From: a bacterium | Lineage (GTDB): Bacteria > UBP6 > UBA1177 | Direction of reading: 5' to 3' | DNA length: 60,905 nt | NCBI GenBank assembly: GCA_017645765.1 | Contig: JAGCNV010000067.1 | Location: 1 to 60,905 of the forward strand | Part shown: positions 1-60,905 of the stretch, piece after piece | How the letters are laid out: the number at the start of each line of letters is the position of its first letter | How positions within the stretch are numbered: position 1 is the first letter of the stretch | Translations under genes and position numbers: made by a program | Notes under the pieces: model-generated | Told to the model about the DNA's origin: nothing | What the model saw: only the letters and a program-made list of their open reading frames with translations | Databases searched by the model: none

Positions 1-110
1 AAATGGAACGAATGATCCTTGAATTTATTGAATATTATAACAACAGGCGAATTCAGAAAAAACTGAATTGGATGACACCTGTTGAATTTAGGTCTAAGAG
101 ATGTTATTAA
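1..110 (+). pseudogene. IS3-family transposase, C-terminal end (cut by window edge)
   Basis: The open frame runs in from the left edge and stops with TAA at 108-110. The last 35 residues include YYNNRRIQKKLNWMTPVEF, the usual end of the DDE integrase domain of IS3/IS150-group OrfB proteins (a YN..R.h..L...TP..F pattern). Only this tail is visible, so it cannot be told whether the element is intact. The sequence after the stop (about 112-165) carries two GGGGTCAGA stretches and probably contains the right terminal repeat. Confidence 0.75.
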
Positions 111-111
111 A

Positions 112-165
112 CCGTGTCCAAAAAAATGGGGTCAGAACAGAACACAGCGACTGAGGGGGTCAGAT
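112..165. repeat. Probable right end of the IS3-type element
   Basis: Just after the transposase stop is GTGTCCAAAAAAATGGGGTC, a sequence of the kind found at IS3-family ends. GGGGTCAGA occurs again about 27 bases further on (near 155). The outer edge cannot be placed without the left end. Confidence 0.35.
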
Positions 166-184
166 TTTCGAAATAATTGGAACG

Positions 185-1519
185 TTATCTGTTGATCACC
201 ACGATGAAATCACGTCCGTTGCGGTTTATCGTGAATAGAAGTTTCTTTGACGAATTTATGATCTTGTTGGCTTCAGCCGCGGTTTTGACACGTCTTTTAT
301 TGATCGCGACGATCACATCTCCCTGCATGATGCCGGCCGACTGAGCGAGCGAACCCTGCTCGACGTTGGAAACTGTGATTTTTCCTTTGTTGTCGGTGAG
401 CGTGATGCCGATTTCATCCATGACTTTCTGGTCGATTTCCTGCGGACTTTCCGAAAGCTGGTAGTCTTTGTCGAGGACGACTTCAAGTTTCATCGGTTTG
501 CCGTTGCGGATGATCTCGAGAGGTATCTTTTTGCCGTAAGGGCTGAAAGCGACCGCTGTTCTGAACTGCGAAACGTTCTCGACTTCCTTGCCGTCAAACT
601 TCGTGATGAGGTCATACTGCTGAAGTCCGGCCTTTGCCGCAGGGCTTTTCGCTTCGACGCTGGAAACAAGGATACCGTTCACGCTTTTATCGATCTCAAA
701 GTAGCTGCGGATGTCGTCGTTGAGTTCCTGAATGACGATCCCCATCATCGCACGCTGTATCTTTTTGCCGCTTTTGAGTTGCTGCGTGATGTCTTTGACC
801 ATGTTCGCAGGGACTGCAAGGCCGATCCCCATGTATCCGCCCGACTGCGAAAGAATCGCTGTGTTCATGCCGATGACTTCGCCTTCGATGTTGAGGAGCG
901 GTCCGCCCGAGTTGCCCGGGTTTATCGCCGCATCTGTCTGGATGAAGTCCTCGTAGTCGGTGACACGCATTCCGCTCCTCCCTTTTGCCGAGACGATTCC
1001 GAATGTTACGCTGTTGGAAAGTCCGAACGGGTTGCCTATCGCGATCGCGAAACTTCCGACTTTTATTTTATCGGAATCGGCGAATTTAAGCTCCTGGATC
1101 TCGCCTTTTTTGAACTCGTCGATTTTGATAAGTCCGACATCGGTGTGCGGATCCGTGCCGATAAGTTTGGCGCTGAATGTCTTGCCGTCGATCATGACTT
1201 CGATCTTTTCGGCTTTCTGGACGACGTGGTTGTTCGTGACGATGAAACCTTCCTTGTCGTCGATTACGAAACCAGAGCCCTGAGCCTGGCTTTTTCTGCT
1301 GCGGGGCTGCATCGGATTGCCGAAAAAGAAGTCAAAAAACGGGTCCCTCATTCTCTGCTGTTCGGTGATCTCAACTTTGATCGAAGCAACGCTTTTTTTC
1401 GCTTTTTCCGAGATTTTGATGAGCTCGTCTTCGAGACCGTGCATTTCAGAAGCACTCATTCCGGCGAAAGAGAAAAGCAAAAATAATGGTAAAAACAGGA
1501 ATTTAATCAGGTTTTTCAT
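185..1519 (-). CDS. htrA: HtrA/DegP-type periplasmic serine protease with two PDZ domains
   Basis: Periplasmic quality-control protease of the S1C family, which degrades or refolds misfolded envelope proteins. The 444-residue protein starts at an ATG preceded by GGAGGAAGAT; a longer frame upstream lacks such a site. An N-terminal signal peptide (residues 1-23) is followed by the protease domain with the triad H98 (TNNHVV), D127 (HTDVGL) and S204 (GNSGGPL). Two PDZ domains follow (about 257-345 and 365-440). Length and domain order are normal for DegP/DegQ. The gene stands alone, and a REP palindrome lies in the gap on its upstream side. Confidence 0.95.
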   Translation of the reverse strand: MKNLIKFLFLPLFLLFSFAGMSASEMHGLEDELIKISEKAKKSVASIKVEITEQQRMRDPFFDFFFGNPMQPRSRKSQAQGSGFVIDDKEGFIVTNNHVVQKAEKIEVMIDGKTFSAKLIGTDPHTDVGLIKIDEFKKGEIQELKFADSDKIKVGSFAIAIGNPFGLSNSVTFGIVSAKGRSGMRVTDYEDFIQTDAAINPGNSGGPLLNIEGEVIGMNTAILSQSGGYMGIGLAVPANMVKDITQQLKSGKKIQRAMMGIVIQELNDDIRSYFEIDKSVNGILVSSVEAKSPAAKAGLQQYDLITKFDGKEVENVSQFRTAVAFSPYGKKIPLEIIRNGKPMKLEVVLDKDYQLSESPQEIDQKVMDEIGITLTDNKGKITVSNVEQGSLAQSAGIMQGDVIVAINKRRVKTAAEANKIINSSKKLLFTINRNGRDFIVVINR

Positions 1520-1625
1520 ATCTTCCTCCACAAAAAAACGCATAACAAACAATCCAGTCTTTTTATTTATTTCCGTTTTGCCGAAAGAAAAGGGGAGAAG
1601 GTAAAAATTTTTTACCGATCATGTA

Positions 1626-1647
1626 GAGACGTGACCTGACACGTCTC
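1626..1647 (-). repeat. REP palindrome, distant copy
   Basis: A 22-base palindrome, GAGACGTG...CACGTCTC, preceded by TGTA. It has the length and flanks of the REPs around the RAYT gene at 53400-55660. Relative to those copies the eighth stem pair is changed from T-A to G-C on both arms, which supports a selected hairpin. It lies between the htrA and barrel genes. Confidence 0.7.
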
Positions 1648-1652
1648 ATTTA

Positions 1653-2582
1653 TCAGTAGTAAAACCCTGCAACCAGGAGATATCCGATATCTTTATGTGT
1701 CGACTTTGTGCCGTCGTTGTTTCTGAATTCTGCCGAACCGAGAACGCCTACACCGAGTTTCGGACGGATTTTGCCTGCGATTTCAAACGGAAGGACGTAT
1801 GACATGCTTGCGGCGTATTCAAGGAAGTTCTGCTTTACATCTGCTTTGTCGAAAATGTATTTTCCCGACCTTTTTTTGAGTACGGCCGATTTGTATTTTG
1901 CCTGCCAGAACGAGAAACTGCCGCTTAGAAGTATTCCGCCGTAATTAGAAAAGCTGAAAAGAACTTCGTCTGACAATTCTATCGCTGGGACTTGCCACTT
2001 GACTGAATCAGTTTCGTAAACGCGCAGTGAGAGTGGATTGAAGAAAAGCGTCTGATCGGTGAAAAGGCAGTAGGTCGGGTAGAAAACAAATAGAAACCGG
2101 TTGGTTACCCGCTCGGTGTATTTGTCGATCCTCATTTTGAGGAACGGGAAGATCATGTCAAGCCGTGTCGTGTCCTCGAAAGTGACAGTCGAATCTTCAA
2201 GGTCGAAAAATCCGAATTCCTCGTTTTTCAGCCGTTTGTATTCGACTCCAAGGCTCACTGCGAAAAGTGCCGGCTGTTTTGCAACATAAAACCCGATAAC
2301 ATCGGCTCCTACAACGAAAGTTCTTGAAAAAAGGGCATATTTGCTGTTCTCGTACTTTTCCAAAGTCTTTTTTTCGGCGGTGATGTAGTAGTTGCCGTAG
2401 AGTGAGGAGAAGATTGTATCGGTGTAGTGCCAGAGAATGTCGGCTGCCGGAATGAAGCCCGAAGTCTGGCTGTACTGGATGTTCACGCTGAATTTGTTCT
2501 GCGGTTTAGCTTCTTCTTTCGCCGAGAGCGCAAAAAGGGAAAATATAATGAAAATAAAAACTAAATATTTGATTTTATTCAT
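1653..2582 (-). CDS. Predicted outer-membrane beta-barrel protein
   Basis: No family is recognised. The 309-residue protein starts with a signal peptide (hydrophobic run to about residue 20, ending LFALSA) and then alternates polar and hydrophobic residues throughout. It ends in aromatic residues (GFYY), as outer-membrane barrels often do. Its start overlaps the stop of the upstream lipoprotein gene as TAATG, so the two are probably translationally coupled and may act together. The barrel call is an inference from composition and termini only. Confidence 0.6.
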   Translation of the reverse strand: MNKIKYLVFIFIIFSLFALSAKEEAKPQNKFSVNIQYSQTSGFIPAADILWHYTDTIFSSLYGNYYITAEKKTLEKYENSKYALFSRTFVVGADVIGFYVAKQPALFAVSLGVEYKRLKNEEFGFFDLEDSTVTFEDTTRLDMIFPFLKMRIDKYTERVTNRFLFVFYPTYCLFTDQTLFFNPLSLRVYETDSVKWQVPAIELSDEVLFSFSNYGGILLSGSFSFWQAKYKSAVLKKRSGKYIFDKADVKQNFLEYAASMSYVLPFEIAGKIRPKLGVGVLGSAEFRNNDGTKSTHKDIGYLLVAGFYY

Positions 2583-4234
2583 TATTTGCTCATGTCTATA
2601 ATCCAGAAGTCAAGATCGTTTTTGTGCAGATAAGATGTTGTCTGCGAGTTCATGTTCACTGTTATAGCCTGAGATTCCTGATTGTTCGGCTCATAGTTGG
2701 AAACATCTGTGAAAGTCTCGCGGTCGGAATCCCATTTTTCCTTGTCCCACGAACCGACGCCGATTGAATAGACTCCTTCTGTGTTGAGTGAAAGGCTCTG
2801 CGCAATAAGTTTATATTTTGCGTCGGGGCGGTAGGGGACCCAGAGAACGCTTGACATGCTCATTATTTCGCGGTGAGGCGAGAGTAGGATGAACGGGTTC
2901 GACATCGTTGCATAAAGGTAGATAGGCACCGCTTTCCTGAAGATCCGAAGAGTTACGACATCTTCCCAAATTTCGCCGTTTATGTCCTTGATCGAAACAA
3001 AAAGCTCAACATCGTGGTAAACCGCGTCTTTCAGCGACGGGACCTTGCTGAAAGGGATAGTTTCGAGGGAAAAACTGTAAGAAACGTTGTTTTCGGGTTC
3101 GATTGTCCCTAAAATCTTCTCTTCCGCTTCGATTTTGACCGCATTGTCGTCGGTTTTGAGCGAGATCGTCGTGGCGGAAGCGTCGCGGTTTCCGAGGTTG
3201 TGAACGCGGAGATAAACGGTGTATTTGTTGCCTTCCTCACTGTTGTCGCGGTCTTCGCCGTAGTAAACATCGCTTGTTGTATCAAGCAGGGCTTTGTAGA
3301 TGTAGCCGTTTGGCGAAACGTAGAAGTTCCCTGCGTTGAGATAATCGGAGATATTCTGCGTAACTTTTGTGTTCCCGACCGAAATGTCGTATTCGCCTGA
3401 AACGATACCTTCAAACTGTGTGCTCCCGTCACTTCCTGACTGTTTTTCGTAGGTTTCGCCTGAATCCTGCGTGTTCTCGAGAACAACGTCAATCCCGCCG
3501 ACACCGCTTCCTGAAGGCGATTTCGTGTAGCCGAAAGCCTTTTTTACGTTCAGTTTGAGTGTTGCGTCGGTGATGCTGTTGCGGATAAGCCTGAACGTCT
3601 CGTCGTTGCCTGTGATTTCAAGCATATTGTCGTCTATTTTCGTGATGGAATCGGGAACGAAAGTGCCGTAGGATGAACTTCTGTTTATGCCGTTGGTACC
3701 AAGATAAAAGTCGGTTTTGTCATCGAGCCTGAACCATTTGCCGCGGAAAGCCTTTTTGATTTTTGGAACGCATTTCGGCTCATAGTATTCGCTTGCCAAA
3801 CTGCATGAGCCGCTTTCGACGACTTCGCTTTCGCGGAAGAGAGATTCGCAGTTTCTGATGTTTTTCCAGACATATCCGTTGTAATAGTCCAGGCTTTCGC
3901 ATTTTTCTGCATTGTTTCCGTTGCAGCGGTATGAGTTGCCCCGCTCGCAGACATACTGCGACTGAACGGAACACGAGCAGGTCGAAGCAACACACGAAGG
4001 ATTGCCTATCCCGGCAGGGCAGCCTGTTATACAGCTTTTGTATTCAGTCCAACGGTAGCCGCCGTCACTGTAAACGCACTGCTCGATATAAAGCCCGTTG
4101 CAGCGCATTGAGTAGGAGTTTGAGCTCGAGCAGTCGTTGAAGATGTCGCACGAGGAAACGGAGAAAAGGAGTAACAGAACGAAAATTAGAAAAAATCCGT
4201 ATTTATATCTCGAAATTATTGGATTTTTTGTCAT
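2582..4234 (-). CDS. Cys-rich lipoprotein with CARDB-like region
   Basis: A lipoprotein of unknown role, 550 residues. Two ATGs lie side by side; the second is chosen because GAGG sits five bases before it. The signal peptide ends in the lipobox SVSSC (Cys29), with Asp at the next position, which in E. coli favours inner-membrane retention. Residues about 30-140 are rich in Cys (C..G..CQ-type small repeats). The middle part resembles a carboxypeptidase-regulatory fold and then a CARDB-like beta-sandwich (VHNLGNRDA). The gene is coupled by TAATG to the predicted barrel gene downstream. Confidence 0.7.
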   Translation of the reverse strand: MTKNPIISRYKYGFFLIFVLLLLFSVSSCDIFNDCSSSNSYSMRCNGLYIEQCVYSDGGYRWTEYKSCITGCPAGIGNPSCVASTCSCSVQSQYVCERGNSYRCNGNNAEKCESLDYYNGYVWKNIRNCESLFRESEVVESGSCSLASEYYEPKCVPKIKKAFRGKWFRLDDKTDFYLGTNGINRSSSYGTFVPDSITKIDDNMLEITGNDETFRLIRNSITDATLKLNVKKAFGYTKSPSGSGVGGIDVVLENTQDSGETYEKQSGSDGSTQFEGIVSGEYDISVGNTKVTQNISDYLNAGNFYVSPNGYIYKALLDTTSDVYYGEDRDNSEEGNKYTVYLRVHNLGNRDASATTISLKTDDNAVKIEAEEKILGTIEPENNVSYSFSLETIPFSKVPSLKDAVYHDVELFVSIKDINGEIWEDVVTLRIFRKAVPIYLYATMSNPFILLSPHREIMSMSSVLWVPYRPDAKYKLIAQSLSLNTEGVYSIGVGSWDKEKWDSDRETFTDVSNYEPNNQESQAITVNMNSQTTSYLHKNDLDFWIIDMSK

Positions 4235-4272
4235 CATTTCCTCAAATCTCAGTAAAAAACTAAAAGTTATTT

Positions 4273-4300
4273 ATTTTAAGAAATCAGCTGAAATAGTCAA
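4273..4300 (-). promoter_or_regulatory. Promoter of the 4234 lipoprotein gene
   Basis: On the minus strand TTGACT, a 16-base spacer and TAAAAT lie about 40 bases before the start codon. Confidence 0.65.
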
Positions 4301-4320
4301 ATTAAAGCCAAATAGAATCA

Positions 4321-4341
4321 TTTCCATCGCCACAATGGAAA
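4321..4341 (-). terminator. Hairpin just after typA
   Basis: TTTCCAT and ATGGAAA form a perfect 7-bp stem around a 7-base loop, directly downstream of the typA stop. No strong T run follows, so the terminator role is weakly supported. Confidence 0.35.
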
Positions 4342-4349
4342 GGAATCTT

Positions 4350-6203
4350 TTAGCTGTTTTCCTTGAGGCTTTCCATGTATTCTTTGCCGCGCATAGCGTG
4401 ACGCAGAGCAGCCGAAAGAACGGTCTTTCTGAGTCTGAGCGAATTCGGAGTTACTTCGACGAGCTCGTCTTCGTTGATGAAGTGTATCGCCCTTTCCAAA
4501 GTCATCGGTTTTATCGGGGTAAGCGTTACGGCGTCGTCTTTTCCTGCTGCCCGCATGTTGGTGAGTTTTTTCGCTTTGCACGGGTTGACGTCGATATCGA
4601 GGTCTTTCGAGTGCTCGCCGATGATCATTCCTTCGTAAACCGGCATTCCGGGTGTGATGAAGAGTTCGCCGCGCGGTTCAAGGTTGAAAAGGGCGTATGC
4701 AATCGCTTCGCCCTGTCTGTCGGAAACGATCGAACCTGTGAATCTGACAGGGAAGTTGCCGCGGTATTCCTCGTAACCTTCGAAAAGGGTGTTGAGTGTT
4801 CCGGTTCCTTTCGTGTCGGTGAGGAACTGGTCGCGATATCCGATAAGTCCTCGGGAAGGAACGGTAAATTCCATGAAAGCGCGTTCGTTCGCAGAGTTGA
4901 CAAGATTTATCATTCTTCCTTTTCTTGCCGAAAGTTTCTCGGTTACGATGCCGGTGAACATTTCGTGGCATTCGATGTAGACATGCTCAATCGGCTCATA
5001 TTTTTTGCCGTCGATCTCTTTGTAAATAACGGTGGGTCTGCCGACGCAGAGTTCGAATCCTTCACGTCTCATCTGCTCGACGATGATCGCCATCTGAAGT
5101 TCGCCGCGCCCTTTGACGATGACGTAATCGTTAGTTTCGGGCTCTTCCAGCCTGATCGAAACGTTCATCAGAGTCTCTTTGTGAAGTCTCTCTTTGATTT
5201 TTCTGAGCTGGACGTATTTTCCGTCTTTTCCTGCAAGAGGACCGTTGTTTATCGTGAAAACCATGCTGACTGTCGGTTCGTCTACTTTGATTCTCGGAAG
5301 TGCGACGGGCTTATCGATCGTTGCGACGGTGTCTCCGATGTGGACATCTTCGATACCTGCAAGAATTACGATATCACCTGGTTCTACGATTTCGGCGTCA
5401 ACGAGTTTAACTCCCTGATAAAGCTGGAGTTTCGAGACTTTAAGGCGTGCCTGAACGTCGTTTTCCTTGATGCAGACAAGCGATTCGTTGCAGTGGACGC
5501 TGCCGTTTACGACTTTTCCTATTGCGAGCCTGCCCAGGTAATCGTTGTAGCTCAGATCGGTGACAAGCATCTGGAAGGGCTGTTCCGGATCGTAGAGCGG
5601 ACCTTTTGTGAATTCGATTATCTTATCCATGAGGATGTGAAGGTTTTCGCCTTTTTCCTCAAGAGTTTCCTGAGCGATTCCGTCACGACCTATCGCATAG
5701 AGAACCGGGAAGTCAAGCTGCTCGTCGTCCGCTCCTAAGTCTATGAAAAGATTGCCGATTTCGTTAAGAACTTCCTGCGGACGAGCATCTTTTCTATCGA
5801 TTTTATTGATTACGACCATAATCTGAAGTTTCGCTTCGAGAGCTTTGCGAAGAACGAATCTCGTCTGCGGAAGAGGACCTTCCGACGCATCAACGAGAAG
5901 AATTGCGCTGTCCGCCATGAAAAGCGCGCGTTCGACTTCGCCGCCGAAATCGGCGTGTCCTGGAGTGTCGATGATGTTTATTTTGACGCCTTTCCAGACT
6001 ACCGAGCAGTTTTTCGCCGCGATCGTGATGCCGCGTTCGCGCTCGAGATCCATGTTGTCCATGATCCTGTCGTTTACGATTTCGCCTTCGCGGAAGACGC
6101 CGCTCTGCTTGAACATTGCGTCTACAAGTGTCGTTTTGCCGTGGTCAACGTGAGCGATTATCGCCACGTTCCTGATTTTGTCATTTCTTACTAAATTACC
6201 CAT
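4350..6203 (-). CDS. typA: Translational GTPase TypA/BipA
   Basis: Ribosome-associated GTPase involved in 50S assembly and stress adaptation. The 617-residue protein starts at ATG 6203, with AGAAGGAA before it; the longer open frame upstream is not conserved in character. G motifs are clear: AHVDHGKT (17-24), RGIT (57-60), DTPGH (79-83) and NKID (133-136). EF-Tu domain II, the EF-G-like domain V and the BipA-specific C-terminal region follow. Length is normal for the family. It is a single gene with its own promoter. Confidence 0.97.
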
Positions 6204-6246
6204 CTGATTCCTTCTAAAAAAAGACCATCTTAAAAAAAACGCGCGT

Positions 6247-6274
6247 AATTTATTTAGAGTTTTTCCAATTTCAA
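6247..6274 (-). promoter_or_regulatory. typA promoter
   Basis: TTGAAA, a 16-base spacer and TAAATT, followed by ACGCGCG and a T8 tract, all before the typA ribosome-binding site. Confidence 0.65.
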
Positions 6275-6309
6275 GAAAAATATTGAATTTTGTTGAAAAA
6301 TCAGCGGAA

Positions 6310-7209
6310 TCAGAAGAGAAAAACGGTAGAAAGCATGAAGTTATAGCTCTGCATTTCGTGTGTTGCACCGAAAAGACCGAGTTCGATGTGAGTCGGCGAG
6401 ACGTTGAAAGATGCGGCTGCTTCAAACCATTTTACCCGGTATGCCAGCCTGAAAACGAAAAATTCGCGGTGGAAAAGAACGCCTTTTGCGCTGTAAAGGG
6501 CGAGTTCGAAGCCTGTGGAGAAGCGGACATTGTAGAGGTCGATGATGTCAAACTGGAGATTCAGGCTGTAAGATTCCCACGGAACCGAGTTGTCTGCAAG
6601 TTTCAGGTTTATTCCTTTTTTGAAGCGTGCCCCGATGCGCAAAAAGGAGAAACCGACAGAAAATTTGAGCCCGAAAGCCCATTTTTCTTCGGAAGTCGCG
6701 AAAAGCGAAACCCCGAAACGGTCACTTTTTTTAGCCCACGGGAAAAATTCGATCCTGTCGGTCAGTTTTATGCCACCTTTCAGGAAAATCGGCTTTGGTT
6801 TTTCCTCTGTTTCAGCTTTTTCTTCGGCATAAAAACTTTCTTTGAACTCATCTTTCTGCCACTTTGAAGAGAGATTTTTGATTTTTGCCAACTTCTCTGA
6901 ATCTTTAGGAATTTTGTCAAAATTCTCATCTTTTTCGTATATTACGGCGACCATTTCTTCCATCAGGTTGCAGACATCTTCGGCAGTTATTTCGTTTATC
7001 GGCAGAGTTCTTACAAAGCCGTTTTCGGCAACGATCGAAAGGGTGTTTTCATCGGGCATTTCGATGAGAAAATTTATCGGGTTTTTCTTTTCTTTGTAAA
7101 ATGCCGTAATTTTGCTGCGCAGCTCTTCGGGGATGTTTTCATCAAAAAAAATGTTTCCGAAAAGTGAGAAGGAAAAAAGTAAACATAAAACAAAGAAAAA
7201 TGCTTTCAA
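6310..7209 (-). CDS. Exported protein, possible outer-membrane barrel
   Basis: Not recognised as a known family. The 299-residue protein has a signal peptide (residues 1-18, ending LFGNIFF or nearby). An N-terminal alpha/beta region of about 120 residues has no evident motif. The C-terminal half has amphipathic strands and ends in TVFLF, a typical barrel terminus. It lies 11 bases after a small lipoprotein gene and is probably the last gene of the run that starts at the ankyrin gene. Function unknown. Confidence 0.6.
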   Translation of the reverse strand: MKAFFFVLCLLFSFSLFGNIFFDENIPEELRSKITAFYKEKKNPINFLIEMPDENTLSIVAENGFVRTLPINEITAEDVCNLMEEMVAVIYEKDENFDKIPKDSEKLAKIKNLSSKWQKDEFKESFYAEEKAETEEKPKPIFLKGGIKLTDRIEFFPWAKKSDRFGVSLFATSEEKWAFGLKFSVGFSFLRIGARFKKGINLKLADNSVPWESYSLNLQFDIIDLYNVRFSTGFELALYSAKGVLFHREFFVFRLAYRVKWFEAAASFNVSPTHIELGLFGATHEMQSYNFMLSTVFLF

Positions 7210-7220
7210 ATCAAAATCCG

Positions 7221-7745
7221 TCAGTCGTGTTTTTGAATAAATCCCATATTTCCCGAAGTTTCCAGAACATCGGGGTTGGTTCGGTCTATTCTGAGCATAA
7301 CATCCGAGAAAAACTTTGCTTTTTCAATATTTTTTTCTTCAATAGCTTTCCGCATATTGACAAATGCGATATGCGGGAAAACGATTTTACCGTCTATCAG
7401 CTTGACGTGTTCGATATTTTTTGTCATGTAGAAAGTATAAAGTTCATCACTTCCTTTTTTATATTTTTTATCGTAGAAAGTATATGAAATCGGCCTGTAT
7501 CCGTTTTTTTCAGGCAGGATTTCGAATTCTGACGGTTTGAAAACGAAGCAGTATTCTTCAAAATCCTTTTCTGAAAAGATTTCCTGAGTGGTTTTATCAA
7601 GCAGAATGTAGGCCTGATGTGTGTTTCCGTCGGTTCGCGCCTGCATGAACTGCGTTACAGGGTCCCGCGGTTTTTCAGCTTTGGAACATGATGTGAAAAA
7701 TATAGGCAAAAATAGAAAAATCAGAAAAAATCTCTTCAAAATCAT
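7221..7745 (-). CDS. Small lipoprotein, NTF2/DUF4878-like
   Basis: A 174-residue lipoprotein with lipobox IFFTSC followed by SKAEKP. The segment PVTQFMQARTDGNTHQAY resembles the first helix of NTF2-like (DUF4878-type) lipoproteins, in which a helix with a 'G....AY..l' pattern precedes a cone-shaped sheet. The similarity is short and the call tentative. It begins four bases after the deoC stop, so it is co-transcribed with deoC. Confidence 0.6.
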   Translation of the reverse strand: MILKRFFLIFLFLPIFFTSCSKAEKPRDPVTQFMQARTDGNTHQAYILLDKTTQEIFSEKDFEEYCFVFKPSEFEILPEKNGYRPISYTFYDKKYKKGSDELYTFYMTKNIEHVKLIDGKIVFPHIAFVNMRKAIEEKNIEKAKFFSDVMLRIDRTNPDVLETSGNMGFIQKHD

Positions 7746-7749
7746 GCTG

Positions 7750-8523
7750 TTACCAGTTTTCCATTATAGAAACCGAGCTGCTGCATCCGATTCTGTCGGC
7801 ACCTGCCTGCATCATTGCGATCAATGTTTCTTTGTCTCTGATCCCGCCGGCAGCCTTGACTCCGAGCCTTTTTCCTGCAACAGCTCTCAAAAGTTTCACA
7901 TCTTCGACAGTTGCCTTTCCGTTTACTCCGGTCGAAGTTTTGAGCATGTCTGCTCCTGCAAAGACCGCGATAAGCGCTGCATCGATTTTTTCTTCTTCCG
8001 AAAGTGCCGATGTTTCAAGAATAACTTTTATGTAAGCCTTTGTTTTTGTTGTGCTTTTCAAAAGTTTAAAGCACTCTTTCAGTTTTCTGCTTTTGATAAG
8101 CCCGATGTTTATTACGACATCGATTTCGTCGGCTCCGTCAAGTGCCGCTGTGACAGATTCAGCCGTTTTTGCCGCTGCGGTTGATGCGCCTAGCGGGAAA
8201 TCTATGACTGTCGCGATGAGAAATTTTGCATTGTTTTCACTTCTGAAAGCGGCTGCGGTTTTAACCCACATCGGATTTATGCAGACTGCCTTGAAACCGA
8301 AATCACGGGCTTCGCGGCATATTCTTAGAACGTCTTCTTCAGCCGCGTTGAATGAAAGGATCGTGTGGTCGATTGCATTGGCAGCAGTTTTTTTGGAAAT
8401 TTTGGGTGCAGAGTATGAAAAAGAGAGGTTTTCTTCGATTTTTTCTGCTTCAACGGGTGAAATTTCAAGGATTTTCACAAGTTCCTTGGCTCTTTTTGCT
8501 ATCTTTTTTTTCAGATTTTCCAT
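7750..8523 (-). CDS. deoC: Deoxyribose-phosphate aldolase
   Basis: Catalyses the reversible cleavage of 2-deoxyribose 5-phosphate to acetaldehyde and glyceraldehyde 3-phosphate in deoxynucleoside catabolism. The 257-residue cytosolic TIM barrel shows the Schiff-base lysine K195 in KTSTG, the second lysine K223 in VKAAGG, and the conserved IDHT near residue 51. DEIDVV holds the catalytic aspartate region. Length is normal. It lies 10 bases after a polysaccharide deacetylase gene. A thymidine kinase is present elsewhere in the window (29563), consistent with thymidine salvage, but no other deo genes are nearby. Confidence 0.95.
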   Translation of the reverse strand: MENLKKKIAKRAKELVKILEISPVEAEKIEENLSFSYSAPKISKKTAANAIDHTILSFNAAEEDVLRICREARDFGFKAVCINPMWVKTAAAFRSENNAKFLIATVIDFPLGASTAAAKTAESVTAALDGADEIDVVINIGLIKSRKLKECFKLLKSTTKTKAYIKVILETSALSEEEKIDAALIAVFAGADMLKTSTGVNGKATVEDVKLLRAVAGKRLGVKAAGGIRDKETLIAMMQAGADRIGCSSSVSIMENW

Positions 8524-8533
8524 TTTTGTCTCC

Positions 8534-9472
8534 TTATTTAATGGTTCCTTTAAGTTTCATTTCTGCCACTTCGCAGAGTGTTTTGAAAGTGAATCCGTTA
8601 TTTTTATAAAAATCTATAACATGCTGGAATCTTTCGATTTTTCTTTCAAGAGAAAATGCAAGGTCAGGCTGCTTTCCTTTCAAAGGGTCAAAGTTCTGCG
8701 ATTCATCCGCTCCGCAGAGATCTATTCCGTGGGCTTCGATGTTTATGAAACTTCTGTTTTTCGAGATTTGAAGCATCCATTCAAGCAGGAATGCGGGAAA
8801 GGCGATTATCGAAGTGCCGATCAGCGGAATGTTTGCGAGCGGGAAAAGGGTAGTCATCGGAAGTTCGACGAAAGTTCCGTCCTTTTTTGTGTCGCTCACG
8901 GTTTTATCAATAAATTCAGGTGTGTATCTGCCGAAAGCATCGGCAAAAGATGAAATAATAGACTTTGATCCGTGCCCCGAAAGTTTTTTCAGATGAATGA
9001 GAAACCACTTTGCGAGGTAGTATGAAATTGAAGGGAAAAGAGATGAGTCATAAGTGTAACCGACTGATTTTAATACTGAAATCAAATCGGCTGAAGAGTT
9101 GTATCCCGGGCTTCTGAAACCTTTGCAGACTATCCCGGACATATCTTCAAGGAAATCCTTGTTCTTTTTTATCTCCTGAAAAATCTCATCTTTTGAAAGC
9201 CTTGTCAGCTGGTAGTTGTGCGAAAACGAGTGGTCTGCGATTTCATGACCGCTGCGGACGATTTCTCTTAAAATTTCGCTGTTTTTCTCGGTGAATCCGT
9301 ACGATGTGATGAAGAAAGTCCCTTTTATCGAATTTTTGTCGAAAAGCTCGATGAATCTTCTTATGCCCTTTAGATAGATCGGATCTTCGCTGATTCCCGA
9401 AGTTTCGATTCCGTGGATCGCATAGTAGCAGATCAAAGGATCGACATCGACGTTTATGCAGGCGATTTTCAT
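8534..9472 (-). CDS. Polysaccharide deacetylase (NodB-type, CE4)
   Basis: A metal-dependent deacetylase acting on an N-acetylated glycan, probably in cell-wall or capsule modification. The 312-residue protein shows the NodB signatures: VDVD near the N-terminus, TFFITSYG, HEIADHSFSH (the metal-binding H..H pair) and FRSPGYN. No signal peptide is seen, so it may act on a cytoplasmic lipid-linked intermediate, like the family members that trim such precursors. Its start overlaps the acetyltransferase stop (TAATG), which suggests coupling. Confidence 0.85.
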   Translation of the reverse strand: MKIACINVDVDPLICYYAIHGIETSGISEDPIYLKGIRRFIELFDKNSIKGTFFITSYGFTEKNSEILREIVRSGHEIADHSFSHNYQLTRLSKDEIFQEIKKNKDFLEDMSGIVCKGFRSPGYNSSADLISVLKSVGYTYDSSLFPSISYYLAKWFLIHLKKLSGHGSKSIISSFADAFGRYTPEFIDKTVSDTKKDGTFVELPMTTLFPLANIPLIGTSIIAFPAFLLEWMLQISKNRSFINIEAHGIDLCGADESQNFDPLKGKQPDLAFSLERKIERFQHVIDFYKNNGFTFKTLCEVAEMKLKGTIK

Positions 9473-9921
9473 TAAAACCTCGATTGTTTCAGCAGTTTTC
9501 TCATTTCAAAGTAGGGGAGATCCGTCATTTGGCACACTCCGTTTCCGGTTATTTCGAAACCGTTTTTTCTGTAAAATTGCACAGCTCTTTCGTTGTCGGC
9601 ATAAACTTGCAGAAAAACTTCGTCTTTTCCGTCAGTTGCATAGTTTAAAAGCTCAGTTCCGATTCCTCTGTTCCAGAATTCCGGCAGAACAAAAAGCCCT
9701 TCGATATAATCGGCAGAGTAAGAAATCACGCCCACAACTTTTCCGTTAATCTCGTAAACTGAGTTCTTGCAGCTTCTAAGTGTCGATGAAATGAAGTTTT
9801 TTTTATCTTTTTTAAAAAAATCGGGACTTACTTTAAGTGAAACGGCATTATTCGATTTTTCGTAAACGGCTTCGATATCGTGCATGTCGGATTCTTTGAA
9901 ATTCCTTATCACTTCACGCAA
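9472..9921 (-). CDS. GNAT-family N-acetyltransferase
   Basis: Transfers an acetyl group from acetyl-CoA to an unknown amine. The 149-residue protein has the GNAT core: IRNFKESDM at the start, the GLFVLPEFWNRGIG motif A (acetyl-CoA pyrophosphate loop RGIG) and NERAVQFYRKNGF near the end. The start is uncertain: TTG at 9921 or GTG three codons later, as the first ATG would remove the first strand. Downstream it overlaps the deacetylase by TAATG; upstream it follows the ankyrin gene closely. Confidence 0.85.
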   Translation of the reverse strand: MREVIRNFKESDMHDIEAVYEKSNNAVSLKVSPDFFKKDKKNFISSTLRSCKNSVYEINGKVVGVISYSADYIEGLFVLPEFWNRGIGTELLNYATDGKDEVFLQVYADNERAVQFYRKNGFEITGNGVCQMTDLPYFEMRKLLKQSRF

Positions 9922-9940
9922 CCAGCTAAATTTATTGAGA

Positions 9941-12817
9941 CTAATCGTAAGCTCCGGCTCTTTTCAGCATGTCTACGATATGATAGTTTCCAGTGTATTG
10001 AGCCCTTGTGAGAGCTGTTCTTCCTTTATCGTCTTTTGCATTGACGTCGACTTTTTTGGAAATCAGGAACTGGACGACTTTCTCAAAGCCTCTGCTTGCT
10101 GCAATCATGAGCGGAGTGCTTTTCTGCTTGTCGATGATATTGAAGTTAGCCCCTTTGTTGAGGATCGTGAGAACGACCTGTTCCTCTCTTTTTGCACAGG
10201 CATAAAGAAGGACTGTTTCGCCTTCCTTGCTTTTTGCTTCAAGATCGGCACCGGCGGATGTAAGCATATCGATCATTTTTGTATTGCCGTTGCGTACTGC
10301 ATACCAGAGCGGGAAGAGACCGTCTGGAAATCTGCGGTTTACCGAGATCTGACGCTGTATCAGATTCTCTGCAATGTCGTGATAGTTGTTCAGGGTTGCA
10401 TAAGCCATAAGCTCATCCTGTTCGGAACGTTTTTCTATGAGAGCCTCTTTGTTGAGAAGATAGAGAACGACGTCGTGCCTGTTCTCTCTTTTTGCGAGAA
10501 TAAGTGCCGTGTCGCCGTTTTTGTCGGCGGCGTCTATCGTTGCCCCTTTTTCTACAAAGACTTTAACGAATTTTATATGACCTTTTTTAGCTGCAACGAT
10601 AAGCGGTGTTTCTCCTGAGTTGTTTGCTTTGTTCAGATCTGCATCTTTTGAAATCAGAAGTTCAGTTATGTCGTCAAAATTTTTGTGAAGTGATATCAGA
10701 AGCGGCGTGTTGCCGAAAAGGTCTGATGCGTTCAGGAAAGCTCCGTGTTCGATAAAGAGCTTTACAAGACCGATGTTTCCGCGTGATGCCGCAACAAGAA
10801 GCGGCGAATTGCCTTCGTTGTCCTTGAGGTCGATCTGCGCATTGTTTTTAACGAGCATGTGAACCATTCTCGGTTTGTCGGCAATTACAGCGGAGAGAAG
10901 GGCGGTTCTTTTTTTGTTGTCCATCAGGTTGACGTTGGCGCCGTGTGTGATGAGTGTATTGGCGACCTCTTTTTTATCGTTTTCGACTGCCCACATGAGG
11001 ACGGTTTTGCCGTTCTTGTCTTTGATGTTCATGTTCGCTTTGCCTTCGGCGAGAACTTCGATCATGTCGCGGTTGTTCGTGAAGGCTGCGATCCAGAGCG
11101 CGCTGAGACCGTCGCTGAACTTGGTGTTTACGTTTACACCGATATTTATGAGTGCCTGAACAAGTTCTCCGTCACCGATAACCAGACCGCGCTGGAGCAG
11201 GAAAATGGAATCTTTGGGTTTGATCTGCGCACCGTATTTTTTGAGGAGTTTCGCCATTTCGTATTTGCGTCTTTCCACACAGTAGGTGATGAGATTTTTG
11301 CCGGTTTTGTCGACTGTATCAGCCTTTGCGCCGGCGTTCAGGAGAAGTTCCGCGATGTCGGCTCTTTCTTTTACTGCGGCATACCAGAGGAGCGTGAGAC
11401 CGTCTTCGTAAACTTTGTTGACGTTTGCCTTGAGAAGAGTGAGCGATCTGACTCGGTCGACATCTTCGTTTATTACGGCCTGTTTGAGCATTGTGTCAGC
11501 GTCTGCCGAAGCGAAGCGGACTCCGAATTTCGTGAGTCTGTTGATTACTTCGACATTTCCGGTGTCTATTGCCCAAGCCAGAAGCGTCTGACCGGCGGAA
11601 TCCTTAATGTTGACGTTGACACCGCCTTTGAGATATTCGTCGAAAGCATTCCATGAATTTTTCATCGCGGCAAGCCACAGAACTGTGCGACCGTTTTCGA
11701 AAGTGAGGTTGAGCATTGTTTTCTGCTTCGTAACGATCGATGCGAGCCACTGATCGTCCTTTTCAACTGAAACACGCATGAGAGCCGAGCATTCTGTCGA
11801 TGAAAGCAGAGCGCCTCTGCCGGTAAAATATCCAGCCATGACCTTCTGACCGCCCAAAACTGCGGCGAGAAGCGGGGAGAGACCCGATTGATCGTGGTAA
11901 TTTATGCTTGCACCTTTTGACAAAAGATCTTTGGCGAGGTCCAGATCACCTGATTTTGCTGCCGCTACAAGTTCATTGTTGACCTCTTCAAGGCTTTTGA
12001 TTATCGGAATGATCGTGATTTTCTTTTCTGTCTTTTTGCCTGACTGGATCTCGATCGCCTCGTCTTTAGTCGTATGTCCTTCAAGTTCGAATCTTACTGT
12101 GTGCGTGCCGGGTTCGATATCGTTTATCGTGCATGGAGCTGTGCAGCTTTTCGGAGAAGTTCCTGAAATGTCGAGAGTGACTTTTACCCCCTGTTTTTCG
12201 GATGAAAATGCAGCGGAACCGGGAAGAATGACAACCGGAGCCGGAGCCTCGGCAACAGGTTCTTCGGGAACGACATACTCTTTCGGAGCGACTTCCTTAA
12301 AGTTTTCCGCTTTGTATTTTTCAAGTTCTTTGTTCTCTTCCACAAAAACAGGATTTTCTGTCTTTTTGCCGTGGATCACCGAAACTACCGCTTCGAGAGC
12401 TTTTTTCATGCCGGCTGCCGTGCCGTTGAAGTCGGTTGCGCCAGCTTCGGTTTTTCTTTTGCCGTCAACATAAATGTAGTTTACCGTCAGCGTGAAGATT
12501 CCGGCAAAGTATTCGATCGAAGGAAGTACGACGATGTCGGCTTTCAGAGCTTTTCCTATTTCGATCTGGCATTCCATCTGATTGCAGTTCGACCATTCGG
12601 GAGAGCGTTTTCTTACATCGTTTACGGTGCTGTCGGCAATGATCGTGTATTTGCCGATGCTGCCTAAAAGTTTTGTGATGTATTCTTTTGAGCCTTTGAC
12701 GACATCAGGATGGATCTTTCCTGTATTGTCGGAAGTATCCATAACAACGAGCGTTTCGGCAAAAAGTCCTGAAGTTGCAATAAAAACAAGGAATAAGATT
12801 CCAAGCAGTTTTTTCAT
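9941..12817 (-). CDS. Large secreted ankyrin-repeat protein with PEGA domain
   Basis: A 958-residue exported protein of unknown partner. A signal peptide (1-20) is followed by a small domain (21-150) resembling the N-terminal TolB/CsgG-like domains of myxobacterial proteins, with a Cys pair in CNQMEC (78-83). A Pro/Ala linker and a PEGA domain (about 203-272, ending in the PGTHTV turn) come next. From about 280 to the end are some 20 ankyrin repeats of about 33 residues (G.TpLl.Aa..g). It probably binds a periplasmic or surface protein. It heads a run of closely spaced genes down to 6310. Confidence 0.85.
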   Translation of the reverse strand: MKKLLGILFLVFIATSGLFAETLVVMDTSDNTGKIHPDVVKGSKEYITKLLGSIGKYTIIADSTVNDVRKRSPEWSNCNQMECQIEIGKALKADIVVLPSIEYFAGIFTLTVNYIYVDGKRKTEAGATDFNGTAAGMKKALEAVVSVIHGKKTENPVFVEENKELEKYKAENFKEVAPKEYVVPEEPVAEAPAPVVILPGSAAFSSEKQGVKVTLDISGTSPKSCTAPCTINDIEPGTHTVRFELEGHTTKDEAIEIQSGKKTEKKITIIPIIKSLEEVNNELVAAAKSGDLDLAKDLLSKGASINYHDQSGLSPLLAAVLGGQKVMAGYFTGRGALLSSTECSALMRVSVEKDDQWLASIVTKQKTMLNLTFENGRTVLWLAAMKNSWNAFDEYLKGGVNVNIKDSAGQTLLAWAIDTGNVEVINRLTKFGVRFASADADTMLKQAVINEDVDRVRSLTLLKANVNKVYEDGLTLLWYAAVKERADIAELLLNAGAKADTVDKTGKNLITYCVERRKYEMAKLLKKYGAQIKPKDSIFLLQRGLVIGDGELVQALINIGVNVNTKFSDGLSALWIAAFTNNRDMIEVLAEGKANMNIKDKNGKTVLMWAVENDKKEVANTLITHGANVNLMDNKKRTALLSAVIADKPRMVHMLVKNNAQIDLKDNEGNSPLLVAASRGNIGLVKLFIEHGAFLNASDLFGNTPLLISLHKNFDDITELLISKDADLNKANNSGETPLIVAAKKGHIKFVKVFVEKGATIDAADKNGDTALILAKRENRHDVVLYLLNKEALIEKRSEQDELMAYATLNNYHDIAENLIQRQISVNRRFPDGLFPLWYAVRNGNTKMIDMLTSAGADLEAKSKEGETVLLYACAKREEQVVLTILNKGANFNIIDKQKSTPLMIAASRGFEKVVQFLISKKVDVNAKDDKGRTALTRAQYTGNYHIVDMLKRAGAYD

Positions 12818-12885
12818 ATAAATCCTCCAAACACAAAAAGACTGAGGACTATAACCTAAAAGAATTTTTTTAAAAGAAAATTGTA

Positions 12886-12941
12886 GCGCGCCTGTTGTCG
12901 TGACGACGTAACGGCGTAACTACGTGACTTCGAAGGCGCGC
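12886..12941. repeat. 8-bp tandem array inside GCGCGCCT/AGGCGCGC inverted repeats
   Basis: GCGCGCCT (12886-12893) and its exact complement AGGCGCGC (12934-12941) enclose four tandem octamers of pattern NNCGTRAC (12897-12928). The element lies between the ribE stop and the ankyrin gene leader. It could act as a hairpin or a protein-binding array; function unknown. Confidence 0.6.
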
Positions 12942-12944
12942 GCC

Positions 12945-13571
12945 TCAAAGTTTTTCAATGAGTGATTCAAAATCGTCATTTCCGCCGCGTTTCATGATTT
13001 TTGCAACGTATTTTCCCAAAATGTCGAATTCGAGATTGACTTCAGCGCCGGTTTTGAGTGTTCCGGCAAATGAAGTCCGTTTCATAGTTTCGGGAATGAG
13101 CGAGATTTTGAATGTATTTCCGTCAAGTTCAGCGATCGTGAGGCTGACTCCGTTGACTGTTACCGAGCCGCGAGGAACTGTGAAATCGGCAAATTTTCTG
13201 TCGAAAGTGATTTTTATTTCGGTTCCGTCTCCGATTTTTTTCACTTCGGCGATTTTTCCGCACGAATCGACATGACCCTGCACGATGTGTCCGTCAAATC
13301 TGCCGTTTGCAGGCATTGCGCGTTCAAGATTAACGGTCGAACCTGTGTCGTATTTTGCCGCGATAGTTTTTTCGAGAGTCGATTTCGAAACGAAAAACGA
13401 AATTATACTTTCAGTGAAGCTTTCTACAGTGAGGCAGACTCCGTCAACCGCAATCGAATCGCCAGTTTTTATGTCGTTTCCGAACGGGTTTTTGATGCTG
13501 AGACGGCATTCCGAGCCTCTTTTTTCAATTTTTGTTACTGCTGAAACCGCTTCGATTATTCCTGTGAACAT
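12945..13571 (-). CDS. ribE: Riboflavin synthase alpha subunit
   Basis: Dismutates two 6,7-dimethyl-8-ribityllumazine molecules into riboflavin and the pyrimidine product, the last step of riboflavin synthesis. The 208-residue protein begins MFTGIIEAV, the hallmark N-terminus, and holds two lumazine-binding repeats, each with a GDSIAVDGVCLTV- or GSVTVNGVSLT-type motif. Length is normal. It is isolated from other rib genes. No FMN riboswitch is evident in the short leader; a promoter is readable instead. Confidence 0.96.
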   Translation of the reverse strand: MFTGIIEAVSAVTKIEKRGSECRLSIKNPFGNDIKTGDSIAVDGVCLTVESFTESIISFFVSKSTLEKTIAAKYDTGSTVNLERAMPANGRFDGHIVQGHVDSCGKIAEVKKIGDGTEIKITFDRKFADFTVPRGSVTVNGVSLTIAELDGNTFKISLIPETMKRTSFAGTLKTGAEVNLEFDILGKYVAKIMKRGGNDDFESLIEKL

Positions 13572-13605
13572 TAATTTTTCCTCTCATCGATCGATAAAAC
13601 TCCCT

Positions 13606-13633
13606 AATTTATTGTAAGGCGGTATTTTGTCAA
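13606..13633 (-). promoter_or_regulatory. ribE promoter
   Basis: TTGACA, a 16-base spacer and TAAATT on the minus strand, about 35 bases before the ribE ATG. Confidence 0.7.
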
Positions 13634-13688
13634 ATAAGCCTGCAAAAAATGGCGAAAAAGAAAAAAATTATTTAACACATTTTTATTG

Positions 13689-13716
13689 TTGACTTTTATT
13701 TTTTGCCAACTAGTAT
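13689..13716 (+). promoter_or_regulatory. Promoter of the RRM gene
   Basis: TTGACT, a 16-base spacer and TAGTAT. The expected transcription start is at about 13722-13724, the first bases of the hairpin listed next. Confidence 0.7.
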
Positions 13717-13721
13717 CGCGT

Positions 13722-13747
13722 CACCTTGAGAAATAGTTCTCAGGGTG
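13722..13747 (+). promoter_or_regulatory. Hairpin at the 5' end of the RRM mRNA
   Basis: CACCTTGAGAA and TTCTCAGGGTG form an 11-bp stem (one G-U pair) with the tetraloop ATAG. It begins where transcription should start and leaves about 30 bases before the start codon. It could stabilise the mRNA or act as an attenuator or a cold or RRM-binding control site. Confidence 0.6.
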
Positions 13748-13778
13748 TGTTTTACAATTGTTTTTTGAGAGAAGAGAC

Positions 13779-14051
13779 ATGAACATTTATGTTGGAAACC
13801 TTGCGTACAAAATGAGTGAAGAAGAACTTAGAGCTGCATTCGAAGCTTACGGAACAGTTGATTCCGCAAGATTCGTAATCGATCGCGAAACCGGTCGTTC
13901 CAAAGGATTCGGTTTTGTTGAAATGCCGGTAAAAGAAGAAGCTATGGCTGCGATCGAAGGTCTCAACGGAACCGAACTTGCAGGCAGAACCGTTACTGTC
14001 AACGAAGCACGTCCGCGCGAAGAGAGACCGAGAGGCAATTTCAGAAAGTAA
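13779..14051 (+). CDS. Single-RRM RNA-binding protein
   Basis: A 90-residue RNA-binding protein of the bacterial RRM type (Rbp-like), often cold-induced. The start at ATG 13779 follows GAGAGAAGAGAC and places the RNP2 motif (IYVGNL) at residues 2-7. RNP1 (KGFGFVEM) lies at about 41-48. A short basic, Arg/Gly-containing tail (PREERPRGNFRK) ends the protein. It is monocistronic, between a 5' hairpin and a strong terminator. Confidence 0.93.
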   Translation: MNIYVGNLAYKMSEEELRAAFEAYGTVDSARFVIDRETGRSKGFGFVEMPVKEEAMAAIEGLNGTELAGRTVTVNEARPREERPRGNFRK

Positions 14052-14094
14052 TTCTTTAATTCGTCACAAATAGATCACGCACATTTTTGTTTCT

Positions 14095-14125
14095 TGCCTG
14101 AGTTTTTTAGCTCAGGCATTTTTTT
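14095..14125 (+). terminator. Rho-independent terminator of the RRM gene
   Basis: TGCCTGAG pairs perfectly with CTCAGGCA around an 8-base loop and is followed by a run of T (TTTTTTT). Confidence 0.9.
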
Positions 14126-14191
14126 ATCTTTTTTTGTAGTTTTCGTCACTTTTTTATGCTATAAGCGCACGCCTTTTTGAAGGAGAAGAAG

Positions 14192-15070
14192 ATGATTACC
14201 GAATGTCCGAAGTGTAATAAGGCTATATCGGTCGCAAACTGCGGAATGGTCAGATGTCCGAAGTGCGGAGCACTGGTGTTTATAGGCGATCCGCTTAAAG
14301 ACGAAAAAAACAGTGTCGTTGATTCCGCTCCTGAAGAACGCAAAGAGAGTGACAGGGAAACTGAAATAAACGAGAATATTAAGAAAATCCGTTCCGTTCT
14401 TAAAAAGATAACGATCGTAACGGATTCGGGAACGCCTTGGGACCGCGTTTCGCAGATCGGTTTTGCCGATGCCTTTTTTCTTACAACGAAAGAACTTCTG
14501 CTTACCCCGGAAGCATTTTTTTATAAGATGAAAGTCTGCAAAAAGCCGTCGTTTCTTCCTCTTTACGGCATTATCGCTGCTTTTGCGGCATCTCTTTTCC
14601 AGATTTTCTGGGCTTTGAAATTTTTTCAGACAGCTTTCCCAGATTTTGACTCTTTCAAGGCGGCGGTTTCTTCGCATGGAGCTGCAGTGATCCCTTTACT
14701 GAAGGATGAAGCGGCTTTAAAAGCGGTTTTCGAAATGATGAATCCCGATGCGGCGATGCTTGCGGCACAGATTCTGATTTCTCCTTTCATGGCGATAGTT
14801 TTCACAGCTTTTATTCTCCATACCGGAAGCACTCTTTTAGGTTCGAACACGCGGCTTGTCCACTTCTACAGAATGTCAAGTTTTATAATGGTGACTGGAT
14901 TGCTTAACATTATTCCGGTGTTAGGAAATATTACCTCTTTTGTCTGGCGAGCTGTTCTCGTTTACAAAGGGGGGAAGATCCTGAACGGATTTAACGAAAG
15001 AAAAGCGAGGATTTACCTCGTTTTTTATGTCTTTATGCAGATTATTTTTATCGGATTGGGGATGCTATGA
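14192..15070 (+). CDS. Zinc-ribbon plus YIP1-type membrane protein
   Basis: A 292-residue inner-membrane protein of unknown role. The start at ATG 14192 follows AAGGAGAAG; an in-frame TTG upstream overlaps this site and is less likely. An N-terminal zinc ribbon (CPKC...CPKC, residues 4-28) precedes a charged linker, then five or so membrane segments typical of YIP1-family proteins (PF04893), including PFMAIVFTAF and the GNITSFVWRAVL region. It opens an operon with ispF: its stop overlaps the ispF start as ATGA. Confidence 0.75.
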   Translation: MITECPKCNKAISVANCGMVRCPKCGALVFIGDPLKDEKNSVVDSAPEERKESDRETEINENIKKIRSVLKKITIVTDSGTPWDRVSQIGFADAFFLTTKELLLTPEAFFYKMKVCKKPSFLPLYGIIAAFAASLFQIFWALKFFQTAFPDFDSFKAAVSSHGAAVIPLLKDEAALKAVFEMMNPDAAMLAAQILISPFMAIVFTAFILHTGSTLLGSNTRLVHFYRMSSFIMVTGLLNIIPVLGNITSFVWRAVLVYKGGKILNGFNERKARIYLVFYVFMQIIFIGLGML

Positions 15071-15549
15071 ATTTAAGGGTAGGCAGCGGATTCGATGTCC
15101 ATAAATTTGAAGAGGGAAGAGATCTTTTTTTAGGCGGTATTCTGATTGAAAACCACATCGGACTTGCGGGTCACAGCGATGCCGACGTGCTGATCCACGC
15201 GATAATCGACGCTCTTCTGGGTGCAACTGCGATCGGTGACATCGGAGAGCTTTTCCCGGATACCGATAACGCTTTCAAAAATATAAGAAGCACGATCCTT
15301 CTTGAAAAAGTCGTTGCAGAACTCGCTTCACGCGGCTGGCAGATCGTAAACGTCGATTCGACCGTTATCTGCGAAACACCGAAAATCAGTAAATATAAAC
15401 TTCAGATAAGAGAAAAATTGGCTGAAATAATGCAGATCCCGCTGGACTGCGTAATGGTCAAGGGAAAAACCACGGAAAAACTGGGTTTTACCGGCAGGAA
15501 AGAGGGAATCGCGGCTATGTCCACAGCGCTTTTGGAGAAAAAATCATGA
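15067..15549 (+). CDS. ispF: 2-C-methyl-D-erythritol 2,4-cyclodiphosphate synthase
   Basis: Forms the cyclodiphosphate in the MEP pathway of isoprenoid synthesis. The 160-residue protein shows the zinc ligands D10 and H12 (GFDVH) and H44 (within HSDADVLIHAI), the FPDTD loop and the C-terminal GRKEGIAA. Length is standard. It overlaps both neighbours by ATGA, so translation is coupled. No ispD is fused or adjacent. Confidence 0.97.
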   Translation: MNLRVGSGFDVHKFEEGRDLFLGGILIENHIGLAGHSDADVLIHAIIDALLGATAIGDIGELFPDTDNAFKNIRSTILLEKVVAELASRGWQIVNVDSTVICETPKISKYKLQIREKLAEIMQIPLDCVMVKGKTTEKLGFTGRKEGIAAMSTALLEKKS

Positions 15550-16160
15550 AAAAAATCAGTTTTTATGTAGGAAAAAAGAATTTTATAACATTTGCGATCG
15601 CTTCGCTTATCCTGCTTTATGCGATTTATTCATTTTCCGACAACGTGATCTACTTCTTTTCGGATGACACGCCGATAGATCTTGGGGATGCCCTTGAACT
15701 AAATACAGAAAATTTCGCGAAAGTTAAGGACGGAGATTACGTTCAGATCAAGGGGATAACTTCGGTTCAAGGCGGAAACATCAAAAAAGGCGTCACCGGT
15801 GAGCGTCATGTCGTTTATTATCTGAACGGTTCGTCGAAGTTTATTATAGATTCAGCCGTTACCGACGAAGATTCTTTTTCAGGTCCGCATTACAGAACGG
15901 TGAAGGGCAGGGCTTTCGCTTTTAAAACAAATTCCAGAGCGGCAAAAATGCAGGCTTTTTTTGCAAATTCGCTCTTTCTTGAAATGAAAGATGACGGTTT
16001 TTTCATCGAGGACGGTGTTATTCCTCGTACAGATTTCGCAGGACTTTTTATGTTTGTGCTTTTTATTGTTCTTATGATTCTGAATGTCGTTTTCTTCATA
16101 AAACCGATGAAGCGTGAACCAAGTCAGGAAGAGATCGACAGGGAAATCGACGCACTTTGA
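15546..16160 (+). CDS. Membrane protein of unknown function
   Basis: A 204-residue protein with one membrane segment near each end (residues about 12-30 and 163-185) and a soluble central domain. The centre is beta-rich and contains GDYVQIKGI, which resembles the small OB-like folds of proteins that sit beside membranes, but no family can be named. The charged C-terminal tail is cytoplasmic if the second segment exits inward. The start overlaps the ispF stop. Confidence 0.65.
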   Translation: MKKISFYVGKKNFITFAIASLILLYAIYSFSDNVIYFFSDDTPIDLGDALELNTENFAKVKDGDYVQIKGITSVQGGNIKKGVTGERHVVYYLNGSSKFIIDSAVTDEDSFSGPHYRTVKGRAFAFKTNSRAAKMQAFFANSLFLEMKDDGFFIEDGVIPRTDFAGLFMFVLFIVLMILNVVFFIKPMKREPSQEEIDREIDAL

Positions 16161-16172
16161 TCGGAGCTGGCA

Positions 16173-18179
16173 ATGGCAGATAAAACCGATAAAAAACAGA
16201 TTTTTTTTCTTGTTCTGGCAGTTGTTTTCGTCTATTTCAACTCACTTCCGAACGAATTTATTTTTGACGATGTTCCTCTTGTCCAGAATTCACTTTGGAT
16301 AACTTCGGCTAGTCTTCTCGATATTCTGCGCTCTTACAGGCCTCTGCGTTATGTCTCATACGCTCTTGACTACCGTATTTTCGGCATGAATCCGGCAGGT
16401 TTCAGGCTGATGAACATCATTTACCACACGATTTCGGTGCTCGCTCTTTTCTGGGCGCTCAAAATGTTTGGGCTTACAAGGCGTGCGGCGTTCGTTGCGG
16501 CTCTGATTTTCGCGGTGCATCCGGTAAACACTGATGCTGTAGCTTATATTTCCGGCAGAAGAGACATCCTCATGGGGCTTTTTTACATTTTGAGCATAGG
16601 CTGCTTTTTTAAATTTTACAGGACAGTTTCTCCTGCGGAAAGGGAAGCAAACGGTGCTGTGAAAAAGCAATGGGGAATGTTGGTTCTGGCGCTTGTTTTC
16701 ATGGTTGTTTCGATTTCCTCGAAAGAAATGGGAGCCACGATCCCGCTTGTTTTCATAATGTATGCCGCATATAAAGACGGAGCTGCGCTTCTTAAAAAGC
16801 CGTGGTTTTACTTCATTGCGATGGTTTTTCTAATTCTCTTTTCGTTTTTTGCGTTTCTCGCTATTTCCGGCGGCGGCAGTGCACTTGTTTCTCTTCAGGG
16901 AATACGTTTCCACGGAAATTCGCCGGAAGTTCACTATCTTACGGCTGCGACTATATTTCTGCACTATCTGAAGCTTACAGTTTTTCCTTGGAAGCTTATT
17001 CTCGACAATGCCGGATATCCGCTTGTTGAAGACTGGAATTTCGAAGTGTTTTTCTCGATCCTTTCTATATTCGTTCTCGTTTTTCTGGTGTGGTCTCTTC
17101 TTACTACTTCCAGGAAAAACAAAACAAATTCGACTGCGGAACGTCTTGAAATGAGGCACTCTGTTGCGTTCTGGATAGTTTTTTTCATCGTTTCTCTGGC
17201 TCCAGTCCTTCAGATAATCCCGCTTCACGAAATTGTGGCGGTACACTATCTCTATGTTCCGGTCACAGGATTCTGCGCTATAGCCGGTGACCTTTTCGAT
17301 TACTGTGCCGGAACGGAAAACACTGGTTTCCAGCAGATGTTCAATTTCGGTGAAAACAGGAAGAGAGCTGTTGCCGCGCTTTGTATAACGCTTCTCTGCT
17401 TGCTTTTCTCTCTTCGTACTGTTTCGCGTAATTTTGAGATGAGAAACATCTGGACTGTGCTTCACGCCGATGCCGAAAAGCAGCCGCTCTCTTTCCGCGG
17501 GCTTTTTACGATCGGAGCCGAATATCTTAACATGAAGTTCCCCGACAAAGCGTGGGAATACTACCGGCACTCGATCGATACGGGATATTGGGATCCGAGT
17601 CTTTTAAGCAATATCATCGGTTACCGCATTGTCAAAGGGCAGCATGACGAAGCGCTTGCGTTTTACGAGGAAATGGTGAAAAAAGGTGAATACATCACTT
17701 CAAGCGGAGTTTTGAATATTGCCGCTATCTATATGATCCGCGGGAACTGCGATACCGCTCTGAAAATGGCAAGCAGTGTTATTCCGGATGCGAGTGAGAT
17801 CAAACGAAGCGACCGTCTGAAAAAATGCAGGGAATACGGCTTCGAAAAATTCGACGACAGCAATATTTATGATGTTTATGAAAAACAGAAACTTATGAAG
17901 GATCTAGAGATGAATGTTGAAAGAAAGTTCTATCTCAAAAAACTGATCGAAAGCGGTGCATTTGAAGGTGAGAAACTGATAGAACTTGTTTCCGACCTTG
18001 CCGCGGTAGACTTTATTTCAGACATTCCCGAAGCGATAAAATACTACAAATACGAAGTAGAACTTTATGAAAAGGCTGGAAAACAGGCTCCGGAAGTTGC
18101 ACTTCGTTCTATTGCCGTTCTTGAAGATTATTCGCACAAAGTCCTCGATGAAGGCAAGTATCTGCCGCTTGAATTTTAG
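16173..18179 (+). CDS. TMTC/ArnT-like GT-C glycosyltransferase
   Basis: A 668-residue polytopic membrane protein. The N-terminal part looks like the bacterial relatives of TMTC and ArnT/PMT glycosyltransferases: an acidic motif in the first periplasmic loop (FIFDDVPLV), RPLRYVSYALD, HPVNTDAVAYISGR and about ten membrane segments. These enzymes move sugars from a polyprenyl carrier to protein or lipid. The C-terminal 200 residues are soluble and helical, with TPR-like repeats. It is the fourth gene of the 14192 operon, 12 bases after its neighbour. Confidence 0.75.
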   Translation: MADKTDKKQIFFLVLAVVFVYFNSLPNEFIFDDVPLVQNSLWITSASLLDILRSYRPLRYVSYALDYRIFGMNPAGFRLMNIIYHTISVLALFWALKMFGLTRRAAFVAALIFAVHPVNTDAVAYISGRRDILMGLFYILSIGCFFKFYRTVSPAEREANGAVKKQWGMLVLALVFMVVSISSKEMGATIPLVFIMYAAYKDGAALLKKPWFYFIAMVFLILFSFFAFLAISGGGSALVSLQGIRFHGNSPEVHYLTAATIFLHYLKLTVFPWKLILDNAGYPLVEDWNFEVFFSILSIFVLVFLVWSLLTTSRKNKTNSTAERLEMRHSVAFWIVFFIVSLAPVLQIIPLHEIVAVHYLYVPVTGFCAIAGDLFDYCAGTENTGFQQMFNFGENRKRAVAALCITLLCLLFSLRTVSRNFEMRNIWTVLHADAEKQPLSFRGLFTIGAEYLNMKFPDKAWEYYRHSIDTGYWDPSLLSNIIGYRIVKGQHDEALAFYEEMVKKGEYITSSGVLNIAAIYMIRGNCDTALKMASSVIPDASEIKRSDRLKKCREYGFEKFDDSNIYDVYEKQKLMKDLEMNVERKFYLKKLIESGAFEGEKLIELVSDLAAVDFISDIPEAIKYYKYEVELYEKAGKQAPEVALRSIAVLEDYSHKVLDEGKYLPLEF

Positions 18180-18187
18180 GTGCTCTT

Positions 18188-20317
18188 ATGGTCGCTGATG
18201 TAGAAATTCTTGCTCCCGCTGGAAGTTTCGAGGCTGCCGTTGCCGCTTTCGAAGGAGGAGCCGATGCGGTTTATCTCGGTTTGAGTGATTTTTCGGCAAG
18301 AAAGGCTGCAAAAAATTTCTCGAAAGAGGAGCTCCGTTCTCTAAAAACTCTTGCTGAAAGTAAAGGAAAAAAGATTTTTGCAGCTCTGAACACCGTTATT
18401 AAGGAAAACGAGATCGGAAGTGCGCTTGATGCTGCCAGGTTTTTAAGCGATATTTCAGTCGATGCCGTCATTTTGCAGGATATAGGTTTTGCATCTATAT
18501 TGAAAAAGCTTTTTCCCGATATGGCGCTTCACGCTTCGACCCAGATGGCTGTTTACACGGTTGAAGGTGTTAAGTTTTTGAAAACATTGGGCTTTTCGAG
18601 GGCGGTTTTAAGCCGTGAAGTTCCCCTCGATCTCATTGCGAAAATCAAAAAAGAAGTTCCTGAAATGGAGCTTGAAGTCTTTGTCCACGGCGCTCTCTGC
18701 TACTCTTTTTCTGGACTCTGCCTTGCAAGCGGCATGGTTTTGGAAAGATCCGGCAACCGCGGAATGTGCGCTCAGCTATGCCGTAGCTACTACGAAACCG
18801 AAGATGGCAGAAAAGGGTATTTCTTTTCGTGCAACGACCTCGAATACAAGGATTTTGTGCAGCAGCTAAAATTCGCTGGAGTCGATTCGTTCAAAATCGA
18901 GGGGCGGATGAAGTCGCCGGAATATGTTTTTCACACTTCGGCTTTGTACCGCGCCATGCTTGATAGAAGCGACTACTTTGACGCTTTGAAAAACAGCCGT
19001 GTCTGCTTTGCGAGAAAGGCTACGACGGGTTATCTCAAAAATTTTTCGGGAAACAACCTGATTTGCGGCGGATATCCGGGGCATCGCGGAGTAAAAACAG
19101 GGGTCTGCGAGAAAAAGCTGAAAGACCGCTTTTTTATCAAAACCAAATATTCGCTCGGGATACACGACGGTCTTCTTTTCTTCAAAAATAACGACGAAAC
19201 GAAGCCTTTTAACTGCTCGGTCGAAGAGATTTCATCAGCTACTGGCAAAAATCTCAAAATTGTGGGCGAGAGTTCGAGAGTATATGTCAAAACCACAGAA
19301 TTGCCTGAGGTGGGGGATGAGATTTATCTCGTAAGTTCGCGTTCTCTCGAAAGAAAAAAGGTAAACTCCGGAAGTTTTCCGCAGTGGAAAAAAGCGGTTC
19401 CTCTTGAAGTTTCGCTTGTAGGAAACAAAATTGAAATAAAGAGCGGCAGCTTTTCCTATGAATCTGAAGAAATTGTTGCGGAAAAATCTGAAAACCAGAA
19501 CGGTTTTAAGGATAAGTTTGCGGAAACACTGAAAACCTCTGCCGATTCGTTCTATTTCTCGGATAAGGTAACTTTTGATAAAAACTGCGAAAATGTCTTT
19601 GTTGTTCCGAGCGTTCTCAAAAAGATAAGAACTGATTTTTACGAAAAATACGCCGCGTTTTGCGACAATGCTTTTGAAGAAAAGAAGAGAAAAGTTCTTG
19701 GTTCGTTTTCTGTGCCGGAAAGCGGCAGTGTTCCTGAAATTTTCCGTGAAAGAGCGTTGATGAATCCTGACACTGATATTCCTTTTTTCATGCCGGACGA
19801 TTCCGAAACCTCGCTTAAAACTGTCGGCGGATTTCTGACGGTCCCGCTTCTTCCGTTGATGAAAGAAAGTGAAAAATATCTTAATAAAATCAACGATCTA
19901 ATCTCTGAAAACAGCGATAAAAAAATTCTCGTCGGTTTGTCCAATTTTGGGCAACTCAACCTCGCGCTTGAACATAGAAACGACGAAAATATTTTCTTTT
20001 TTATCGATTTTTTGCTCTATCTCGCGAACAGGTTTTCGTACTCCTTTTTCAAAAATCTTCTGGGTGAAAAACTCCTTTTCGGCTACTTCTGGATTGAGGA
20101 AAAAGAAGATGTTCCGCAGCTTTCACCCGAAATCATCACCGTTTCAGGTTTCAATCCTCCTCTTTTTGTGAGCGCAGGCTGCTTCGAACGCTCCAACGGC
20201 TTCAAAAAATGCTCGGAATGCGGAGGAAAACGAAGCGAAAGAATCCTCACAAATTGCGGCAGAGTATTCAAAGTCGTCTCCAAAAACTGCGTCACTTTCA
20301 TGTTTATGGAACCTTAA
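18188..20317 (+). CDS. Peptidase U32-family protein (RlhA/YhbU type)
   Basis: A 709-residue cytosolic protein of the U32 family, whose members include tRNA and 23S rRNA hydroxylation enzymes as well as supposed collagenases. It starts LAPAGSFEAAVAAFEGGADA and contains the Cys-rich signature HGALCYSFSGLCLAS with SGNRGMCAQLCR, which binds an iron-sulfur cluster in the RNA-modifying members. The C-terminal half follows the RlhA-like plan, with a late CSEC motif. The length fits RlhA-type proteins. The exact RNA substrate cannot be told. It is the last gene of the operon. Confidence 0.85.
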   Translation: MVADVEILAPAGSFEAAVAAFEGGADAVYLGLSDFSARKAAKNFSKEELRSLKTLAESKGKKIFAALNTVIKENEIGSALDAARFLSDISVDAVILQDIGFASILKKLFPDMALHASTQMAVYTVEGVKFLKTLGFSRAVLSREVPLDLIAKIKKEVPEMELEVFVHGALCYSFSGLCLASGMVLERSGNRGMCAQLCRSYYETEDGRKGYFFSCNDLEYKDFVQQLKFAGVDSFKIEGRMKSPEYVFHTSALYRAMLDRSDYFDALKNSRVCFARKATTGYLKNFSGNNLICGGYPGHRGVKTGVCEKKLKDRFFIKTKYSLGIHDGLLFFKNNDETKPFNCSVEEISSATGKNLKIVGESSRVYVKTTELPEVGDEIYLVSSRSLERKKVNSGSFPQWKKAVPLEVSLVGNKIEIKSGSFSYESEEIVAEKSENQNGFKDKFAETLKTSADSFYFSDKVTFDKNCENVFVVPSVLKKIRTDFYEKYAAFCDNAFEEKKRKVLGSFSVPESGSVPEIFRERALMNPDTDIPFFMPDDSETSLKTVGGFLTVPLLPLMKESEKYLNKINDLISENSDKKILVGLSNFGQLNLALEHRNDENIFFFIDFLLYLANRFSYSFFKNLLGEKLLFGYFWIEEKEDVPQLSPEIITVSGFNPPLFVSAGCFERSNGFKKCSECGGKRSERILTNCGRVFKVVSKNCVTFMFMEP

Positions 20318-20321
20318 TTTA

Positions 20322-20349
20322 TTGACAAACACTTATACATCAATAAAAT
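20322..20349 (+). promoter_or_regulatory. Promoter of the 20384 lipoprotein gene
   Basis: TTGACA, a 16-base spacer and TAAAAT immediately after the preceding gene, followed by AAGGC and a T6 tract. Confidence 0.7.
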
Positions 20350-20383
20350 TTTAAGGCTTTTTTAAAGGTTTAACTGGAGAGAG

Positions 20384-22819
20384 ATGAAAATGAGAAAATT
20401 ATTTCAAATCATGCTTATTACAGCGGTCGTTTTGCTTGTTTCATGCGGTGGAGGCGGCAAAAAATCTAAAGATGATTGTCCTACAGGTTACGATTGGTCT
20501 GGAACAGACTGCGTAAAAACCGATCCGGTTGACACCGGCGAACCTTCTGATCCGGATACCGATACGCCGGTTGATGACGGCGATGTTGTTGATGACAACG
20601 AGCCTGAAGACGACGGTGACACCGAAGACGACAGTGAAAAGTCGGAGTACAACGGCAGCTGCACTGAGATCCGCAACGGAGACTCGTTCGAGGTTAATGT
20701 CGAGACGAAAAAACTTACGATCGGCAGCATTACGGTTAACGGAAAATCCGACGATGCCGCTCTTTTCGGCGAGATCTGGGCGGAAAACAGGGATACACTT
20801 TCTGAGTTTAAAGTCGGAGACGTAAATTCAGAATTTTCCGGAAAAACAATGAATATCCCTAAAGGAAGATACAGCTTTGCTTTCAGATCTGTTGCTTCGG
20901 CGAACAAAATCGCTATCGAAGGTTTGGATAATATTGATATGGCTGGCGGCGACAGAAAACTTGATTTCGATCTTCCGCTTTATCATCTCAAAGGAAAGGT
21001 TCTTAACAATGCGGATGCCGCGTTTACTGTTGAAGAGGCTTATCAGGCTGAAACCAAGTTGATTCTTAAAACAGGAACTTTTGAAAAGGTTATTCCTTAT
21101 AGCGAATTTGCGGGTTACGATGTGCTTCTTCCGAAAGGAACCTATTCAGTTGCTTTCAAAGGTCAGCTCGCGGCAGGGGAAGGAGTTTTTGAAGGAACGG
21201 TACTCGATTCCGGAAACAATTTTTCCTCAGGTTCAGATGACGGAGCGCAGAGTGAAGGGCTTGTTGTTGAAGAGGATAAGGATTACGACATCAAAGTTAA
21301 AACGATTACTTTCGCCGGTTCGATAGTTAAAGGCGGTTATGCAGTAACTCAAGGTCGTCTGGTTGTTGTCGAAAATCCTCCTTTCGGTTCAGTCAGCGGT
21401 GTCGTTGCGGCAGATCTTTCAGCAGCTTCATACAATATCACGGTTACTGCCGGAGCCGAGTTAAATCTGATTTACGAGCCTCAGTCCGATTCCTATCCGG
21501 TAAGATACATAAAGCTCGAAACGTGGAATTCCAAGACCGAAACTCCTTCGGCGCATAATATTTCGCTCGATTTCGGAAGAGTTTACGGCAAAATCACATT
21601 CATGGGCGGCAATAATTTCCCGACAGTTGCAAACTGCTCGGGTGCTGACTGCACTATAGGCAAACTCAAAGCGACAGGATTCGACAATTCGTCTTTGGTT
21701 ATTAAAGATCTCGGCACGGCACTTCCGACTGATGAAGAAGGTAACGTCACAGATGTAACTTATGAGGCTCTGCTTGTCAGAAGAATAGCAGTTACCGATT
21801 CTGAAGGAGTTGTCAAATACAATTCTAAAACTTACACAATGGATTTCGAGAGCCATCTCAACGATATAAAAGGAGGTTTCGCTTCACTTCCATTCACTGT
21901 CAAAGCGGTTTACAGCAAGGATGACGCCAAATTCGAGTCATTCTCTTTTGCCGGAGATGAGGGCACATGGGAGCTCGAAAAAGAGATCAATTTTGATATT
22001 TCACCCAAGAAAATAGAAGGAAAAGTCACTCTCAACGGTTCAACTTTCGATATGGAAAAAGATGATCTGATAAAACTCAAAGACGAAACCGGTATGGAAT
22101 ATGCTGTAGTCAACCTTTCCGAACTTTCAGGCGGCAATTACAGTTTTTATGCTCCGGCAGGAAATTACAATGTGCTTTACGACGGTGAAGGTCTGCTTTC
22201 AAGTGAATTCAAGACCTTTATTGAGCATGATTTCCTGATCGAAGGCAACGGCACTCACGATTTTGAAATAAAAACAGGAAAGATCACGCTTGATTTCAAT
22301 GTAAACGGAACTCCTTTCGCAGAATGGGCTGTGGCGCAGAAAAATCTTGACGGAATAGGACTTGCCGTAAATATTGACAAAACGGCAAGCGATTTCGTGC
22401 TTGATCTTGACAAAAAGGATGGAAAATATGTGGCGGAAGTTCTTACCGGTTCGGTTGTAAACGCTTATCTGGAACTTGCTTTTGCCGATAAAGTGGCTTC
22501 AGAAAAGAGCTATTCGAGAATACGTCTTCTTTCTTCGCACAATATGACATCCGGAACGATTGTCAAAGATGATCTTACTCTCGTAAAAGCCGATATATCC
22601 GTGAAACTTAACGGAAAATCCGTCAAAGCTTCCCAGTATGCCGCTAAATTGAAAATTCAGGGAACTAATTTGAGCGAAATATACTGCCCGGCTGAAGGTT
22701 CCGTCAGCTCATTCTTCAAAAAAGGCGAATATAAGACCCCGAATCCTGAATTTTACCTGAATGAAGGTTTCGATGCAAATCACGAAATATCTCTCAACTG
22801 TCTCTATTTCGGTGAATAA
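20384..22819 (+). CDS. Large lipoprotein with acidic linker
   Basis: An 811-residue lipoprotein. Its signal peptide ends in LLVSC followed by GGGGKK. A short Cys loop (CPTGYDWSGTDC) and an Asp/Glu-rich linker (residues about 50-90) lead to a long beta-rich region made of several repeated modules of about 100 residues (patterns such as LPKGTYSVAFKG, IPKGRYSFAF, APAGNYNVLY). These resemble carboxypeptidase-regulatory/PEGA-like sandwich repeats. It is probably displayed on the cell surface or in the periplasm. Function unknown. Confidence 0.75.
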   Translation: MKMRKLFQIMLITAVVLLVSCGGGGKKSKDDCPTGYDWSGTDCVKTDPVDTGEPSDPDTDTPVDDGDVVDDNEPEDDGDTEDDSEKSEYNGSCTEIRNGDSFEVNVETKKLTIGSITVNGKSDDAALFGEIWAENRDTLSEFKVGDVNSEFSGKTMNIPKGRYSFAFRSVASANKIAIEGLDNIDMAGGDRKLDFDLPLYHLKGKVLNNADAAFTVEEAYQAETKLILKTGTFEKVIPYSEFAGYDVLLPKGTYSVAFKGQLAAGEGVFEGTVLDSGNNFSSGSDDGAQSEGLVVEEDKDYDIKVKTITFAGSIVKGGYAVTQGRLVVVENPPFGSVSGVVAADLSAASYNITVTAGAELNLIYEPQSDSYPVRYIKLETWNSKTETPSAHNISLDFGRVYGKITFMGGNNFPTVANCSGADCTIGKLKATGFDNSSLVIKDLGTALPTDEEGNVTDVTYEALLVRRIAVTDSEGVVKYNSKTYTMDFESHLNDIKGGFASLPFTVKAVYSKDDAKFESFSFAGDEGTWELEKEINFDISPKKIEGKVTLNGSTFDMEKDDLIKLKDETGMEYAVVNLSELSGGNYSFYAPAGNYNVLYDGEGLLSSEFKTFIEHDFLIEGNGTHDFEIKTGKITLDFNVNGTPFAEWAVAQKNLDGIGLAVNIDKTASDFVLDLDKKDGKYVAEVLTGSVVNAYLELAFADKVASEKSYSRIRLLSSHNMTSGTIVKDDLTLVKADISVKLNGKSVKASQYAAKLKIQGTNLSEIYCPAEGSVSSFFKKGEYKTPNPEFYLNEGFDANHEISLNCLYFGE

Positions 22820-22864
22820 TCATAATGCCGGTTTTACTAATCTTTTTCTGATATTGGAGGAATT

Positions 22865-23731
22865 ATGAAACGCGTAGTTACCGTCCAGGATATTTCTTGT
22901 CTTGGCAAATGTTCTCTTACAGTTGCGCTGCCGGTAATTTCGGCAATGGGTGTCGAGACCTGCGTTATTCCGACGGCTGTTCTTTCGACGCACACAGTTT
23001 TCAAAGGTTTTACTTTCCACGATCTGACGGGAGAGATCGCTCCGATCATGGATCACTGGAAAAAGGAAAACTTCCGCTTTGATGCGATATACACTGGCTA
23101 TCTTGGTTCTTTCGAGCAGCTTGAACTGATGAAAAAGCTCATTGACGATTTCGGAGGAAAAGATACGCTTGCGATAGTTGATCCCTGCATGGCCGACAAC
23201 GGCAAACTTTATCCGGGGTTTACTCAGGAATTTGCGTTCGCAATGGCAAAACTCTGCGGAAAGGCTGATATCGTTGTTCCTAACATGACCGAAGCAAGTT
23301 TCATGCTTGGTGTCCCTTACCGCGCAGGCGGCACTTACGATGAAGCGTATCTCAAGAAAATCCTTAAAGATATCGCTGCATTGGGCGCAAAGAAAGTCGT
23401 TCTCAAAGGTGTCGAATTTTCAGAAGATCAGCCCTCTTTCAAAAATGTTGTCGGGAAAATCGGAATCGTTGCATACGACGCTGAAAAAGATACTTTCTCA
23501 AGCTATTTCCACGAAAAGGTCAATCAGACTTTTCACGGAACGGGTGACATTTTCGCAAGCGTTTTCACAGGTGCTTACCTGAGAGGTCTCAGCCTTGAAG
23601 AATCGTATTCACTTGCAGCCGATTTTGTCGTCGAAGCGATAAAAGAGACGATGAGCCACGAAAATCACAACTGGTACGGCGTCGATTTCGAAGCAGTTTT
23701 CCCATATCTCATCAAACGCCTTGAAAAGTAG
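22865..23731 (+). CDS. pdxY: Pyridoxamine/pyridoxal kinase
   Basis: Phosphorylates pyridoxal or pyridoxamine in vitamin B6 salvage. The 288-residue ribokinase-fold protein begins VQDISCLGKCSLTVALP, contains a GYLGS loop and DPCMADNG, and has the anion-hole GTGD motif near residue 223. It follows TTGGAGGAATT. Length is normal. It belongs with the PdxY/PdxK group rather than ThiD, judged from the N-terminal motif. Confidence 0.85.
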   Translation: MKRVVTVQDISCLGKCSLTVALPVISAMGVETCVIPTAVLSTHTVFKGFTFHDLTGEIAPIMDHWKKENFRFDAIYTGYLGSFEQLELMKKLIDDFGGKDTLAIVDPCMADNGKLYPGFTQEFAFAMAKLCGKADIVVPNMTEASFMLGVPYRAGGTYDEAYLKKILKDIAALGAKKVVLKGVEFSEDQPSFKNVVGKIGIVAYDAEKDTFSSYFHEKVNQTFHGTGDIFASVFTGAYLRGLSLEESYSLAADFVVEAIKETMSHENHNWYGVDFEAVFPYLIKRLEK

Positions 23732-23788
23732 AAACCACAACCCTACAAAGCAATCTTCTTAAAAAATCACTGAATTTATTAGTTTTTT

Positions 23789-23807
23789 GGGAAATCGTAG
23801 ATTTCCC
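23789..23807. repeat. Perfect inverted repeat between convergent genes
   Basis: GGGAAATC and GATTTCCC enclose GTA. A T run lies before it on the plus strand, not after it, so neither strand shows a standard terminator. It may still end one of the two facing transcripts. Confidence 0.4.
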
Positions 23808-23824
23808 GAATCCGTGTGGCAATA

Positions 23825-24493
23825 TTATATTTTTTCTCTTGTAACGATTCTTCCGTTTCCTTTGAAAATTGAGTTCTCAGGGATGAATCCTCGAACGCAT
23901 GAAAGAGGATAAACTACAGAATTTCTTCCGATTATAGTTCCTGGATTAAGCACGGAGTTGCATCCGATTTCAGCATTGTCACCTAAAATTGCCGAAAATT
24001 TGCGAAGTCCCGTTTCGAGCGTTTCGCCTTCACAGTGGATCTTGACGTTCCCGGGGATCGAGCGGACATTCGAAAGGATTACGCCTGCTCCGATGTGGGC
24101 GTGAAAGCCTAAAACCGAGTCTCCGACATAGTTGAAATGCGGCGTCTGCACTTTGTTGAAAAGGAAACTGTTTTTGATTTCGGTCGAATTTCCGATTACC
24201 GAGTTGTTGCCTATTACCGCATTGCCGCGGATGAAGGCGCTCTGACGGATCTCTACGTTATGCCCGATTATCACAGGTCCTTTGATAAATGCGGTTTCGG
24301 CGATTTCGGTGTTTTTACCGACCCAGACATTTTCCTTTATCATCGTGTAGTCGCTGCCGAGTGTCGGCCCTTTTTTCAAAATGTACTCTTTGATGAGCGG
24401 CAGGATCTCGTGCGGATATTCGCAACCTTCGAAAATATCGGCGAAATCGGTCTGTGTCAGGTCTAAAAGTGCGCTGATTTTGATTTTTTTCAT
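23825..24493 (-). CDS. Left-handed beta-helix (hexapeptide) sugar-nucleotide-type protein
   Basis: A 222-residue protein whose main part is a left-handed beta helix of hexapeptide repeats (V.IG.N, FIKGPVIIG, GRNSVVYP). It resembles the acyltransferase-like C-terminal domain of GlmU/glucose-1-phosphate thymidylyltransferase-type enzymes, but lacks the nucleotidyltransferase domain. The first 60 residues are helical. It may acetylate a sugar phosphate or serve as a non-catalytic partner. It is the last gene of the Maf/S2P operon. Confidence 0.75.
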   Translation of the reverse strand: MKKIKISALLDLTQTDFADIFEGCEYPHEILPLIKEYILKKGPTLGSDYTMIKENVWVGKNTEIAETAFIKGPVIIGHNVEIRQSAFIRGNAVIGNNSVIGNSTEIKNSFLFNKVQTPHFNYVGDSVLGFHAHIGAGVILSNVRSIPGNVKIHCEGETLETGLRKFSAILGDNAEIGCNSVLNPGTIIGRNSVVYPLSCVRGFIPENSIFKGNGRIVTREKI

Positions 24494-24500
24494 GATTTAC

Positions 24501-25151
24501 CTACCCGAAAATTAAACTTGGAATCCATATGAAAAGTTTGAGAATAAGGCGCGCCGGAATAAGAAGATAGCTGAACGCGCCGGTAACGACCAGAGCCATG
24601 ATTATGATGAATCCGTATCTTTCAAGCGTGAAGAATATCCTGTCGTATTCACGCGGCAGAAAACCGTGAAGTATCCTGCTTCCGTCAAGCGGCGGGATCG
24701 GAATGAGGTTGAAGAAGCAGAGCATGATGTTGAACATGAGCGAAATTTCAAAAAAAGTTATAATTATTTCGTTCGGGAAAAAGCGGTATGCCGCAACGTA
24801 AAAAAAGGCGCTGATGAATGCCAGCACGAGATTGCTCAAAGGACCTGCCGCAGCGACGATCATCATGCCGCGGCGCATTTCGATATGCGGATGAAAGCGG
24901 TATGGATTGACTGGAACCGGTTTTGCGCCGCCGAAAAAAACTCCGGCAAGCAGGTAGCTCAGGAGCGGAACGACGACCGACATCATCGGATCAATGTGGG
25001 CTATCGGGTTCAAGGTGAGTCTTCCGGCGTCTTTTGCCGTCGAATCTCCGAGTTTGAGGGCAGCAAATCCGTGAGCGACTTCATGGACAACCATCGAAAA
25101 GAGCAGGGGAATTATGCCGATGGCAATGTAGAAAATTTTGTTCTGTATCAT
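24501..25151 (-). CDS. Site-2-protease-family membrane metalloprotease (M50B)
   Basis: A 216-residue intramembrane metalloprotease. The start is placed at ATG 25151, preceded by GAGGT; a longer frame exists. The active-site motif HEVAHG holds the two zinc-binding His and the catalytic Glu, and the third ligand lies in PPLDGSRIL. GAKPVPVNP is typical of the short S2P group without PDZ or CBS domains. Substrate unknown. It starts seven bases after the maf stop. Confidence 0.9.
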   Translation of the reverse strand: MIQNKIFYIAIGIIPLLFSMVVHEVAHGFAALKLGDSTAKDAGRLTLNPIAHIDPMMSVVVPLLSYLLAGVFFGGAKPVPVNPYRFHPHIEMRRGMMIVAAAGPLSNLVLAFISAFFYVAAYRFFPNEIIITFFEISLMFNIMLCFFNLIPIPPLDGSRILHGFLPREYDRIFFTLERYGFIIIMALVVTGAFSYLLIPARLILKLFIWIPSLIFG

Positions 25152-25158
25152 TTTGACC

Positions 25159-25737
25159 TCAACTGTTGTGTTTAAATCCGAGTTTTTCAAGATTTTCGAC
25201 GACTTCACAGACCGGAAGTCCGATCACGTTCGAATGCGAGCCGTTTATCGCTCTGACCATAAAGGCTGCCTTGCCCTGTATCGCGTAGGATCCCGCTTTG
25301 TCGTAAGGTTCTTCGGTATCGCAGTAAGATGCGATCTCTTCAGAAGAAAGAGTCTTGAATTCGACATCGGTACTGACCGAAAAAACGGAAGTTTTTCCTT
25401 TGTAGAATATCGCGACGCCGGTGCAGACCTGATGGGTTTTTCCGCTCAGCATCGCGAGAATCCTTTCGGCATCGGCTCTGTCTTTCGGTTTGCCTATGAC
25501 TTCGTTGCCCAAGGCGACGACGGTATCTGCCGAAATGACGGGAATGTCATGGTAATTATGTAAATTTATTGCAGAAAAACCTTTTTGCCCAGCCAGAGAT
25601 TCAACGATTTCATTTGGTTTAAGCCCAGGCTGGATTTTTTCTTCGCAGCAAGGTTTTACCACGACAGGTTCGAAGCCTGCCTCCTGTAAAAGTTCCAGCC
25701 TTCTCGGTGAACCCGAAGCGAGTATTATTTTTGTCAT
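25159..25737 (-). CDS. maf: Maf-type nucleoside triphosphate pyrophosphatase
   Basis: House-cleaning enzyme that hydrolyses non-canonical or modified nucleoside triphosphates. The 192-residue protein begins ILASGSPRRLELLQ, the family signature, and contains SADTVV, the GKP..R motif and GKAAFMVR. Length is normal. It is the first gene of an operon with S2P and the hexapeptide protein. Confidence 0.95.
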   Translation of the reverse strand: MTKIILASGSPRRLELLQEAGFEPVVVKPCCEEKIQPGLKPNEIVESLAGQKGFSAINLHNYHDIPVISADTVVALGNEVIGKPKDRADAERILAMLSGKTHQVCTGVAIFYKGKTSVFSVSTDVEFKTLSSEEIASYCDTEEPYDKAGSYAIQGKAAFMVRAINGSHSNVIGLPVCEVVENLEKLGFKHNS

Positions 25738-25766
25738 TGCAGCCTCTACTCACAAAAAAACGCGGG

Positions 25767-25772
25767 ATTATA
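25767..25772 (-). promoter_or_regulatory. -10 box of the maf operon
   Basis: TATAAT on the minus strand, followed by CCCGCG and a T7 tract. No good -35 is seen. Confidence 0.55.
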
Positions 25773-25828
25773 CTTAAAAACGGAAGAAAAAACAGATTAT
25801 TCTTGATTTTGTTCCAGTGAAAAAAATA

Positions 25829-25858
25829 TTGACTTAAAAAATAAATTTTAGTTATATG
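25829..25858 (+). promoter_or_regulatory. Promoter of the coiled-coil gene
   Basis: TTGACT with TTATAT or TATATG 17-18 bases on, followed by GTGCGC and a T6 tract. Confidence 0.55.
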
Positions 25859-25905
25859 GTGCGCTTTTTTGGTGTTTCGTTGAAAATTACATATTGGAGG
25901 AAAAT

Positions 25906-28900
25906 TTGAAAAGTCTGAAAGTTTTGTTCACAGTTTTTATTATTTTTATGACTTTTTCTGTTTTTGCAGGAACAGCATCGGTATTTCCTTTGGCTGCAAT
26001 AGAAGACGATCGTCTTGCGGCTGAAGATATCGACGAGTCGATCGAAGAAGTCATTGATGACGTAAAAGGGGCTGATGCAGCAGTTTTTACAGATTCTCTC
26101 GGAACGAAAGCGAAAAAGGAACTTGCAAAATGCGGTGAAAATCTGGGCTGCCAGAAGAAATTCATCTCAAAGGCAAAGAAAAAATCAGATTTTTATATTT
26201 TTTCAAAGATGAAATTCGTCAAAAAGAGCGGCAAAACGATAATCGAAACCTATCTTGTTGACAGCGAAGGCGGCAATCTCGGAAAAGAGAAGGTAAATTT
26301 CGATAAAGGTGCATCTACTGAAAAAATCGCTTCAAAACTTGTAAAAGTCTGGAGCAAGATGCTTGCATCAAATTCTGTCGCGAAAGACGAACCTGAGGAT
26401 GAAGAGGAAGAAGAACCTGTAAGACCAGCTAAAAAATCTTACGGAAAAGGTGCTGATTCCGCTATCAAAGATGCGCTTGAAGCTTATGCTTCGGGTGATC
26501 TTAAAGCAGCCGACAAGGCTCTCGACGGTGCAGCCGAGATAGATGTCAAAGCGAAAGAACTCAAGAAGAACATTGCCGAAATAGCAAAGTTCGTTCAGAA
26601 GGCTAACGCTTCGATCAAAGCGAAAAACTACGAAGAAGCTATTCCGATGATCGCAAAGGCTGAAAACCTTGATGAAGCCATTCTTGAAATGGGATCAAGC
26701 TCGAAATACCGCGTTTATAAAAAAGATTCGGTTGAAAGAGTCGTTTATTCCGATCCGAGCGAAAAGGATATCCGCACTGTCGACACGATCCATTCAAGAT
26801 TTGAAAAACAGCGCGAAAAACTTAGAAAGGAAAAGGCTAAAACTGTTTCCGAAACCGATACATGGCTGAATACAAGGATTCTTGAAAGAGAAGCTAAACT
26901 CAAAAAATACGATGAGGATTCCGTTGCTGCAAAAAAGCAGAAGGATACTGAATACAAAGAGCTTTCGGAAAGAATCAAAGCTATGAAGTATCAGTGGGAA
27001 AAGGACGACAGCGAAATCGAGCAGAAAATCGTTGAACTCGAGAACAAGCTTACTCTTTTCGAGCAGAGAGAAAAAGGTGTCACGAAAGGATCGAACGCTT
27101 TGTCAGCTCAATATGAAAAGGAAATGGCAAAGGAGATGGCAGACACCGATAAAAAATACGGCGACATCCTCAAAAAGATGAAAGAGGAAAAGGAAGCCCG
27201 CTACAAAAAACAGGCTGACGAACTTGAAGCCGGCAACAAAAAGACAGAAGCTGCTGTTCTCGCTCTTGAAACGAAGAAAAAAGCTAACGAAGATAAGATT
27301 TCCGAACTTGACAAGAAAATGTCCGGCGAACAGGAAAAGTTCGATGAGAACGAAAAGCAGATCATGGCTAAAAACGAAGAAATCAGAATGAAAAACGAGG
27401 ACGAGGACAGAAAATACAAAGTCGAAGTCGAGAAAGAGTATCAGGCTAAGTTCGACGACCTCAACAAAAAACTTCAGGATTACGATGCTCAGGAATCGGA
27501 AGAGCGCGAAAAACTCAAAAAATACGATGCAGCGACAGAAGAATATATGTTCAAAAACGCTGAAGTTATGTCAAAATATCAGGAAGAGATCGAAAAGGAA
27601 CGTGCTACCGTCGAGGCAGAGTGCGCGAAGAACAAAGAGACAGCTTCTGCAGACGCTGAAAAGGCATTCACCGAAGAACTCGAAAAGCTGAATAAAGAAA
27701 AGGCTGACATCGAAGCTAAAATTGCTGAAAAAGAGACTCCGGCTCTTAAAAAACAGCTTGATGCTGCCAACAAAAAGATTTCGAAACATGAAGGCGGAAA
27801 AGACGGTTTTATTGCTAAGAAAATGGCGGCAGTAGAACAGGAATGCGAAAACAAGAGCATGGCTGTTGATATGAAACTTGCCCAGAAGAGCGACGAACTC
27901 AACAAGGATAACACGAAATATCAGAAAAATCAGCAGGCTGAAAAGAAGAAAGCAGAAGCTAACTTCAAAGCTTTCCAGCAGAGAAAGGATGCTTTCAAAA
28001 AGAACATCGACAGTCAGATCAATGCTGCTCAGAAGGAGAGAGACCGCAAGATCGAAGCCCGCGAGAAAGAGAGAAGCAAACAGACTGAAGCATGGAACAA
28101 AGAAGCCGCTGCCAGACAGAAAGACCTCGAAAACAAGCAGAGAACAGACAAGAACACGAAAGACCGTCTCGTAAAGGAAAACGAGGGAATTGATGCCAAT
28201 ATCGCTATAACCAACGCTAAATGGGCTGACAAGAGAGACGATATTCAGGTAAAAAATCAGGAAAGCAACCAGAAATATGATAAGACCTGGCAGGAAAAAT
28301 ACGACAAGACCGATGAAGAGTACAAGGCTAAGAAAGAAGAGATAGAAAATAAGTACGCTCAGAAACAGGTCGCTGACAAAGACGCACAGAAAGCTCAGAA
28401 AGAAAAATGGGAAGAGGAAGTTCAGAAGCTGAACGAAGAAAAACAGAGAAGAAAAGAGGAGAGACAGGGTATCCTTACTGCTGAGCAGGAAAAATGGAAA
28501 GAGAAAACCGCAAAATGGGAAGAGGAAGAGGCTCAGAGAAAAGAGGATAAGGCTAACTTCTCGAAAGATCTGAAAAAGCTGGCGGCAGAAGACAAGAAAG
28601 ACGCTCAGGCTAAAAAGCAGGAAGCTAATCAAAAGTATGAAGAAGGCATGAAAGAAATCGACGAAAAAGAACTTGAACAGGTTCGTGCTAAATTCAAAGA
28701 GGAATACAAAGTCACGAAGTCCAGAGAAGTTGTTGACGTCAAAGGTTCGGACGATATCTACAAACTTAAGGCTGAAGCTTTTGCGAAGAACGGTCTTCAG
28801 AAACTCAACGAAAAGGATCTTATCGGTGCAAGAAGAGCATTCGCAGAGGCTCTCAGGATCGACAGAAACAACCAGATCGCGCTCAACGGTATGAACTCGA

Positions 28901-29058
28901 TCAATGTCGCGGCTAAATCGATGTACTGGGAAGCTTACGGTAAGAGAGAGACTGACAAGGCGAAAGCTAAAGAGATCTTCACGCTTCTCATCAAAACTTT
29001 GATGCCTTCGAATGAATTCTTCCTTAAGGCTAAAACTGCTCTTGAAGAGCTTGAATAA
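25906..29058 (+). CDS. Giant exported coiled-coil protein with TolB-like N-terminus and TPR tail
   Basis: A 1050-residue protein starting at TTG 25906, five bases after GGAGG. A signal peptide (to FAGTA) is followed by a domain to about residue 150 that resembles the N-terminus of the ankyrin protein at 9941, including a Cys pair (CGENLGC). After an EEEEE linker and a short helical repeat, residues about 280-930 are almost pure Lys/Glu-rich coiled coil. The last 90 residues look like TPR helices (LNEKDLIGARRAFAEALRID). Perhaps a periplasmic scaffold or spacer. Role unknown. Confidence 0.8.
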   Translation: MKSLKVLFTVFIIFMTFSVFAGTASVFPLAAIEDDRLAAEDIDESIEEVIDDVKGADAAVFTDSLGTKAKKELAKCGENLGCQKKFISKAKKKSDFYIFSKMKFVKKSGKTIIETYLVDSEGGNLGKEKVNFDKGASTEKIASKLVKVWSKMLASNSVAKDEPEDEEEEEPVRPAKKSYGKGADSAIKDALEAYASGDLKAADKALDGAAEIDVKAKELKKNIAEIAKFVQKANASIKAKNYEEAIPMIAKAENLDEAILEMGSSSKYRVYKKDSVERVVYSDPSEKDIRTVDTIHSRFEKQREKLRKEKAKTVSETDTWLNTRILEREAKLKKYDEDSVAAKKQKDTEYKELSERIKAMKYQWEKDDSEIEQKIVELENKLTLFEQREKGVTKGSNALSAQYEKEMAKEMADTDKKYGDILKKMKEEKEARYKKQADELEAGNKKTEAAVLALETKKKANEDKISELDKKMSGEQEKFDENEKQIMAKNEEIRMKNEDEDRKYKVEVEKEYQAKFDDLNKKLQDYDAQESEEREKLKKYDAATEEYMFKNAEVMSKYQEEIEKERATVEAECAKNKETASADAEKAFTEELEKLNKEKADIEAKIAEKETPALKKQLDAANKKISKHEGGKDGFIAKKMAAVEQECENKSMAVDMKLAQKSDELNKDNTKYQKNQQAEKKKAEANFKAFQQRKDAFKKNIDSQINAAQKERDRKIEAREKERSKQTEAWNKEAAARQKDLENKQRTDKNTKDRLVKENEGIDANIAITNAKWADKRDDIQVKNQESNQKYDKTWQEKYDKTDEEYKAKKEEIENKYAQKQVADKDAQKAQKEKWEEEVQKLNEEKQRRKEERQGILTAEQEKWKEKTAKWEEEEAQRKEDKANFSKDLKKLAAEDKKDAQAKKQEANQKYEEGMKEIDEKELEQVRAKFKEEYKVTKSREVVDVKGSDDIYKLKAEAFAKNGLQKLNEKDLIGARRAFAEALRIDRNNQIALNGMNSINVAAKSMYWEAYGKRETDKAKAKEIFTLLIKTLMPSNEFFLKAKTALEELE

Positions 29059-29068
29059 GAGGTGAAAA

Positions 29069-29491
29069 ATGCAGAATACAACAGCTCCGGTAATAATCAA
29101 AGGGCAGTATAAAGGCGGACTTCGCAATGAAATGACCCACCTTAAATCGAACAACACCATTATGACCGATGCTCCGACCGACAACCACGGCAAGGGCGAG
29201 GCTTTTTCGCCGACCGACCTTGTCTGCGGTGCACTGGCAGCATGTATGATGACGATAATGGGCATTACCGCTCAGACTCATGAATTCGATATCGACGGTG
29301 CAACCTACGAAGTAAAAAAGACTATGGTCACGGATCCGCGCCGCATCGGTCAGATCGACATTGCAATCAATTTCCCGAAACACGATTACACAGACAAACA
29401 GAAGGCTATGCTTAAAGCTGCGGCAGACACCTGCCCGGTCGCAAAGACGCTCGGCTCTGAAGTCGTTGTAAACGTCACAATGAATTTCTAA
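29069..29491 (+). CDS. OsmC-family protein
   Basis: A 140-residue member of the OsmC/Ohr superfamily. The family uses two Cys to reduce organic peroxides or acts as a stress protein. The Cys in the central helix (GALAACMMT) and the later Cys (AADTCPVAKTLG) are both present. It has the YhfA/OsmC rather than the Ohr pattern. It lies 11 bases after the coiled-coil gene and could be transcribed with it. Confidence 0.88.
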   Translation: MQNTTAPVIIKGQYKGGLRNEMTHLKSNNTIMTDAPTDNHGKGEAFSPTDLVCGALAACMMTIMGITAQTHEFDIDGATYEVKKTMVTDPRRIGQIDIAINFPKHDYTDKQKAMLKAAADTCPVAKTLGSEVVVNVTMNF

Positions 29492-29562
29492 TATTCAACT
29501 TCCAGCTTTATATTTTTTCTGATTAATATCTGAAAATTCTGAAAAATGAATTCGCTTTAGGA

Positions 29563-30150
29563 TCAGCTGTTTTTGTTGCCCAAATTGCCTTCAGCCCAGT
29601 GCTTTCTGCAAAGCGCGACATAACTTTCGTTGCCGCCTAGCATGACCTGCTCGCCCTCTTTGACCACTTTGCCGTCAACGACTCTGGCATTCATTATCGC
29701 TTTTTTGGAGCACCAGCAGACGGTTTTGATCTCTTCGATCGTGTCGGCCATGGCGAGAAGGCGCTCGCTGCCTGGGAAGAGATTCCCGACAAAGTCGGCG
29801 CGCAGACCGTAGGCGATGACGGGAATGTTGAGTTCATCGACAACGCGGCAGAGCTGCATTACCTGAGCAGGCGTGAGAAACTGCGCTTCATCGATTATCA
29901 CGCAGTCGATTTTTTTTGTTGAGTTCATTTTGCTGACAGTTTCAAATGCGTCGTCGTTCGGGCTTAATATGTATGCCTTTTTTGCGAGTCCGACTCTGCT
30001 TTTGACGATATCGATGCCGTCGCGCGTGTCGATCGAAGGTTTGAAAATGACGGCATTCTGGTTCCTTTCGAAGTAGTTGTATTCGACCATGAGGGCGTTC
30101 GAAGTCTTGCTCGCCCCCATTGCGCCGTATCTGAAGTAAAGTTTAGCCAT
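29563..30150 (-). CDS. tdk: Thymidine kinase
   Basis: Phosphorylates thymidine with ATP in salvage. The 195-residue type-II enzyme has a P-loop GAMGASKT (residues 9-16), a Walker B motif IDEAQFL, the lasso-type CWCSKKAIMNAR with structural zinc Cys, and a final CRKHW. Length is normal. It lies between OsmC (convergent) and a lipoprotein gene on the same strand. Confidence 0.95.
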   Translation of the reverse strand: MAKLYFRYGAMGASKTSNALMVEYNYFERNQNAVIFKPSIDTRDGIDIVKSRVGLAKKAYILSPNDDAFETVSKMNSTKKIDCVIIDEAQFLTPAQVMQLCRVVDELNIPVIAYGLRADFVGNLFPGSERLLAMADTIEEIKTVCWCSKKAIMNARVVDGKVVKEGEQVMLGGNESYVALCRKHWAEGNLGNKNS

Positions 30151-30164
30151 GGATCATTCTTTGG

Positions 30165-30944
30165 TTAGTCGATAGTGTTCCATTCAAAAGGCTCGAGTTT
30201 GTAGCATTTTCCGTTCTGAACTTCAGTGTAAACGCCGTTTTCCTCATCGATTAAGAGTTCGTAAAAAACGATGGCGGTAGTATTGACTTTCAATTTCGTA
30301 TAGTCCTCTGCATCAACATCTTCAATGTGGAAAGAGCCGCTTTTTGCGATATATATTTCCCTGAAATGCATCATACTGCTATCTAAATCTACAAAAAAGA
30401 AGACCCTGTCGCCATCTTCTTTGTTCGGATCTGAACCTTTTAAAGAAACTGTTTCACCTTTAAGTTCCTCAACATTCTTGGCAAAATGAGCTTCAACAAA
30501 GAACAACGGATCTGTATAGTCTTCATAAGTTTCCGAATCGTAAAGCCAGATATCGATTTCATTGACATCCATCTTTCGAACGTCCATTGATTTGTAAACA
30601 ACTGTCGTGCAGTTGCTGTCGTCTATTATGTTGTGGTCGCCGGTATCGGTGTCGGTGTCGGTGTCGTCGTCATCGTTTGTCTGATCTCCGGTGTCGGTTG
30701 CTTCCTCATCGTTTGTTGAATCTCCGTCATCGTCATCAGGCAGACCCGGTGTATTGTTTTCTTCATCGTTTGTCTGATCTCCGGTGTCGGTTTTTTCTTC
30801 ATCCGTTGCTGAATCACCGGTATCGCTGCCGCTGTCCGAATCGCTGACAGTGTCTCCTGTATCGGTCTCGTCGTCGCTTTCACCGCAGGAAACAAAAATC
30901 ATCATAGAGACAACCAAAAGAGTGATCGTTAAAAACTTTTTCAT
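30165..30944 (-). CDS. Lipoprotein with long Asp/Thr linker
   Basis: A 259-residue lipoprotein, starting at ATG 30944 after GGAGG (a longer frame upstream is not used). The lipobox is IFVSC. Residues about 22-110 are low-complexity Asp, Thr, Gly and Glu (DTGDQTNDE-type repeats), the acidic linker seen in several proteins here. The C-terminal domain of about 140 residues is beta-rich, unrecognised. Probably surface or periplasmic. Confidence 0.75.
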   Translation of the reverse strand: MKKFLTITLLVVSMMIFVSCGESDDETDTGDTVSDSDSGSDTGDSATDEEKTDTGDQTNDEENNTPGLPDDDDGDSTNDEEATDTGDQTNDDDDTDTDTDTGDHNIIDDSNCTTVVYKSMDVRKMDVNEIDIWLYDSETYEDYTDPLFFVEAHFAKNVEELKGETVSLKGSDPNKEDGDRVFFFVDLDSSMMHFREIYIAKSGSFHIEDVDAEDYTKLKVNTTAIVFYELLIDEENGVYTEVQNGKCYKLEPFEWNTID

Positions 30945-30981
30945 AAGAACCTCCAAAAAAAGTTGAACAAAAAAACACGCT

Positions 30982-30987
30982 ATTATA
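30982..30987 (-). promoter_or_regulatory. -10 box of the 30944 lipoprotein gene
   Basis: TATAAT on the minus strand, followed by AGCGTG and a T7 tract. The -35 is weak. Confidence 0.5.
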
Positions 30988-31069
30988 CGGATACAGCAAA
31001 AAAAAACCAGATTGACGCAGTTTTGATGATTTCGCGTATAAAAAACGGCAAAAATATAGATTTTTCGGA

Positions 31070-31097
31070 TTGACAAACGCAAAGTTGAAATTATATT
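31070..31097 (+). promoter_or_regulatory. nifS-nifU promoter
   Basis: TTGACA, a 16-base spacer and TATATT, followed by AGCGCCCG. No IscR-like gene or site is evident. Confidence 0.75.
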
Positions 31098-31135
31098 AGC
31101 GCCCGTGAATTTATGGTTTTTTTAGAGGTTTTATA

Positions 31136-32326
31136 ATGACACACAGAATATACTTCGACAACAGTGCAACAACGCCTGTCAGAAAGGAAGTTGTCGATGA
31201 GATCATGCCGTTTCTTACTGAGCTCGGCGGTAATCCTTCGAGCAGACACTATGAAGGCAGAGTCGTCAGAACGGCAGTGGAAGCTGCAAGGGCGAAAGTA
31301 GCAGCTGCCATCAATGCTGATCCTTCGGAAATTTACTTCAATTCGTGTGCAAGCGAAGGCAACAACACTGTTCTTCGCGGCTACATGATGGGGCTTGGCA
31401 AGAATGCAAAGAAAAATCACATCATCACGACTGCGGTAGAGCATCCGAGTATTTTCAACACTGCGGCAGCACTCGAAAAAGAAGGTTTTGAGGTCACTTA
31501 TCTTCCGGTTGACGAGAAAGGAAATCTCAACCTTGACGATCTCCGCAATGCGATAAAGGAAAACACTGGGCTTATTTCGACGATGTTCGTAAACAACGAG
31601 ATCGGAAACATCTATCCGGTTGAAGAAATCGGAAAAATCGCGCACGAACACAACATTCTTTTCCATGTTGACGCGGTTCAGGCTGTCGGCAAAATTCATG
31701 TCGACGTCAAAAAGATCGGGTGTGACTTCCTGACGGTTTCTGCGCATAAATTCTATGGTCTCAAAGGTGTCGGCGCACTTTTCGTAAAACGCGGAAGAGT
31801 GCTCAAAAACCTTCTTACCGGCGGTCATCAGGAAAAGGGAAAAAGACCGGGAACAGAAAACGTTGTCGGAATAATCGGCATGGGAAAGGCGATCGAGCTT
31901 GCAGTTGCTGAGCTTGACGACGAGGCAAAGAGAGTCGCGGCGCTCAGAGACCGTCTCGAAAAGAGAGTTCTTGAAGAGATTCCTTACACGAGAGTCGTCG
32001 GCGACCCGTCACACAGAGTTCCGACACTTTCCAACATTTCGTTCAGGTTCGTTGAAGGCGAGGGAATCCTGCTTAAACTCGACACCGAAGGGATCGCGGT
32101 ATCTACCGGTTCGGCATGTTCTTCGAGCGACCTCAAGGCGAGCCACGTTATCACCGCTATGCACGGCGATCCGGAAGAGGCTCATTCGAGTATCCGTTTT
32201 TCGCTTGGAAAATATTCGACGATTGAAGATGTGGACTACACCGTAGAAACTTTGAAAAATACAATTTCGCTGCTTCGCAGTTTTTCACCGATTTACGATG
32301 AATTCGTGAACGCAAACAAACATTAA
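31136..32326 (+). CDS. nifS: Cysteine desulfurase, NifS/IscS type
   Basis: PLP enzyme that takes sulfur from cysteine for iron-sulfur cluster assembly. The 396-residue protein has the PLP lysine K205 in SAHKFYG and the catalytic C328 in the STGSACSS loop, the long-loop form of group I desulfurases. VDAVQ and EHPS are also present. It is followed 14 bases later by the scaffold gene, giving a minimal NIF/ISC pair. No hscA, hscB or fdx genes are seen. Confidence 0.96.
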   Translation: MTHRIYFDNSATTPVRKEVVDEIMPFLTELGGNPSSRHYEGRVVRTAVEAARAKVAAAINADPSEIYFNSCASEGNNTVLRGYMMGLGKNAKKNHIITTAVEHPSIFNTAAALEKEGFEVTYLPVDEKGNLNLDDLRNAIKENTGLISTMFVNNEIGNIYPVEEIGKIAHEHNILFHVDAVQAVGKIHVDVKKIGCDFLTVSAHKFYGLKGVGALFVKRGRVLKNLLTGGHQEKGKRPGTENVVGIIGMGKAIELAVAELDDEAKRVAALRDRLEKRVLEEIPYTRVVGDPSHRVPTLSNISFRFVEGEGILLKLDTEGIAVSTGSACSSSDLKASHVITAMHGDPEEAHSSIRFSLGKYSTIEDVDYTVETLKNTISLLRSFSPIYDEFVNANKH

Positions 32327-32340
32327 AATAGGAGAAAATC

Positions 32341-32721
32341 ATGAATTACACAGAAAAAGTTATGGATCATTTCCTTCATCCGCGCAACATCGGCAAAATT
32401 GACAATCCCAATGCGGTTGCTGAGGTCGGAAACGCTCAGTGCGGCGATATCATCAAACTCTTTTTGCGTATCAATCCGGAAGGGATAATCGAAGACATTT
32501 CTTTCGAAACTTTCGGTTGCGGTGCAGCTATCGCAACTTCTTCGATGACAACTGAAATGGTCAAGGGAAAGCACATTGACGAGGCTCTTCTCGTTACAAG
32601 AGATGTCGTTGCAGAAGAGTTGGGCGGTCTTCCCGCAAGCAAAATGCACTGTTCGAACCTTGCATCGGAAGCTCTGCACAAAGCAATTCACGAATACAAG
32701 GCTAAATACAATCTCCACTAA
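32341..32721 (+). CDS. nifU: Iron-sulfur cluster scaffold, NifU/IscU type
   Basis: Scaffold on which the cluster is built with sulfur from the neighbouring NifS. The 126-residue protein corresponds to the U domain alone: cluster ligands C34 (QCGD, with D36), C60 (FGCGAA) and C104 (MHCSNLA). It lacks the ferredoxin and C-terminal Nfu parts of full NifU. It lies 14 bases after nifS. Confidence 0.95.
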   Translation: MNYTEKVMDHFLHPRNIGKIDNPNAVAEVGNAQCGDIIKLFLRINPEGIIEDISFETFGCGAAIATSSMTTEMVKGKHIDEALLVTRDVVAEELGGLPASKMHCSNLASEALHKAIHEYKAKYNLH

Positions 32722-32726
32722 AGTTT

Positions 32727-33848
32727 ATGCTTTTGAAAAAAGCCTTTTTTTTATTCTTTCTTTTCACATTCGTTCTTCCGGTTTACGCTTTTGATATTGA
32801 CGAAATGCTTGACGGTAACGGCTTGTCGAGCGGGTTTACACATTTTTTGAGAATAGGGATTAAAACCGACATCGTGTCGTTTTCGCTTGAAGGCGATGCG
32901 CATGTTTTCAATAAAAAAGAGCGGGCCGTCGGAGAAATTCAAGGACGCGTCAAGGTTTCGGCAGAGCAGGGCGGGATCAAGGTAGGAAACAGAGTTTTTA
33001 AGGAAGAAATGGTTAAATTCACTTCAGAGCTCATTCCGCTCAAAGTCGAGGAGAGAATGTTCCGCGGTGAAATCGAAGTTTACCTGAAAAATGCAAAACT
33101 AATCGTTGTGAACAAGCTCGACATCGAAGATTACGTCAAAGGAGTCATCAACAAAGAGGCGATTCCTTCATGGCCGGTCGAAGCTAAAAAAACGCAGGCT
33201 GTTCTGGCAAGAACTTTTGCCGTTTACCAGAAAATGTTTAATCCCAGAAGCGAATTTTTCGACCTGGCACCGACGGTTCTGGATCAGGTTTACGACGGAC
33301 TCGGAAAGGAGGATGTTACTTCTGTCGAAGCCGTGAATGCGACGAGAGGCGAAATCGTCACGCTCGGCAGTGATCCTGCAAAAATATATTTCCATTCAAC
33401 CTGCGGAGGAACGATTTCGAGTTCTGCGGAGATCTGGAAAAAGGATGAACCTCACTTGCAGCAGCTGCAATGTCCTTACTGCACGAAGTCATCGCTTTAC
33501 CGTTGGAAAAGAAAAATCAAAGCGGCGGAGATCGCTAAAAAGCTGGGAGTGAAGTCTGCGAAGTCTGTTTCGACCGTACGCGGAAAAACGAGAGTCGATT
33601 CTGTCGTCGTTGACGGTAAAAAATTTCCGGTCAACAAATTCAGGGAACTTGTAGGTTTTTCTGTTATCTGGTCGAATGATTTTACTGTGACTAAAAGCGG
33701 TTCGGATTTTATCTTTTCTGGCAAAGGTGCCGGTCATGGTGTCGGTGTCTGTCAGTGGGGCATGGCCGGAATGGCTGCTCAGGGAAAGAATCATTATGAG
33801 ATCCTTAAATTCTATCTCAAAGGGATCGAAGTCAGAAAAATGTATTGA
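32727..33848 (+). CDS. SpoIID/LytB-domain protein
   Basis: A 373-residue exported protein of the SpoIID family, which includes peptidoglycan lytic transglycosylases acting on glycan strands lacking stem peptides; in non-spore-formers its role is usually cell-wall turnover or division. It has a signal peptide (to VYAFD). The hallmark region IEDYVKGVINKEAIPSWP holds the likely catalytic Glu, and zinc-associated Cys occur in STCGG and CPYC. It ends GAGHGVGVCQWGMAGMA, as expected. It lies five bases after nifU. Confidence 0.9.
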   Translation: MLLKKAFFLFFLFTFVLPVYAFDIDEMLDGNGLSSGFTHFLRIGIKTDIVSFSLEGDAHVFNKKERAVGEIQGRVKVSAEQGGIKVGNRVFKEEMVKFTSELIPLKVEERMFRGEIEVYLKNAKLIVVNKLDIEDYVKGVINKEAIPSWPVEAKKTQAVLARTFAVYQKMFNPRSEFFDLAPTVLDQVYDGLGKEDVTSVEAVNATRGEIVTLGSDPAKIYFHSTCGGTISSSAEIWKKDEPHLQQLQCPYCTKSSLYRWKRKIKAAEIAKKLGVKSAKSVSTVRGKTRVDSVVVDGKKFPVNKFRELVGFSVIWSNDFTVTKSGSDFIFSGKGAGHGVGVCQWGMAGMAAQGKNHYEILKFYLKGIEVRKMY

Positions 33849-33850
33849 TC

Positions 33851-33924
33851 GCCGCCCAATTCTTAGTCGATATTTCGATATTTCGAGGCGGCGAATTGAA
33901 ATGTCGACAACAAATTGGCGGCGG
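33851..33924 (+). repeat. TCGATATTTCGA-type palindromic repeat, copy 1
   Basis: An intergenic element of about 74 bases with ends GCCGCCCAATT and AATTGGCGGC and an inner CGATATTTCGATATTTCGA. A clearly related copy lies at 51277-51354 in opposite orientation. Confidence 0.65.
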
Positions 33925-33928
33925 TAAT

Positions 33929-33956
33929 TTGCCTTTTGTCAGTTTTTTCTTAAAAT
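33929..33956 (+). promoter_or_regulatory. Promoter of the 33994 lipoprotein gene
   Basis: TTGCCT, a 16-base spacer and TAAAAT, followed by CATCCGG and a T5 tract. It starts right after the palindromic repeat. Confidence 0.55.
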
Positions 33957-33993
33957 CATCCGGTTTTTGATTTTTTTACCATAGGAGTTTCAA

Positions 33994-35463
33994 ATGAAAA
34001 AATTTTTAACTGTTTCGGTTTTTGCTTTTTGTTTAGTGTCGCTTGCTTCATGCGGCAGCGGATCATCTTCAGGCGGCGGAGAAGGTGGTTTTTATGGTCC
34101 TAAATGCGGAAACGGCAAAATTGAAGCTGAAGAAGTTTGTGACGGAGATGTAACTTGCGGTGAAGCGGGTCATTTCTATCCGGAAGGCAAGGCGATCTGC
34201 AATTCTGACTGTTCCGGTTACGACACCAGCAAATGTATGCCCAGGGATCCTAGCGATAAATGCGGAAACGGGCAGATCGACAGCGGTGAATCATGCGAAC
34301 AAGGTGATACAAGACCTTGTTCCGAGTTCTCAGCTAATTTCTCTCAGGGTGATGCTACATGCAGAAGAGATTGTCTGGGATGGAATCCTGAAAACTGTTC
34401 GAACGGCGGAAAAACTAAACCGTGCTCTTTGATTCTTGAATGCGTAGAGAAATGCGGCGGAGATGCTTCTTGCGAATCTTCCTGCAAAGAGGAAGGAACT
34501 GATCAGGGTGCGGCTCTTTATGCAGACCTTGAAAACTGCGTGGCTTCATGCGGTGGAATTACAAATGAAGAGTGCCTGACGAAAACCTGCTACGATGCTT
34601 ATTATGCATGCAATCCGAATAAGAAGTGCGGAAACGGCGTTCTTGACGAAGGTGAAATCTGCGAAAACAAGGAGACTAAGGCTTGTCAGGAACTCAACAC
34701 CGAGGACAAACAGTGGCAGCCGATAAACGAAGCTGTCTGCAACACTTCATGCAATGGTTGGGATACCTATTCCTGTGTCGATATAAACGCTCTTACCTGC
34801 TATCAGGTTTACGAATGCGCTGAAGAGTGTGAAGATTCGGAATGCGAAGCTGCCTGCATCGCAAAAACATGGCCTGCTGCAAAGGCGAAATACGATACGA
34901 TGAAGTCTTGTCTTGCGGATAACTGCCCGGTTGTTACGGAAGAATGTATGAACGAGTTCTGCAAATTCCAGACAGATGCATGCAAAACTCATCTTACCTG
35001 CGGAAACGGCAATATCGACAACTATGAAATCTGCGAAAAAGGCGAGCATGTCGATTGCGGCGATATCAAAGACACGAACGGAGAAGCTATGTACGAGGCG
35101 AACACAGGTTCTGCATACTGCAACCAGAACTGCACGGAATACGGTACGACGATGTGCTACAGATTCTGCAGCTGCTCTGAAATCAAGACCTGTATCGACC
35201 AGGAATGCGGCGGTTATCCTAACAGCAATGCTGAAAATACCGATGAAAAGAAAGCCTGCATGGAAACATGCGAAAGCTGGGGCAGCAAAATCGGAAAAGG
35301 CGAAGCTGCCGGTTACCGCCAGTTGATTGAAAGCTGCTGCGAGCAGGATCAGCAGGGCAATACTGGCGCATGCGGCTGGGATTCAAGCACTTGTATACAG
35401 CAGGCTCCGTCTCAGGCAAACGCAACATGCGGTACCGAAAACAACGATAAATGTCCTTACTAA
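33994..35463 (+). CDS. Cys-rich repeat lipoprotein
   Basis: A 489-residue lipoprotein (lipobox SLASC, then a Gly/Ser linker). It carries about four CGNG...E.C repeats (KCGNGKIEAEEVCDGD, KCGNGQIDSGESC, KCGNGVLDEGEICE, TCGNGNIDNYEICEKG), the myxobacterial-type Cys-rich repeat. Between them lie modules of about 65 residues with regularly spaced Cys (C.LILECVEKC...). A related module occurs in the protein at 39209. Likely disulfide-bonded, exported and exposed. Role unknown. Confidence 0.8.
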   Translation: MKKFLTVSVFAFCLVSLASCGSGSSSGGGEGGFYGPKCGNGKIEAEEVCDGDVTCGEAGHFYPEGKAICNSDCSGYDTSKCMPRDPSDKCGNGQIDSGESCEQGDTRPCSEFSANFSQGDATCRRDCLGWNPENCSNGGKTKPCSLILECVEKCGGDASCESSCKEEGTDQGAALYADLENCVASCGGITNEECLTKTCYDAYYACNPNKKCGNGVLDEGEICENKETKACQELNTEDKQWQPINEAVCNTSCNGWDTYSCVDINALTCYQVYECAEECEDSECEAACIAKTWPAAKAKYDTMKSCLADNCPVVTEECMNEFCKFQTDACKTHLTCGNGNIDNYEICEKGEHVDCGDIKDTNGEAMYEANTGSAYCNQNCTEYGTTMCYRFCSCSEIKTCIDQECGGYPNSNAENTDEKKACMETCESWGSKIGKGEAAGYRQLIESCCEQDQQGNTGACGWDSSTCIQQAPSQANATCGTENNDKCPY

Positions 35464-35549
35464 ACAAAATCAGATAGAAAAATTTCCCTGATCAACAAAA
35501 ATTCCAAATAAAATCAAAATCTTAAATTTGAATCAGAGAGAAACTCTTA

Positions 35550-36251
35550 TTATTTTCCGAGCTTGGATTCTGCGTAATTAAGTTCTTCGGGAGTATCGAT
35601 TTCGTACCAGGTCATATCGTCAGAATTTATGATCGAAGGATAAAACCCGTCATCGACAAGCTGCTGAATAACCATTTCTACGACAGCTTTTTCTTTTGCC
35701 GTTTCTGCTGTTTTTGCAGCTGCAATGCGGTATTGCTGCCAGAAATCCTTTTTTATGAAAGACATTCCGATGTATCCTGCGTTCCATTCGGTAAGTTTTT
35801 TCGATATTTTTTCAACTTTTCCGTTGCTTACGAACACTTTCATGTCGTCATCTGTAAGTTTTCTGCATGTGTCGGCAAAAATCGCGTAATTCTTAACTTT
35901 TTCGAATTCGCAGGTGACTCTTTTTGCGAAAGATTCAGGATAAATGTGATCGACATTCATAATCAGCGTGTCTTTGTCGAAAAACTTCTCCGCAGTAAGA
36001 AGAGAGTAGAGGTTCTGCTCTTTGTAGCGCGTGTTTTCAATCAGTGTGACATCTGAAAAATGTTCGGAACAGAACTCTTTCATTTCGGGGAAGTGGTATC
36101 CTCCGATGACGATCGTTCTTTCTGGATTGAAGTTTCTTGTCCATTCGTACTGATACTGAAGCATCGTTTTGCCGCATACGGGAACGAGCGCTTTCGGAAG
36201 TCCTTTGCCGAGACGTGAGCCGAGACCGGCTGCCAGAATGATTATCTGCAT
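35550..36251 (-). CDS. Nucleotidyltransferase (sugar- or choline-phosphate type)
   Basis: A 233-residue NTP transferase that activates a phosphorylated sugar or alcohol. It begins with the signature LAAGLGSRLGKGLPKALVP and continues with the NVDHIYP metal-binding stretch. It resembles LicC-type phosphocholine cytidylyltransferases and short sugar-phosphate nucleotidyltransferases; the substrate cannot be told. It overlaps the preceding HAD phosphatase gene by ten bases, which suggests a shared small-molecule pathway. Confidence 0.85.
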   Translation of the reverse strand: MQIIILAAGLGSRLGKGLPKALVPVCGKTMLQYQYEWTRNFNPERTIVIGGYHFPEMKEFCSEHFSDVTLIENTRYKEQNLYSLLTAEKFFDKDTLIMNVDHIYPESFAKRVTCEFEKVKNYAIFADTCRKLTDDDMKVFVSNGKVEKISKKLTEWNAGYIGMSFIKKDFWQQYRIAAAKTAETAKEKAVVEMVIQQLVDDGFYPSIINSDDMTWYEIDTPEELNYAESKLGK

Positions 36252-36907
36252 TCTTTATACTCCTTGAACATATCAAAAATCTGAGATATTTTGTCAACAC
36301 ACATAATATCGGGAAATTTTTCCAGAAATTCTTCTTTGGTCCTGATTGCAAGACGTCCGATAAAGGGGATTTCCAGTTCTTTCGCGACTTCGCCGTCGTG
36401 AAGCGAATCTCCGACAAAAATCATGTTTTCTTTAGGAATCTGAAAGTGTTCGATTACATAGTTCAAATGCGCTTTTCCTTTTGCGAAACCGTCGCGGTAG
36501 CCTAAAATCTCGTCAAAGGCGAATTCTGGCTGCTGGGCAAAGTAGCGCTGCACGAAATCGAAGTAATTGTTTGAAGAAACTACTGTTTTTATTCCGATTT
36601 TTCTCAGATTTTTTATCGCATACAGAGTGTCTTCTGTCGGTCTCATGTTGAAGAAAATATCAAGTTTGCGTCTTTCGAACTCTTTCTGAACCTCAAAATT
36701 CCTTGAATCTTCGGGAAACATCACTTCGAGCTGGCATTTGAACGGGATTCCGCTTGTCGTGATGTAGTTGCGCCGGGCCTGCGGAAAAGGAACGCCGTAA
36801 TCGCGCTCTATAAGTTCTCCTGCGAGGTCAGCAAAACCTTCCATCGTGTTGATAAGCGTGCCGTCGAGATCAAAGAGAATAACTTTCGGAAAAGCATAAA
36901 AACGCAT
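36242..36907 (-). CDS. HAD-family phosphatase (Gph-like)
   Basis: A 221-residue haloacid-dehalogenase phosphatase. The nucleophile motif FDLDGTLINT, motif II (VSSNN) and motif IV (FVGDSLHDGEVA) are clear, with the cap domain between motifs I and II as in phosphoglycolate phosphatases. The operon with the nucleotidyltransferase suggests that it makes or recycles a phosphosugar or polyol phosphate. Confidence 0.88.
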   Translation of the reverse strand: MRFYAFPKVILFDLDGTLINTMEGFADLAGELIERDYGVPFPQARRNYITTSGIPFKCQLEVMFPEDSRNFEVQKEFERRKLDIFFNMRPTEDTLYAIKNLRKIGIKTVVSSNNYFDFVQRYFAQQPEFAFDEILGYRDGFAKGKAHLNYVIEHFQIPKENMIFVGDSLHDGEVAKELEIPFIGRLAIRTKEEFLEKFPDIMCVDKISQIFDMFKEYKECR

Positions 36908-36940
36908 GGAAACCTGTGTAATAAGCCAATAAAGCGCGAC

Positions 36941-36968
36941 ATTATAATGATTTGTTACAAAGTGTCAA
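36941..36968 (-). promoter_or_regulatory. Promoter of the HAD/nucleotidyltransferase operon
   Basis: A near-consensus promoter: TTGACA, a 16-base spacer and TATAAT, followed by GTCGCGC. Confidence 0.8.
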
Positions 36969-37025
36969 AAAAGGATTTTCTGTAGAGGCGTTTTCTGAAA
37001 TCTCTCCAGTTATTATCGAGAAATT

Positions 37026-39143
37026 TTATTCCACACCGAGCATTTTAAGGAAAAATCCGATTTCCATTGCCGATTCTTTGATCCTTGCCTGCATCGATTT
37101 GCCCTGACCGTGGCCTGCTTTGGTTTCGACCCAGAGGAATATCGGGTTGTTCGATTTGTTTTCGTACTGGAGAGCTGCCGCCATTTTCTTTGCATGCATC
37201 GGGTGAACGCGGGAATCGTGTTCGCCTGCGGTAAGAAGAACAGCCGGGAATTTGCCGTCTTTTTTGATGTTCTGGTAAGGCGAATATTTGAGGATGTACT
37301 CAAACTGCTCTTTGTCGTCGCTTGAGCCGTATTCGCTGACCCAGTATCTTCCGATGAGGAATTTGTGGAAACGGAGCATGTCAAGCAGAGGAACTGCTAC
37401 AACTGCCGCTTTGAAGAGGTCTCCGAACTGCGTAACCATTGCGCCGGTGAGAAGGCCGCCGTTGCTGCCGCCCCAGATAGCGAGTTTTTCAGGATTTGTG
37501 TATTTGTTTTCGGCAAGATATTTCATCGCATAGGCAAAATCGTCGAAAGTATTCTGCTTTTTGTCGAGCATGCCGGCTCTGTGCCATTTTTCGCCGTATT
37601 CGCCGCCGCCGCGGATGTTTGCGATCGCCATGATGCCGCCTGTTTCGATCCAGACTGCATTCACTGCCGAGAAGTACATGGGGTAGTTTACGTTGAAACC
37701 GCCGTAACCGCGCAGGAAAGTGTGGTTTTTGCCGTTCTTTTCCAGTCCTTTTTTGTAAATTATGAACATCGGGATCTTCGTGCCGTCTTTTGACGTGTAG
37801 AAAACCTGTTCTGTAACGATATCTTCAGTATTTACAGGAACTTCTGCTTTCCAAAGCTGTTTCATTCCGCCGTTTTCGGTGTATTCGTATATTGCCGGCG
37901 GGAATGCGAAGGACGAGAAAGCGACATAAATTTCATCGTTTATGGAATCCGCAATAAATTCGGCGCTTCCTAAAGCGGGGAGGGGAATTTCGCGCTCGTT
38001 CCGGCCGTCAAGGTCGTAAATCGCGAGCTTGCTTGCGACATCATGCATCTTGGAAACGACGATGCGTCCTTTTGAAACCGCGAACAGCTCGATAACATCT
38101 TTTTCGTGCTCGGCAACGACTGTCTGCCATTCAAGAGTTTCGCAGTTTACACGCTCGATTTTCCAGTTGAGTGCGTTGTCCTTGTCGGTTTTCAGGAAAA
38201 GGTAGCCGCCGTAAGCCTCGCCTTCGTAAATATTTTCGTAGTTGTCAACGATTTTTTTGGTTTCTTTCGTCTCGGTGTTGTAAACCGCGAGTTTCGCCTT
38301 TCCGCTTGATCCCTGATATTCGGTGAGAAGGAGCCAGAGCCCTTTTTCGTCAAGCGTGCTGACGAGGATCGCCTCTTTTATCGAGCTTTTCGCGATGATT
38401 TCGTCGTTTTCGGCATCAACGCCGATTTTGTGGAAGCGGACGCTCTGTTCGGTGTCGATTTCGCCTTCGTGGTTTCCGTCGAGTTTTCTCGTGTAGTAGA
38501 AACCGCTCTCGTCTGGAAGCCAGCCTACGCTTGCATAGCGGCATCCGTCGATCGGTTTGTCGGCTTCAGCTCCTGAATCGGTGTCAAAAAGGTGAAGGAC
38601 CGACTGTTCCGAGCCGTTTTCGCTGAGTCCTGCCGCGATATATTTGCCGTTCGGCGAAACATACCACCAGTCCATTGCGGTTGTTCCGTTTTTATCGATC
38701 GTGTTCGGATTGACGAGCTCTTTTTTCGTTCCGTCGGGAAGCTGCATCATAAGGACCGGCTGATTCTGAAGGCCTGTCTGGTAGCGGTAGAAAAGTTTGC
38801 CGCCGCGTTTGATCGGAAGCATCATTTTGTCATAATTCCACACTTCACCGAGCCTTTTTTCGATTTTCGGAGTCTGCGCCCACGAAAAAATCGTCTTTTC
38901 GGTAAGCTCGTTCTGTGCCGCAGTCCACTTCTGAACGTCTTCGGCATCGTTGTTTTCAAGGTGACGGTAGTAATCCTCGACTTTCGTGCCGAAGTAGTCA
39001 TCCGTCACAAGTTCACGCTTTGTTTCGGGATAGTTCCAGTTTACCTGCTCAGGTTTCACAGGGCTTTCCTCCTCTTTTTTAGTTTTAGTGCAACCGACTA
39101 AAACTGCCAGTAAAATCAATGTGATAAGTGCGGTTTTTTTCAT
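37026..39143 (-). CDS. Prolyl oligopeptidase (S9A), lipoprotein
   Basis: A secreted serine peptidase that cuts small peptides after proline. The 705-residue protein is a lipoprotein (lipobox VLVGC, then TKTKKEE). The N-terminal part is the seven-bladed propeller that gates the active site. The C-terminal alpha/beta-hydrolase has the nucleophile in WGGSNGG, the Asp in GEHDSRVHP and the His in TKAGHGQGK. RGGGEYGEKWH is typical of S9A. Being lipid-anchored, it probably processes peptides in the periplasm or on the surface. Confidence 0.93.
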   Translation of the reverse strand: MKKTALITLILLAVLVGCTKTKKEEESPVKPEQVNWNYPETKRELVTDDYFGTKVEDYYRHLENNDAEDVQKWTAAQNELTEKTIFSWAQTPKIEKRLGEVWNYDKMMLPIKRGGKLFYRYQTGLQNQPVLMMQLPDGTKKELVNPNTIDKNGTTAMDWWYVSPNGKYIAAGLSENGSEQSVLHLFDTDSGAEADKPIDGCRYASVGWLPDESGFYYTRKLDGNHEGEIDTEQSVRFHKIGVDAENDEIIAKSSIKEAILVSTLDEKGLWLLLTEYQGSSGKAKLAVYNTETKETKKIVDNYENIYEGEAYGGYLFLKTDKDNALNWKIERVNCETLEWQTVVAEHEKDVIELFAVSKGRIVVSKMHDVASKLAIYDLDGRNEREIPLPALGSAEFIADSINDEIYVAFSSFAFPPAIYEYTENGGMKQLWKAEVPVNTEDIVTEQVFYTSKDGTKIPMFIIYKKGLEKNGKNHTFLRGYGGFNVNYPMYFSAVNAVWIETGGIMAIANIRGGGEYGEKWHRAGMLDKKQNTFDDFAYAMKYLAENKYTNPEKLAIWGGSNGGLLTGAMVTQFGDLFKAAVVAVPLLDMLRFHKFLIGRYWVSEYGSSDDKEQFEYILKYSPYQNIKKDGKFPAVLLTAGEHDSRVHPMHAKKMAAALQYENKSNNPIFLWVETKAGHGQGKSMQARIKESAMEIGFFLKMLGVE

Positions 39144-39171
39144 TTTCGCCTCCTAACAGAAAAAACGGGAA

Positions 39172-39199
39172 ATTTTAGGGAATTTTTAGAGAAAAACAA
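39172..39199 (-). promoter_or_regulatory. Promoter of the prolyl oligopeptidase gene
   Basis: TTGTTT, a 16-base spacer and TAAAAT, followed by TTCCCG and a T6 tract. Confidence 0.5.
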
Positions 39200-39208
39200 A
39201 TTTTGGAA

Positions 39209-40786
39209 TTAATTTTTAGGTTCGCATGCAACCCACTTGGTGCCGGAGATGTCGCCGCCGTAGTGAGGACTTGCTTTGTAGCTGTAGAGTTTTGCGGTTC
39301 CGTTGACGGAAATCGTTGTTTCGCCGGGAGTCCAGCTGATAGCGGTGATATTGATCGTGCCTACACCGAAAGCGTGGTCACAGATTTTTTCGCCTTCGCT
39401 GTCTGTATTGCTGATGAAAAGTCTTGCTTCTTCCTCCCAGTCGCTGAGACCGAGCTTGTATGTGCCCGTCTCGTGAAGAGTTGTTACAATGTGAACAGTC
39501 GGACCGAAACTCTTTCCTTCTTCTTTTTTGTAGGTCTGAACAAGCGTGATGTTCTTTTCTTCAGGAACATCTTTGAAAGGAGCGATCTTTGCATAAGAAA
39601 GAAGCTGACCTTCAGAATCTACGACAGGTGTATTGTTGTTTCCGAATGTTCCCTCAACAAAAGCGGCTTCAAGTGCATGAGAATAAAGTATTTCGGTCTC
39701 ACCTTCTGCATGGAGATAGGTGAATGTTCCGTTAATGGTTACTTCGCCGTAAGGAATGTTGTAATTTTCAGTGTCGCCCCTCATTCCGCAGATTTCTTCC
39801 TCTTCGGCGCAGTTTTCCCACAGGCAGTAGTAGTTGTTTTCGCAGTTGTGTGCCTCGTTGCATGTCGAGAAAAGGTTGAGGTACTGCGTTCTTGCTACTG
39901 CCGAGATGTCGCTGAAGCAGTTTTCTATGCATGCCTCATTTTCGTCACATCCTTTCTTGCATTCCGTAATGCCTGCGCATGTTTTGATTGCATGGTCTGA
40001 AGATTCTTCAGCTCTGACAACGCCGGTTTCAATCGTGATGCAGTCGGTCTCATCTGGTGTAAAATAATTGTTGTTGATCGTTACGGCAACGAGTGTAGCT
40101 GAAATTTCAGCAGACATTTCCATGGTTTCAGGATCGTATTCGCTTACAACGATTGTTCCGTTTTTCTGGAAGTATATTTTCTCGTCCTCAGTGTTGTTGT
40201 CCTGAGCGACAATCGTACATGCGGTGCAGTTATAATTGGTGGAAGTATAGGAATTTACAGCTACTTCATCGAACTCAATCTGTATAAGATCGTCAGAAGA
40301 CGCATCACCGAGGATGCCGTTCTCAACGAATCCGATATAGACATTTTCATAGTAAGGAATGAAAGTCGATGCATCGAGTGAAATACCGGTGCATTCGATC
40401 TCCGGCTCAGTCGGCTCGGTAGGATTTGTCGGCTCGTCGGTAGGATTCGTCGGCTCGTCGGTAGGATTTGTCGGCTCGTCGGTAGGATTCGTCGGCTCGT
40501 CGGTAGGATTTGTCGGCTCGTCGGTAGGATTCGTCGGCTCGTCGGTAGGATTCGTCGGCTCGTCTGTAGGATTTGTCGGCTCGTCGGTAGGATTCGTCTG
40601 ATCGTCAGTCGGATTCGTCTGATCGTCAGTCGGATTCGTCTGATCGTCAGTCGGATTTGTCTGATCGTCGGGATTTGTCGGGTCATCAGTCTGATTGGTA
40701 GGCTCATCGGTTATTTCATTTGAACTGCCGCAACCTGCAAATGCGAAAAGTGCAAAAAAGATAGTAATAAAAACAAGTTTCTTCAT
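39209..40786 (-). CDS. Lipoprotein with heptapeptide NPTDEPT repeats
   Basis: A 525-residue lipoprotein (lipobox FAFAGC). Residues about 25-130 consist of some twelve near-perfect heptads, first NPTDDQT then NPTDEPT, forming a stiff acidic stalk. Next come a beta-rich domain, then a Cys module similar to that of the 33994 protein (TCAGITECKKGC...), and a C-terminal beta-rich domain. It probably projects from the cell surface. The repeats are also a 21-base tandem repeat in the DNA, so length variation between strains is likely. Confidence 0.8.
   Translation of the reverse strand: MKKLVFITIFFALFAFAGCGSSNEITDEPTNQTDDPTNPDDQTNPTDDQTNPTDDQTNPTDDQTNPTDEPTNPTDEPTNPTDEPTNPTDEPTNPTDEPTNPTDEPTNPTDEPTNPTDEPTNPTEPTEPEIECTGISLDASTFIPYYENVYIGFVENGILGDASSDDLIQIEFDEVAVNSYTSTNYNCTACTIVAQDNNTEDEKIYFQKNGTIVVSEYDPETMEMSAEISATLVAVTINNNYFTPDETDCITIETGVVRAEESSDHAIKTCAGITECKKGCDENEACIENCFSDISAVARTQYLNLFSTCNEAHNCENNYYCLWENCAEEEEICGMRGDTENYNIPYGEVTINGTFTYLHAEGETEILYSHALEAAFVEGTFGNNNTPVVDSEGQLLSYAKIAPFKDVPEEKNITLVQTYKKEEGKSFGPTVHIVTTLHETGTYKLGLSDWEEEARLFISNTDSEGEKICDHAFGVGTINITAISWTPGETTISVNGTAKLYSYKASPHYGGDISGTKWVACEPKN
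40411..40690. repeat. 21-bp tandem repeats coding for the heptads
   Basis: About twelve tandem 21-base units inside the lipoprotein gene; nine are nearly identical (GGATT[C/T]GTCGGCTCGTC and close variants), the rest more diverged. Confidence 0.85.
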
Positions 40787-40822
40787 GGCGATACCTCAAA
40801 ATAAATTAGCAAAAAACAAGCA

Positions 40823-40850
40823 ATTTTAGTGAAAAATAAGAAAAAAACAA
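40823..40850 (-). promoter_or_regulatory. Promoter of the 40786 lipoprotein gene
   Basis: TTGTTT, a 16-base spacer and TAAAAT, followed by TGCTTG and a T6 tract. Confidence 0.5.
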
Positions 40851-40935
40851 GTGCTTTTTTGTTTGTTAGCCGGAACATTGTTTAACTGGAGTGGTGTTGC
40901 AAAAAATTATATCTGTCCCCTCAAAGCGTTCTTTT

Positions 40936-40963
40936 TTGACATTTTCAGGTGATGTTTTATAAG
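40936..40963 (+). promoter_or_regulatory. Promoter of the 40996 gene
   Basis: TTGACA, a 16-base spacer and TATAAG. It is divergent from the promoter at 40823. Confidence 0.7.
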
Positions 40964-40995
40964 TAACAGTTTTAATTTTTTGATAGGAGAGAAAA

Positions 40996-42003
40996 ATGGC
41001 AAAACTGCTTGACACCGTTTTATTGCTTGCCCTTCCGGCTTCGGGAAAGTCAGAAGTCCGCAGATTCATGGAACATCTCACCAAAAAACAGTGCGAAAAC
41101 GACATGCACATGGGCGAAACGCTCCAGCTTGACGACTATCCTTATGTTCATTTCATGCACAGGATCGACGACGAGCTCAGTAAACTCGGCTGGCACTATA
41201 TTTTCTACAAAGGTGCGACACGTCCTTTCAAGGATCCGATGGAATGGTCAACCTTGATAGAACTTCTCAACGAAGATTACGAAGACCTCGTAAACTCCAA
41301 CATCATCAATGTTCCGTCTGCCGCTCAGTGGCTTTTCGACAGGATGGACAACATCCGCGAAAAACTCGATTTAGGGCGCGAATTCGGAAAGATCCCGTGG
41401 GATATCAGAATTGCTGCCGGAAAGGCTATCGAAGCGGAAGTCGCTGAATTTCTGAAAGAAAAGAACGCAACGGCTGCAGCTGACAAAAAGAATAAAACGA
41501 TAGTCATCGAGCTTGCACGCGGCGGAGCAAACGGCGCGACGATGCCTCTCACTCCTCCGCAGGGATACGCGGCTGCATTTGAAATGTTCTCTGAGCACAT
41601 TCTCAACAGAGCTTCGATACTTTACGTCTGGGTAACGCCGGAAGAGAGCAGAAGAAAGAACTACGAACGCGCGAAACCGAACGGCGAAAGTTCGATCCTA
41701 AACCACGGCGTTCCGCTTGAAGTCATGCTCGGCGAATACGGCTGCGACGACATGGCTTACCTCATCGAGACAAGCGACAAACCGAACACGGTCAAAGTAG
41801 AGCGCACCGTTACGGTCAAAAAGAAAGGAAAAGAAGTCTTTGCAACCAAAATATGGAATATTCCGGTCGCAAGATTCGACAACCGCGAAGATCTCACGAC
41901 TTTCATCCGCAAAGACCGCAAGGATTGGGGCAAGGAAGAGTACAAAAAGATGTACAAAGGCCTTTCCGACGCAATGAAAACACTCGCGGAACTCTCAAAA
42001 TAA
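40996..42003 (+). CDS. P-loop NTPase of unknown function
   Basis: A 335-residue cytosolic protein. A P-loop of the kinase/zeta-toxin kind, LPASGKSE (13-20), is at the N-terminus, followed by a long helical region, then IVIELARGGANG, a probable Walker B strand, and YVWVTPEESRRKNYER, which looks like a nucleotide-kinase lid helix. The order resembles small-molecule kinases, but no family can be named. A strong own promoter and no obvious co-transcribed partner apart from the EamA gene 35 bases on. Confidence 0.7.
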   Translation: MAKLLDTVLLLALPASGKSEVRRFMEHLTKKQCENDMHMGETLQLDDYPYVHFMHRIDDELSKLGWHYIFYKGATRPFKDPMEWSTLIELLNEDYEDLVNSNIINVPSAAQWLFDRMDNIREKLDLGREFGKIPWDIRIAAGKAIEAEVAEFLKEKNATAAADKKNKTIVIELARGGANGATMPLTPPQGYAAAFEMFSEHILNRASILYVWVTPEESRRKNYERAKPNGESSILNHGVPLEVMLGEYGCDDMAYLIETSDKPNTVKVERTVTVKKKGKEVFATKIWNIPVARFDNREDLTTFIRKDRKDWGKEEYKKMYKGLSDAMKTLAELSK

Positions 42004-42038
42004 TCAGTGATCTTAAAAACTTATAATCTTTTAAAACC

Positions 42039-42908
42039 ATGATTTTCTTTATTCTCACACTTCTCATTTTCGCGTCACTTGAAGTTGTATCCAAACCGCT
42101 CATGCCTTACATCGACCCGTTCGCCCTCACTTTCTGGCGCTTTTCAATGGGATTTGTTTTTTTCCTGTTTTATCCCGGCATGAAAAAACGTTTTGCTGAA
42201 ATTGCCAAATTCTCGAAAAATGACTGGTTTTTCCTGTTTCTGCTCGGTTTTCTGAACGCTTTTCTTGCAATGAGCCTCCTTCAGTTTGCCGTAAAGGAGA
42301 GCACCCCGGCGACGGCTGCTGCGATCTTCTGCTCGAACCCGCTTTTCGTCATGATAATCTCTTCAATAGCCGGTTTTGAAAAGATCAGCGCGAGAAAAAT
42401 TGTCGGGCTTCTCATCGGTGTTGCGGCGATATTCGTGATAATGTGGGAGAAAGGCTTCAAACTGAATTACGGCGCGGTCTATGCAGTCTCTGCTGCCGTC
42501 ATTTTTGCGGGATTCACGGTTCTCAGCAAAAAAACGGTCTCAAAGATCAAGCCTTTTTCGGTCAATTTAGTCTCCTTTTTCTTCGGTATCGTCTCGCTTT
42601 CGATCTTCATGGCAATAACGGGAAAAAGCTTCGCACTGGATCCTGTTTTCTTTAAAGATTACGCAAAGTTAGTTGCTTTTGTCTATCTCGGTTTCATCGT
42701 GACCGGACTTGGCTATGTCACGTTTTTAGCGACGATAAAGAAGTATTCGCCGGTCAGTTCTTCGCTTATTTTCATGCTCAAACCGGCAGTCGCGACTGTT
42801 TTTGCAGTCGTTTTTCTCGGTGAAAAACTCTCAGCATATTTCATCGCCGGATTCGTAATGTTACTTCTCGGAACAGGTGCTATAGTTTCTGAAAAGATCT
42901 GGAAATAA
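42039..42908 (+). CDS. EamA-family (DMT) transporter
   Basis: A 289-residue inner-membrane protein with ten predicted membrane segments in two EamA repeats. Members export amino acids, nucleotides or other metabolites. The second repeat includes LKPAVATVFAVVFLGEKLSA, the family hallmark. It ends GTGAIVSEKIWK. A 3' fragment with the same final peptide lies at 45379-45429, evidence for a former second copy. Confidence 0.9.
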   Translation: MIFFILTLLIFASLEVVSKPLMPYIDPFALTFWRFSMGFVFFLFYPGMKKRFAEIAKFSKNDWFFLFLLGFLNAFLAMSLLQFAVKESTPATAAAIFCSNPLFVMIISSIAGFEKISARKIVGLLIGVAAIFVIMWEKGFKLNYGAVYAVSAAVIFAGFTVLSKKTVSKIKPFSVNLVSFFFGIVSLSIFMAITGKSFALDPVFFKDYAKLVAFVYLGFIVTGLGYVTFLATIKKYSPVSSSLIFMLKPAVATVFAVVFLGEKLSAYFIAGFVMLLLGTGAIVSEKIWK

Positions 42909-43001
42909 AGCCGCCCACATCGGTTTATGATTGTCGGAGAGCACGCGGCCCGCGCGCAAATTTCCGTAATATTGAATTTAATCAAAACATCTTGTAAAAA
43001 C

Positions 43002-43029
43002 TTGCACTTCTGATGATAATACCTAAAAT
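43002..43029 (+). promoter_or_regulatory. Promoter of the VWA/LamG lipoprotein gene
   Basis: TTGCAC, a 16-base spacer and TAAAAT, followed by ACTGCGG and a T6 tract. Confidence 0.6.
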
Positions 43030-43055
43030 ACTGCGGTTTTTTGAAGGAGGCAAAA

Positions 43056-45344
43056 ATGAAAAAATTTTTGGTTTGTTTTGCAATTTTTACCGCTTTGATT
43101 TTTGTCGTTTCGTGCGGCGGCTCGAAAAAAATCTATGATGACTCCGACACCGGCGACACGGCAACAGATAATGACGCTGATGACACCGAAGCACCCGACA
43201 CGGGCGATACGGCTGCGGGAAACGAAGGTGTCTATTTCGGTATCATCGGGTTCAACGAAGCCCAATACACCAAGGAGATCGGTCTTTTGAACACTTCAAC
43301 CGAAGAGAGTTACAAAAGTTTTATCGACGAACTCACTTCCGGTGACGGCACGGCCCTCTACTTCGCCGACTACACCGCGCTTAAAATGATGCGCGACTAT
43401 CCTGCTCCCGAAAAGCTGAAAAATGTAGCTCTGGTAACATTTACCGACGGACTCGACAACATATCGCTTGCCAACGACGACTACAACCCCGGGAACTACG
43501 ACAGCACAGCCGCATACAGAGACGCACTTCACGAGATGATCGTTAACGATAAAATACACGAACTGAACGTAGCAGCCTACACAATCGGCCTTAAAGGCAA
43601 GGATGTTACCGATGAAACCGCATTCGGCGAAACGCTGAAACAGCTGGCAAGCAGCGACGATAACGTCTTCCAGGTTTCAGACATGGAAGAGGCCATGAAG
43701 CATTTCAAGGCAATAGCCGAAGCCCTCTATTCAGTTTCCAAAACGGTAAATCTGGATATCAAAGTGCCGGGCGGTTACGATGACGGCCAGCATCTGCGCT
43801 TCACATTCGACAATTCAGATACGGCTACAGATTCAAAACTCTACATCGAAGCCACCTTCCGCCGCTCTGACGGAAGAATACTCGAGGAGATCGCATACCA
43901 CGGTTTAAGCAGCCAGACTACGGTATCGACCGGTTCTGCGGACGGAGCATACTACCATTTCGTGTTTGAAGACCTTAAATACGATGACGGCAGCACTCCG
44001 GTATCGGATGCCGACATCAGCAGAATAATGTTGTGGAAAGAGACCAGCACCGGCGGCTGGGACAAAGAATCGGAGTTCAATCCTGAAAGTTCGAGCACCG
44101 TTACAGAAGATAAGAACAGCGCACTGATAATGCTCGTTCTTGACTGCACGACATCTCTCGGCAGCGATTTCGCAAGAATGCAGCAGGCAGGCAAGGATTT
44201 CGTAACAACGCTTGTCAACGGCTCGACGAACCAGACAGATCCGTCCGATGATCATACCGATACGATTCCCGATGAAGATGCAGCAGACACGGATCTTGAT
44301 GACGATTCAGATTCTGAAAACCAGACGAATGACGATGATTCAGATTCTGAAAACCAGACGAATGACGATGATCAGACACTGCTGTCCGACGAAGAAAAAT
44401 GTGCCGGCGCAGGCGGAACGTGGGATTCTTCAGCGCAGAACTGCTATAAAACGAAGAAATGCGATGCTAAGCCTGCACATTCCGAATGGAACGGTGATTC
44501 GAGCTACGACGTATATTACGATGTTGAAGCAGGAGCATGGATGCCGGGACCTGCATATACAACTCATTACGGAGACGGAGAATCTGAGCCGTGCCAGTAC
44601 AAATGTGTTTCAAACGCCCGTCCTGACGGATCGGAAGGTGACGAGTGCAAACCTCTCTGTTCCGCAGTTTTTAACGGAGAGAAATCCAAAATCGAAATTG
44701 CAGACAACGATCTGCTGAATCTCGGACAGGCTTGGACGATTGAAGCCTGGGTAAAGCAGGATATGAGTAATCTCCCGACATCAACTTACAAAAAAACTCC
44801 GATTCTAAGGAAGGGTGACGGATATTTTCTGACCGGTTTCTACAAGACAACGTCTGATTCAAATACTTATTACAATATGTACGGCGGTTTTTATTACAGC
44901 AGCTCCGCAGATCTTAGTGCTGAAATCAAATACCAGAATACAGATGCTGATTCACCGATCAAAGAAGACTGGAATCATATTGCACTTTCTTATCATGTAG
45001 ATAACGGAACATCCCTGCTTCGTCTTTATATAAACGGAAAACTGGCAGGCGAAAAGACCAGCAGCAGTGAGCGCACTCCGAGAACAGTCTCCAGCGCACT
45101 TAAAATCGGTTATTATTATGACCAACCCCTTATTAGCGGCACTGATCTTTATTTCAAAGGTCTTATCGATGCAATAAAGATTTCGAATACCGCGAAATAT
45201 ACGGCTGATTTTACTCCGGGTCTGCTCAGTGCAGACGATGATACGATCGCTTTCTGGAATTTCAGCGGCAATGCAGACGATTCGTCTCCGAACGGCCTTA
45301 ACGGCACGGCTACAGAAATAACTTATTCCACAGACTGCAGATAA
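43056..45344 (+). CDS. VWA/LamG lipoprotein with rearranged VWA motifs
   Basis: A 762-residue lipoprotein starting at ATG 43056 after GGAGG (lipobox FVVSC, acidic DTGDT linker). A VWA-like domain (58-225) has the threonine loop (GDGTALY, 96-102) and FTDG (129-132), but begins with FGIIGFN and lacks the first MIDAS strand. A matching DxTxS motif, DCTTSLG (363-369), appears only after an inserted domain of about 130 residues. An Asp/Asn-rich linker and a C-terminal LamG/concanavalin-like domain (about 530-755, EAWVKQD) follow. Likely a surface adhesin. Confidence 0.8.
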   Translation: MKKFLVCFAIFTALIFVVSCGGSKKIYDDSDTGDTATDNDADDTEAPDTGDTAAGNEGVYFGIIGFNEAQYTKEIGLLNTSTEESYKSFIDELTSGDGTALYFADYTALKMMRDYPAPEKLKNVALVTFTDGLDNISLANDDYNPGNYDSTAAYRDALHEMIVNDKIHELNVAAYTIGLKGKDVTDETAFGETLKQLASSDDNVFQVSDMEEAMKHFKAIAEALYSVSKTVNLDIKVPGGYDDGQHLRFTFDNSDTATDSKLYIEATFRRSDGRILEEIAYHGLSSQTTVSTGSADGAYYHFVFEDLKYDDGSTPVSDADISRIMLWKETSTGGWDKESEFNPESSSTVTEDKNSALIMLVLDCTTSLGSDFARMQQAGKDFVTTLVNGSTNQTDPSDDHTDTIPDEDAADTDLDDDSDSENQTNDDDSDSENQTNDDDQTLLSDEEKCAGAGGTWDSSAQNCYKTKKCDAKPAHSEWNGDSSYDVYYDVEAGAWMPGPAYTTHYGDGESEPCQYKCVSNARPDGSEGDECKPLCSAVFNGEKSKIEIADNDLLNLGQAWTIEAWVKQDMSNLPTSTYKKTPILRKGDGYFLTGFYKTTSDSNTYYNMYGGFYYSSSADLSAEIKYQNTDADSPIKEDWNHIALSYHVDNGTSLLRLYINGKLAGEKTSSSERTPRTVSSALKIGYYYDQPLISGTDLYFKGLIDAIKISNTAKYTADFTPGLLSADDDTIAFWNFSGNADDSSPNGLNGTATEITYSTDCR

Positions 45345-45378
45345 TCAAAGTCCTGCCGCTCAAAAAACTGCACTTTTT

Positions 45379-45429
45379 TCATAATGTCATGGAACCGGCG
45401 CGATAGTTTCTGAAAAAATCTGGAAATAG
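45379..45429 (+). pseudogene. Relic of a second EamA transporter gene, 3' end
   Basis: From 45391 to 45429 the frame reads GTGAIVSEKIWK and stop, identical in protein to the end of the EamA gene at 42908 but with several synonymous changes and a TAG instead of TAA. Upstream the match continues (TTCATAATGT) with a small deletion, after which it fades. The rest of this copy is missing. Confidence 0.75.
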
Positions 45430-45435
45430 ATCAGT

Positions 45436-46755
45436 TTATTCGCCTCTGCGGACGCAGCGGACGATGTCGGAATTTGATTTGCCGCCGAAATTTATGTCGC
45501 TGTCGCTGAAAAGGATATACCATGCGTTTTTGTTACTTTTAGCATCACTGGTGGAAGTGCGGAAAGAGCGGTTCTCCGGCATTCCAGGAAAATCAGATGC
45601 AGGCTTATATTTGCCGTAGTTTGCGATCGAGGCAAGTTCGTTTTTGTTGGGAAGTCTCCAGTCTGTAAATCCTGCGTATTCAAGGCCTTCGCAGGTGGAA
45701 AGGGCGTCTGCGAATTTTTTCACGCCGTCTTTATAGGTTTTTTGCCACATCAGGCCGGTGACTGAATCTTTGACTATTTCATCTTCGCCGATTTTCTCAG
45801 TTTCAAACTGTCCGTCAGGCAGAGTCGTGCCGCGGACGCAGCGGACGTGCATACTTTTGCTTTTTGTTTTGAGTTCCTGGCTCAAAAAACCTTTGTCAAA
45901 GCGGACGAACCATTCTTTGTTCTGGTCGGAATCGGCAGTTGAAGCGAAATCGGCCGAGGTCCAGAACCATTCATCGTTGGTATCTGGGAAATAATCTGTA
46001 TTTATTGCGGGGTCATACCTGCTGTTGTCAACGATCGAAAGGAGTTCCTTCGGCGTGGGAAGACGCCAGCCGTAGCCATCGGCATATTCTTTTGCGCACT
46101 CATCCGAAGCGTGCTGCCAATCGACATTTTTTGTGATTTTCTGCTGCCATTCAAGCTTGAGGTTTTCGTCAAAGACGATTTTTTCTTCCCCCGTGCCTTT
46201 GACCGTGAATTTCTGCGGAATGCATTTCCCGAGTTTTGCATACTGTGCATCCTGGCCGAAAAACGGTTCGCCCTCGTTCGGGCAGGGGATTTCACTAGTT
46301 TCATCGTAGCATTTGGTCTGGCCTGTGCAGATGTTGCCGAAAACTACGGGAATGTCAGGAATTATGGTTTCCTGGTCATCGTCATTAGTGCCGGTGTCGG
46401 AGTCATCAGTTGAATCGCTGTCGGCATCGTCATCAGGCTCTTCTGTCGGGTCGGTGTCATCAGGTTGTTCAGGCGTTGTGTCGGAATCATCGTTTCCGCT
46501 CGGGATATCGTTATCAGTTATACCGCTATCCGATGTGTCGGAATCCGAAGTGTCTGAATCGTCGTTTTCAGGTGCTGTGTCGGTTGTGTCGTCATCGTTT
46601 TCGGTTCCATCGGGCAAAGTGTCTCCAGTGTTGTCAGCGTCCTGTACCGCACTGCTGTCAGTGTCTGAGAGTTCTTCCTCCTCATCGTTCGACGAGCATG
46701 AAAAAACAAGAAAAACTGATAAAACCAGAATGAAAAGCAGGTTGAATTTTTTCAT
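45436..46755 (-). CDS. Lipoprotein with two Lcl (DUF1566) domains
   Basis: A 439-residue lipoprotein (lipobox VFSC, then SSNDEEEE). An acidic Asp/Thr linker runs to about residue 135. It is followed by CTGQTKCYDETSEIPCP and FGQDAQYA, a module shared with the protein at 58317, and then by two Lcl domains (WQ...W..A...C, W.LPT..EL..IV, ending VRCVRG). Lcl domains are related to C-type-lectin/formylglycine-enzyme folds and may bind ligands. Probably cell-surface. Confidence 0.85.
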   Translation of the reverse strand: MKKFNLLFILVLSVFLVFSCSSNDEEEELSDTDSSAVQDADNTGDTLPDGTENDDDTTDTAPENDDSDTSDSDTSDSGITDNDIPSGNDDSDTTPEQPDDTDPTEEPDDDADSDSTDDSDTGTNDDDQETIIPDIPVVFGNICTGQTKCYDETSEIPCPNEGEPFFGQDAQYAKLGKCIPQKFTVKGTGEEKIVFDENLKLEWQQKITKNVDWQHASDECAKEYADGYGWRLPTPKELLSIVDNSRYDPAINTDYFPDTNDEWFWTSADFASTADSDQNKEWFVRFDKGFLSQELKTKSKSMHVRCVRGTTLPDGQFETEKIGEDEIVKDSVTGLMWQKTYKDGVKKFADALSTCEGLEYAGFTDWRLPNKNELASIANYGKYKPASDFPGMPENRSFRTSTSDAKSNKNAWYILFSDSDINFGGKSNSDIVRCVRRGE

Positions 46756-46839
46756 TTAAATCTCCAAAACAAAAACCATCTCTGATTTCGGGCTTATACA
46801 GAAAAGATTTTGGGAAAGCAAAGAAAAGTCAGCCGATTT

Positions 46840-46867
46840 TTGCGACAATTTCAAAAATAACTATAAT
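46840..46867 (+). promoter_or_regulatory. Promoter of the 46903 gene
   Basis: TTGCGA, a 16-base spacer and TATAAT, followed by AGCGCG and a T6 tract. Confidence 0.65.
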
Positions 46868-46902
46868 AGCGCGTTTTTTGTGCTTATCGAAGAGGTAAAA
46901 CT

Positions 46903-49305
46903 ATGATTTTTTCGGCGGTTTTTCTGATTTCTGCTGTGCTTTTCGCGCTGGAAGTGCTGCAAACGAGGATATTTTCTTTTTCGTCGTGGCATCATCTCAC
47001 ATATATGGTCGTAGCTGTAGCTCTTATGGGATATGCGGCTGCGGGAACAGTTCTGGCTGTTAAAAAAAGGTTGAAAAATTATGAGAAATTTATCCATATA
47101 ATCTCAATTTTGTTTGTATTTTCGATACCTGTCGCCTTTTTTATGACTTCCAGGATTCCGCTTGATCCTATGATGCCGAACAAACTTTTTATGCTGATTT
47201 TTCTTGTTTCCGACTACTTTTTTCTGTTTTTTCCCCATTTTTTCGGTGGTCTCATACTGCTTTCAATTTTTCAGAATAATGGCAAAAACGTGAATATAAG
47301 TTATTTTTTTTCGGTTTTGGGGTCTGTCGCCGGCTGCTTTTCGGTTCTTCCGCTTCTTGAAGCTGTAGGGATGGAGGGTGCTCTGCTTGCGGCTGTGTTT
47401 TGTGCCGCTCTTGCATCGTTTTTCATAGCTTTTGCAGCAAAAAGAGGAACTGCCGGCAAAATTTGTTCTGCGATTCTTATTGTGTCTGCAATAGTTTTAT
47501 TCCCTTTCAAAAACAATGTTTTTGTATTCAGACCGGCTCTTTCCAAGATTCTGAGTTCAGTCTTGCCGAATAGCGAAATGACGGAGTGGAACAGGGCAGG
47601 TAGAGTCGATATTGCGGGAACATACGGGTTTTTTTTTCAGCATCAGTGGTCTGATCTTAGGAAAGGAATGATGACGATCGACGGGGATGCGGCTTCGTTT
47701 GTCTATGATTTTTCAGACGCGCCTGAACGTATAGCTCCTTCGCTGTATTCCGCCGGATATTTCGGACTTTCTTCCCCTGATGTCTTTGTTGCCGGACTTT
47801 CAACGACAGATATCGCAGCAGCTCTTTTCTGGCAGGCTAAATCGGTGACTTCCGTTGAGGTAAACAGTTCTGTAATTGATTTAAGCCTTCAGAAATATTC
47901 GACTTTTAAAAACAATATCCTGAAAAATGAAAAGGTTGAAATCATTCACGACGAGGTGCGTTCGTTTTTAGGAAAAACCGATAGAAAATATGATCTCATT
48001 CAGCTTTCAGGTACAGATACGGTCTCGGCGCTGATTAACGGCGTTTACGTGATGAATGAAAGCTATCTCTACACGAAAGAGGCTTTCAGGCTTTATCTTG
48101 ACCGCCTTAATGACGAAGGAACTCTTGCCGTTATCAGGTGGGTCCTCTGGCCGCCGAGAGAGACGCTTAGGGTCGCTGTGACAGCCGCTTTGGTGCTTAA
48201 GGAAGCCGGTGTCGATCATCCTGAAAACAACATTGTAATAATCGGAGACGGCGCTTTGGCGAGCGTTCTCGTGAAAAAACTCCCCTACACTTGGACGGAA
48301 CTCAATGAAATCGCCGAAATCGTGGCTGCAACACCCGATCTCAGGATTCTGTATGCAAATGGATTTTCGGCGGGTTTGCGATATTACGATCCGATCGTAA
48401 AGTTGGTTAATTTTTCGAGTGATCAGGCGATCGACTTCATAAAGAGCGGTTTCGTCTATTTTTTCCGATCACTCGAGAACGGAACTTATGAGAGGTTTGT
48501 AAACGATTATCCTTACAATATAAAACCTGTAAGCGACGATTCCCCATTCTTTTTCAACTATTTCAAGTTCGGAGGAGACAGTATTTCAAAAGAAGTGCAG
48601 ACGTTTTTTATGGATTTAAGCCTGTTTCAAATCGAGATCCTGATTTTCACGTTCGTTCAGCTGCTGTTTCTGTCGCTTTCGCTTTTCATTTCTCCGCTTT
48701 TTTTCATGTCGAAAGAGGAAAAAAAGTATATGCCGCTTGTTCAGATCCTTGTTTTTGCCGCAATGGGCTTCGGGTTCATGTTCGTTGAAATGACTTTTAT
48801 ACAGAATTTTACTCTGCTTTTCGGTGATCCTGCGACTTCGGCGGCAACTGCGATAGGGCTTCTTCTTGTATTTTCGGCAATCGGCTCTCTTTTCAGCAAA
48901 AAAATACTGATTTCGCTCGGAGAAAAGTCCTTTTTCAGCGTTCTGGCTGTAGTTCTGCCGTTGATGATTCTTGGTTATGCGGTTCTTGTACCGCATTTCT
49001 CGGCTTTCTGTGCAGGTCTCTCATTTGCTCAGAAATTGTTGCTTACGGTGCTTTTTATAGCGCCTCTCGGGTTTATTACAGGTATTGTTTTTCCGGTTTC
49101 GCTGCTCCTTGTCGGAGAGAAAAAGCCTTTCTTCATTCCGCTGGCAATCGGTGCAAACGGAGCGGCATCAGTTCTTGCAACGGTTACTTCAGTAATAATT
49201 GCAATGTCTTATGGCTTCAAATTTGTCTTTGTTCTTTCAGCTTTCTGCTACTTCTTCGCTCTTTCGGCGATGCTTTATTTCGTGAAAAAACGGTTTAGGT
49301 TTTAA
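46903..49305 (+). CDS. Spermidine-synthase-like membrane fusion protein
   Basis: An 800-residue inner-membrane protein. Six or so membrane segments (residues 1-215) precede a SAM-methyltransferase/spermidine-synthase-like domain (about 225-500: VEVNSSVIDLS, DLIQLSGTDT), and a second set of membrane segments follows (about 565-800). Fusions of a synthase fold with a transporter-like membrane part are known in many bacteria, but the substrate is not. The glycine-rich loop is VFVAGLSTTD, altered from the usual GxG(E/G)xG, so catalysis is uncertain. Confidence 0.7.
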   Translation: MIFSAVFLISAVLFALEVLQTRIFSFSSWHHLTYMVVAVALMGYAAAGTVLAVKKRLKNYEKFIHIISILFVFSIPVAFFMTSRIPLDPMMPNKLFMLIFLVSDYFFLFFPHFFGGLILLSIFQNNGKNVNISYFFSVLGSVAGCFSVLPLLEAVGMEGALLAAVFCAALASFFIAFAAKRGTAGKICSAILIVSAIVLFPFKNNVFVFRPALSKILSSVLPNSEMTEWNRAGRVDIAGTYGFFFQHQWSDLRKGMMTIDGDAASFVYDFSDAPERIAPSLYSAGYFGLSSPDVFVAGLSTTDIAAALFWQAKSVTSVEVNSSVIDLSLQKYSTFKNNILKNEKVEIIHDEVRSFLGKTDRKYDLIQLSGTDTVSALINGVYVMNESYLYTKEAFRLYLDRLNDEGTLAVIRWVLWPPRETLRVAVTAALVLKEAGVDHPENNIVIIGDGALASVLVKKLPYTWTELNEIAEIVAATPDLRILYANGFSAGLRYYDPIVKLVNFSSDQAIDFIKSGFVYFFRSLENGTYERFVNDYPYNIKPVSDDSPFFFNYFKFGGDSISKEVQTFFMDLSLFQIEILIFTFVQLLFLSLSLFISPLFFMSKEEKKYMPLVQILVFAAMGFGFMFVEMTFIQNFTLLFGDPATSAATAIGLLLVFSAIGSLFSKKILISLGEKSFFSVLAVVLPLMILGYAVLVPHFSAFCAGLSFAQKLLLTVLFIAPLGFITGIVFPVSLLLVGEKKPFFIPLAIGANGAASVLATVTSVIIAMSYGFKFVFVLSAFCYFFALSAMLYFVKKRFRF

Positions 49306-49324
49306 TCGGAAATTCGTTGCCGGC

Positions 49325-51190
49325 TTAATTCATCCAGTTTTTTACGTCGTTGAAGAATTTTTCAGGCTGATTTACCGAAACACTGTGAGAGCTTTCTGGA
49401 TAGAACGGGAATGTGACAGTTGCCGACTGCCCATCCTTGAAATGAACCGTGAACGATTCGTCGCCGATTTCAACGCTTGAAACGTCGCTGAATTTTTTAG
49501 CAGCTTCGGGAGTTGCTTCTGCATAAAGGATTATATCTTCTTCCGCCTTAGTGATGAAAGTTTTTGCGGTTCTTATGTTTTCGAGGAACATTTCACCGTT
49601 GACATTGTCGTAAGGATCGACTGAAGCATTATAAAATGTTGAAAGTATCGTATCGTTGGTATCGACATAGTATTCGTCGTATTGTGGAAGGGCGCCGAAA
49701 ACGCTCTCCAGGTCGCCGCTTGAAAGAGGATGTGCGCTGCGCTGTTCGATACGTGCCTTCAAAATGATCTTTATGCTTTCGGGAAGATTTTCGAGTTTGT
49801 CCAGATCCGCGATATTCTTTGTATATCCGTAACTGCCATTGTATCTGAAAGCACCGGTTCTGTTTGCCGCGTAAAGGGCGTCAATTTTGGTCGGATCGTT
49901 CATTATGAACTGTTTGAACATCGTGAACTGAAGCATTTTCGCGATGCCGTAATCGGTGTAATCAAAAAGCCAGTTGTATTCTCTGCGGTAGGAGTAGATG
50001 TCGCGGCCTGCATTTCGGACGTAATTTACAGCTCTGTTGTATTTGTCGCAGTTCCACGAGTTGTTTCCGCATGGAGTATATTTTTTGCCGGTTTCCTGCT
50101 GAATCGTGTAAAGCGGGCTGCCGTTTTTTTCAAGGACTTCTCCGATCGCATCAAGCTGCAGCTGCCCCATGGCGAGCGGCTGGATCATGATCTGCCTGCC
50201 GAACTGCTTTGCAACCGCTTCCGTAGAAGGTATTCCTGTTACCGTCGAATCAATTTCCTGAAAATGGGCAGCAATCTCGTTGAAAAGTGCCTGATCGTAG
50301 AAGACCCTGTTTTTCTGAGCGTAGTCTGCAACATTGAGCAGAATGTTGATCACTGCGGTCGTTCTCGTTCCTCCGTAGCTTTCACCGGCAAGGATAACAG
50401 GATTTGACTTTATCTGCGGATGGTTGTCCAAAAAGCGAAGGATCACACGGATGAAGTCTGCAGCATCGACGAAAACGTTGAAATTCGCGGTCGAAAAATA
50501 GTTTGAACGGGCACTGCTGTTGGAAGGATTGTCAACTATGCCGTAGGAAAATCCCGTTTGTCTCGCATCGACGTAAAGAAGGTTGCCTAGCTTGTTCCAG
50601 TTCCATTGGTTGTCAGCGACACCCTCACCGGCAAACGCCTGATCTGCCGTTTTTCTGGAGGTGTTGTAGAGGAAAATAAGCGATGAAGACGAGCCGGGAC
50701 CACCGTTGTACAGAACAAAAAGCGGTTTATCCTGCGGATTTTCGTCTGCCGGCTGGAAGTCGTACCAGATTTTCGCCCTGCCGCTTTTATTGCTTTTGTT
50801 GCTGAGAGTATAGCTGTTTTCCTCAAGATCGATAAAGCCCGATTCGTAGTCGAGACCTTCGACTATTACAACAGGATCGTCATCTGTTTCGGTATCGTTG
50901 TCAGTCTGCCATGAATCACCGTCGGTTGCCGGTATGTCCGAAGTGTCTCCGTCCGTTGTCTCGTCAGGATCGTTTGAATTTTCACTGTCATAAGGATCCG
51001 ATGAATCTCCGTCGTTCAAAGTGTCTCCGGAATCACCGTCATCGTGCGTTATATCGTCATCATTATGCGGTGTTGTATCGGTTTTGTCGGAATCATCACG
51101 ATCCGCTTTAAGATTGACTTTTGATCCGTTGTCACAGGCAGCAATGAAAAATGCACATAAAAGAGCAAGAACAGCAAAAAACTTTTTCAT
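49325..51190 (-). CDS. Serine carboxypeptidase (S10) lipoprotein
   Basis: A 621-residue lipoprotein (lipobox FFIAAC, with Asp at the next position) carrying a long acidic linker (about 25-105) and then an S10 carboxypeptidase domain. LYNGGPGSSS is the oxyanion-hole signature and GESYGG holds the nucleophile. The C-terminal His is probably in SSHSVSVNQPE. S10 enzymes remove C-terminal residues at acidic pH and are commoner in eukaryotes than in bacteria, though bacterial forms exist. It probably acts on the cell surface. Confidence 0.85.
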   Translation of the reverse strand: MKKFFAVLALLCAFFIAACDNGSKVNLKADRDDSDKTDTTPHNDDDITHDDGDSGDTLNDGDSSDPYDSENSNDPDETTDGDTSDIPATDGDSWQTDNDTETDDDPVVIVEGLDYESGFIDLEENSYTLSNKSNKSGRAKIWYDFQPADENPQDKPLFVLYNGGPGSSSSLIFLYNTSRKTADQAFAGEGVADNQWNWNKLGNLLYVDARQTGFSYGIVDNPSNSSARSNYFSTANFNVFVDAADFIRVILRFLDNHPQIKSNPVILAGESYGGTRTTAVINILLNVADYAQKNRVFYDQALFNEIAAHFQEIDSTVTGIPSTEAVAKQFGRQIMIQPLAMGQLQLDAIGEVLEKNGSPLYTIQQETGKKYTPCGNNSWNCDKYNRAVNYVRNAGRDIYSYRREYNWLFDYTDYGIAKMLQFTMFKQFIMNDPTKIDALYAANRTGAFRYNGSYGYTKNIADLDKLENLPESIKIILKARIEQRSAHPLSSGDLESVFGALPQYDEYYVDTNDTILSTFYNASVDPYDNVNGEMFLENIRTAKTFITKAEEDIILYAEATPEAAKKFSDVSSVEIGDESFTVHFKDGQSATVTFPFYPESSHSVSVNQPEKFFNDVKNWMN

Positions 51191-51222
51191 AAGAGTCCTC
51201 TCAAAAAAATCAAAAACCCCTA

Positions 51223-51250
51223 ATTATAGAGGAAAAAGCTGAAGAGGCAA
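51223..51250 (-). promoter_or_regulatory. Promoter of the S10 lipoprotein gene
   Basis: TTGCCT, a 16-base spacer and TATAAT on the minus strand, followed by TAGGGG and a T5 tract. Confidence 0.65.
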
Positions 51251-51276
51251 GATTCTGTTGATACTATCGTTGTTAT

Positions 51277-51354
51277 CGAAATCTCGATTTGCTGCTGTCG
51301 ACATATCGATCCGCCGACGTCGATATATCGAAATATCGACAGATAATCGGCGGC
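51277..51354 (-). repeat. TCGATATTTCGA-type palindromic repeat, copy 2
   Basis: On the minus strand GCCGCCGATT, then GTCGATATTTCGATATATCGA, then ATATGTCGACAGCA, in the same order as copy 1 (33851-33924). The last terminal arm is degenerate. Confidence 0.6.
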
Positions 51355-51368
51355 GTCAAAAAAGAGCC

Positions 51369-51396
51369 TTGACTTTGCAAAGTCCGTTCTTATATA
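51369..51396 (+). promoter_or_regulatory. htpG promoter
   Basis: TTGACT, a 16-base spacer and TATATA, followed by CCGCGG and a T7 tract. No CIRCE-like operator is seen. Confidence 0.7.
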
Positions 51397-51437
51397 TCAC
51401 CGCGGTTTTTTTATTATGTTTTTTTTCGGAGGAGAAA

Positions 51438-53387
51438 ATGGCTGAAAAAAGTTTCAAGGCCGAGACCAAAAAACTGCTTGACCTTATGATCAATTCGATT
51501 TACACAAACCGCGAGATTTTTCTTAGAGAACTTATTTCGAACGCGAGCGACGCGATAGACAAACTTAAATTCAAATCGTTGACCGAACCTGATCTTTTGA
51601 AGGAATGCGGGGAACCCGAAATCAGGATAACTCCCGATAAAGAGCTGAAAACACTGACTATTTCCGATAACGGAATCGGCATGAACTATGACGAGGTCAT
51701 AGATAATATCGGAACGATCGCAAAAAGCGGCTCAAAAGAGTTTTTCGAAAAAATGGTTGCCGAAAAGGGTGAAGGCGAAAAGAATGCGGCCGAGTTCATA
51801 GGACAGTTCGGTGTCGGTTTCTACAGCGCTTTCATGGTCGCAGACAGAGTTAAGATCAGAACGAGAGCGGCAGGTGCTCCTGCTTCGGAAGGCGTTGTCT
51901 GGGAATCGAAAGGCGACGGAGTCTACACGATTGACAAGACTGAAATCGACAAGTGCGGGACCGAGATCACCCTTTACCTCAAGGACGAGGCGGTAAAAGA
52001 GATGATGCTTCTCGACAGATACGAACTTGAAGAGCTCGTTTCTAAATACAGCGACTTTATCCGCTACCCGATAAAAATGATGATCGAAAACGAAGTCCCC
52101 GAAGAAAAGGACGCCGACGGCAAAGTCACGAAAGAGAAGGAGACAGTGCTTGAGGACAAAACTCTGAACTCGATGAAACCGCTCTGGAAAAGGGAAAAAT
52201 CGGATGTAAAGGAAGACGAATACAAGGAATTCTACAGACATACGTTCCATTCATACGACGAGCCGCTGGATGTCATTCAGGCGAAAGGCGAAGGTCAGGT
52301 CGAATACACCGCGCTTCTTTTCATCCCGTCGGAAACGCCTTTCAACTTCTACTCATCGCAGTTTGAAAGAGGTCTCGCGCTTTACAGCAAGCAGGTCTTC
52401 ATCATGGAAAAGTGCAAAGACCTCGTTCCCGAATACCTCGGTTTCGTGAAAGGCGTCGTCGACAGCCCCGATTTTTCGCTCAACATTTCGCGTGAGATGC
52501 TCCAGCACAGCAGCCAGCTCAAGATAATCTCGAAAAACCTTGAGAAAAAAGTGCTCGCGTCGCTCAAATACATGCTTGAGAACGACCGTGAGAAATATAT
52601 GAAATTCTGGAAGGAATTCGGCAGAGCGATGAAAGCCGGCGTTTACTCAGATTTCGGCGCCCACAAGGAAAAACTTCAGGATCTGCTTCTTTTCGAATCG
52701 TCGAAATGTGACGGAATGACGACTTTGGGCGAATACGTAAAAAGGATGCCGGAAGGGCAGAAAGAGATCTACTACGCAGCCGGAAAAGACAAAGAATCCA
52801 TCGCCGGGATCCCGCAGATGGAAGTCGTTGCCGAAAAAGGCTACGAAGTGCTTTATTTCACTGATAAAATTGATGAATTCGCTTCAACTATGCTCGTAAA
52901 TTATCAGGAAAAACCGCTCAAAAACATCGCGGCGGAAGACCTGAATCTGGATACCGACGAAGAGAAAAAGGCGAAAGAAGAAAAACGCAAAGAGAAAGAG
53001 GAAGAGAGCAAGTCCCTTCTTGAAACCATCAAAAAATATCTCGGAAACGAAGTGAGCGAAGTGCGCCTTTCATCAAGACTCAAAAACAGCGCAGTCTGCC
53101 TTGTCAGCGGTGCGGGCTTAAGCCTCAACATGGAACAGGTTTTGGCAGAAGCATCGATGTCGGCAATGCCTTCACCTAAAGCGATGAAGATCCTGGAGAT
53201 CAACCCTGATCACAAAATTTTCGAGAAAATGACTGAGATCTACAACGCAGATCCAGAGTCGCAGAAACTCAAAGACATGGCGGAAGTCCTTTACGATCAG
53301 GCACTTCTTATCGAAGGGATCACACCGAAAAATCCGGTAAAATTCGCAAACCAGATCTCGGCTCTCCTGTCAGAAATTTCGTTATAA
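51438..53387 (+). CDS. htpG: Chaperone HtpG (Hsp90)
   Basis: ATP-dependent chaperone, 649 residues from ATG 51438 (after GGAGG; the longer open frame upstream is noncoding). The N-terminal GHKL ATPase has ISNASDAIDKL and DNGIGMN with a later GQFGVGFYSAFMVAD loop. The middle and C-terminal dimerisation domains are full length. A charged KEEKRKEKEEE stretch lies near residue 525. It is a single gene with its own strong promoter. Confidence 0.97.
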   Translation: MAEKSFKAETKKLLDLMINSIYTNREIFLRELISNASDAIDKLKFKSLTEPDLLKECGEPEIRITPDKELKTLTISDNGIGMNYDEVIDNIGTIAKSGSKEFFEKMVAEKGEGEKNAAEFIGQFGVGFYSAFMVADRVKIRTRAAGAPASEGVVWESKGDGVYTIDKTEIDKCGTEITLYLKDEAVKEMMLLDRYELEELVSKYSDFIRYPIKMMIENEVPEEKDADGKVTKEKETVLEDKTLNSMKPLWKREKSDVKEDEYKEFYRHTFHSYDEPLDVIQAKGEGQVEYTALLFIPSETPFNFYSSQFERGLALYSKQVFIMEKCKDLVPEYLGFVKGVVDSPDFSLNISREMLQHSSQLKIISKNLEKKVLASLKYMLENDREKYMKFWKEFGRAMKAGVYSDFGAHKEKLQDLLLFESSKCDGMTTLGEYVKRMPEGQKEIYYAAGKDKESIAGIPQMEVVAEKGYEVLYFTDKIDEFASTMLVNYQEKPLKNIAAEDLNLDTDEEKKAKEEKRKEKEEESKSLLETIKKYLGNEVSEVRLSSRLKNSAVCLVSGAGLSLNMEQVLAEASMSAMPSPKAMKILEINPDHKIFEKMTEIYNADPESQKLKDMAEVLYDQALLIEGITPKNPVKFANQISALLSEISL

Positions 53388-53405
53388 GGATGGGGGATTG
53401 GTAAA

Positions 53406-53427
53406 GAGACGTTTCAGGAAACGTCTC
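53406..53427 (+). repeat. REP palindrome (orientation A)
   Basis: GAGACGTTTC-AG-GAAACGTCTC followed by TACAAAA. It contains the full target-like sequence ACGTCT-CT-ACA. Confidence 0.8.
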
Positions 53428-53454
53428 TACAAAATAACATCGGGTTTCATATGA

Positions 53455-53476
53455 GAGATGTTTCAGGAAACATCTC
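53455..53476 (+). repeat. REP palindrome (orientation A), compensated variant
   Basis: GAGATGTTTC-AG-GAAACATCTC followed by TACAAAA. The C to T change in one arm is matched by G to A in the other. It overlaps the last codons and the stop of the RAYT gene. Confidence 0.8.
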
Positions 53477-53708
53477 TACAAAAACAATCTTCTTCCCATT
53501 TTTTCACATTGTTTTTGATATACTCAGAAACAAGATCTAATTCTTTCTGATTTCTGATTATATGGTCATGAAAACCGGATTGCCATGCAAATTCAATATT
53601 ATTTTGCTTTGCAAAGCGCGTTACCGACTGTTTGAATTGACGTATCACGACAGACAACCACGATTGTTTGTTTGTGGCACATTCCATTCCCTTTGTTGTT
53701 GTAGTCAA
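53463..53708 (-). pseudogene. REP-associated tyrosine transposase (RAYT), C-terminal part, split by IS110
   Basis: Second half of a Y1-type transposase (IS200-like, TnpA-REP). SWLSVVIRQFKQSVTRFA and WQSGFHDHIIRNQKELD are diagnostic; the catalytic Tyr is expected in SEYIKNNVKKW. RAYTs process and spread REP palindromes. The first half is at 55110-55505, and the IS110 element lies between. If the element were absent the two would join in frame. The last codons overlap a REP. Confidence 0.85.
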
Positions 53709-54877
53709 CTATAGTTAAAAGAAAAAGTCCTTTTATTTTTCAGCATAGAAAAGAGACATCTTAAAAATTTATTAAAAACCGCAATTACAGCCTTTTTTCC
53801 ATTCATGTTCTCTCGTATTTTTTTGTCGTAATAGTCCTTAAAGAGCTTGTTCATACTGATTAAATGCAATGCTGTCAGGAAACCGATTCTCCGCACGGAA
53901 GCATTGCCTCTTTTTGAGATTTTTTTCTGAACCAGAGAGTTGCCTGACTGACTTATTCCAGGATCTGTTCCGGCATAAGCGGTCAGTTGTTTCACTGTTT
54001 CGAAGCGGTTGATATCGCCGATTTCCGCGAGTAACTGCGCTGCGGTAAGTTTACCGATCCCGGGAATACTTGTGAGGATTTCAAAGTCCTCATGTGAATA
54101 AACGCTGACTGCTTCAATGAGTTCATTGTCACATTTCTTCAATTCATCCGTAAGGAAGTTAAGTTCCCTTATTATATGCAGAACCGTTTTCTCGAGCATT
54201 GGCTTGCAAACACCGACAGATTTTGTTGCAAGTTCCTTGATTTGCCCTGCATTTAACCCGACATTCCGTCCTTTTGTTTTTGAATTAAGGACTTTTTCAA
54301 TCTTTCTAAGGCTTGCCTTACGTATTGCTTCGGCAGAGGGAAACTCTTCAAGCAGGCTAATCATTGAAACGGTAAAAATATTGTGTTCATTTACCAGTTC
54401 AGGAAATGTCGTTGTCACCAGTTGTTTCAGCCTGATTTTGGCTGCAACACTCTTCTTGGAAATGCTTTCCCTGAGTCGTGCGATTTCTCTCAGACCGTTA
54501 CTGTCCGAAGCAGCTACGGGGTGAAGTCCGGCATGATTTTTCCCGAGAAAAACAGATATTATTCTGGCATCTATCGTATCAGTCTTGGTATTCCTGAGCG
54601 AACATGAACGGGCAAAATTCTTGACCAGAAACGGCGTGATCAGATAAGTCGGAACATCTCTTGCCAAAAGAGCAAAAAGCAGCGGCTGATGGTATGTTGC
54701 AGTGGATTCAAGACCGACGGCGACATTCTCAAACTTGCTGATAATACTGAAGAAAATCTCAAAACCTTCGTGACACATGTCACACGAGCCCTTTTCCAAA
54801 GTTTTGTCTTTTAAATTCGTGACATTGAACGAAAAGGAATCCTTCGAGACATCGACACCGACAAAATGTTCAAACAT
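53705..54877 (-). CDS. IS110-family DEDD/serine recombinase
   Basis: A 390-residue transposase, started at ATG 54877 (GAGGT before it; the track-length TTG start is less likely). The RuvC-like DEDD residues are D9 (GVDVSK), E57 (GLESTA), D100 and D103 (TDTIDARI). The C-terminal Tnp_IS110 part has the helix-hairpin-helix LTSIPGIGKLTAAQLLAEIG and the catalytic Ser region RGNASVRRIG. The family uses a structured bridge RNA to bring target and donor together, and the element carries a candidate in its leader. Confidence 0.93.
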   Translation of the reverse strand: MFEHFVGVDVSKDSFSFNVTNLKDKTLEKGSCDMCHEGFEIFFSIISKFENVAVGLESTATYHQPLLFALLARDVPTYLITPFLVKNFARSCSLRNTKTDTIDARIISVFLGKNHAGLHPVAASDSNGLREIARLRESISKKSVAAKIRLKQLVTTTFPELVNEHNIFTVSMISLLEEFPSAEAIRKASLRKIEKVLNSKTKGRNVGLNAGQIKELATKSVGVCKPMLEKTVLHIIRELNFLTDELKKCDNELIEAVSVYSHEDFEILTSIPGIGKLTAAQLLAEIGDINRFETVKQLTAYAGTDPGISQSGNSLVQKKISKRGNASVRRIGFLTALHLISMNKLFKDYYDKKIRENMNGKKAVIAVFNKFLRCLFSMLKNKRTFSFNYS

Positions 54878-54936
54878 TTCTTTACCTCGCAAGACAAAGT
54901 ACTAAAATAAACCCGCTTCGAGGCAGACATGTCTCC

Positions 54937-55066
54937 CGTCCCAATCTCCATAATAACAGGAGTTTAGCTCAATCAACTAATTGGGGCTCAGGAGACAGAG
55001 AGCAGACTACGCGAGAGGTTCAAAGACCTGGAGACGTGCAGGCTCTTCTGTCTCGGAGCATTTCTC
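54937..55066 (-). ncRNA. Candidate bridge RNA of the IS110 element
   Basis: In transcript order (minus strand), a target-binding hairpin comes first: stem GAGACAGAAGAGC (55042-55054) with GCTCTCTGTCTC (54992-55003), an apical AGGT/ACCT hairpin, a left loop holding ACGTCTC (55031-55037) and a right loop holding GTAG (55007-55010). A donor-binding hairpin follows: stem CCCAAT/ATTGGG (54980-54985 and 54940-54945), left TAGTTGA (54973-54979) and right GGAG (54946-54949). These match the REP foot and the element's own ends. RNA ends are estimated. Confidence 0.7.
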
Positions 55067-55109
55067 GTGAAAAATAATAAGGAACTGCTTGCAAACAAAG
55101 AAATGTTAC

Positions 55110-55505
55110 TCATTTATTGGTAGGAGAGACGTTTCCTGAAACGTCTCCTGTTCCTGAAACGTCTCCTGTTAGTGAAATGTTTTCTAAAACAGGAATATCC
55201 CGTTTTTTATGCGGCAGTCTGCCGACGTCAATCGACACGATAAGATGAACGTGGTTCGGCATTACCGTCCATAAAGGTATTTCTGCATATAAATAGTGTT
55301 CATGAATCCTCTCCATTCTTTGTCTTACATATTTTCCAGTTTCAGATAGAATCATTTCGTTATTTTCGATTGTTCCGAAAAAATATTCTCTATTTTTGGT
55401 GCAAATGGTCACAAAATAAAATCCGTCATCATAGTCATGCCATTTCGCCCGTGCCGAATCTATGCGGTATTTGTTCATAAATTTATCGCAATCTATTGTA
55501 AACAT
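55110..55505 (-). pseudogene. REP-associated tyrosine transposase (RAYT), N-terminal part, split by IS110
   Basis: First half of the Y1 transposase: KYRIDSARAKWHDY, GFYFVTICTKNREY and the HUH-type metal motif MPNHVHLIV. The start at ATG 55505 has GGAG nine bases before it; ATG 55478 is an alternative. The frame runs into the IS110 element and stops at 55110. A repeat of 18 bases (TGDVSG twice) before the break is built from REP sequence, giving a variable low-complexity stretch seen in many RAYTs. Confidence 0.85.
55126..55147 (-). repeat. REP palindrome inside the RAYT coding region
   Basis: GAGACGTTTC-AG-GAAACGTCTC on the minus strand, read in frame in the RAYT gene. Two overlapping 18-base partial copies precede it (55148-55170). 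The IS110 element is inserted at its edge. Confidence 0.8.
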
Positions 55506-55637
55506 TGCACATTTCTCCGTAAGCACAAAATACAATTTTCTTCATTTTTGCCGACCAAAACTTAAAGTTGTTTTTACAGATAATTTTTATAAAGTCAATA
55601 GAAATCTGATTTTGAAAAATTTATTTGTGAATTTGTA

Positions 55638-55659
55638 GAGACGTTTCCTGAAACGTCTC
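55638..55659 (-). repeat. REP palindrome upstream of RAYT (orientation B)
   Basis: GAGACGTTTC-CT-GAAACGTCTC preceded by TTTGTA on the plus strand, so it is inverted relative to the copies at 53406 and 53455. Together these flank the RAYT gene as in a BIME. Confidence 0.8.
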
Positions 55660-55685
55660 ATAGATACCGGAGAGGGTAGTGCCTT

Positions 55686-56585
55686 CTAATTCCTCACGCA
55701 ACGAACTGAATATTCTACCGCCTTACTGCAGCTTGAGATAATGCTCGGATTGACTTGAAGCCCCCAGACAGTTTCGAACTCGGGAACTTCAGATGATGAC
55801 CAAAGGATTCCGATGTCGTCTATTTTTAAATAGTGATCGTTCTCCTGGCTGGTTTCTGTACATGCGCAGCTTTCTTCAAAGCATGAGACGTATGAAAGGC
55901 AGTTGTTTTCTTCGCTTATTTTGCAGGCACTGCCTGTCATGACTCCTGAACAGTTGCGAACTAATGTTCTCAATTCATCGATATTCGGCATACGCCAGTC
56001 ATCGTGATCTCCTTCATCCAGGTTCTGGCAATATAAAACGGCATCGTCCCAAAGCATTGTTTTAGGAGCTTTTGCCGACCAGGTGAGTTTTGAATCGGAA
56101 TCTGTCCATGGTTTGCATTTGCCGCTGTTGCTGTCGCAGCTTTCGTTGCATTTTTCAAAGACTATAGGTGTGTGAGAGTATTCGTTGCATATAAATGAAT
56201 GTTCGGGGTCGATGCTTCTGCACATTCTGTCACCGGCTTCGCACTGTTCGTTGTAATTGTTTCCGTCGCCGTTGTCTTCGCTGTCGCTGTCAGACGGATC
56301 TTCGTAATCGCCATTTTCTGAGTTCGAGTTTCCAACGCATTTTCCGGTTTGCTCATTACAGCCATCGTTACATTTTTCTGCGAATATCCATATTACTTCG
56401 TTGCTGGAATCAGGATAGCCGCAGAAGTATGAATCTTCGCCGTGACATTCATAAGTGCCGTATGTACAAACGCCCGACGACTGGTTCTGGTTTTTGTTGT
56501 CATTGTTTTTGCTGTCGCTGCCGCCGCAAGCGATCATTAAAAACATTGCCGTGAAAAGTGTGATTGAGGAGATAAGTTTTTTCAT
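55686..56585 (-). CDS. Lcl-domain lipoprotein with Cys-rich N-terminus
   Basis: A 299-residue lipoprotein (lipobox FLMIAC). After a short linker, a Cys-rich segment (CTYGTYECHGEDSYFC..., C.E..DGC..TGKC) and an acidic stretch lead to a C-terminal Lcl domain with WDDAVLYCQNLDEGDHDDWRM at its front and VRCVRN at its end. Last gene (downstream end) of the Lcl array. It resembles the 59818 and 60293 proteins in having CSG/C..S inserts in the Lcl loop. Confidence 0.8.
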   Translation of the reverse strand: MKKLISSITLFTAMFLMIACGGSDSKNNDNKNQNQSSGVCTYGTYECHGEDSYFCGYPDSSNEVIWIFAEKCNDGCNEQTGKCVGNSNSENGDYEDPSDSDSEDNGDGNNYNEQCEAGDRMCRSIDPEHSFICNEYSHTPIVFEKCNESCDSNSGKCKPWTDSDSKLTWSAKAPKTMLWDDAVLYCQNLDEGDHDDWRMPNIDELRTLVRNCSGVMTGSACKISEENNCLSYVSCFEESCACTETSQENDHYLKIDDIGILWSSSEVPEFETVWGLQVNPSIISSCSKAVEYSVRCVRN

Positions 56586-56607
56586 TTTTTCCTCCTTTTT
56601 TCTGATT

Positions 56608-57042
56608 TTATCTTACACAACGGACAGAGAAGTGGGAAGACTTAATGTCGGGGCAGACAGTACCGTTATAGAATCTCACATACCAAGCGTTGTTGTTAGT
56701 ATATTTGTTATAGTTGTGGGTAGAGGAAGACCAAAAATATTCTGACGGCATAGCTGGAAAGTTTGATGCAGGATCATTTTTTCCGTAATTGACAAGCGAA
56801 GCGAGTTCATTTTTGTTGGGAAGTCGCCAATCGGAATATCCGGCGTAGATCAGATTTTCGCAGTAGGCAAGAGCCTGTTGCCAAGTTTTTTCGCTGACAT
56901 AGCTTCTTTGCCAGATAAGTCCGGTTTCAGTGTCGGTTACGATTATATCGCCTTTCACAGTTGAGGAATTGAATGCCGCAAAAAGCGGTGCGAATGCGAA
57001 AAACGCAAGCATAAATGTTGCGAAAAATAAAAAGTTTTTCAT
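56608..57042 (-). CDS. Short exported Lcl-domain protein
   Basis: A 144-residue protein: a signal peptide (to FAPLFA) and one Lcl domain (TDTETGLIWQR, WRLPNKNELASLV, HFSVRCVR). It is close to the second Lcl domain of the 45436 protein (SLVNYGKNDPASNFPAMP against ANYGKYKPASDFPGMPEN). No lipobox. It is 18 bases downstream of the SIR2-like gene. Confidence 0.85.
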   Translation of the reverse strand: MKNFLFFATFMLAFFAFAPLFAAFNSSTVKGDIIVTDTETGLIWQRSYVSEKTWQQALAYCENLIYAGYSDWRLPNKNELASLVNYGKNDPASNFPAMPSEYFWSSSTHNYNKYTNNNAWYVRFYNGTVCPDIKSSHFSVRCVR

Positions 57043-57060
57043 CTTTTTCTCCTTATTTTG

Positions 57061-58188
57061 TTAATTGTTTCCATGAAACCATTCAAATTTATAAATTTCG
57101 TCTGTTTCAATCGGGACACACTGGATTCCTATAGATTCAAAGAGGGCTCTTTTTCCAAGAGGCATTTCTGATTTTCCAGCTTCTTTTCGATAAATAAAAA
57201 TAGTTTGCTTTTCTTTAAATTCAGAGTGATTTTCTCTGGCTTTTTCAGCAAGCTCTTGTTGATAAAAATGTCTTTGGATCAGAAGCCAGCGAATATCCTT
57301 TTCTGCGGGATCAAGATTCAATCCCATAATAACAAGGTCGTTGTTCATAAAAATATCGACCCAAGTGTTGCTACGGATGACGCCGTTCTCTTTCTTTTCA
57401 ATATTTTTTTTCAATTCTGATATACGGTCTTTGTAATCCTCATCCCTTAAACAGATGGTTTTAGCAAAAGATTTTTCATTGTTTCCATCTTTTATTAAAC
57501 CGTGAGTATGCCAGATTGCAAATTTTGAACAAATGTTGTCTGCATTAATCTGATTTCGGTTTTCTTCAGTGGTGAAATATCCGTTCATTAAAAATTTTTC
57601 ATCTTTTTCCCCGATAAACGAGATAGGAGTGTTAATGTTATGACCTCCAAAGACTTGAGCCCTTATCAAGTTTCGTTCCAAATTTGTGGTTAAGATTGGA
57701 AAGTTGTTTTTATTGGCAAGGTCTATCATGTTTTCATGTTGCTCATAAGCATTTTTTGTTTCTTCCATTTCTTGAAGTATTTCTACAGCTTTTTTCTTTA
57801 AATTCAGGAAAGGTTGATCAGTGAATTTGTTCAGTCTGCCTTTATTTCGGAATAATAAAGCTAAATCCAGCACTTCTGTAATTGAAATCCCTTCCAAAGA
57901 TTCTTGTAATACTGAATTTTCGTTGATTGTAAGGAGTTCATGTATTGTCGGCTCTTCGTTTCGGAAAACTTTTTTAATAAAATCTTTGTTTGCGGTGTTA
58001 TATTCTTTGATTTTATCCTGAATTTCTTTAGGTAAAAGAAGCAGTGCCAACTTTGACCATGGTAAAATGGCATGACCGCTATAATAATAAATTCCATTGC
58101 CTACCAAAAAGGCTGGTTGGGATAGTTCAAAAGTTTCGTTCGGGTAAATTTTTTTTGGAATTGTTACTTCAACTGTGTATTTTTTCAT
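57061..58188 (-). CDS. Stand-alone SIR2-like (possible NADase) protein
   Basis: A 375-residue cytosolic protein with the pattern of SIR2-like domains: LVGNG (28-32), LTTN (166-169), IWHTHG (225-230, His at 229 before Gly) and MGLNLDPAEKDIR (288-300). In this superfamily the Asn and His catalyse NAD+ cleavage, and many members are antiphage effectors. No partner (Argonaute, TIR, HerA) is beside it. It lacks a signal peptide although its neighbours are exported, and it is unusually AT-rich, suggesting later arrival. Confidence 0.75.
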   Translation of the reverse strand: MKKYTVEVTIPKKIYPNETFELSQPAFLVGNGIYYYSGHAILPWSKLALLLLPKEIQDKIKEYNTANKDFIKKVFRNEEPTIHELLTINENSVLQESLEGISITEVLDLALLFRNKGRLNKFTDQPFLNLKKKAVEILQEMEETKNAYEQHENMIDLANKNNFPILTTNLERNLIRAQVFGGHNINTPISFIGEKDEKFLMNGYFTTEENRNQINADNICSKFAIWHTHGLIKDGNNEKSFAKTICLRDEDYKDRISELKKNIEKKENGVIRSNTWVDIFMNNDLVIMGLNLDPAEKDIRWLLIQRHFYQQELAEKARENHSEFKEKQTIFIYRKEAGKSEMPLGKRALFESIGIQCVPIETDEIYKFEWFHGNN

Positions 58189-58229
58189 TGCTGAATCTCC
58201 ATTAATAAAAGTCTATAAAAATTTTTCGA

Positions 58230-58243
58230 CTCGCCTCGGCGAG
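58230..58243 (-). terminator. Hairpin between the Lcl gene and the SIR2-like gene
   Basis: CTCGC and GCGAG pair around a 4-base loop. On the minus strand the stem is followed by TCGAAAAATTTTT. It may end the transcript of the 59798 gene; the short stem makes this uncertain. Confidence 0.35.
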
Positions 58244-58316
58244 AAATGCATCCACCTCTTCAAAATACAGATGCGAAATAAGCTCGCTATGCTCGCAAAA
58301 TGCAATCTTCATGATA

Positions 58317-59798
58317 CTACCGTACACAACGCACATAGTGGGTTCGAGTATCAAGGTCGTCGCGAACGCCTCCGTACTGGAAGTTCACTATCAGCGCGAA
58401 GCTAGACAGATATGACTTAGAGGAAGACCAAAAATTATCTGATGGTGTGTCGGGAAAATATGTTGTATCAATTACAGTATCTTTATTCTTGTCAACAATT
58501 GTCATATTGTTGACGATTGTCAAAAGTTCTTGAGGTGTTGGCAATCTCCAGTCGGAATATCCGGCATAAGTCAAATTTTCACAGTAATTGACAGCATCTT
58601 CCCATTTGTATTTTTCCTTAGGAATAGTCTGTTGCCACATAAGACCCGTGTCCTTGTCAATCACAACATTTTGATTTGAAATTGTTTTGATTTGGAAACT
58701 TTGCGGTTTGCATTTTTTCTTTTTTGCATATTGCGCATCTTGTCCGAAGAATTCGTTTTTGGATGATTTCGGACAAGGAATCTCTTTTTCGTTGTTGTAG
58801 CACTTGGTTAGACCTGTGCAGATATTGCCAAGTAAGGCTGATGTGCAGTTCTTTCCGTTCCAAGAGAATCCTTTTTCGCATTCACAGGAGTATTCTGTCG
58901 CAGAGATGGGAATGCAGGAAGAAGTTGAATGTGAAACTGACTGACAAATGTTTGTTGAGCATGGGTTTACGCATTCTTTGCCGTTCCAGAAAAATCCTTG
59001 TTTACATTCACAGGAAAAATCATTGATTGCTGCTTTAATACAGACTCCGGTCGAATTTTTTATTTTTTCACAAGAGTTGTTGTTTTCACAAAGATTTTTG
59101 CCTCTAACACATTGAACCAATCCACCAGACAAAGGTATTATTCCGTCTGAAAATATACCCCATCCTTCTTCTCCTAATGAAGATGATATAAAAAGAGCTA
59201 TAAAAGCTCTCTGATATATAAATTCTGAGTTTGCTTTTGCTTTTTGCAAAAAATCATGTGTTATACCGAATTTTTCCAATTTTATTTCGGCAGAAGAGAG
59301 AATTTTCATGAGATTGTTCTCCTTGTTTTCCAGCCCCAAAATTTTGACAGGGGAGAACAATTCCATGAGATTATTTATGTCTTCTGGCTTAAATCCTAAT
59401 TTATAAAGAGGCAGCCCCACTGTAGGGTTTTGTCTAATGTCTGGGTTATTAGAAAGTAAATCCATGTCCTCAACGCAAAAACATTTGTATTTTTCTAAGT
59501 CGTCTTGATCACTTCCGGCGCAATCTTTGGCTGAGAGACATTTATTTATTTCGCTTACTTTACATTCGCTGCTTATTCCCTTGGAACAGAATTTAAGCAA
59601 CTTTGTGGATAGCTCATCAATGTTTGGCAAACGCCAGTCGCTATGACCGCCTTCATTCAAGTTCTTGCAATAGTCTATAGCTCCTTGCTGTTTCATAATT
59701 TGTGTTGCTATCTCAGACCATTGCAATCCGTTTTCTTCAGCTTTCAGATGAATAAAACAAAGCAGAAAAACAGACAAATAAACCAAGATTCTTTTCAT
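58317..59798 (-). CDS. Exported protein with two Lcl parts and EGF-like repeats
   Basis: A 493-residue protein from ATG 59798 (AGGAGG before it). A signal peptide (to LKAEE) is followed by an N-terminal Lcl-like half (GHSDWRLPNIDEL) that contains a long insert. Two EGF-like repeats come next (CECKQGFFWNGKEC, CECEKGFSWNGKNC). A CTGLTKCYNNEKEIPCP/FGQDAQYA module shared with the 45436 protein and a C-terminal Lcl domain (VNYCENLTYAGYSDWRLPT, HYVRCVR) end it. The longest member of the array; possibly an adhesin. Confidence 0.82.
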   Translation of the reverse strand: MKRILVYLSVFLLCFIHLKAEENGLQWSEIATQIMKQQGAIDYCKNLNEGGHSDWRLPNIDELSTKLLKFCSKGISSECKVSEINKCLSAKDCAGSDQDDLEKYKCFCVEDMDLLSNNPDIRQNPTVGLPLYKLGFKPEDINNLMELFSPVKILGLENKENNLMKILSSAEIKLEKFGITHDFLQKAKANSEFIYQRAFIALFISSSLGEEGWGIFSDGIIPLSGGLVQCVRGKNLCENNNSCEKIKNSTGVCIKAAINDFSCECKQGFFWNGKECVNPCSTNICQSVSHSTSSCIPISATEYSCECEKGFSWNGKNCTSALLGNICTGLTKCYNNEKEIPCPKSSKNEFFGQDAQYAKKKKCKPQSFQIKTISNQNVVIDKDTGLMWQQTIPKEKYKWEDAVNYCENLTYAGYSDWRLPTPQELLTIVNNMTIVDKNKDTVIDTTYFPDTPSDNFWSSSKSYLSSFALIVNFQYGGVRDDLDTRTHYVRCVR

Positions 59799-59817
59799 TT
59801 TTTTCCTCCTTTTGAGT

Positions 59818-60270
59818 TTATCTAAAACAACGGACATAGCCGTGTATCATTGTATTGCTGCGGACTACACCGCCGCCGCTGAAATCGACAACCCAGCCGG
59901 TATCTGGACGGTCTGACTGGCGTGAGGACGACCAAAAGAAGCCAGAGACTGATTCTAACTTGCTGAAGTTGTTTCCGCTTCTTCGATTGCAGTCGTTTGT
60001 TTTGTCAGTCGAAGCCAATTTTCCTGTTTTTTCTGAAATAGGACAAGTTCCGCCTGTAACTGTGCCTGAATGGTTCTGGATAAGTGTCCTTAATTCATCA
60101 ATGTTCGGCAGTCTCCAGTCATTGTGACCGCTTTCATTCAAATTGCTGCAGTATGAAACTGCTTCATTTAAATTCATTGTTTGCTCGGCAACCGAAGACC
60201 AATGAGAACTGTTGCTGCAACTTGCAAGTGTTAAAAGTGCAAAAATTGTTAAAAAGATAACTTTTTTCAT
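59818..60270 (-). CDS. Lcl-domain lipoprotein
   Basis: A 150-residue lipoprotein (lipobox LTLASC) with one Lcl domain filling the mature protein (WSSVAEQTMNLNEAVSYC, GHNDWRLPNIDELRTLI, FFWSSSRQ, GYVRCFR). It is 22 bases downstream of the 60293 gene and 19 upstream of the next. Close to the N-terminal part of the 58317 protein and to the 60293 protein. Confidence 0.87.
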   Translation of the reverse strand: MKKVIFLTIFALLTLASCSNSSHWSSVAEQTMNLNEAVSYCSNLNESGHNDWRLPNIDELRTLIQNHSGTVTGGTCPISEKTGKLASTDKTNDCNRRSGNNFSKLESVSGFFWSSSRQSDRPDTGWVVDFSGGGVVRSNTMIHGYVRCFR

Positions 60271-60292
60271 TTTTTCCTCCCTTTTTCTGAGT

Positions 60293-60784
60293 TTATCTTA
60301 CACAACGGACATAGTTCGCGGCATGCATGGAAGCCGCACTTACGGCTCCTGCGTCAAAACGGACAACCCAAGCCATAGTCGGCGACTGATTATTTGGCAT
60401 AACAAAACTGAGAGACCATAAATTTTTGTTATCGCCCAATTTACTGTATTTGCCGCTTGGATCGTACTCGCAGCCTGTGCAAACCGGCGTGTTGCACTGG
60501 TTGTTATTTGACATACAGTTGTTGTAGACTTGGCATCCGCCTCCGTTTTCAGTTCTTGGACAGTTGGTGATAACTCCTCTCAGTTCGCTGATTGTCGGCA
60601 GTCTCCAGTCATTATTGCCGCCTTCATTCAGGTTTGTGCAATACAAAACAGCGTCTTTATAAGACATGTAATCAGACGATCTGTTTGACCACTGCAAACC
60701 GTTTATTGTTTGGCTTTTTTCACCGCAACCGATGAAGAGTAAAGAAATCATAAAGAACGCAAAACAAACAAAAAATCTTTTCAT
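60293..60784 (-). CDS. Lcl-domain lipoprotein, first gene of the array
   Basis: A 163-residue lipoprotein (lipobox LLFIGC). The mature protein is one Lcl domain (GLQWSNRSSDYMSYKDAV, NNDWRLPTISELRGVI, NYVRCVR) with a Cys-rich loop (CQVYNNCMSNNNQCNTPVC) in the usual insert position. GGAGG precedes the start. Only a weak promoter (TTCGGA, 16-base spacer, TTTAAT at about 60811-60838, minus strand) is seen. Confidence 0.87.
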   Translation of the reverse strand: MKRFFVCFAFFMISLLFIGCGEKSQTINGLQWSNRSSDYMSYKDAVLYCTNLNEGGNNDWRLPTISELRGVITNCPRTENGGGCQVYNNCMSNNNQCNTPVCTGCEYDPSGKYSKLGDNKNLWSLSFVMPNNQSPTMAWVVRFDAGAVSAASMHAANYVRCVR

Positions 60785-60842
60785 TCTAAACCTCCAAAAA
60801 CAAAAAAGTCATTAAAATTATTGGAAAATTTGTCCGAAAAAC

Positions 60843-60870
60843 TTGACTTTATTTCTAAATCAAATATGAT
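60843..60870 (+). promoter_or_regulatory. Outward promoter at the right edge
   Basis: TTGACT, a 16-base spacer and TATGAT, reading out of the window. Any gene it serves lies to the right. Confidence 0.5.
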
Positions 60871-60879
60871 TGAAATGTG

Positions 60880-60905
60880 ATTCTTGATTCTTGATTCTTG
60901 ATTCT
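60880..60905. repeat. 7-bp tandem repeat running off the window
   Basis: ATTCTTG repeated 3.7 times, ending at the window edge. It starts about ten bases after the outward -10 box, near the expected transcription start. Confidence 0.75.

Follow-up and report, generated by a model that had tools for sequence, protein, structure and literature searches.

We suggest that an IS110-group element inserts at the foot of REP palindromes by bridge-RNA-guided recombination, a reading that we consider very probable. The element lies in the window, the whole stretch of 60,905 nucleotides analysed here (contig JAGCNV010000067.1 of assembly GCA_017645765.1). An earlier note, made from the letters of the window, had proposed that the element is guided to the REP foot. 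The junctions of sister copies, the conserved structure of the leader and the empty site of a related genome (G007) agree with this proposal. The reading of guides and targets is held with high confidence, and the activity of the element is predicted.

The element, its copies and its joined ends

The insertion sequence is 1,420 bp long without the CT cores and is read on the minus strand (Table 1). The earlier note placed it at 53703-55124. Its assignment to IS110 stands, but position 53703 includes the right core and the CT-less element begins at 53705. The recombinase matches DEDD_Tnp_IS110 (8e-26) and Transposase_20 (2.5e-26), both well above the Pfam cut-offs, as well as the NCBIfam model of IS110 RNA-guided transposases (2.9e-62) and NF033542 (210.8 bits, cut-off 140). 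It aligns with the solved structures of IS621 (8wt6) and ISCro4, and the DEDD acidic residues and the C-terminal SGxS serine are present. The open reading frame is intact, with IS621-like active-site residues. An ATG at about 54877, behind AGGTAAAG, is a likelier start than the TTG. The TGA stop codon is the final three bases of the element and leaves 0 nt past it at the right end, so the 232-nt left end makes up almost all of the non-coding sequence. In the IS110 group non-coding sequence is mostly found in the left end (PMC11208160). Both domains, the DEDD residues with the catalytic serine, and the long left and very short right non-coding ends place the element in this group.

Table 1. Features of the element, its leader and the interrupted gene (positions in the window)
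Feature	Position	Strand	Basis
Complete IS110-group element	53705..55124	-	Full G009 copy, 91% identical and sharing both ends; partial ones in G004, G010, G012 and G000:C65
IS110 recombinase gene, 395 aa from TTG	53705..54892	-	Pfam, NCBIfam, structure alignment
Non-coding left end (leader), 232 nt	54893..55124	-	93-96% conserved in sister copies
CT core, left junction, after ACGTCT of a REP	55125..55126	-	Junction sequence
CT core, right junction, then ACAACA	53703..53704	-	Junction sequence
REP palindrome GAGACGTTTCAGGAAACGTCTC, foot = target	55126..55147	-	37 such palindromes in the genome, <=3 mismatches
Target-binding hairpin, GAGACAG..CUGUCUC stem, internal loop, inner AGGU/ACCU stem	54992..55054	-	Compensatory changes in 3 outer + 2 inner pairs
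Left target guide ACGUCUC	55031..55037	-	Left target ACGTCT + core C, 7/7 left junctions
Right target guide GUAG	55007..55010	-	Complement of CTAC, 11/11 right junctions
Donor-binding hairpin, CCCAAU..AUUGGG stem, inner GAG/CUC stem	54940..54985	-	Compensatory changes in 1 outer + 2 inner pairs
Left donor guide UAGUUGA	54973..54979	-	Matches the final 7 element bases exactly
Right donor guide GGAG	54946..54949	-	Complement of CTCC, core + first element bases
N-terminal half of the interrupted RAYT gene	55110..55535	-	NF047646 positions 7-68, 3.7e-7, below curated cut-off
C-terminal half of the interrupted RAYT gene	53463..53708	-	NF047646 positions 69-130, 6.2e-7, below curated cut-off; 92% to G007 gene

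Apart from the complete copy in the window, the host genome (G000) has a single 3′ fragment, on contig C65. The fragment (L003, 7134-7884) has 88% DNA identity and keeps the exact right junction CTAC. Sister copies were sought in 15 genomes of the genus: G009 has the full copy, and G004, G010 and G012 have many that are truncated at contig ends. A scan of the genome contigs for relatives gave one close element (L039, on the same contig as that of G009) and three remote ones, and on these three the RNA covariance model found nothing. An isolated 69-bp relic in G004 (L056, C15:16559-16627) consists of the leader end and the gene start. The nearest full copy of the element is in a genome from a reindeer sample.

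When the right end, CT and the left end are joined, TTGACT is formed by the right end with the core, and a -10 box from the left end follows 16-17 bp off in 4/4 elements. The boxes are TAACAT (window, 16 bp), AATATT (G009), TATAAA (G168) and TATAAT (G044, 6/6 at 17 bp), and this is the best promoter site of each joined junction. The joined ends would form a sigma70-like promoter, from which we infer transcription of the leader; IS621 uses a circle-junction promoter (PMC11208160). The -10 box of the window is weak and the host has a single complete copy beside the fragment, as could be the case if the bridge RNA system were real and the window copy now inactive. This is unlikely, as the copy keeps its reading frame, active-site residues, two guides and two ends all intact, and the sister genomes hold several copies.

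Target sites and the predicted bridge RNA

All independent left junctions in sister genomes end with ACGTCT-CT (ACGTCTCT, 7/7) and all right junctions start with CT-AC (11/11), just as the target loop (ACGTCTC with GTAG) predicts; this was the check that the earlier note had set for related copies. Beyond these bases the insertion flanks are unrelated among copies. Hence, the target is ACGTCT-CT-AC. Contig ends truncate most sister copies, which leaves their left and right junctions unpaired. The seventh base on the left side is not constant across the sites. In the host genome ACGTCTCTAC occurs 49 times, versus 5 times for the reversed control. On the opposite strand the REP foot starts with GTAG, which is the sequence tag that marks REPs of the GTAG class (PMC3733652). 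At 53455-53476 of the window a REP variant, GAGATGTTTCAGGAAACATCTC, adjoins a standard REP, with both arms changed together.

As expected of a bridge RNA, the leader has two conserved hairpins with internal loops, the first of which pairs with the target and the core (the left second core base is mismatched) and the second with the joined element ends, TAGTTGA-CT-CC, through UAGUUGA and GGAG. The loop sequences that the earlier note had read, ACGTCTC with GTAG and TAGTTGA with GGAG, are present at the positions given in Table 1. Against the core T the left guide carries C instead of U in all leaders of the genus that extend over this position, the second of the core, so the left-guide match comprises six target bases and the core C. 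In 200,000 dinucleotide shuffles of the leader, a test designed post hoc, the target pattern came up 176 times and the donor pattern 767 times, but never the two in order, which agrees with the earlier claim that such matches are unlikely by chance. Decisive for the guides are the independent 7/7 left and 11/11 right sister junctions, rather than these shuffles.

The proposed structure rests on comparative evidence and not on single-sequence MFE folding, in which neither the 235-nt leader (z = -0.91) nor the 141-nt core (z = -2.54) stands out strongly. In the leader alignment with the homologue of G168, whose protein is 39% identical to the window recombinase, 8 of the 25 proposed pairs are changed on both sides, and 92.8% of cells are paired versus 29-46.4% in slid controls. 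The covariation score was reached by 0/500 shuffles; the set is five related sequences, and the count is taken as support, not as a probability. Essentially these two hairpins are also proposed by RNAalifold, unaided. The leader of G044 is recovered (E=4.4e-13), directly upstream of its IS110 gene, by a covariance model from which G044 had been left out, and no Rfam family matches the leader at gathering score or with E up to 5. The two-hairpin leader of the earlier note is thus conserved, with compensatory changes in relatives of about 39% identity and recovery of the distant G044 homologue.

Clear palindromes are found at 6/7 left sites and a degenerate one at the seventh, which might mean that the REP palindrome or its hairpin is read by the recombinase protein and that the loop matches are incidental. 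We regard this as very improbable. Several REP families are targeted through the common foot, with arms TTTCAGGAAA, TGTCAGGTCA, TTTCATGAAA and CCATNNTATG besides the degenerate site, and the sites have in common only the 10 bases that the guides spell; homologues with other guides occupy other, non-REP sites.

The loops of G044 read AUAUUUCCU and AGAGGAG and its junctions are ATGTATC-CT and CT-CCTCT, with a match of 7/9 on the left and of the first 7 of 9 positions on the right. The guides of G044 are different, and so, correspondingly, is its insertion site. G168 and G044 retain the donor guides, apart from a single change in the left one. In G168 there are six related IS110 copies (L065-L070), whose right targets CTCCTTT/CTCCTCT match the right guide over 7-8 consecutive positions in 5/6 copies and over 6 positions plus one G:U wobble in L069. 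In L070 the right guide has G for A and the target correspondingly C for T. The left guide of G168 gives no convincing pairing with its left targets in six registers; G168 therefore supports only the right guide, the donor and the fold. In G009 the left guide has G opposite a target A. Tolerance of rG:dT wobbles of this kind is reported for IS621 (PMC11208160), and by analogy we read the G009 pair as a tolerated one.

The split gene and the REPs of RAYT genes

Joining the flanks with one CT gives the empty site ACGTCT-CT-ACAACAACAAAGG and restores a 218-aa ORF, a RAYT. The 92%-identical uninterrupted homologue in G007 reads ACGTCT-CT-ACAACAAAGG (ACGTCTCTACAACAAAGG at that point). Both bear out the pre-insertion site ACGTCT-CT-ACAACA that the earlier note had rebuilt, G007 as far as ACAAC. 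The insertion target here is a REP inside the gene of a RAYT (REP-associated tyrosine transposase), which the insertion splits; the NCBI model of RAYTs (NF047646) hits each half on its own (Table 1). RAYTs are thought to spread REPs. This location would suit an element that reached the REPs along with RAYT-driven REP movement, or through homologous recombination between them. The prospect is negligible: in every copy the junctions fall on the CT core to the exact base, the flanks are unrelated, and the empty site lacks the element, the extra two bases being explained by the core alone.

A REP that includes the entire ACGTCTCTAC foot occupies a mid-gene, in-frame position in nine RAYT genes of the genus (L080-L086, L088, L089). 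It falls between the halves of the RAYT domain, and two different frames are used among these genes. The arms of the internal palindrome are those of the REPs flanking that gene, and in G003 and G006, with two RAYTs each, every RAYT carries a REP type of its own. The nine cases are not independent, the genes being related. REPs within genes are already known (PMC3733652); our literature search for a mid-gene in-frame REP matching the flanking REPs of a RAYT found no prior report. In another genus of the family, a RAYT (L125, G017:C130) has internal palindromes of different sequence at 1739-1758 and 1794-1817, which encode GAIHELP/RAIHESP-like peptides. Tentatively, and with more doubt than confidence, we suggest that RAYTs of the genus, and of at least one other genus of the family, may keep the flank-matching REP as a functional part of the RAYT-REP system, and that an IS110 element reading the REP foot may destroy RAYTs and freeze REP populations. 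An intact RAYT is present in 0/5 carriers of the element (G000, G004, G009, G010, G012) versus 7/10 other genomes (p=0.019); given incomplete genomes, related lineages and a post hoc test, we do not claim this association.

Proposed mechanism and relation to known systems

Step 1: The element would excise as a circle, and the leader would be transcribed from the promoter at the joined ends.

Step 2: The recombinase would bind the bridge RNA derived from the leader. Pairing is predicted between the first loop and the REP sequence ACGTCT-CT-AC, and between the second loop and TAGTTGA-CT-CC, the junction of the element's joined ends.

Step 3: Strand exchange would then proceed at the CT core by the DEDD/serine active site.

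IS621 of Escherichia coli shares with the window element, in addition to the circle-junction promoter, the DEDD/serine recombinase, the left-end bridge RNA with the target loop followed by the donor loop, the CT core, the identical 4-nt GUAG right target guide pairing with CTAC, and insertion in REPs (PMC11208160, PMC11208158). The natural target of IS621 is ATCAGGC-CT-AC, in REPs (PMC11208160). However, the window protein is only remotely similar (1.4e-22, phmmer), its left guide is ACGUCU instead of AUCGGGC with shorter left pairing (6 bases and C), and the REP families and the donor ends TAGTTGA-CT-CC are different.

The ISCro4 recombinase (PDB 9t56), compared by protein alone, belongs to the same family by sequence (9.2e-21). 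ISPpu9, ISPpu10 and ISPa11 of Pseudomonas are likewise IS110 elements in REPs at one fixed position, but in other REPs, and were described from insertion sites only, before bridge RNAs (PMC1525189). For seekRNA elements of the IS1111/IS110 type a non-coding RNA is also proposed to select the site; unlike the window element, with its RNA in the left end, IS1111 has the RNA in the right end and long subterminal repeats (PMC11187229).

The layout, the CT core, the GUAG guide and the REP target are as in IS621, hence the mechanism is already known and the window element is a further example. New here, and well supported by the compared sequences, are its own guides and its own REP families within an IS621-type mechanism. 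REP targeting by bridge RNA would thereby extend to an uncultured lineage and to a recombinase only remotely similar to that of IS621, with a natural guide, donor and target set available for engineering and a clear case of one mobile system breaking another. That two remote IS110 elements read the REP-defining GTAG tag suggests repeated exploitation of a high-copy, often extragenic target.
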